Notes under the pieces: model-generated
What the model was told of the DNA's origin: nothing
What the model saw: the letters and a program-made list of their open reading frames with translations, nothing else
Database searches by the model: none
Origin: a virus
Direction: 5' to 3' (one strand)
DNA length: 29,092 nucleotides
IMG/VR virus record: IMGVR_UViG_3300031857_001008
Location: 1-29,092 of that record
In this document: positions 1 to 29,092 of the stretch, one piece after another
Numbering within the stretch: the stretch's first letter is position 1
Layout of the letters: every line of letters begins with the position of its first letter
Made by a program: the position numbers and the translations under genes

Positions 1-378
1 ACCGTTAGCACCAGTAGCCCCTGGGGCACCAGTTGGACCAGCTGGACCGCCTACACCTTGTGGGCCGTTAGCACCTGGAGTACCCGCAGCACCAGTTGGA
101 CCAGCTGGACCGCCTACACCTTGTGGACCGTTAGCACCTGGAGTACCCGCAGCACCAGTTGGACCAGCTGGGCCGCCTACGCCTTGAGGACCGTTAGCAC
201 CAGTAGTTCCTGGGGCACCAGTTGGACCAGCTGGGCCGCCTACGCCTTGAGGACCGTTAGCACCTGGAGTACCCGCAGCACCAGTTGGACCAGCTGGGCC
301 GCCTACGCCTTGCGGACCGTTAGCACCCGTAGGGCCTACTCCACCAGTTGGACCAGCACCACCTTGAGCGCCTGAAGG
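1..378 (-). repeat. 63-bp tandem repeat coding a 21-residue collagen unit
   Basis: On the plus strand the phrase accgttagcacc or a close variant recurs at 1, 64, 127, 190, 253 and 316, an exact 63-bp period. Each unit codes seven Gly-X-Y triplets on the minus strand. The first five copies differ by only a few bases, while the copy from 316 is more degenerate. The array continues past the left edge. It keeps the reading frame, so copy-number changes would lengthen or shorten the stalk without breaking the gene. Confidence 0.95.
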
Positions 379-3300
379 GCCTAAGGCTCCTTGTGACCCC
401 TGGCCTCCTGTAGCCCCTGTTGGACCAGTTTGTCCGATAGATAGGATAGGGTTACCGAAGTCTTCAGTACCGATATTTGCAGAGTTTGTTTCAGTAGCAA
501 ATATAGTCCATTTAACAGAAGTCACGCCCCCAGAAACCTGGGTAGCATTAGCATACCAATAGTGCGAGTTATCTACACATCTGAATCTGCTTTCACCAGC
601 TACATATTGAGTAGGTGTTAGTTTTGTGTGAACTAGTTCTTCTGCAGTACCTGTACCAGTACCAACGCCAGTAGCTGTAAAGTAAGTACCCACAGCAGAG
701 CTGCTTGACCCAATAAGAGTAAAGTTAGTAGTTCCGCTAGTTTTAATTCTATAAGATTTACCAACTACAAAGCTGCCGGCTGTTATTGTAGTACCAATAG
801 CTGCGCCATTTGCATATACTTGCAGCCAGTTTGTGGTATCTGTTGTAGGGTTAGTAGCTACACCAGTAATACCTGCCACTGTTTTTAGGGCATATATTTT
901 GTTGCTGTAATAAACTACTTGGTTAAATGTGTACGTTCCCGCAGACACCCAGTCTGCAGGGGTTGGAAATACATCCAATGTTGTGATAGCAGATGAAGCG
1001 TAGTACACGTATAAGGTCGCGCCTGTTGGGCCTGTAGTGCCTGCGGGGCCTACAGCTCCGCCAGGTCCTGAAGGACCTGCACTACCTTGAGAGCCTGCAG
1101 GACCGTTAGGGCCTAGTAAGCCTTGAACACCTGTAGGGCCTGCGTTACCTGTAACACCCTGTGAGCCAGCTGGGCCTAAACTTCCCTGTACGCCTGATGG
1201 GCCGCTTGAGCCTTGAGGGCCCGCACCACCTGTTGGGCCTAGGCCGCCTTGTACACCTGATGGGCCTGAAAGTCCTTGAGTACCTGTACCACCTGTTGGG
1301 CCTGCTCCACCTTGAGTACCTATAGGACCTGTGTTACCAACTGGGCCAGTTGGGCCTGTTGGGCCCAATGTACCTTGAACACCTATAGGTCCGGTGTTAC
1401 CAGGGCCACCCTGTACACCTGCAGTACCTAAGTTACCCTGAGTACCTGTAGGACCTCTAGTACCTTGAGAACCCGCTGGTCCTGTAGTACCTAAAGCACC
1501 CTGTGTTCCAGTAGGGCCGCCCGTACCTTGAGGGCCGGCTCCGCCTGTTGGGCCTAAACTACCCTGTGTTCCAATAGGACCGCCTAGGCCTTGAGGGCCA
1601 GCTCCGCCTGTTGGGCCTAAGCCGCCCTGCACACCTAGAGGGCCTGTTAAGCCTTGAGGGCCCCCAGCGCCTGTTGGGCCTAAGCCGCCTTGAACACCTA
1701 GAGGGCCTGTTAAGCCTTGAGGGCCCTGGCCTCCTGTCGGGCCAAGAACACCCTGTGTTCCAATAGGGCCTGTTAAGCCTTGCGCGCCTGGTCCACCTGT
1801 TGGGCCTAAGACACCTTGTACACCTATAGGGCCGTTAGTACCTTGAGGACCTGCTCCGCCAGTAGGGCCTAAAACGCCTTGAGGGCCCGATGGGCCGTTA
1901 GGGCCTAGGACACCTTGCACACCTAGGGTACCTTGAGGGCCTCCAGTACCTTGCGCACCGTCAATAATAACTGGAATGTTCTCGTAGTCTAGTAGAGTAG
2001 TTACCCCACCAGCTAGGTATAGTTCAGCTTTGATGAACTTTATATTAGCTACAGACGGCGTATATACTTTAGAAGATTCGTTACCAGAGCTAGTATAATC
2101 TAGCGTGTAGTCTATACCGTTAGTGCTGTAGTATATCTTAAAGCGCCCTGCATACGCAGAAGGCACATCAGCTCCTGTAGTAAAGAAAGACTCGTATGTA
2201 ATAGTTGCTGGTGTATAAGTAGTTAGGTTATACTTTACAGCTCCAACACTAGGAATAACTTGGTAGACCGTACCAACGCCACCCTCGCCAGCGCGCACAC
2301 GAATAACAGTAAACGTAGCTATACGATCAGCATAACCAGTTCTGGATGCTGTGAACTCTACTGTTGCAACGTCTGAAGTAATAGATGTAACTGTGTAAAG
2401 TTTGTGTGGACCAGGGTTAGTTAAGGTACCAGTTATGCCAGCGCCTTCACTTTTTGTAATAGTCCATAGAGATGTAACGTCTGTGGCACCAGAGAAAACA
2501 CTAAGCTGTGTATTAGCCCCTGTATAGTCGACGGTAGTACCAGCAAAGTCAGAAGGGCAGCCGTGTACTTGGTTACTTAAATCAAAAGCCACACTCTCAA
2601 GAACTAGTACCCATGCTCCGGTATCCCAGATATACATGTTACCATCTGTAGAATCGATTACAGTTTCGCCTTCGTATAGGCCATCTTCAGCAGTAGTATC
2701 GATTAAACGAGTTCCACTTACACCTGGAATTGTTTGAACCCAAGCGGTACCGTTCCACATAAACATGCGGCTATCAGTAGTTCTGAACCACTGCATACCA
2801 GTTGTTGGGGCTCCAGGAGCTGTCGCACTAACAATAACCTCACTAGCGCTACCGCCAGAAGCTACCCACGTAGTGCCGCTCCAAATGTATAAGTCTCCAG
2901 AACCGGAATCGATTCGAGATTCGCCTGGGAATGTACCAGCTACTAACAGAGACCCTGTTGGTATTGTGTTGTACGCTGTGAAGTATCTTTCGATAGTGTA
3001 ATAAGTTACTGTGCCAGTGCCCAGCGTGGGTGTAGCTGTGCCGGTACCAGTACCAGCTCCAGTGGCTGTAAATGCCACGCCAATAGTGTTAGCAGATGCG
3101 CCAATTGCCATAAAATCTGTAGAGCCTACAGAAGCAATAGTGTATCGTTTACCAGAAACAAAAGCTCCAGCTGTTACCGCAGCGGGGGCTGCAGCTGTGA
3201 ATTCGACTCCGATAGTGTTAGCAGAAGCTCCAAAAGCTGTGTAGTCTGTGGTGCCTGTAGTTAATATTTGGTAAGTAGCTCCAGTCACTATAGCTGTAGC

Positions 3301-4179
3301 GTTAGCACTAATAACCGAGATAAGACCAATTATTGTATCTTCTACAACATTAGGGTAGTACGAAGGATATACAATACCTATAGCTGCGGCTACTCCGGTA
3401 GTCCCGCCACCTACTCCAGTTGCGACAAATTCAACACCAATTGTGTTACCACTTGCACCGATTGCAGTAAAGCTAGTATCTCCTACGGTTACAATCCTGT
3501 AGCGTTGACCTACTACAAAATTACCTGTAGTGGTATTCACTTCAGATACAACTCTATCTACAGTTATAGCTCTCTCTGAAACATAGCTATTTATATTACA
3601 CCAAATACCATTAATCTTTATAGGCTGCCCTACTTGGGACCCAACCTCTGAAAAATCAGACACAACTGTACCAGTACCGCTACCTGCTCCAGTAGCTGTA
3701 AAATACTGTTCATAAGCTGTACCAGTACCGCTTCCAGCACCTAGTGCTGTGAATATAACACCTACAGTGTTGGCAGAAGCGCCTATTAGTGTATAGTCTG
3801 TTGTACCAACAGTTAAGATAATATACTGTCTACCAATTTCAAAGCCATTTGATGCAGATGTTGTGATAGCCCCAATGGAAGCATAAGTTGCTGCGGTATC
3901 CCCTAAAGTTAATATCTTATAGCGTCTACCTGTAGTAACTGAAGAGACTGCAACAGTAGTGCCTGGTACACTCACAGTATTGCCACGAACAGTAGCATTA
4001 TCCGCTAAGGTTCTTGTGGCGTCTGGAGGGGTTACTGAAGTAATATCTCTGAGATAATCTACAGATCCATCAACTACAGTTTGAAATAGTCTAAAACCGT
4101 AAGTTACATCGTAAGCTAAATAAGCTGATGAACCTGGGGTAATATTTGAAATAGTTAACTCTGTAAAAGGAGTTGGCAT
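1..4179 (-). CDS. Long collagen-like tail fibre, 3' end beyond window
   Basis: The frame is open without a stop from the ATG at 4179 to position 1, giving at least 1393 residues. The ATG overlaps the stop of the gpJ-like gene as TAATG, so translation is probably coupled, and the place after gpJ fits a tail-tip fibre. Domains from the N-terminus are: a short adaptor (MPTPFTELT start); an array of ~40-residue modules of GTTDFTAIGA type (about 3930-3034); three Y/F-x-W-x3-W-V hairpin-like repeats (2898-2608); a region with possible Ig/FnIII-like strands (about 2600-1963); a Gly-X-Y collagen stalk (1962-1015); a globular insert carrying one more module (1014-436); and a second, very regular collagen stalk (435-1 and onward). 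The collagen parts should form a trimeric triple helix. The C-terminal receptor-binding or chaperone part is not in the window. Fibre identity is an inference from architecture and position. Confidence 0.88.
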   Translation of the reverse strand, partial: MPTPFTELTISNITPGSSAYLAYDVTYGFRLFQTVVDGSVDYLRDITSVTPPDATRTLADNATVRGNTVSVPGTTVAVSSVTTGRRYKILTLGDTAATYASIGAITTSASNGFEIGRQYIILTVGTTDYTLIGASANTVGVIFTALGAGSGTGTAYEQYFTATGAGSGTGTVVSDFSEVGSQVGQPIKINGIWCNINSYVSERAITVDRVVSEVNTTTGNFVVGQRYRIVTVGDTSFTAIGASGNTIGVEFVATGVGGGTTGVAAAIGIVYPSYYPNVVEDTIIGLISVISANATAIVTGATYQILTTGTTDYTAFGASANTIGVEFTAAAPAAVTAGAFVSGKRYTIASVGSTDFMAIGASANTIGVAFTATGAGTGTGTATPTLGTGTVTYYTIERYFTAYNTIPTGSLLVAGTFPGESRIDSGSGDLYIWSGTTWVASGGSASEVIVSATAPGAPTTGMQWFRTTDSRMFMWNGTAWVQTIPGVSGTRLIDTTAEDGLYEGETVIDSTDGNMYIWDTGAWVLVLESVAFDLSNQVHGCPSDFAGTTVDYTGANTQLSVFSGATDVTSLWTITKSEGAGITGTLTNPGPHKLYTVTSITSDVATVEFTASRTGYADRIATFTVIRVRAGEGGVGTVYQVIPSVGAVKYNLTTYTPATITYESFFTTGADVPSAYAGRFKIYYSTNGIDYTLDYTSSGNESSKVYTPSVANIKFIKAELYLAGGVTTLLDYENIPVIIDGAQGTGGPQGTLGVQGVLGPNGPSGPQGVLGPTGGAGPQGTNGPIGVQGVLGPTGGPGAQGLTGPIGTQGVLGPTGGQGPQGLTGPLGVQGGLGPTGAGGPQGLTGPLGVQGGLGPTGGAGPQGLGGPIGTQGSLGPTGGAGPQGTGGPTGTQGALGTTGPAGSQGTRGPTGTQGNLGTAGVQGGPGNTGPIGVQGTLGPTGPTGPVGNTGPIGTQGGAGPTGGTGTQGLSGPSGVQGGLGPTGGAGPQGSSGPSGVQGSLGPAGSQGVTGNAGPTGVQGLLGPNGPAGSQGSAGPSGPGGAVGPAGTTGPTGATLYVYYASSAITTLDVFPTPADWVSAGTYTFNQVVYYSNKIYALKTVAGITGVATNPTTDTTNWLQVYANGAAIGTTITAGSFVVGKSYRIKTSGTTNFTLIGSSSSAVGTYFTATGVGTGTGTAEELVHTKLTPTQYVAGESRFRCVDNSHYWYANATQVSGGVTSVKWTIFATETNSANIGTEDFGNPILSIGQTGPTGATGGQGSQGALGPSGAQGGAGPTGGVGPTGANGPQGVGGPAGPTGAAGTPGANGPQGVGGPAGPTGAPGTTGANGPQGVGGPAGPTGAAGTPGANGPQGVGGPAGPTGAAGTPGANGPQGVGGPAGPTGAPGATGANG
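643..762 (-). repeat. GTTDFTAIGA-type module, distal fibre copy
   Basis: A full ~40-residue module sits in the globular insert between the two collagen stalks of the fibre. It reads GKSYRI, then GTTNFTLIGS, then YFTATGVGTGTGTA. It matches the modules at 3034-3930, 10155-10274 and 17452-17574. I know of no family name for it. Confidence 0.8.
1015..1962 (-). repeat. Central collagen-like stalk, diverged 63-bp period
   Basis: About 105 consecutive Gly-X-Y triplets are encoded on the minus strand. A 63-bp period is still visible: tgttgggcc-type codon groups recur with their tgg, cgg or agg codon at 1234 and 1297, and again at 1549, 1612, 1675, 1738, 1801 and 1864. Units are far more diverged than those at 1-378, with X and Y positions varied (Pro, Thr, Ala, Val, Leu, Gln). 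This looks like an older array built on the same 21-residue unit. Confidence 0.9.
2608..2898 (-). repeat. Three Y/F-x-W-x3-W-V repeats in the fibre
   Basis: Three related 12-residue motifs are encoded: GDLYIWSGTTWV (2898-2863), SRMFMWNGTAWV (2772-2737) and GNMYIWDTGAWV (2643-2608). Each is preceded by a Gly/Asp-rich linker. Such aromatic beta-hairpin repeats are common in phage fibres. They may contact surface sugars or simply pack the trimer; that part is inference. Confidence 0.75.
3034..3930 (-). repeat. Array of GTTDFTAIGA-type modules in the proximal fibre
   Basis: Four full-length or near-full copies and two half copies lie almost head to tail. From the N-terminus: a front half only (3930-3865, GRRYKI to YASIGAI); a full copy (3834-3715); a back half only (3714-3661, YFTATGAGSGTGTVV); a full copy (3510-3388); a copy whose Gly-Thr tail is replaced by an Ala/Pro run (3279-3181); and a full copy (3153-3034). 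The shared pattern is Y-x-I-x3-G-x-T-x-Y/F-T-x-I/F-G-A-S-x-N-T-x-G-V-x-F-x-A-x-G-x-G-x-G-T. The half copies suggest unequal recombination inside modules. Confidence 0.85.
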
Positions 4180-7100
4180 TAAATTCCTCCTGAGACGGTC
4201 TTCTTGGCCCCAGATGCACCATTAAAGACATAATCGTCTGGTGCTACAATTTTTTTACCGTTTAAGGTGGGTGAAGTACTGAAGTGGCCGCCTCTTGGAA
4301 CGCCAAGCTGATTAATAGTGCCCGGCACTCCTGTAGTAATTATAGCTGCTAGTATAGTAGCGTAAACCGGGGTGCTTGCGGCTCCTGTTAATCCTACGGC
4401 TTGAATATCAAACTCATAGTTACCCTCGTTTACGTTTTCAAGGATATACTGGGTTGCAGTTTTAGGTAGCTTAACAGTAGATTTACCGGAAGGGCCTATT
4501 ATATTTAATCTATACTCTTTTAAATTATTGTAAAGAGATGTGGTTGAATTAACGGCGTCATTCATAGGTGGCGTCCACCTCAAGACTATATCTAACCCAA
4601 TGACGGAGCTAACACTATCTTGTGTAGAAGCACCAGAAATTTTTGGACTTAAAGAAGCGGTAAAGTTCGTAATCACTGGCACTATCTCATTAAAGTCTAT
4701 AGTGCCAGTATCTTCGGATAAATAGAGTTCATCTAATTCATCAAATTTCTGGTTGTAGTGTTCTGTAGCACTAATAGCGTATGTGCCAGGCGATTCTTCA
4801 GCTATACCTAATACTCTATATAGTTTAGAGCTACCTTCAACTGTTGCATTATTTAAAGTATTTGATAGAGCCCATATAAAGTCCACCTCAGGTGCTGCAG
4901 AAAAGCTAGGAGAAACTGTAAGAGTATTGATACCACTTCCTGAAGATGTAGTAACAACTCTATTTTCTAAGTGGCTATCCGGTACCCAGAAAACCTTTAC
5001 CTCATTACCAGAATCATCAACTAAAGTTGCTGCTTCTACTTCTGTGTCGACTCCTGCAATAATATCACCTTCAACATAGGGAACCGTGGATATAGTAGCA
5101 GCAGGTTGAGCTAAATAAGCCGCGGACCCAGGTACGAGAACATGTAAAGTATATGTTCCAGCACCTAAGTTAACAGCCTTATCTAGTACTATTGAACTTG
5201 TAGTAGATGATATAATACGTCCAGAGTTTCTTATTCTATACCTGTCAGCGTCTTGGACTCTAATAATACTGCCCGGGCGCAGAAACCCTGCGTTTTCTCC
5301 AGTCTTAAATACTAGAATTTCTCTGTTTAGTTTGCTTGTTAATAGTTTCCACTTAGCGTATCTAATAGCTTGCCCGCGAGAAGTCGCTCCAAAAGCGACA
5401 ACATCTTCTGAGTAAACACGATTCTTATGGATCATGTCCTCTACGTCATCTACAAGCTCAATGGTTTGTGTGTACAAATTCTTTCTATCGTTAAATGTAA
5501 CAGCTATTTGATTAGGTCGCGTTTTATTGCCAGTACCTTCATAGCTGAATGTACCGCCTATAATATTGCTTTTTGTAAAAGTGTACATTGGCTCGCCGGG
5601 TCTATCGGCTTCAAGCACCAGCTGTCCGTCCATCCAATAAGGTATAGAAAACATTATGGAACAAAAATCTTTAATTATTTTGTAAGCTTCGGTAGCTTGC
5701 GTAAGGTACACTCCGCACGTAAAGCGAGGCTCTAATCCTCCCTCCCCATCAGGCACAAGTTCGTCACACCTTCTAGCTAGCGAGTAGAAAGAGTACCTAT
5801 TTATTTGATCCGCAGATAGCCAGTTCCCTAGCCCAAATCTATTTTCTAGCAATAGTGTTCTAAGTACCCATACAGGGTTATCGCAGTATGCTGTTCTAAA
5901 TAACCCGTCCCAAGGCTGATATGTTGATTCCTGCGTGCCATTAGTGACGTGCCTTTTGTAGTTAGCGACGCCATCATTAGACTCTCTTCTAGTCATATAG
6001 TTTGTAGGTACTTCACATCTTATACCATAACAATGGTACATACGTTCTGGTATAGTACCCTCAAATTCTTGACTATCAAACATAACAGCTGCATAAGCTG
6101 AGTGTGGGTATGATAGTCTATCTTCTATAAATCCTTGTACTGACTTGACAGTAGTTCCATTACTATAATCGTAAGATCCCATTTTATAGTTTACTGGAGT
6201 TACTCTTCGTATACGAATTCTAAATTGATCAAATGGTTTATACTGGTCTATATTAAAAGAAAACTCATGGTCTGAACTTTCTTGGTCTCTACCGTATATA
6301 TCCCCACTAGAATAAAACCCTAATGGTGACTGTTTTCCATTCCACACCCAAGCATAAGAAGAGGCTAACTGAGCAGCTGTTGGCCCAAAAACCTGCTGGG
6401 TGGCCCAGGCTCCTGAGCCGGATTTGTAATCAAAAAATACTAATATAGTTATCCCTGCGTCCCCCTTTTCTTGGTTAGTACGCTTGACAGAGCTTAAACT
6501 ACTTGTATTTATTGTTAAAAGAATTCGGTCGCAAGTAACTGGAAGATTGGCGTCAGAAACTACAGTTATTTCTCCACCTGATGTAGCGTATTCTACAGCG
6601 GTTTTATCTTTTCCAAATATTAGTTTTTGCCCATAAAAATCCGTGTACTGCTTTAATTCAGTACCTACTGTTTTGCCAAAGCTAGCATTAGAGAAACCGC
6701 CTATGTTAACTACAGGGTCCTGATGCATAGTACCTGTGCGAAAATTTACTTTTACAAACTTATAATTAAGAGCCGATGCATCAGGCTGTCCTAATTCTAT
6801 ACCGGCTGCGCCAATATCAGTGTAAAAAGTGCCGCTTATAGGAGCTACAGCACTATTGAGTAATGTAACCCCCGACGCTGTTATCTTACCGTAAGCAAAA
6901 AAGTCAAAAGTTATAGCAGCACCTGATACCGCTGTAGTTATTGCGGGAGATACAGTAGCGCTAGTAGAACTTGCTCTTTCTACAATTTCTCCTACATAAT
7001 CACTACCTGCGGGGCCTGCCCCAGCGATACGTACTTTTTGAAATAGGCCCCCATCTCCAAGAGTTTCAGAGGCTATCATAGCAACATCAAAAAAAGCTCC

Positions 7101-7400
7101 AGCAGTATTTACGGTAGTGCTGCCTGCAGAAGCGGTTGCACTTCCGGCAGCTTTATAGCCTTTTTGAATTCGTATTGGTCTTATATTGTTTAATGTGTAT
7201 AAACCACCGTCATCAAGAACTATGTCTGCAGAGCTGGCAGTAGTAGTAGCGGAAAAAGTTCTATTCGCTACTATATGCTGCTTATCTGAATTAACTATAG
7301 GAGTCTTATTTAAATAGATAGAAGAGAGCCCATTTACGAGCTCTATCTCCCCCTCAGAAATAAGGTCATATATTATTAATGTGTTTCTTTTAAAGGTCAT
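4179..7400 (-). CDS. Central tail-tip / host specificity protein, lambda gpJ-like
   Basis: The 1073-residue product is close to lambda J in length. It has the J-family start (LISEGEIELVNGLSSIYLN, residues 13-31) and the conserved middle with NPVWVLRTLL (508-517), FGLGNWL, CDELV (545-549) and the region to about 720 typical of the tip hub. A fibronectin type III-like domain spans about 905-1018. An Ala/Thr/Gly-rich segment (about 80-200) interrupts the N-terminal domain and looks like an insertion. In the family, a trimer of J forms the end of the tail and contacts the receptor. It follows the gpI-like gene by 11 bp; its stop overlaps the fibre start. Family assignment is firm; receptor contact is inferred, and the downstream fibre may take part. 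Confidence 0.92.
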   Translation of the reverse strand: MTFKRNTLIIYDLISEGEIELVNGLSSIYLNKTPIVNSDKQHIVANRTFSATTTASSADIVLDDGGLYTLNNIRPIRIQKGYKAAGSATASAGSTTVNTAGAFFDVAMIASETLGDGGLFQKVRIAGAGPAGSDYVGEIVERASSTSATVSPAITTAVSGAAITFDFFAYGKITASGVTLLNSAVAPISGTFYTDIGAAGIELGQPDASALNYKFVKVNFRTGTMHQDPVVNIGGFSNASFGKTVGTELKQYTDFYGQKLIFGKDKTAVEYATSGGEITVVSDANLPVTCDRILLTINTSSLSSVKRTNQEKGDAGITILVFFDYKSGSGAWATQQVFGPTAAQLASSYAWVWNGKQSPLGFYSSGDIYGRDQESSDHEFSFNIDQYKPFDQFRIRIRRVTPVNYKMGSYDYSNGTTVKSVQGFIEDRLSYPHSAYAAVMFDSQEFEGTIPERMYHCYGIRCEVPTNYMTRRESNDGVANYKRHVTNGTQESTYQPWDGLFRTAYCDNPVWVLRTLLLENRFGLGNWLSADQINRYSFYSLARRCDELVPDGEGGLEPRFTCGVYLTQATEAYKIIKDFCSIMFSIPYWMDGQLVLEADRPGEPMYTFTKSNIIGGTFSYEGTGNKTRPNQIAVTFNDRKNLYTQTIELVDDVEDMIHKNRVYSEDVVAFGATSRGQAIRYAKWKLLTSKLNREILVFKTGENAGFLRPGSIIRVQDADRYRIRNSGRIISSTTSSIVLDKAVNLGAGTYTLHVLVPGSAAYLAQPAATISTVPYVEGDIIAGVDTEVEAATLVDDSGNEVKVFWVPDSHLENRVVTTSSGSGINTLTVSPSFSAAPEVDFIWALSNTLNNATVEGSSKLYRVLGIAEESPGTYAISATEHYNQKFDELDELYLSEDTGTIDFNEIVPVITNFTASLSPKISGASTQDSVSSVIGLDIVLRWTPPMNDAVNSTTSLYNNLKEYRLNIIGPSGKSTVKLPKTATQYILENVNEGNYEFDIQAVGLTGAASTPVYATILAAIITTGVPGTINQLGVPRGGHFSTSPTLNGKKIVAPDDYVFNGASGAKKTVSGGI

Positions 7401-7411
7401 ATAAATTTCTC

Positions 7412-8269
7412 TTACGGAGCATTCATTACAAAATCGTCCGTGCCTAGCATTTTTATACCCGAATTTTGATCATCTACAGCATTCTGTATAGTAACTGTGG
7501 GAGCCGTAGGGGCCGAGTTTACAGTGATTTGTGTTGGTCCTGTGTACTTTCCGCCACGAAACACCGCGCCAGGGGGTGGGGTAGGCTGGTTGTATCTATT
7601 GCCTCCTGTAACGCCCTCATCTGGCACCGGCTCCTCTATATATGTCGCCTCGCTAGCCCAAAAACCGCCTATAGACCCAGAGGAAATAACTATACCGCCG
7701 ACCATCATTTCTCCGCAAAGAACTGGCACGGGTTTGCCCGATACTACTGTATTTTCTGGCCCGTTGAACAGGTAATTAGTATCGTTATCGTCAACTGAAG
7801 GATCAGGAGCTAATAACTGCTGAATACCTATTACAGCTAAGTTAACTGCCAAGCCAAGAGCTACTGACTCAATAAAACTTACTGTGGTTAAACCACCTAA
7901 AGTACCACCAGTTCCTATACCAGGAATTAAATAAGGAGCAAATATTAATAGAGTAACTATTACTATAGCGGCTAATATTTTTGCAGAACCGGATTTACTA
8001 CCAGTTGGTATAGGGGTTATAACTATAGTACCTTTTCCGATTGGGTGAAGATACTCTTCTTGCTCTTGCATTATATATTCGCCTGTTTGTATGGACATAT
8101 CTCCGCCGGCGTTATAAAAGTCTATGAGATCTTTTCTGCTTTCAGGATAATTAGCCTCTATACACGCAAAAATATCTTTATATTCAGTAGCTACTATATT
8201 CCATTTACGACCATACTTTTCACCTAGAAAGCCTTCTAAAATCACTTCCTTTGTATCTGTAGATGCCAT
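7412..8269 (-). CDS. Tail assembly protein, lambda gpI-like
   Basis: The 285-residue product lies between the gpK-like and gpJ-like genes, the usual place of lambda I. The N-terminal part (about 1-90) is soluble. Two hydrophobic stretches follow (about 95-118, ILAAIVIVTLLIFAPYLIPG, and about 129-155), then a conserved-looking VVSGKPVPVLCGEMMVGG segment (about 175-192) and a Pro/Gly/Thr-rich tail. In the family, I acts in tail-tip assembly. The start has a good ribosome site (GGAG, 8 nt before ATG) and overlaps the gpK-like gene by 50 bp. The long low-complexity C-terminus is of unknown purpose. Confidence 0.85.
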   Translation of the reverse strand: MASTDTKEVILEGFLGEKYGRKWNIVATEYKDIFACIEANYPESRKDLIDFYNAGGDMSIQTGEYIMQEQEEYLHPIGKGTIVITPIPTGSKSGSAKILAAIVIVTLLIFAPYLIPGIGTGGTLGGLTTVSFIESVALGLAVNLAVIGIQQLLAPDPSVDDNDTNYLFNGPENTVVSGKPVPVLCGEMMVGGIVISSGSIGGFWASEATYIEEPVPDEGVTGGNRYNQPTPPPGAVFRGGKYTGPTQITVNSAPTAPTVTIQNAVDDQNSGIKMLGTDDFVMNAP

Positions 8270-8948
8270 GTATATTCTCCGCCCACAAAGGGTACATATT
8301 CTCTCGGCATGAAAGCCTATTTACTGCGTGATGATATATAATATCATCGTCTAAATATACCGCTATATGGTTAGGAACATCTCCATGCACCGTTAGGGCT
8401 AAAATATCTCCGTACATTAGATCTTTAACTTGCTTTACTGGCCAATCAAAGATCTCATTTGATATATAATTATAACCATGTTCCCACCAATTGTCAAGCC
8501 ATTTTCTTCTAGGTGGCATGACCACGTTATGAGTTAGGAACCAGTCTCTAACTGCTTCGAAACAATCCTGTTCTCCAAACATGTACTCCCTACCTATAAG
8601 CTTATTATAGTTTTTATGGTAATAAGTATCAAATGAATCGGTTTCTAAATAGTAAATAATATACGGTATTCTTAAGGAGTTACACGCATCAATATCGTGT
8701 TCGCTAGGAGTATTGCCAGAAGTGTGTGAGTGCACGATAAACTCAATATCCCCCTGCATAGATAATCTTGTAAATTCTAGTGGGTCTATAACAAAAGAAT
8801 CTAGCTCTTTACTTATATTAGTACAGGGGTAATATTTACGCTTACCCTTTTTTATAAGAACGACCCCGCAGCATTCCTGCGGGGCCACACTTATAGCATG
8901 TTCTTTAACCTGAGAAGCCATATCTTCTGGAAGCTGGAAATCCACCAT
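8220..8948 (-). CDS. Tail-tip JAMM plus NlpC/P60 peptidase, lambda gpK-like
   Basis: The 242-residue product has two enzymatic domains as in lambda K. The N-terminal JAMM metalloprotease motif is present: E25 in PQECCGVV, then H73-S-H75, S82 and D85 with the usual ten-residue step from second His to Asp. The C-terminal NlpC/P60 cysteine peptidase shows C129 in GEQDCFEAV and H194 in VPNHIAVYLDDD. Both active sites look intact. In related phages the protein is needed for tail-tip assembly, and its NlpC/P60 domain may cut cell-wall peptides during entry. The start ATG has AAAGG 9 nt upstream and lies 44 bp inside the gpL-like gene. Confidence 0.93.
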   Translation of the reverse strand: MVDFQLPEDMASQVKEHAISVAPQECCGVVLIKKGKRKYYPCTNISKELDSFVIDPLEFTRLSMQGDIEFIVHSHTSGNTPSEHDIDACNSLRIPYIIYYLETDSFDTYYHKNYNKLIGREYMFGEQDCFEAVRDWFLTHNVVMPPRRKWLDNWWEHGYNYISNEIFDWPVKQVKDLMYGDILALTVHGDVPNHIAVYLDDDIIYHHAVNRLSCRENMYPLWAENIHGIYRYKGSDFRRLSR

Positions 8949-10056
8949 ATTGTAGAACCTTTGTTTTATCTTCTGTTGTACTTACTGTAACACCTGTGGT
9001 ATTTGTTACTTGTTGGGAAGCATATCTTGCTGCACAGCTGCTTAATTTTTTACCGCAGGTATCTGCACGCTTCCAATATTTAGATCCTACGGCAGGAGTT
9101 TGACCTGGACTGCCGTGGCTTCTAATGCATACCCATACTGTGCCCGCGTGCAATACTACATCATTATATAAGTCTCCAGCTGTAGTAGTTCTATACGTTG
9201 TAGAGGCATTATACGCAGAGTAGGGTCTTATTCTTCGAACCGCTGTAGATAGATTTGCAGTACCTGCCTGCCAATAATCAAAAGCCTTAACTCCACTAGC
9301 TGCCTCTGTTGTTCCATTCTCATTTACAAAATCATAAGCTTTTGCAGTTTTAAAGAACCCATGCTCTCCTCCCGCAGTAGTAGTAGGGATTGAAGATAGA
9401 GTGTGCACAGCAGTGCTTGCAAATAGGTTATTTCTATTATCGAAATATGCTGTTACACCATTGTTATCTGCAGCTAATTTCCAAGTACAAGCACCTACAC
9501 GACTAGTAAAAGGAGAGTCTGACGCAGCCCCTTGGTACGCCCAGCAGCATGTATTAGGTAGTATAATTCTGGCTGGTAGCATAACTCCAGATACGTCAAA
9601 TGGGCTAGAAAGCTCGAAGGTAACTGTGCTAGAGTTTAGGGATGACATTCTGTCGATAATGTAAGACTGGGTCGGGTATTCCGTTGGGGCTGCTGGCGCA
9701 CCGTGAGCTGTGCCCCCAGCATTATCAAGATGTATAGCTAATGTCTTTCTTCTTATTATCTTTAAGCCTATAAGATCATCGTTGTCAAATTCATCTAGCG
9801 CATCCGAAAAAGTAGTTAAAATATTTACAAATGTAATAGCTGGTCTAGCGTACGTTCCTTCAGATTTTTGTTCCCATCCCGTGAACTCGATTGGTAGAGA
9901 GCTGTAAAGCCTATTAGTAAAGGAAGGCCCCTCCTTGTCTCGCATATATACATTAGTCTCATACGTGGTAAAGTACAGCCACCCGTCAGGCGTCTGTAGC
10001 TGATATAATTCTACGTAGTCTGAAGTGACTCTCTGTTTATTAAGCTCTAAAATCAT
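8905..10056 (-). CDS. Minor tail protein, lambda gpL-like, with an inserted domain
   Basis: The N-terminal ~165 residues match the gpL type (ELNKQRVTSDYVELYQL start, IEFTGWEQKSEG, LPARIILPNTC). Lambda L binds an iron-sulphur cluster through four cysteines. Here C171 (or C170), C190, C334 and C341 are the likely equivalents: DTCGKKLSSC keeps the seven-residue spacing of the last pair, and YGGFP follows near the end as expected. The product is 383 residues, well above lambda L (232). The excess lies mainly between C190 and C334. Its end (about 281-331; YNASTTY ... GDLYNDV ... VWVCIRSHG ... KYWKRAD) resembles small chitin/carbohydrate-binding folds of the CBM5/12 type. The ATG overlaps the upstream stop as ATGA. 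Cluster binding and sugar binding are inferred. Confidence 0.86.
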   Translation of the reverse strand: MILELNKQRVTSDYVELYQLQTPDGWLYFTTYETNVYMRDKEGPSFTNRLYSSLPIEFTGWEQKSEGTYARPAITFVNILTTFSDALDEFDNDDLIGLKIIRRKTLAIHLDNAGGTAHGAPAAPTEYPTQSYIIDRMSSLNSSTVTFELSSPFDVSGVMLPARIILPNTCCWAYQGAASDSPFTSRVGACTWKLAADNNGVTAYFDNRNNLFASTAVHTLSSIPTTTAGGEHGFFKTAKAYDFVNENGTTEAASGVKAFDYWQAGTANLSTAVRRIRPYSAYNASTTYRTTTAGDLYNDVVLHAGTVWVCIRSHGSPGQTPAVGSKYWKRADTCGKKLSSCAARYASQQVTNTTGVTVSTTEDKTKVLQYGGFPASRRYGFSG

Positions 10057-10604
10057 ATGCGTACCAGTTTCCCGCTTGCGCTTATGGCGCCAAACTTGCT
10101 ACTATCAAGGCTAGTGGCCCAGCTTGTGATTAAAATTTTCTTTACTATAGTTCTTACGGTACCAGAACCCCCAGTAGTGGTTACACCATTATAGTAAAAA
10201 GATGTTCCTACGGCACCTGACGCGGCCCCTATAGCTGTCCAGTTAATACCACCAGCAGTGAGTATTCTATATCTTTGTCTTATGTTGAGCCCATTGGTAC
10301 CAGCTACGTTAGCAGTAACTGTTCCTGTGCCAGGAAAAATTAGATCTATAGGAGTGGTTCCTTTAAGCGAATTAAAATAGCCGTCTAAAGCTATAACATT
10401 AGCCATAGTAAGATTTATAATGTTAAAAGATACTGTCTCTCTTACCGCGTTTGCCCCATCTGCCCTAGCTTGTTCTAGTGGGAAGTCCGCCGCTGATTTC
10501 TCCAACATAGCTACTTGTTTGGCCACGCTAGGGTTTATATCTATCGTAAATTCGGTAGGTGTGGCAAAGAAGCCTCCTGTAGTAGGAGCTATAAATGTTA
10601 TCAT
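10053..10604 (-). CDS. Second gpM-like minor tail protein, with inserted module
   Basis: The 183-residue protein lies between a 123-residue gpM-like protein and the gpL-like protein, and resembles its neighbour around residues 54-90 (V-x-F-x2-I-x-N-L-T, then LDGYFNSLKG). In lambda, M binds the tip complex next to L. Residues about 111-150 (RYRILTAGG, NWTAIGAA, GGSGTV) are a divergent copy of the module also found in the tail tube and fibre. The C-terminal ~30 residues return to a gpM-like pattern. ATG overlaps the upstream stop as ATGA and has AGAGG before it. The function is inferred from position and the weak likeness. Confidence 0.7.
   Translation of the reverse strand: MITFIAPTTGGFFATPTEFTIDINPSVAKQVAMLEKSAADFPLEQARADGANAVRETVSFNIINLTMANVIALDGYFNSLKGTTPIDLIFPGTGTVTANVAGTNGLNIRQRYRILTAGGINWTAIGAASGAVGTSFYYNGVTTTGGSGTVRTIVKKILITSWATSLDSSKFGAISASGKLVRI
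10155..10274 (-). repeat. GTTDFTAIGA-type module in the gpM-like protein
   Basis: Residues 111-150 of the 183-residue tip protein read RYRILTAGGINWTAIGA, then GTSFYYNG, then GGSGTV. The Y-x-I, T-x-I-G-A, G-x3-F and Gly-Thr tail positions match the fibre modules, but the copy is the most diverged of the set. Confidence 0.65.
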
Positions 10605-10972
10605 CTTACTACCTCTTTGAAGCTCCCTTGCACACTATATACATCAGCTGATCTAAATACTTTACTCCATTGCAGAACTACTACAGTAGCTGCTACATCT
10701 AATATTCTAAAATTATTAATGGGCTCACCTTCTAGGTAAGAAAAGTAATCGTCTATTAAATCTGCGTCAGCTTGAGACCTGTTTGATATAGACGCAGAAA
10801 AAGACCGCCTACGACTACCTAGGGGTATAGTTAGGCTGTAATCTTCTCCAAAAATAACTTCCCTAATTGCTGGGTTATTTTGAAATTGTATACCATTATC
10901 CAAATAAACGTCGGTATCGGCAACAGGGTTGCCGGTACCTAAAACGTTTGCTGGTATTGTAAAGTATATCAT
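10601..10972 (-). CDS. Minor tail protein, gpM-like
   Basis: The 123-residue protein directly follows the tape measure gene (TAATG overlap), the usual place of lambda M. It shows the short beta-rich pattern of this group: REVIFGEDYSLTIP, then SFSASISNRSQADADLIDDYF, then a final VYSVQGSFKEVVR. In the family it joins the tail tip and links tube to tip. It is probably a paralogue of the next gene. Assignment rests mostly on gene order and general pattern. Confidence 0.72.
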   Translation of the reverse strand: MIYFTIPANVLGTGNPVADTDVYLDNGIQFQNNPAIREVIFGEDYSLTIPLGSRRRSFSASISNRSQADADLIDDYFSYLEGEPINNFRILDVAATVVVLQWSKVFRSADVYSVQGSFKEVVR

Positions 10973-13900
10973 TAAGCAGCTCCGTATCTACTTAAGATAC
11001 CTCCTGGGGCTTTTTGAGCAAGCAGTTCTTTTTGAACCGCGGACGCAATAGCCGCCCCTAGATTATTCATGTCTGGGCCCTTGGTATCTGTCTTAGCTTC
11101 CCCATTTTGGCTCAGGTTCACGTTAACTTGCACATTATTACTAGATGTGTTGTTGCCGTGCATTTGAACTGGTATTGCCCTGCCATTAGGCAGAGGAACC
11201 ACAGCTTCGTTATAACGACCTTCTCCCACTAAATAGGTAGGCTTATTTATAACACCCTGTGGCCCGCCGGCTGCTCTATTCATTATTCCACCGTTAGCCA
11301 TAGGCAAAATACCGCCAGCTGCCCCCGGGAACTGGCCCGGGTAAGCTAGCTGAGAAACATCGGCTCCAGGTGTAGCCATACCTCCCGTAGCTGAACCAAA
11401 TAGTTGACTTAATCCTCGTAAGATAATTATACGAGCAATCATTTGGCCAATATCACCTATTATGGACGCAGCCATTTTCTTAAAGGCTTCTTTAGATGAT
11501 ATTGTTCCGTCAACAAGATCTTGCAAGAATGTGGTAGTATGATTACCTAAAGACTCCATAGACTTATCTAATAGTTGAGTTTCTGCAGTCATTAGTTCAG
11601 TAGCCGTAGCCGCGGCAAGGATTTGAGTCGAGCTCATGCCTATTGTTCTAGGGTCTTTTGACATTTGTTGCGCTGTATTAGCAACCCCTCTGTCAAATAA
11701 TCCTACTAGGTTTCCCGCTAGTCCTAGGCGTTCGTAGGCTAACTTCATCTCATTGATATTAGTTTCGAACTCGATTAAGAAGTCCTGTAATGGACTTAGC
11801 ACGGCTGCAGCAGCGTTTCTTGCAGCGTTTACTGTAGCGTCTGCTTGATTTAATCTAGCCTGGTTATTTAGTGCTGTACCAAATATGATTGAATTCATAT
11901 TTTTTTCAGCATCAGCGCGTAGTTTTACAGCATCTGCAGCTATAGAGGCAGTTCCGGCCGTTGGGTTGTCTCTGGCTTGTTTTTGCGCCTCACTTACAGC
12001 ATTATCTAACTCTAGTAATCTTATACGATTATCTAGTTTTAAACCCTCCATTTTTATCTTGAGTTCTTGCTCTAGAAAGTTCTTGTCTGCTATTGCATTA
12101 TCAATAGCCATTTGGGCCGCACTTACTTTTAGCTGATACTCTTCTTGTGGGCCAAATTTGGTTCTATTGGCTATAGCTGAGTTTCTAAGACCGAACTCTA
12201 GTTGGTTATATTCTAACTGTCTTTGGCTTTTAGCTAAATCAGCAGCTTCTTTTTTAAGTGCAAGAACTTTTTGAGAAAAAGATAAAGCTTCTTTTTCTAC
12301 AGAAACACCCTTAAATAGTAGTCTAGCTTTTTCTCTTGCTGCCTCTATAGCTTGTGCCTGCGCAGCTAGATCTAACCCTGCATTATCAATGGTCTTTCCT
12401 GCTATATCTTGCAGAATGCGTGCAGTTTGTAGAGCTGCTTTATATTGATTATAATATAAAGTATATAGGTCTCTTTGCTCTTGGGGCAGACCAATACTGC
12501 CAGGTAATTGAATTTTAGAATTAGCTTCGCCTGTTTGACCAACCGCTATACCAAAATCCATTTGCTGTAAGGCTTCTTCGCCAAATAATCTTTGTATAAC
12601 TATTCTTTGGCCAGCTTGTTCATACTTAAATTTTGCTTCAGCTGCGTCCGCTTCTAGCTTAATAATTTCCATTCTAAGAGCATGAGTTTTTAGCGCATAC
12701 TCGTAAGACTTTTGAGCAGCGTCTATTTCTTTTAGTGCAGCATATTCTGGTCCAAAATCAGAAGTTCCATTTTTTCGCATCATACTCATCTCAGTAGCTA
12801 CTCTAGACATTGCGTCTCTAGTTTTCATTGCTGATACTTGTAATTCTGCAAATTGTAGTTTTGTTTTAACTAGCTGTAAATTAGTTATAGCTAAAACAGC
12901 ATTCATATTTTTTAAGTTAAGTAACATTACCGTAGAAGGAGGTACAGCGTTAAATAGTTCTTCTTTTAGTTTACTCATTCTAGACACACTTGCGTCTAGT
13001 TTAATTTTTCTATCTTCTTCGCTTAAGTTAATATCTTTTAATATGCGATCTTGTACCGAACTCTCTTCTGTATATCTAGTTTGAATGTCTAGTACCTGAC
13101 TTAGATTACCTTTTAGAATACCCAGTTCTTGGGCTAATTCCGGAGTATTAAATAGTTCTCCAGCAAAAGCTTTCTCAGCAATTCCTGCATCTGCCCCTAA
13201 ATCTTTTAAGGCTTTAGCAGATAATCTAAAACCGCTTTCAATTGAAGAGGCGCTATCTGCAATTCTTTTATAAGGAGTATCGAATGCATCAGGTAGTCTT
13301 AGTTTTGTTATTTCATCGTTAGCACCTTTAGCTGCTACGCCAATATCTTTAAATACATTAACACTAAAGCCTCCTACAGTGTTAAATCTCTCCGCAAGTT
13401 CCGCTCTTTTTTCATAAAGCTTACCTTGGTCTGTCTCTGTATTATTTATGTTTGTTAATTCCGTATTAAACCTATCAAGCGCTTTAGGGTCTAGAGCTTG
13501 TAATAATTGAGCAGTAGATTCAACAAAAGCTTCAGATTCTTTAATAGGATAACCAAGCTGTAAAGACTTTAAGTTTACACCTAATTCTTTTAGCCCACCT
13601 ACTATCATATATTCATCGGTCAAACCTAGGGTATCCATAAGACTTCCCTCATCTTTAGATTTAGACTTACCTGCTAACCTGACTCTATTAAACTCTTGGA
13701 AATTGGCTAAAAGCTCCGCCATAGAGTTGGCTGCTGCATCCGCAGCTTTGCCAAACTCGCCAAGGCTTTTCATTTTTTCCATCTCTACAACAGTTTTTTT
13801 AGATGTTTCTAATACTGCTTCCAGGTTAGTTCTTGCTTCTTTTAATTTTTTAGTATTACCTAGAAAAGTTTCATCTATCCAAGTCCATACCGCGCCTAAA

Positions 13901-15630
13901 GCTGCTATAGCCCCCATTATTATGAATATCCAACCCATTGCAGCTTGCAGCCCCTGGAACGCCGTATTTATAACTCCGCCCATGCCTGCAAAGCCTTCAG
14001 AAATTCCGTGTATTGTACCACGAACACCATTTAAGTTTTTAGCAAGACCAGTGACACTATTGTTCAGACGCTCTGTTTCAATTCTAGCAGCTTCTACTCC
14101 CGCTCCTAGAGCTATACCAAAGTCTCGACCTATAGCGTCTTTTGTGGCTTTGAACACGCCAAGGCCCCCGCCCGCAACAAAGAGGTCGTTTTGAAACTGC
14201 TTAGCACTATCTTGAAGCATACGCTTTCTGGTTTGATCAATATTAATTGCATTTGATACTTTTTCAAAACCAGCTGCAGCGCTTTCTATTCTTAGACCAT
14301 TTACTTTTAAATCCGCATTTACAGCTTTAATAGCTTGTAAGTCATTAAGCATATCTTGATAGTTTTGTGATGTTTTATCGGTAGTATGTAATATTTGCGT
14401 CTCAAGAGCGTTCTGCTCTTCAGTAAGTTTTTTAATCATAGTCTTAGTATTAACAAGACCAAAATCTTGAGTATTTAGCCCTGCTTTTACAAGGTATCGA
14501 TCCGCTGTCGCACCATCGGCGTGGGAGTAGTTTGCACTTTCAGATATTTCACCAAAAAACCCAGCAGCTGTTGCTTTAGCCTGTTTAGATTTTTCCCCAA
14601 CACGCTGTAATTCAGTTCCCATTCGGGCTAAGTGTTTATTGAAGTCTGGGATAAGTTTTCCACCAGCTGTACTCAATACACCCATTAAAGGTATAAGACC
14701 CAGCGCAGGAACATTAATAAGAAGTTCAACTAGAGGAGTAAGAAACTTGTTTAGACCTGCTATAGCCCCAGTACCAAGGTCTCGTATAGAGGCAGAAAGC
14801 TTATCATACATAGAAGTATCTACTGTGTCAGCAATGTCTCCAAACTTCTTTTCACCCTCAGCAAGCACAGCGTTTAAAAAGGCTTGGTTCTTTTGAGTAA
14901 GTGTAAGAGAGGACGCCGTTAGTTTATTTTGGAGAGCGTATCTTCTAGTAGCTTCGTCAATACGAGTCATGATACCAAGTTCGTCCAGCAATTCTGGTTC
15001 TAACTTGATAGTACCTCTTGTAAGACGGTCCATAGAGTCAGACATGTCGCGCCCTAAAGCCACGGAGGCGCCTTTAGCTACGCGAGTTAAGCGTTCTATT
15101 TCATCACTACTAAAACCTGCCGCTGTTGCGGAGGCAACTGATTTCATTGTCTCAACAGTAGAAAGAGCATAGCCAGAGAGCTCTTGCATCTTTCTAGCAG
15201 TAATAGACAGAGTAGTACCGGCTCTAGCTCCTACTTCTTCTAGACCTTTCTTTAACTGCTCAAATTTGGCAGCGTCAGAAAGAGCCTTGAAAGCAGCAGT
15301 TAGAGCGAAGACGTTAGCCGCAAGAGTGGCGTAAGCAGCCACAAGACCAGAGGATTCTCCGCTAGCTTGCGCCAAACCAGAGAAATTTCTACCCGCAGCG
15401 CCTCTGTTCCCAGCAGCGCCTCTTTTACCTCTATTAGTTTGAGGATCATCACCGTCACCATCACCTCCTAAGGAACCTACACCAGAACGACGCAGCCCAG
15501 CATTCCCTGTCCTAGACATGGCTTTTTGCGCGCGCTCAGCATTATTAGCAATAGTGGCTGTATCTTTAGCTATTGCTTGAGTACCGGTAGCTGTCATATT
15601 CAGCTTCATGGTAGCGGAGAGATTCATCAT
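10972..15630 (-). CDS. Tail tape measure protein
   Basis: At 1552 residues this is the longest complete gene and follows the G/G-T chaperone genes, as tape measures do. Most of it is predicted helical, with long Ala/Gln/Glu/Lys-rich coiled-coil stretches (about 590-1420). Hydrophobic segments occur near 96-117, 299-323 and 552-590 (AAMGWIFIIMGAIAALGAVW). The N-terminus has a Gly/Asp/Arg-rich linker (about 45-80), and the C-terminus holds IIILRGLSQLFGSATGG followed by a Gly/Ala/Asn-rich tail. In the family it fixes tail length and helps DNA enter the cell. With the usual ~0.15 nm per residue, a tail of roughly 230 nm would be expected (inference). No peptidase or lysozyme motif was seen. Confidence 0.93.
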   Translation of the reverse strand: MMNLSATMKLNMTATGTQAIAKDTATIANNAERAQKAMSRTGNAGLRRSGVGSLGGDGDGDDPQTNRGKRGAAGNRGAAGRNFSGLAQASGESSGLVAAYATLAANVFALTAAFKALSDAAKFEQLKKGLEEVGARAGTTLSITARKMQELSGYALSTVETMKSVASATAAGFSSDEIERLTRVAKGASVALGRDMSDSMDRLTRGTIKLEPELLDELGIMTRIDEATRRYALQNKLTASSLTLTQKNQAFLNAVLAEGEKKFGDIADTVDTSMYDKLSASIRDLGTGAIAGLNKFLTPLVELLINVPALGLIPLMGVLSTAGGKLIPDFNKHLARMGTELQRVGEKSKQAKATAAGFFGEISESANYSHADGATADRYLVKAGLNTQDFGLVNTKTMIKKLTEEQNALETQILHTTDKTSQNYQDMLNDLQAIKAVNADLKVNGLRIESAAAGFEKVSNAINIDQTRKRMLQDSAKQFQNDLFVAGGGLGVFKATKDAIGRDFGIALGAGVEAARIETERLNNSVTGLAKNLNGVRGTIHGISEGFAGMGGVINTAFQGLQAAMGWIFIIMGAIAALGAVWTWIDETFLGNTKKLKEARTNLEAVLETSKKTVVEMEKMKSLGEFGKAADAAANSMAELLANFQEFNRVRLAGKSKSKDEGSLMDTLGLTDEYMIVGGLKELGVNLKSLQLGYPIKESEAFVESTAQLLQALDPKALDRFNTELTNINNTETDQGKLYEKRAELAERFNTVGGFSVNVFKDIGVAAKGANDEITKLRLPDAFDTPYKRIADSASSIESGFRLSAKALKDLGADAGIAEKAFAGELFNTPELAQELGILKGNLSQVLDIQTRYTEESSVQDRILKDINLSEEDRKIKLDASVSRMSKLKEELFNAVPPSTVMLLNLKNMNAVLAITNLQLVKTKLQFAELQVSAMKTRDAMSRVATEMSMMRKNGTSDFGPEYAALKEIDAAQKSYEYALKTHALRMEIIKLEADAAEAKFKYEQAGQRIVIQRLFGEEALQQMDFGIAVGQTGEANSKIQLPGSIGLPQEQRDLYTLYYNQYKAALQTARILQDIAGKTIDNAGLDLAAQAQAIEAAREKARLLFKGVSVEKEALSFSQKVLALKKEAADLAKSQRQLEYNQLEFGLRNSAIANRTKFGPQEEYQLKVSAAQMAIDNAIADKNFLEQELKIKMEGLKLDNRIRLLELDNAVSEAQKQARDNPTAGTASIAADAVKLRADAEKNMNSIIFGTALNNQARLNQADATVNAARNAAAAVLSPLQDFLIEFETNINEMKLAYERLGLAGNLVGLFDRGVANTAQQMSKDPRTIGMSSTQILAAATATELMTAETQLLDKSMESLGNHTTTFLQDLVDGTISSKEAFKKMAASIIGDIGQMIARIIILRGLSQLFGSATGGMATPGADVSQLAYPGQFPGAAGGILPMANGGIMNRAAGGPQGVINKPTYLVGEGRYNEAVVPLPNGRAIPVQMHGNNTSSNNVQVNVNLSQNGEAKTDTKGPDMNNLGAAIASAVQKELLAQKAPGGILSRYGAA

Positions 15631-15631
15631 A

Positions 15632-16415
15632 TTATTTGTTTTTCATCTTATCAAACTCTTTCTTCATAGCTTCTTGAGACTTCGTTATATTGAAAGTATC
15701 TATTACATTTAGATACTCTAACAATAAATCTGCATCTATTATGCCATGATGAGCGATAAGTATTGGCAAAACGGTGAAGTCTTTGCCTGTAAAACCTACG
15801 TCGCCGTACACACGATTGCCTAGCCTGCCATAAATATTTAAGGCAAGCTGGGCATCGTGCATTAGGTCTTCATAACCTACTGGAATTTTATCAGGGTCTG
15901 GATCCAGACCCCTTTCTGCCATTAGCATTAGATAACGTTTCTTGTCTATCTTACTATTGCCAGACTTTAAATACTTCTCTAGAAGTTCTAGTCCTTCGTC
16001 TCTAAGATTTTGTGCGAAAGGAGTCTAGATCAAAGATTGCCTCATTTAACCAAGTATCAAAAATAGGAGAATTCTGTACTAGTTGTAGAGCATCTTCTGG
16101 TGTGAACTCAAATAGTTCATCGTCGGGTGTACCTTGGGGTACTTCAATTGGTAGCATTTTTAAAGCGTGACCTACTGTAAAACCCTTCCAATCTAGAATG
16201 GCGGATTTAACAAGTACTTTGGTAAAGGCTTCGCTATCTACTTCGTCTTCCATAGCACGCGTTCTTTTGTTTAGTACTTGGCGTGTAACACTTTTACGAA
16301 TTCTTTCAAGTTCCGGTCTAGACAGATAAGATAGTTTTACCTCAAATCCAGGGAAGCCTTCTACTTGAATCCAGGCCTCTAGTCTATCTTTCATTAGTGA
16401 ATGTAGTTTACTCAA
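15632..16415 (-). CDS. Predicted frameshift product, tail assembly chaperone G-T
   Basis: A second frame is open from a TAG at 16027-16025 down to 15632, overlapping the end of the chaperone G gene and stopping 1 bp before the tape measure start. It has no well-placed start of its own; the first ATG (15928) is 73 bp after the G stop. This is the arrangement of lambda G/G-T, where ribosomes slip near the end of G. Moving from the G frame to this frame needs a +1 (or -2) shift, which must occur within 16024-16005. A +1 slip at TTT-C (16019-16016) would give 133 residues of G plus 127 of T, 260 in all. The T part (DPDKIPVGYEDLMHDAQLALNIY region) is recognisable only by position. Free translation from 15928 (98 residues) is the alternative. 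Confidence 0.65.
16002..16415 (-). CDS. Tail assembly chaperone, lambda gpG-like
   Basis: This 137-residue acidic protein sits between tail tube and tape measure, where the tail assembly chaperone normally lies. It looks like a chaperone N-terminal domain (EGFPGFEVKLSYLSRPEL, then ILDWKGFTV, then FTPEDALQLVQNSPIFDTWL). The start is TTG at 16415: AAGGAG lies 8 nt upstream, whereas the first internal ATG (residue 8) has no ribosome site. It is the first gene after the 16.5-kb promoter. The function, keeping the tape measure soluble during tube assembly, comes from the family. Confidence 0.83.
   Translation of the reverse strand: MSKLHSLMKDRLEAWIQVEGFPGFEVKLSYLSRPELERIRKSVTRQVLNKRTRAMEDEVDSEAFTKVLVKSAILDWKGFTVGHALKMLPIEVPQGTPDDELFEFTPEDALQLVQNSPIFDTWLNEAIFDLDSFRTKS
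16005..16024 (-). other. Predicted programmed frameshift window (G to G-T)
   Basis: Bounded by the TAG of the downstream frame (16027-16025) and the TAG of the G frame (16004-16002). In the G frame it reads C TCC TTT CGC ACA AAA TCT. TTT-C allows tRNA-Phe to re-pair after a +1 slip, so it is the best candidate. No X-XXY-YYZ site for a -1 slip would reach the required frame. Confidence 0.5.
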
Positions 16416-16429
16416 TTTGTATTCTCCTT
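16413..16429 (-). promoter_or_regulatory. Ribosome site that decides the TTG start of gpG
   Basis: The minus strand reads AAGGAGAATACAAATTG. The AAGGAG core with 8 nt spacing supports TTG initiation at 16415. Confidence 0.8.
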
Positions 16430-16471
16430 CTTTTCATAAAAATATAGGTGGACAGTTTTATCCATCCACCC

Positions 16472-16511
16472 ATTATAAGTGAGTTCTTGACTATTGTCAA
16501 GAAAAATTTTT
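16472..16511 (-). promoter_or_regulatory. Consensus sigma-70 promoter before the tail operon
   Basis: On the minus strand TTGACA (16500-16495) and TATAAT (16477-16472) are separated by exactly 17 nt, a perfect match to the bacterial housekeeping consensus. An AAAAATTTTT tract lies just upstream, like an UP element. The predicted start of transcription is near 16465, about 50 nt before the gpG start. It lies in the 100-bp gap after the tail tube gene, so it would drive gpG through the fibre. Confidence 0.85.
16484..16503. promoter_or_regulatory. Perfect inverted repeat over the -35 box
   Basis: TTCTTGAC and GTCAAGAA flank a 4-nt spacer. The palindrome covers the -35 hexamer of the tail promoter, so it could be an operator for a dimeric repressor or activator. 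It could also be an accident of a second TTGAC-like box. Confidence 0.5.
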
Positions 16512-16515
16512 CTCG

Positions 16516-17844
16516 TTAGAGTGATGCTCCAACATACTTTAGTGTAGCTTCGTCAGATAGAGATATCGTAGATGGCAATCCGTGGAAAGCGATATCTACA
16601 GAAATAATATCATCTGATTGCACTTTAGGAATTTCAAGGTGAGCCGTTGGTAGGTTGATGTGGAACCTTGGTGTGTTTCCTGTACCTCCAATAATGAACG
16701 TTAGTGCAAATGAGTTCGTTACTGTTGTTAGGTCAGCTAGAGCGTCAGCTAGTAGCTGTCCTGATGTATCTGCTAGGTCCGCATCTTCCTCAATGTAAGC
16801 CGTGAAGTTACCTGTGATAGACTTGTTGCCAGCGATGTGGCCGATAGGACGGTTTACAATACCTAGAGTTTCTGGCGTTAGGAACGTAGCATTGTTTGAG
16901 AATGAAATCGATCCACCAGTTAGGGTGATTGTGTATGCGCCTGCTGTACCTGGAGCCGTGTTATCCGCAGCACCTGGGTAAGCTGTTACGTTAGACGCTA
17001 GCATTGTTAGTGATGTTAGCTTGTTACGAATGAAGTTGCTTGTTGCAGTTACGCCTTGCGTGATAGCAGTACGGGCATCAAAGTCTGTCTCCTTAGAGAT
17101 AACTGTGCCCTGGCCAGACCACTCGACCATAGCGATACCATCAACATCGAAGTTAACGGTAGCTTGGTTAATGATACAGCTTGCAATCTTGTAAACAAGA
17201 ACTTCCTCTAGTGCAGCGTCATCATAGTCTCTATCCGCATCATAGGCAGCGCCTAGGATGAAGTATAGGTCGAATTCGCCTAAGCTGATATTGTTACCGC
17301 CCGTGAATTGAATATCAAGGTCAGTAGAGTTAGGTGATTCGAAGTTTAGGAACGTGTATGACGTAGGTGTGTATGTTCCTAGGCCAACGAATTGAGCCCA
17401 TAGAACTTCTTCTACAGCGTGCACGTTTGCAGCAGCGTCCGCGATAGATGCGGGGACTACTGTGCCTGTACCTATGCCCACACCATTGGCTACAAAGTAC
17501 GTACCCGCGTTGCTATTTGCTGCAGAAACTGCAGTAAAATCAGTGGTACCAGGCACTAAAATTTTATAACCTGTGTTAGCAACCATAGCTGTAGCAGCAA
17601 TAGAGGATTGAACTGGTGACTTGAACGGTCTGATATAAGTTGAGAAGCTCCAATCGGCTGGGGCTAGAGCATCATTAAATACTCGACGTCCTCTGCGTGA
17701 AACTCCAGCAGCTGTAGCCATTTCTTTTAGAACAACTTCTGAGGTAGTATTTCCTTGTGAGAAAGAGAACCCAGACATAACTGGGATTTCCCAGATGGCT
17801 GTGCCTTTCTTAAGGAATACTTTAGTATCTCTTTTTAAAAACAT
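16516..17844 (-). CDS. Major tail (tube) protein with inserted module
   Basis: The 442-residue protein sits between the tail terminator candidate and the tail chaperones, as expected for the tube. Visible features are an N-terminal tube-like segment (IPVMSGFSFSQGNTTSEVVLKE is split by a turn near residue 31; then WSFSTYIRPFKS 65-76), VEEVLWAQFVG (144-154), and a second tube-like part (GSISFSNNATFL, then FTAYIEEDADLADTSGQLL, then IPKVQSDDIISVDIAFHGLPS). Residues about 91-131 are a module shared with fibre and tip proteins, inserted between the IRPFKS strand and the VEE helix. AAGGA lies 9 nt before ATG. Tube hexamers would stack along the tape measure, with the module probably facing outwards. 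Confidence 0.88.
   Translation of the reverse strand: MFLKRDTKVFLKKGTAIWEIPVMSGFSFSQGNTTSEVVLKEMATAAGVSRRGRRVFNDALAPADWSFSTYIRPFKSPVQSSIAATAMVANTGYKILVPGTTDFTAVSAANSNAGTYFVANGVGIGTGTVVPASIADAAANVHAVEEVLWAQFVGLGTYTPTSYTFLNFESPNSTDLDIQFTGGNNISLGEFDLYFILGAAYDADRDYDDAALEEVLVYKIASCIINQATVNFDVDGIAMVEWSGQGTVISKETDFDARTAITQGVTATSNFIRNKLTSLTMLASNVTAYPGAADNTAPGTAGAYTITLTGGSISFSNNATFLTPETLGIVNRPIGHIAGNKSITGNFTAYIEEDADLADTSGQLLADALADLTTVTNSFALTFIIGGTGNTPRFHINLPTAHLEIPKVQSDDIISVDIAFHGLPSTISLSDEATLKYVGASL
17452..17574 (-). repeat. GTTDFTAIGA-type module in the tail tube protein
   Basis: Residues 91-131 read TGYKILVPGTTDFTAVSAAN, then GTYFVANGVGIGTGTVV. This is a near-standard copy of the fibre module, and the DNA is also visibly similar to the copy at 643-762. 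It interrupts the tube protein at what is probably a surface loop. Confidence 0.82.
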
Positions 17845-17874
17845 TATTTATTTTCCTTATGACCAAGCTTTCGC

Positions 17875-18330
17875 TTAGTAATGGACCCTTATATTCATTT
17901 CTCCGACAGACATTGGGTCCAATGTGCCTTCGTCTGAAGATAACGCTAGTATAGTTATATCGTGGGTATACTGAATATTCCCGTCTCTATCTGTATACGC
18001 TAATCTACCGTTATCTTCTATCAGAGTCTCTATATCTTCTAGTAATGCCTCGCACTTCTCAAGAGGATCTTCCTCCTTTATAAAAAGCATTATTCGCACG
18101 TCTAAGTACCTATCCCTGTACCCGCCGGTTTGATAGTCTCTAGTTTCTTGGCCTGCAGTAATACAAACCGCTGGGTAGTCAGCGACTTCATCAAAATACT
18201 TTAATGTAGGATAGACATTAGAATTAAGATCACATCTAAAAAAATCTCTACCGTCTATAGTTTTTACTAAATTTACCAGTGCTGCCACTATGGCATATCT
18301 TCTGGATGAGTAGGTTCTGGACTCCGTCAT
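17875..18330 (-). CDS. Putative tail terminator / tail completion protein
   Basis: The 151-residue protein lies directly before the tail tube gene, the usual position of the lambda U-type terminator that caps the tube and joins it to the head. The middle has YPAVCITAGQETRDY (52-66), then DRYLDVRIMLFIKEED (73-88) and a helix with EALLEDIETLIED, followed by GEMNIRVHY at the end. This alternation of strands and one helix suits the terminator fold. The start is 5 bp after the previous stop, with GGAAAG upstream. Assignment is mainly by position and pattern. Confidence 0.7.
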   Translation of the reverse strand: MTESRTYSSRRYAIVAALVNLVKTIDGRDFFRCDLNSNVYPTLKYFDEVADYPAVCITAGQETRDYQTGGYRDRYLDVRIMLFIKEEDPLEKCEALLEDIETLIEDNGRLAYTDRDGNIQYTHDITILALSSDEGTLDPMSVGEMNIRVHY

Positions 18331-18335
18331 ATAAA

Positions 18336-20381
18336 TTATCTTTCCAGTATCTTTACTCCAGGCTTAAAAACCCCGGGAAATTTCTTATCCATTGATACTC
18401 TTATAGCTTGTCGTATAATACTACCTGGGTCCCTGTTTGGGTTAGAGTTCCAAGGTGGCGCTCCATGCCTAGTAGAGAAAACTCTATAAGGGTCAGGTTT
18501 ATAAGTAAATCCTACTGTACTAGGTAACAGTGCGTCAGTTACTTTGGCAGAACCTGCGAACGTTCCAGTTCTATTTACCAGACCGGGGCTACCCATTGCA
18601 TCTATGACTTCTTCTCTCAAGGTATCATTTAAAGCAGCTATAATTGATACGGATGTAAAATTACCCGAAGCTTTAGGACTATAAGGGTTATTTAGTCTTC
18701 TGAGTTTTCTTCTTTTTCGGTGTAACTTAGTTTCCTGGGTTACCATGGACTTTGCATTTGTTTGTATATTTCTAAAACTCTCTAAAACTTCTCTTTTTTC
18801 CCTGTCTTGTAATAAAGCTACTTTATTTAAGTCTACTAAATACCTCGGTTTGCTTATATTATGCTTTAAAAACACTCTTTTAGTTACTTTTCTTTTGTCT
18901 AATAAAGTAGCTATTAATTTTTTCTTATCACTAGGCTTCATAAGGGGAGAAAGCATCTCTATTAATTGAGCAGCGACAAACTCACTAAACATAGAGGGAG
19001 ACTCTGTCGTGTATGCTTTAACCTCGCTAACTAGTAATAATATAAAAGCGGAAAAACTTTTGGAAGCGTCAGAAATTTTACTACTTTGATAAGCTCCTTT
19101 TAATTGGTTAAACCTACCATATTCAGCATGACTAACTATTCTTGTGTCGTATTTATATAAAGTAGAAGATTTTCTTGAAGTTACTTCCCCAGGAGTTACA
19201 GACTCTACAACTTGTATTTCTCTAACACCTAAAGCTCTAGCTAATGTTTCGAATGGTTTTATAAGCTTTTCAGCGTTCATGCCCCCCGAAATAGCTATGT
19301 TTTCTAAAGAGTAAGAACCTACTAACTTGTCTATAGCTACGGCGGACTCTTTTTCCTCTAAAAATTTATATGCTTGTGCCAGTACATCCCCGCTAAACTT
19401 TTCATTTGTAAAAGGATTTATACCAGAACTTATTATATCTTTTGTAAGTTCTCCTTTGGCGATAAGATTTGCTGCTTGAACTTTGTCTCCAACAGCATGC
19501 CCAGCGTTTAATTCTACATAAGCGTTAGGATCTAAGGGGGAAAGATCTTGAGTTTCGTAGCTAACGTAGCTAAACACAAGGCCGCCCTCTTTTTTAACCC
19601 ACCCTATATTTCCTTTTATAATACAACTTTCTTTGCCAGGGTTATCTATTCTCAAATAATATTTTTTAGCTGGAACACTATACCCAACAGGATCTTTTAA
19701 AGAAGCAGGAGTATTAGTGGTAAAATAACTCTCAAATTCTTTTTTAGCTTCTTGCTGTGTTTTAATGGTTATATTTTTTGGAATTATAATGTAACGACCA
19801 GGGTCTCCTGGGTTAAACTTTTCTTGCATAGGAGTGCCCATCTCTTTAGGCCTCTCCATAGTAGTATAACCTTCAGAAACTTTTTTAGCTTCTGACTCAA
19901 CAGCATCAAAAGGTCTTACTTTAGCAGATGTAGTTCCTAGTGCTTTATTTAACCTTTGAGTTGTTTCTGCAAATTTACGTAAAGGTAAGTTACCATCCAT
20001 ATAAGAAAGAAAAGAATCATATAATACCCACATAGGGTCTTTTTTGTACCCCTCTGGATTCTCTTTTTCTGCCGCTAAAGCTAGAGGTGCCACTATATCT
20101 TGGAAATAGCTCACGGTGGCTTTAAATGTTCTCTCTTCTGGAACTGCGTTTTTTTGTTGTATATCTTTAATAACTTGTTCTGCTACATCAGCCGTTACTA
20201 CTACACCATCAGCAACTATTATATAGGTATCGCCTCTAGAAGTAGTTTCGGAGCCACTTAATTGATCCATAATTCTTCTAGCAGCCGCGCCTCTACTACT
20301 TGCATTTTTACTTTTTCTATACTGCATTTCGGCGTCTACAATACTTTGTAGCAGTCCTTTTACCTCAATTTCATCAGCCAT
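18336..20381 (-). CDS. 681-residue protein with putative C-terminal neck domain
   Basis: The gene stands where a short (~110-150 residue) HK97 gp10-like head-closure or neck protein is expected, but is several times longer. The last ~85 residues (about 598-681) carry a pattern I associate with such proteins: NRTGTFAGSAKV, then GFTYKPDPYRVFSTR, then RDPGSIIRQAIRVSM. The first ~580 residues are unrecognised. They are Lys/Glu-rich and helical, with a basic stretch (KLHRKRRKLRRLNN near 559-572) and no transmembrane segment. The ATG overlaps the connector stop as TAATG. Codon use is AT-rich with many AGA and TTA codons, unlike the capsid gene. The N-terminal part could be a head-internal or DNA-binding component, or serve assembly; this is open. 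Confidence 0.6.
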   Translation of the reverse strand: MADEIEVKGLLQSIVDAEMQYRKSKNASSRGAAARRIMDQLSGSETTSRGDTYIIVADGVVVTADVAEQVIKDIQQKNAVPEERTFKATVSYFQDIVAPLALAAEKENPEGYKKDPMWVLYDSFLSYMDGNLPLRKFAETTQRLNKALGTTSAKVRPFDAVESEAKKVSEGYTTMERPKEMGTPMQEKFNPGDPGRYIIIPKNITIKTQQEAKKEFESYFTTNTPASLKDPVGYSVPAKKYYLRIDNPGKESCIIKGNIGWVKKEGGLVFSYVSYETQDLSPLDPNAYVELNAGHAVGDKVQAANLIAKGELTKDIISSGINPFTNEKFSGDVLAQAYKFLEEKESAVAIDKLVGSYSLENIAISGGMNAEKLIKPFETLARALGVREIQVVESVTPGEVTSRKSSTLYKYDTRIVSHAEYGRFNQLKGAYQSSKISDASKSFSAFILLLVSEVKAYTTESPSMFSEFVAAQLIEMLSPLMKPSDKKKLIATLLDKRKVTKRVFLKHNISKPRYLVDLNKVALLQDREKREVLESFRNIQTNAKSMVTQETKLHRKRRKLRRLNNPYSPKASGNFTSVSIIAALNDTLREEVIDAMGSPGLVNRTGTFAGSAKVTDALLPSTVGFTYKPDPYRVFSTRHGAPPWNSNPNRDPGSIIRQAIRVSMDKKFPGVFKPGVKILER

Positions 20382-20950
20382 TACGTATCCCTATAGAAAT
20401 CCAGTACTCTCTTGATGTGCTCTGGAAAATCGGGTTTGTCGTTATTATACCTTATAGTAAACGACGCATGGTTCTTTTCTGGAAGATACTGCTCTTTTAA
20501 ATAGTAGGTAACTAGGTCACAAGCGGCCAGCTGTAAATCGCTAGGCACGGCGGAGTACCCGCCCTTGTAAATTACCTTAACTGCGTTAATACCAATAGGA
20601 AAGTTATATCTAACTTGATCCTCGATTCGGTATATCGCGTCCATTTCCGCGTCTACTATATACTGATCTGACGTTAAAAGAGTGTAAGCCGTTTGGCTTC
20701 CTTCTGTTAATTCTGATACAGAGGTTACGCTTACAATAGGTATCTCTCTTAAAAATATCGCGTTTTGAAACCACTTTAGTGTGTGATACTCAGTCTTATC
20801 CACTGAAAAATAACCTGTAAAATCTCTTCCACAATACGTCCTGATAAGTTTAGATACAGCAGGAATAAGCATGTTTAGTTTACCCTCGTCAGTATTACCT
20901 GAGATGTTTCTAAATGCTTTATACTGTTGTAGGCTGACTAGTTCTGTCAT
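20381..20950 (-). CDS. Head-tail connector, HK97 gp6-like
   Basis: The 189-residue protein shows the typical pattern: LVSLQQYKAF at the N-terminus, helices ending IRTYCGRDF (36-44), then TEYH, FLREIPIVSVTSVSE (70-84), and a C-terminal LQLAACDLVTYYLKEQY helix. Family members form a ring under the portal and receive the next neck protein. The start has AAGGA about 5 nt upstream. The gene follows capsid and one small gene, as in HK97-type clusters. Confidence 0.87.
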   Translation of the reverse strand: MTELVSLQQYKAFRNISGNTDEGKLNMLIPAVSKLIRTYCGRDFTGYFSVDKTEYHTLKWFQNAIFLREIPIVSVTSVSELTEGSQTAYTLLTSDQYIVDAEMDAIYRIEDQVRYNFPIGINAVKVIYKGGYSAVPSDLQLAACDLVTYYLKEQYLPEKNHASFTIRYNNDKPDFPEHIKRVLDFYRDT

Positions 20951-21128
20951 TTTTATCCTTGACGTACTGAAGATAAGCTTTTATAGCTTCGGTTAGGGCC
21001 ATATGAGAAAAGCCCAATGATCTGTGGTGAAGAAGGCAGAAAGTATGCCAGGCAACCTCCACGCCTTTTTCATCCACATCCATTGGGCTCTCCAAGCATT
21101 GGGCGCCGATTTTACTCGACGCCCTCAT
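20919..21128 (-). CDS. Small unknown protein between capsid and connector
   Basis: This short gene fills the otherwise empty 180 bp between capsid and connector. The longest form starts at 21128 (69 residues), 3 bp after the capsid stop. However, a better ribosome site (GGAGAG, 21093-21088) precedes the ATG at 21083, giving 54 residues starting MDVDEKG. Visible parts are WHTFCLLHHRSLGFSHMALT and a helix, then a Lys/Asp/Thr-rich end. It overlaps the connector by 32 bp. I do not recognise it. Confidence 0.6.
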   Translation of the reverse strand: MRASSKIGAQCLESPMDVDEKGVEVAWHTFCLLHHRSLGFSHMALTEAIKAYLQYVKDKNDRTSQPTTV

Positions 21129-21131
21129 CCA

Positions 21132-23135
21132 TTAGGATGCCTTGTACTTGTACGTTACGCATGAAGTACCAGCAGTGATGATGGAATCCATACCTAGACG
21201 TTGTGAAGCAACAAGTTCACGGTGTTGTAGACCAGGGTAGTAAGCAGACTCTAGTGTAACTCCGCGCATACGAGGCACGATGAAGTTACGTGGGTTTAGA
21301 GCAGCTGCGAACAGCTTGGTTACTGCTTTTGCTGGGAATTCGTCACATAGCATAACTTTGCTGCCGTATACGTTTCCGATTTCACCCGTTAGCTTGATAG
21401 CGTTGCTACCAACTAGGTTCATGTCCTGGAATTCAGGATCTTCTAGAAGATCGAAGTACCCTGTCTGAGATACAATGTAAACTACGTCTGTAGGACGTAC
21501 GCCCCACTTACCCATACCACGGCGAAGTGTCATTAGGTTAGCAGCCGTTAGTTTATCAGTTGCTTCTGCAATTACAGATTGTGTTTCTTTTGAGTTATCG
21601 CGAGCTTGCTCACAGATACCGTCAAAAGATCCAGTTAGAACACCTTGTGTGTGTCCACCTAGAAGCATTGCGTGCTCCACAGAACGTGCGTGTGAGCGAA
21701 TCATTGTTTCGTTGATTAGAGGAAGGATCGCTAGGATCGTATCTTCTTCTGTTTCGTTAGCTAGGTAGCTGATTGAAAGTAGCTTCTTAACGCTTAGTGT
21801 CTTGTTCGTTAGATCAACACCACCGTAAGGAGAACCTACTGTATCGCCGCGCTCAGAAAGAGAACCTTCAGGAGCATCTTTACCTGTGTTCGTGTACGTC
21901 TTAGTAGACACGAATTCAGCGTAGCCAGCGTCAGGTAGGATTGGCATTGCCATCGTTGCTGTCTTCATTTGGATTTCACGGAATAGAGGCGCTAGAACTA
22001 GAAGGTTCTGAATATCGCGCTCGATTGACGTTGAAACCGTATTTTCGTAGATTTCGATTGAAGTAGCAGTAGGAGCGGCAGCAGATGACATAGCATTTGT
22101 TGCTTTTTCTAGAATCTCTTTACCGAACTTGGTACCTTCGAAACCGCCTTTGCCCGTTAGGACAGCGTTTAGAATGTATGCGTTAACTAGGTCGGGACCA
22201 TAGGCCTTTTTCCAATCAACACCAGACTCGCTAGATACAAACGTGCGCTTAGATTCACGTAGGGCAGCTAGGTCCTTGCTACGATCACGTAGGTCGACTT
22301 CTAGGCTTGCGATCTTCTCGTCTGTTGCTGCTGACTTGTCAGCGAAAGTTTTCTTAACTTCTTCTAGAAGCTTTTCTGCACCTGATGCGCCTGCTTTTAC
22401 AGCGACTTCAAGATTTGCAGCTTCTTTAGCTTTAAGAGCAGCGTCGTCATCCTCTGCTTTCTTGCGAGCAGCAGCTTCTTCAGCAACGGCCATTTTTGCA
22501 GCAGCTGTAGCAGCGGTCGCTGCATTTTTAGAAATTTCTTCTAGAAACTTCTTCATTTCTTCTTTATCCATAGTGTTATTTTCCTTAGAAGAGGGCAGTG
22601 CCTCTTGATTACCCGTGTCGGGTAGGGTGGGCACAGTGAGCCCTTTCTTAAACTCGTCAAATTCTTGTGAATTATAAGACTTGACTACTTCGAAAACAGC
22701 CGATTGGTTGGCTGGGATAGAAACAATAGACACTTCGATTAACTCTGCGTCCGTAATTTTTAGTCCGCCGGTTTCTTCCATATAGTCGGCGTCTTTTACT
22801 CTAAATCCTACTGAGAAAGTTTTTAGAATACCTTGCTCTACTAGAGTAGCGACACGGGGATCTGCTTTGCTGATTTCAGCTGTGATCTCGAGCCCTTTGT
22901 CTGTTACTTTAAACTCAGTACCTTTTCCAATAGGATTGTTGTAGTTGTGGTTAAATAGGATTATCGGATTTTTAGTGTAGTTATCCAAACCACCTTTTGT
23001 CCAAGCATCTGGGACAATTACGTCTCCAACTCGATCTACGTCAGAAGTGGAAGCCATACCTGTAACAGTAATAGTATCCTTGCCTTTGGACATAGACTTG
23101 ATCTCGGACAGGACTGTGTATACTTTATACTTCAT
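21132..23135 (-). CDS. Fused prohead protease, scaffold and major capsid protein
   Basis: The single 667-residue frame has three parts. Residues 1-155 are an HK97-type prohead protease (S78/U35): H63 in FNHNYNNPIGK and S108 in TFSVGF are the likely catalytic pair, followed by ELIEVSIVSIPANQ. Residues about 189-300 are Ala/Lys/Glu-rich coiled coil, like the scaffolding delta domain. Residues about 300-667 are the HK97-fold capsid (IYENTVSTSIERDI, then APLFREIQMKTATM, then the C-terminal ALNPRNFIVPRM and GLQHRELVASQRLGMD). HK97 encodes protease and capsid separately. An internal ATG at 22571 with AAGGA upstream could also give a protease-free scaffold-capsid. Arg codons are mostly CGT/CGC, suggesting high expression. 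The start overlaps the previous gene by 11 bp. Confidence 0.93.
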   Translation of the reverse strand: MKYKVYTVLSEIKSMSKGKDTITVTGMASTSDVDRVGDVIVPDAWTKGGLDNYTKNPIILFNHNYNNPIGKGTEFKVTDKGLEITAEISKADPRVATLVEQGILKTFSVGFRVKDADYMEETGGLKITDAELIEVSIVSIPANQSAVFEVVKSYNSQEFDEFKKGLTVPTLPDTGNQEALPSSKENNTMDKEEMKKFLEEISKNAATAATAAAKMAVAEEAAARKKAEDDDAALKAKEAANLEVAVKAGASGAEKLLEEVKKTFADKSAATDEKIASLEVDLRDRSKDLAALRESKRTFVSSESGVDWKKAYGPDLVNAYILNAVLTGKGGFEGTKFGKEILEKATNAMSSAAAPTATSIEIYENTVSTSIERDIQNLLVLAPLFREIQMKTATMAMPILPDAGYAEFVSTKTYTNTGKDAPEGSLSERGDTVGSPYGGVDLTNKTLSVKKLLSISYLANETEEDTILAILPLINETMIRSHARSVEHAMLLGGHTQGVLTGSFDGICEQARDNSKETQSVIAEATDKLTAANLMTLRRGMGKWGVRPTDVVYIVSQTGYFDLLEDPEFQDMNLVGSNAIKLTGEIGNVYGSKVMLCDEFPAKAVTKLFAAALNPRNFIVPRMRGVTLESAYYPGLQHRELVASQRLGMDSIITAGTSCVTYKYKAS
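22569..22586 (-). promoter_or_regulatory. Internal ribosome site and ATG before the scaffold-capsid part
   Basis: The minus strand reads AAGGAAAATAACACTATG, in frame at residue 189. It resembles the site before the tail tube gene (AAGGAAAATAAATAATG). Use of this start would make a 479-residue scaffold-capsid without protease. Confidence 0.6.
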
Positions 23136-23400
23136 TTACAGCCTTAGCCCCTGTTCGTTTAGGAGTCTTTGCCACTTCTGGCGCAACGGACGTTTTTGTC
23201 GCGTTGATCTTTAGCCTTTCCATATGGCGGGCTACAATCTTCATTGCGCGGCCAAAAGTAAGGAAATAAATCTTCATTCTAACAGCTCGGTAAGGAGGGT
23301 TTAAAGCATCGTACTGAGCAGCTGTAATCTCTAGTGGATCAATGTGGTTGCTCAATAGAAATTGTGCTACGTCTCTTGCGACTGCGGCAGGTCTATTCAT
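23125..23400 (-). CDS. Small basic unknown protein between portal and capsid
   Basis: The 91-residue protein starts in a TAATG overlap with the portal stop and ends 11 bp inside the protease-capsid gene, so it is firmly part of the operon. It has NRPAAVARDVAQFLLSNHI at the start, a Pro-Pro-Tyr turn, a helix with FGRAMKIVARHMERLKI, and a Lys/Thr/Pro-rich tail. I do not recognise a family. Its place suggests a head assembly role, but this is only context. Confidence 0.72.
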   Translation of the reverse strand: MNRPAAVARDVAQFLLSNHIDPLEITAAQYDALNPPYRAVRMKIYFLTFGRAMKIVARHMERLKINATKTSVAPEVAKTPKRTGAKAVNEV

Positions 23401-24614
23401 TAGGGTTCTTTCTTAGGCGGTCTTCCACCTTGGCTAGGGTCTGCTGCTGAGCCAGCTACGTTAACTGGAACTCTGACTTTATCCATTTCCGGATCGTCAG
23501 ATTCTTCGAACGCCAGAGTCTTTCTAGCTTCATTTGGAGTAATTACTCCACCGTTAACAAGAGCTACAGCATAATTTGCTTGTTCTTGTAGTTCTGGTTG
23601 TAATCCTGGTATATCGTTGTCAGGGATTAGTTCCCAACCAAAAAATCGTTCGTATCCTCTCATAACCTTATCTACTAGAGGGATAACTGTTTCTATATAA
23701 AAGAGCCTTTGGTTAGGTCTAATATTAGCATTATTACCACCGTCAAGAAGAATAGGAGGGATACCGAGTGTTTTAAGTACCGCATGTTCTTGTTTAATAA
23801 TACTTACTTCGAAGTCTAATTCCTTAAAGTTAGTGTTACTAAGTCTGTCTAGCTCCATACCCCCGTCCAGAATAAGAGGACGCTTGCCTCCATTATTTGG
23901 CGAGTAGGCATTTAACCAGCTCTCTATCATCTTCTCTTTTAGCTTCTCGCTTAAAGAATTTGGGGACTTTAATATAAGACCAGGAATTGCGCCATTCTCA
24001 AAGAACTTATCCTGATACTTAATCATGCGCCATAAAAGAACCATAGAGCTTTTAGCGGAGCTTAACCTTGATACACCTCTGTACACGCCACGAATAGAGT
24101 TATCTTTAATATGTATAACTTCATCGGCGGTGTAGTTAATTTCCCCCATCTTGTACCCTTTTATATAGACCCTAGGATCGGTTAAAATGGATACTAAGTG
24201 AGCGGGTAGGTGGTAAAGGTGTACGCCATCAAAATAAATAAAAGCGTTACCGTCTATTATAAGATCTGTATAGATAAGTCTGCGAAATGTAGAAATATCT
24301 TGAAATGGGTTGGGCTCAGAATTCAGCAGCTTTTCAACACGAGCTTTTTTAGTGCCTTTAGCTACTGGCATGTCCTGCCCAAGTCTGTCATCATCTACGA
24401 TAATATCAATCTGGGAAGCCGCGTCAACTACCATGTTTACTGCGCGGTTAACTACACCTAGTTGTTCGTAGTATGTGTAATAATTATTAGGAGCTGGGTC
24501 TACATTTGTGCTCTCTTGTTGAGCTATATAACGTTGACCTGGATTTAGTTTCTCTACCACACGAGGAGTAAACATGCTAGTGAACGTTTTTAAGATCGAT
24601 TCTTCTCTAGCCAT
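23400..24614 (-). CDS. Portal protein, HK97 family
   Basis: The 404-residue product has the HK97-type portal pattern: a short N-terminal arm, NRAVNMVVDAASQIDIIVDD (near 55-74), GNAFIYFDG (about 117-125), then ADEVIHIKDNSIRGVYRGVSRL (split near 165-186) and the long wing/stem helices. Later parts include LDGGMELDRLSNTNFKELDF, VLKTLGIPPILLDGG and NEARKTLAFEE. Twelve copies would form the vertex channel for packaging. The ATG has AGGAG 4 nt upstream and overlaps the HNH gene by 25 bp. Confidence 0.94.
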   Translation of the reverse strand: MAREESILKTFTSMFTPRVVEKLNPGQRYIAQQESTNVDPAPNNYYTYYEQLGVVNRAVNMVVDAASQIDIIVDDDRLGQDMPVAKGTKKARVEKLLNSEPNPFQDISTFRRLIYTDLIIDGNAFIYFDGVHLYHLPAHLVSILTDPRVYIKGYKMGEINYTADEVIHIKDNSIRGVYRGVSRLSSAKSSMVLLWRMIKYQDKFFENGAIPGLILKSPNSLSEKLKEKMIESWLNAYSPNNGGKRPLILDGGMELDRLSNTNFKELDFEVSIIKQEHAVLKTLGIPPILLDGGNNANIRPNQRLFYIETVIPLVDKVMRGYERFFGWELIPDNDIPGLQPELQEQANYAVALVNGGVITPNEARKTLAFEESDDPEMDKVRVPVNVAGSAADPSQGGRPPKKEP

Positions 24615-24976
24615 TTTCTCCTCTTAACTTCAATCCATTTTGCCTGAGCCTTGGAACTGCCAATTGCTGGCGCTTTACCAAACATTTGATGCAAATCCGC
24701 GTGATGCGGTTTACACAGGGTTACCACGTCGTGGTATAATTCATCGTTATGTTGAGCTATAAAGTAGTCCCGATGTTCCATCACATCGTCTACAGTTTCG
24801 ATCTTAATCTTATTTTTACGACACCACATAGCCCACAAGTCTGCGAGGCCCGTAAAGTGGTGTAGCTGAAGGTCCTCTCCAACTTCACATATGTGACAGT
24901 GGTCGTCCTTCTTATAAGCTGATTTAGCTCCATCTCGAATGTATTTTACGCTATATCTTTTTAGTTCGTCTGCCAT
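24590..24976 (-). CDS. HNH endonuclease between terminase and portal
   Basis: The 128-residue protein has C27-x2-C30, then LQLHHF (H39, H40), then LCKPHHADLHQMFG with C88, H91, H92 and H96. These give the HNH beta-beta-alpha-metal core plus a structural zinc site. Small HNH proteins next to terminase genes (HK97 gp74 is the known case) stimulate terminase cutting and are needed for packaging. A free-standing homing nuclease is the alternative, though the tight fit in the operon (overlap with portal, own AAGGA site) argues for a working part. It is the first gene after the 25-kb promoter. Confidence 0.9.
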   Translation of the reverse strand: MADELKRYSVKYIRDGAKSAYKKDDHCHICEVGEDLQLHHFTGLADLWAMWCRKNKIKIETVDDVMEHRDYFIAQHNDELYHDVVTLCKPHHADLHQMFGKAPAIGSSKAQAKWIEVKRRKWLEKNRS

Positions 24977-24998
24977 ACATTCCTTTTATGTTACAATA

Positions 24999-25038
24999 AT
25001 AATATCGCGAATACATTCCATAGTCAAGAAAAATTTTT
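24999..25038 (-). promoter_or_regulatory. Sigma-70-type promoter before the head operon
   Basis: On the minus strand TTGACT (25027-25022) and TATTAT (25004-24999) are 17 nt apart. The upstream AAAAATTTTT tract and the block GAAAAATTTTTCTTGAC-like core (AAAAATTTTTCTTGACTA here) match the 16.5-kb promoter. It lies in the 78-bp gap after the terminase gene, about 20 nt before the HNH start. Confidence 0.78.
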
Positions 25039-25054
25039 ACCAAGTGGGATATTG

Positions 25055-26359
25055 TTAGAAGCCGGTGAAGTTATTGACATAAGAATATAGGCCGTAACGT
25101 ATAGCGTCGGCTAAGTGGGATGCCCACGTATGTAATGGCTTCTCTTTCAATAGACCTGGGTTAGGATCCCAACGGTAAGCTTCTAGTGACTTTAGGCACT
25201 CTACGCAGCGTTGATCAACTACAAGTTTGTTGTTATCTATAATTGCCCCGACGTGGGCGATTCCATCTAAGACCGATTTTTTAGCGTCGATTGTAGAAAT
25301 ACCGTGTTCACCCGCTAAGTCGGCTCGGAACTGCTGGGCAGCGGAGTCGACGAAGATCATATCCATATTATACTTATCTATATAATATTGAATAGCTTTC
25401 GCGTGCTTTTCAGTGGTTTTCTCTTGGTTAGAGTATTCAGCTATTAAGTAGTATAAATCTGTTTTATGGTCGTATGCAAATACAGCAAGAGCTGTAGGGT
25501 CTCTATAACCAGCGTCGAGTCCTGCAAAGATATCCATGCCGCTTATATCTAGGGCAGATAGATCCTGTACCTGAGTATCGAAATTGAAGTCCCAAATACG
25601 GCCTTCGTATGTGCTGAAGTCTGCTTCGTATTCCTGTTTGAATTCAGCGGCGGACATAGTACGCATAGCTTCCTCAATGTCTCGTTTATCAATACGAGGG
25701 TTGTCATGCCAAGTTGCATGTACAGAGCACCACTCTGGGAAATCCGCAGAGAAGCCACGATCATAGAACTTAGCGAACCAGTTGTTCTTACCACGAGGAG
25801 TGGAGATGAACAGAGCTTTGCTGTTAGGTTTGTCTAGTGTAGGACGAAGCGCGATGTTAAAGGCGTTCTCGCCTTCATCGGTAAGAGCAGCCTCGTCGAA
25901 AATGATTAGGTCGTAGGAGCGACCAACTACGGAATCAACCTGGTTGATAGAACCCATACGAATGGTCGATCCGTTTGAAAGTTCGATGATCGAGTCTTTC
26001 GCGTTATCTCGCGTGACTTCTAGACCAAAGTGTTTAATCAGCTGACGCTGAAGATCGAATGAGATTTGTGATAGACGATAGTTAGGAGACATGATAAGAA
26101 CGTTGCTTCCAGGCACTAGAGTAACAAGCTGACCGATAATATTCGCAATGTATGTTTTACCAAGACGTCTAGAGATGGCTGCGCATACGAAACGATATTT
26201 AGGGTTGTTAATAGCATTTATGATCGCTATCTGAGGGTCTACTGGAATTACGCCCAGCTCCTGCAAATATCGATCAACATTGAGTTTAAGGAACCTGTTA
26301 GGCTCGAAACTCAAGTCTACTATTTTATTTGTTACTACGTCTAGCCTAGATATTTTCAT
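25055..26359 (-). CDS. Terminase large subunit
   Basis: The 434-residue product has both terminase domains. The ATPase part shows a Walker A variant SRRLGKTY (63-70), Walker B LIIFDE (151-156) and coupling motif STP (186-188). The RNase H-like nuclease part shows D282 in GLDAGYRDPTA, D338 in MIFVDSA and D418 in HLADAIRYGL, the expected three acidic metal-binding positions. The enzyme pumps DNA into the prohead through the portal and cuts it. Its ATG overlaps the previous stop as TAATG. All key residues are present. Confidence 0.97.
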   Translation of the reverse strand: MKISRLDVVTNKIVDLSFEPNRFLKLNVDRYLQELGVIPVDPQIAIINAINNPKYRFVCAAISRRLGKTYIANIIGQLVTLVPGSNVLIMSPNYRLSQISFDLQRQLIKHFGLEVTRDNAKDSIIELSNGSTIRMGSINQVDSVVGRSYDLIIFDEAALTDEGENAFNIALRPTLDKPNSKALFISTPRGKNNWFAKFYDRGFSADFPEWCSVHATWHDNPRIDKRDIEEAMRTMSAAEFKQEYEADFSTYEGRIWDFNFDTQVQDLSALDISGMDIFAGLDAGYRDPTALAVFAYDHKTDLYYLIAEYSNQEKTTEKHAKAIQYYIDKYNMDMIFVDSAAQQFRADLAGEHGISTIDAKKSVLDGIAHVGAIIDNNKLVVDQRCVECLKSLEAYRWDPNPGLLKEKPLHTWASHLADAIRYGLYSYVNNFTGF

Positions 26360-26781
26360 TAGAGTTCTTTGATCCTATTTTGCATAGATAATTCTAGGGC
26401 GGGGTATCCGCTTAGTTTTCCAGGTCTTTTTTCAGTTGGTAGAAGCGACCTTAAAAAACTTTTAATAACTACAGCATTTTCTGGTGTTATACTGTTCATA
26501 ATATGGCCCAGATAAGTTTGCACTATTTCATCTTTTTGGGCTTTAGAGTAGGTGTTTTCATTTTTAAAGAAATAGCCTAAAGCTGCTAAAGAATGTGTAT
26601 AAGTATACTCTGGTAAATTAATCAAAGCATTTCTAAACTCATTTTCTATATCAAATTTTCTATCTGGGTTATTAACCGCGTCAGCCTGTAATTTATAAGA
26701 TTGAGCCAATAGTACCATGGGGCAGTCCATTGTTCTATTATTTGCTATTTGTTGATTTATTATAGTATCCATTATAGACAT
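26359..26781 (-). CDS. Unknown 140-residue protein in the small-terminase position
   Basis: The gene directly precedes terminase large subunit with a TAATG overlap and has AAAGG before its ATG. The protein is mostly helical (IENEFRNALINLPEYTYT, then QKDEIVQTYLGHIMNSI, then VIKSFLRSLLP). No helix-turn-helix or other known motif is clear. By position it could be the small terminase subunit, but nothing in the sequence proves that. Confidence 0.7.
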   Translation of the reverse strand: MSIMDTIINQQIANNRTMDCPMVLLAQSYKLQADAVNNPDRKFDIENEFRNALINLPEYTYTHSLAALGYFFKNENTYSKAQKDEIVQTYLGHIMNSITPENAVVIKSFLRSLLPTEKRPGKLSGYPALELSMQNRIKEL

Positions 26782-26789
26782 AATGACCT

Positions 26790-27371
26790 TTATTTACTAG
26801 AGCTACAGCTCAGCGTTACTGTTGTAGTTTCTTCTGAACTAGTTATGTATTTATGCCTAATTTTTACACTAAGCGTACAGCTTTTAGAGTCTGGTCCAGA
26901 AGCTATATCTAAAGAATAATAACGTATTGAAGTTAAAGCAATCCAGGTGTTGAGGGAGTCTCCAGTTGGGGTGTTTCCACTAGACACAGATATATACAGC
27001 TCATACCAAGCTCCTGGGTTTGCGGACGCAGCTACCCAAGTATCAGAGAAGCTACTCACAGCTCCGCCATCGCCGTACCCACTGCTAACTATAGCCCCAT
27101 CTGGGTGCACCTCAAGTGTTACCCCCGTGTCTGTATTTGTTATACTAATCCACGATGCGTCATACGTTGCGTCCATGTCAGTAGATATAGTGGCGGAATA
27201 GAAATCATCCATCTGTATAGCACCAGAAATGGGGATACCAGCATTAGCTGTAAGAGGGGGCACGTAGGTGCCCGATCTGTAGAACTCATCCATGGAAGCA
27301 GCTCCAGAAGAGGCCTTAAATTCATTACGAATAGCCGCAAGATCAATAGCGCCTGATGCTGGTAATGTCAT
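26790..27371 (-). CDS. Small virion-like protein with SGAI-DxF repeats
   Basis: The 193-residue protein begins LPASGAIDLAAIRNEF and repeats the idea at about 48-58 (PISGAIQMDDFYSA). Such ASGAI-x-(L/M)-x-D-(F/I) repeats occur at the start of many phage tail or baseplate-associated proteins. The C-terminal ~130 residues are beta-rich, Ser/Thr-rich and compact, with one cysteine pair region near the end, and may be a binding domain. It starts 1 bp after the fibre stop with AGAGG upstream. Role on the fibre or tail is an inference. Confidence 0.72.
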   Translation of the reverse strand: MTLPASGAIDLAAIRNEFKASSGAASMDEFYRSGTYVPPLTANAGIPISGAIQMDDFYSATISTDMDATYDASWISITNTDTGVTLEVHPDGAIVSSGYGDGGAVSSFSDTWVAASANPGAWYELYISVSSGNTPTGDSLNTWIALTSIRYYSLDIASGPDSKSCTLSVKIRHKYITSSEETTTVTLSCSSSK

Positions 27372-27372
27372 A

Positions 27373-29092
27373 TTAGCCTCTTCTGCGTAGCTCTTCTATA
27401 ATAGCTCTTAGCTCCGAGAGTTCCTTCCCGTGTCTCTCTGTAAGCTCTTTAATTGCTTCAATTATTAGCGGTATAAGTTTATCGTAGTATACCGTTAAAT
27501 ATTTAGGGTCTATAGGAGCTGGAACTACAATTTCAGGAAGTACGGCTTGAACTTCTTGCGCCGAAACTCCAACCTCCTCTTTAAACAGATAACCCAACTC
27601 CTGGGCTATTTGGTTAGGAGTAAAGTAGAAACCACTTAAAGCTAGTACCTTATTAAGGGCATCATGTATATTCTCTTTTCTATCCTTTAATCTCTCGTCA
27701 GAATAGTAAGCTGTGATATTACCTGTTGCTCTAATTTCTCCAGCAGTACCGGAAGCAGCAGTGTTAACACCTAAGCTGTTAACCTGAGCATTAGAGCTAG
27801 TGGTAAAACCGCCTGTTGTGCCTTGTGGACCAGTAGCACCTTGAGTACCAGTAGCACCTTGAGTACCTGTAGCACCTTGAGTACCTGTAGCACCTTGAGT
27901 ACCTGTAGCACCTTGAGTACCTGTAGCACCTTGAGTACCTGTAGCACCTTGAGTTCCGGTAGCACCTTGAGTTCCGGTAGCACCTTGAGCGCCCGTAGTT
28001 CCCTGAGTTCCGGTAGCACCTTGAGTACCAGTAGCACCTTGAGTACCTAGGTTACCTGTACGGGTGAACTCTACGAATATAACTTCAGCGTTAGTAGGTA
28101 AAGAACCACTTACGTAAGTAACAGTTACAGTTCTGTAACCAGTGCTGTTAGTTACAGCGCCTGTTACACTGAATACGTTTATAGTTGTACCAGCTGCATT
28201 TTTAATAGTGATTGTGCCACGTAACGCCGTAGATGTGCTATCATCCCAACTATCTAACCATGTAGTTTGAGATACGGAGTTGTTATCAACATCATCAACG
28301 TATAAAGCTGTTACAGATCCAATTGTAGCGTTGTTGTAGCGTATAACACCAGTACCTGGGTCCGCTGCAGCAGTTGTAGTGCTAAATGTGTAAGGCTGAC
28401 CAGCACGAGTACCTATAGTACCTTGAGTACCTGTAGCGCCTTGAGTACCTGTAGCGCCTTGAGTACCTGTAGCGCCTTGAGTACCTGTAGCGCCTTGAGT
28501 ACCTGTAGCGCCTTGTGTACCTGTAGCACCTTGAGTACCTGTAGCGCCTTGAGTACCTGTAGCGCCTTGAGTACCTAAGTTACCTGTGCGGGTGAACTCT
28601 ACGAATATAACTTCAGCGTTAGTAGGTAAAGAACCACTTACGTAAGTAACAGTTACAGTTCTGTAACCAGTGCTGTTAGTTACAGCGCCTGTTACACTGA
28701 ATACGTTTATAGTTGTACCAGCTGCATTTTTAATAGTGATTGTGCCACGTAACGCCGTAGATGTGCTATCATCCCAACTATCTAACCATGTAGTTTGAGA
28801 TACGGAGTTGTTATCAACATCATCAACGTATAAAGCTGTTACAGATCCAATTGTAGCGTTGTTGTAGCGTATAACACCAGTACCTGGGTCCGCTGCAGCA
28901 GTTGTAGTGCTAAATGTGTAAGGCTGACCAGCACGAGTACCTATAGTACCTTGTGTACCTGTAGCGCCTTGAGTACCTGTAGCGCCTTGAGTACCTGTAG
29001 CGCCTTGAGTACCTGTAGCGCCTTGTGTACCTGTAGCGCCTTGAGTACCTGTAGCGCCTTGAGTACCTGTAGCGCCTTGAGTACCAGTAGCG
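27373..29092 (-). CDS. Collagen-like fibre with S74 chaperone end, 5' truncated
   Basis: The frame is open from the right edge to the TAA at 27375-27373 (572 residues seen, start outside). The order is: collagen arm (29092-28939), globular domain (28953-28579), collagen arm (28575-28411), a second almost identical globular domain (28425-28051), collagen arm of 26 Gly-X-Y triplets (28047-27814), a linker, then a C-terminal S74 intramolecular chaperone. The S74 domain has the cleavage motif SDERLKD (Ser codon 27702-27700), then GVSAQEVQAVLPEIV and a final coiled coil (DKLIPLIIEAIKEL onwards). In the family it folds the trimer and cuts itself off before the Ser, here releasing about 109 residues. 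A shorter reading from TTG at 27597 is not a real start. Confidence 0.93.
   Translation of the reverse strand, partial: ATGTQGATGTQGATGTQGATGTQGATGTQGATGTQGATGTQGATGTQGTIGTRAGQPYTFSTTTAAADPGTGVIRYNNATIGSVTALYVDDVDNNSVSQTTWLDSWDDSTSTALRGTITIKNAAGTTINVFSVTGAVTNSTGYRTVTVTYVSGSLPTNAEVIFVEFTRTGNLGTQGATGTQGATGTQGATGTQGATGTQGATGTQGATGTQGATGTQGATGTQGTIGTRAGQPYTFSTTTAAADPGTGVIRYNNATIGSVTALYVDDVDNNSVSQTTWLDSWDDSTSTALRGTITIKNAAGTTINVFSVTGAVTNSTGYRTVTVTYVSGSLPTNAEVIFVEFTRTGNLGTQGATGTQGATGTQGTTGAQGATGTQGATGTQGATGTQGATGTQGATGTQGATGTQGATGTQGATGTQGATGPQGTTGGFTTSSNAQVNSLGVNTAASGTAGEIRATGNITAYYSDERLKDRKENIHDALNKVLALSGFYFTPNQIAQELGYLFKEEVGVSAQEVQAVLPEIVVPAPIDPKYLTVYYDKLIPLIIEAIKELTERHGKELSELRAIIEELRRRG
27814..28047 (-). 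repeat. 18-bp tandem collagen repeat, C-terminal arm
   Basis: The plus-strand unit ttgagtacctgtagcacc repeats with few changes and codes G-A-T-G-T-Q on the minus strand, 26 Gly-X-Y triplets in total. Confidence 0.93.
28051..28425 (-). repeat. Direct repeat copy 1, fibre globular domain
   Basis: This 375-bp segment matches 28579-28953 with a single difference (a at 28060 against g at 28588), which is silent (both Arg). It codes a beta-rich domain (QPYTFSTTTAAADPGTG start, then WLDSWDD, then VFVEF-like end) between collagen arms. Confidence 0.97.
28411..28575 (-). repeat. 18-bp tandem collagen repeat, middle arm
   Basis: Same G-A-T-G-T-Q unit, with about 18 Gly-X-Y triplets. Here the codon for Ala-containing units is mostly read from gcc, where the C-terminal arm has acc, so the arms have begun to differ. 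Confidence 0.9.
28579..28953 (-). repeat. Direct repeat copy 2, fibre globular domain
   Basis: This is the upstream copy of the same domain, displaced by exactly 528 bp. The repeat unit is domain plus collagen arm, so the gene looks built by in-frame duplication of the pair. Confidence 0.97.
28939..29092 (-). repeat. 18-bp tandem collagen repeat, N-terminal arm, cut by edge
   Basis: The same unit continues to and past the right edge. At least 17 Gly-X-Y triplets are visible. Confidence 0.9.

Follow-up and report, generated by a model that had tools for sequence, protein, structure and literature searches.

The 29,092-base sequence analysed here (the window) is the record of an uncultured virus. 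One of its genes joins a prohead protease, a scaffolding region and a capsid protein in a single frame. This gene very probably gives rise to two nested, co-assembling products, and very probably descends from a T5-like pair of adjacent genes in which the start of the second has been retained. The nested product, a delta-capsid protein free of protease, is strongly supported by sequence comparison. The features concerned are:

21132-23135, minus strand: fused protease-delta-capsid gene (667 aa, 72.2 kDa), one frame without a stop
22680-23081, minus strand: S78 prohead protease domain (residues 19-152; H63, S108, E134)
22572-22679, minus strand: variable linker, modelled with low confidence (residues 153-188), in which the internal ribosome site lies
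22576-22587, minus strand: TAAGGAAAATAA, Shine-Dalgarno region of the internal start, with AAGGA 10 nt ahead of the ATG
22569-22571, minus strand: ATG of the internal start (M189), close to where separate T5-type capsid genes begin
22104-22571, minus strand: delta scaffold region (residues 189-344; helices 191-247 and 253-294)
21135-22103, minus strand: capsid protein core with a T5 pb8-like HK97 fold (residues 345-667)
23125-23400, minus strand: 91-aa ORF overlapping the start of the fusion gene, placed as the small ORF in the portal/protease gap of Vibrio T5-like phages
23400-24614, minus strand: portal protein gene
17848-17859, minus strand: identical TAAGGAAAATAA ahead of the tail-tube gene start (17844)

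The product of the fusion gene is an S78 prohead protease followed by a helical delta scaffold and a T5-type capsid protein of the HK97 fold. A sequence-only reading of this DNA had placed protease (H63, S108), scaffold and capsid in one frame; domain and profile matches, invariant residues and predicted helices all bear this out. Residues 19-152 match Pfam Peptidase_S78 (PF04586; E = 4e-15, 56.7 bits against a cut-off of 21), and the protein scores 66 with TIGR01543, above the cut-off of 59. H63 and S108 line up with H65 and S114 in HK97 gp4 and show no variation among 27 fused relatives. The capsid part matches the solved capsid proteins of T5 and DT57C (profile E = 1.4e-84), which are also the top folds in Foldseek; its match to Pfam Phage_capsid falls under the cut-off of that family. 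NCBIfam NF045541, a protease/capsid fusion family, gives 53.5 bits over residues 55-276 only and misses its curated cut-off of 525. In the predicted model, residues ~140-190 have very low confidence; they are followed by long helices (191-294) and then by an HK97-type capsid fold (mean pLDDT only 62). The protease is predicted to remove the delta region. The delta/capsid boundary at 344/345 would correspond to the mature end of T5 pb8, from which it is carried over by alignment.

The same reading had singled out the ATG at 22571 (residue 189) for an upstream site like that of the tail tube gene. The leader of M189 is TCTAAGGAAAATAACACT and that of the tail-tube start is CATAAGGAAAATAAATA; the 12 bases common to both are indeed present, though they are not significant within the window alone. 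The anti-Shine-Dalgarno (anti-SD) energy of the M189 site is -6.0, within the range of the window's own gene starts, as calculated with an anti-SD sequence that may not be the host's. Because 12% of the 385 other same-strand ATGs in the window score as well or better, the site is unremarkable there. The window sequence alone cannot decide the matter, and significance has to come from conservation across relatives. It is this conservation that rules against a chance origin of the site, which within the window does not beat the 12% background.

Eighty unique fused relatives with 43-97% identity were taken from a viral contig collection; they are the best 80 of 573 candidates, are not independent, and in 70 cases came via search patterns situated outside the junction. 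No relatives of the fusion gene were found in a scan of bacterial genomes, and a DNA search of named phages for near relatives gave none. Every one of these best 80 of 573 has an in-frame ATG no more than 12 residues from where the border is expected, and its anti-SD energy is -5.4 or lower. Elsewhere in these genes, -5.4 is reached by 7.3% of internal ATGs and by 4.0% of windows of equal width. The mean energy at the junction is -6.65, compared with -2.8 after synonymous codon shuffling; control internal ATGs show no such excess (-1.9 observed, -2.1 shuffled). The AGGAA motif occurs in all three codon phases, for example TCT AAG GAA AAT (SKEN), TCA AGG AAA AAC (SRKN) and GCG AAA GGA AAA (AKGK), and is mostly 6-10 nt from the ATG. 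There are 50 distinct leaders, 18 of which differ from one another in at least 8 of 22 positions. In two relatives (L011 and L035) the methionine picked automatically is a neighbouring upstream one and not the one that best fits the family; both have Shine-Dalgarno-like leaders. The use of all three codon phases, together with the drop on synonymous shuffling, means that nucleotides and not the peptide are conserved, and amino-acid conservation is ruled out as the cause in this lineage. Selection on an internal start at the capsid border is strongly supported by this comparison. The internal start that had been proposed at 22571 is thus supported, as a start codon and Shine-Dalgarno sequence conserved across divergent relatives.

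A different reading of the gene is that only the full-length chain is made. Every subunit would then bear a protease, to be cut later in cis or trans, and the ATG would be a relic of the old border. The continuous single frame agrees with this, and proteases on all subunits would fit by volume: 775 protease domains are estimated to fill about an eighth (~13%) of the interior of a T5-size shell, with an assumed radius of 33 nm. In phage P2, gpO places a protease on every scaffold chain, and this is tolerated. The dose problem of a 1:1 fusion, which the internal start had been said to solve, is by the same estimate and precedent softer than claimed. A relic would decay, however. The start is instead kept in all of the best 80 of 573 relatives, behind a variable linker, in several codon phases and beyond synonymous expectation, and it is kept again in a second lineage. 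The full-length-only reading is accordingly highly improbable, and the two-product reading is preferred.

The fused chain seems to be kept as well. Linker sequence and length vary and the position of the methionine shifts over ~27 residues among fused relatives, yet the linker has no stop or frameshift in any of the best 80 of 573; that it stays open despite its varying length argues for retention of the longer product. It could be supposed that the two parts are joined in frame by accident, with the shell built by the short capsid protein and the fused chain serving as a mere free-standing protease. Such a link is indeed absent from T5 and from those members of the PAJU2 lineage whose genes are split (described below). 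Loss of the link is only one mutation away, however, and the 80 variable-length linkers remain unbroken, so an accidental link is very unlikely. In seven relatives (L003, L006, L009, L011, L013, L035 and L036) a further 330-400 residues precede the protease. The longer genes, of ~980-1036 aa where measured, are four-part head genes; in L003 and L011, the two that were scanned, the extra part contains a phrog_2859 stretch and a Hva1_TUDOR-like domain. These genes provide an internal negative control: a comparable start is found at the border between extra domain and protease in only one of the seven. A start is thus kept specifically at the capsid border.

From terminase through portal, small ORF, protease-capsid, head completion and tail terminator to tail tube, the genes of the window follow the order seen in T5-like Vibrio phages. 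T5 and the Vibrio T5-like phages (Demerecviridae) share this order and have homologous protease (43-51% identity) and capsid (34-36%) proteins. In these phages, however, the two proteins are encoded by separate adjacent genes, 3-17 nt apart and with a stop between them, whereas the window and its 80 relatives have one frame. The T5-like capsid gene starts ~4-10 residues from the position aligned to M189. In the protease tree, the fused clade is sister to the T5-type split genes (96/93); a branch (94/88) separates the fusions of this lineage as one group, at a distance from the PAJU2 clade. A single origin of all fusions is not favoured, since the window clade joins the T5-type split proteases and not the PAJU2 clade; long branches make the deep joins unsure. 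Most likely, the fusion arose from a T5-like adjacent gene pair by loss of the protease stop codon, and the downstream start was retained by selection. This is also the simplest account of the origin. A 681-aa ORF at 18336-20381 of the window has no Pfam or PHROG match; T5-like phages have a neck or tail-completion gene of ~250 aa at that place.

In the proposed mechanism, ribosomes starting at 23135 would make the 72-kDa (72.2) protease-delta-capsid chain, and ribosomes starting at 22571, by way of the Shine-Dalgarno sequence within the linker, would make a 52-kDa (51.6) delta-capsid chain. The short chain would be equivalent to the whole product of the separate T5 capsid gene. Both chains would co-assemble through the delta and capsid parts which they have in common, and because these parts are common the fused chains, themselves subunits of the procapsid, would bring the protease inside it. 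The enzyme would then cut off the delta domains near residue 344/345, and probably itself also.

The proportion of the two products is less easily predicted. In the fused lineage, the mean Shine-Dalgarno energy is -7.35 at the first start versus -6.71 at the internal start, and only in 22 of 73 is the internal one the stronger. In the window there is little between them (-5.7 and -6.0, with an anti-SD that may not be the host's). In the PAJU2 lineage the internal site is the stronger in 41 of 51. As the internal Shine-Dalgarno sequence of the fused lineage is not stronger than the first, an excess of short product is not demonstrated by this measure, and Shine-Dalgarno strength is unsupported as its source. 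Such energies predict abundance poorly: NBSal005, a T5-like phage with split genes, has a better score at the protease start (-9.3) than at the capsid start (-6.6), though capsid protein is presumably more abundant. Many free and few fused capsid subunits would be a plausible outcome. Within the protease region, a promoter or a processing site could yield a short mRNA in which 22571 is the first start, and so raise capsid above protease. This would account for abundance despite equal Shine-Dalgarno strengths, and there are two weak promoter-like matches at 23003-22960 on the coding strand; however, such matches are no commoner than in shuffled sequence (12 vs 9.6). We regard an internal promoter as unlikely. 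It would need the same internal start, and hence would modify the two-product account and not replace it.

Nested head proteins have a precedent in phage lambda. In lambda C/Nu3, a protease is fused to an assembly protein and an in-frame internal start gives a protease-free C-terminal copy. The lambda protease belongs to a different family, and the nested product is scaffold only, the capsid protein E being separate. Like C/Nu3, the window lineage has a start and ribosome site at the edge of its protease, conserved in 80/80 (the best 80 of 573); unlike in lambda, the nested product of the window would be the whole delta-capsid protein. The nested protease-free product of C/Nu3 goes back to Shaw and Murialdo (1980, Nature 283:30), as cited in PMC8508860. 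Protease-capsid fusions as such are already known from the PAJU2 record, from NF045540 and NF045541, and from Pseudomonas phage MD8 (PMC8508860). A term search of the MD8 paper (PMC8508860) returned no mention of an internal start, and no description of one in protease-capsid fusions was found in the open-licence literature. The two combined, with the capsid protein nested inside its fusion to the protease, appear to be undescribed in that literature.

Fusions of the PAJU2/JLK-2012 type ('prohead protease fused capsid protein' in the record) resemble that of the window in having S78 protease, delta and capsid parts and a border ATG with a Shine-Dalgarno sequence. They differ in that the capsid part has no significant similarity and the protease lies elsewhere in the tree. 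The border ATG is found in 60/60, and 85% are at or below -5.4 compared with 22% of other internal ATGs. Synonymous shuffles of this set already average -6.96, so that much of the signal is due to constraint on the amino acids; the peptide itself favours GGAGG codons, which leaves a smaller synonymous excess. One of the six collecting patterns was at the junction, and many members are without that peptide. The lineage is split near the same point in seven contigs, in Moraxella phages Mcat7 and Mcat9 and in Stenotrophomonas phage SOVA965; the protease tree forces at least four changes between fused and split states. In SOVA965 (L026) the capsid gene, which is 63% identical to the PAJU2 fusion, is annotated as two overlapping pieces behind a separate protease, possibly owing to a frameshift or sequencing error.

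MD8 gp5 (NF045540; PMC8508860) also holds protease, scaffold and capsid protein in one gene, but its protease is of the ClpP type. Fusions of this type have a conserved border ATG, with GAGGAA, AGGAG or AAGGA ~8 nt upstream in the relatives read. This lineage probably keeps an internal start too; the evidence is weaker because the residues encoded around the site are conserved as well. In the PAJU2 and MD8 sets, conserved amino acids may still account for the signal.

Taken across lineages, we lean towards the view that tailed phages acquired protease-capsid fusions on more than one occasion and that each lineage kept the capsid gene's own start. The fused genes would have two products, with the protease as a minority subunit, and their single-product annotation (NF045540, NF045541, PAJU2 and MD8 types) would be incomplete generally. 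A phage could attach an enzyme to the structural protein it makes most of, and yet not have the enzyme on every copy, by retaining the old ribosome site inside the gene. Building the maturation protease into the shell as a capsid subunit would be an alternative way to package it, and the arrangement also suggests a natural design for two-level display. The prediction can be tested for many annotated fusion genes, including those of the cultured phages PAJU2, JLK-2012 and MD8. Thermoanaerobacterium phage THSA-485A was left out as a further fusion lineage because the rest of its protein could not be identified as a capsid protein. This 661-aa protein (L024:2468-4453) has a prohead-protease-like N-terminus, and directly past the protease part there is a very strong ribosome site, AAAGGAGGT, with an ATG at residue 162.
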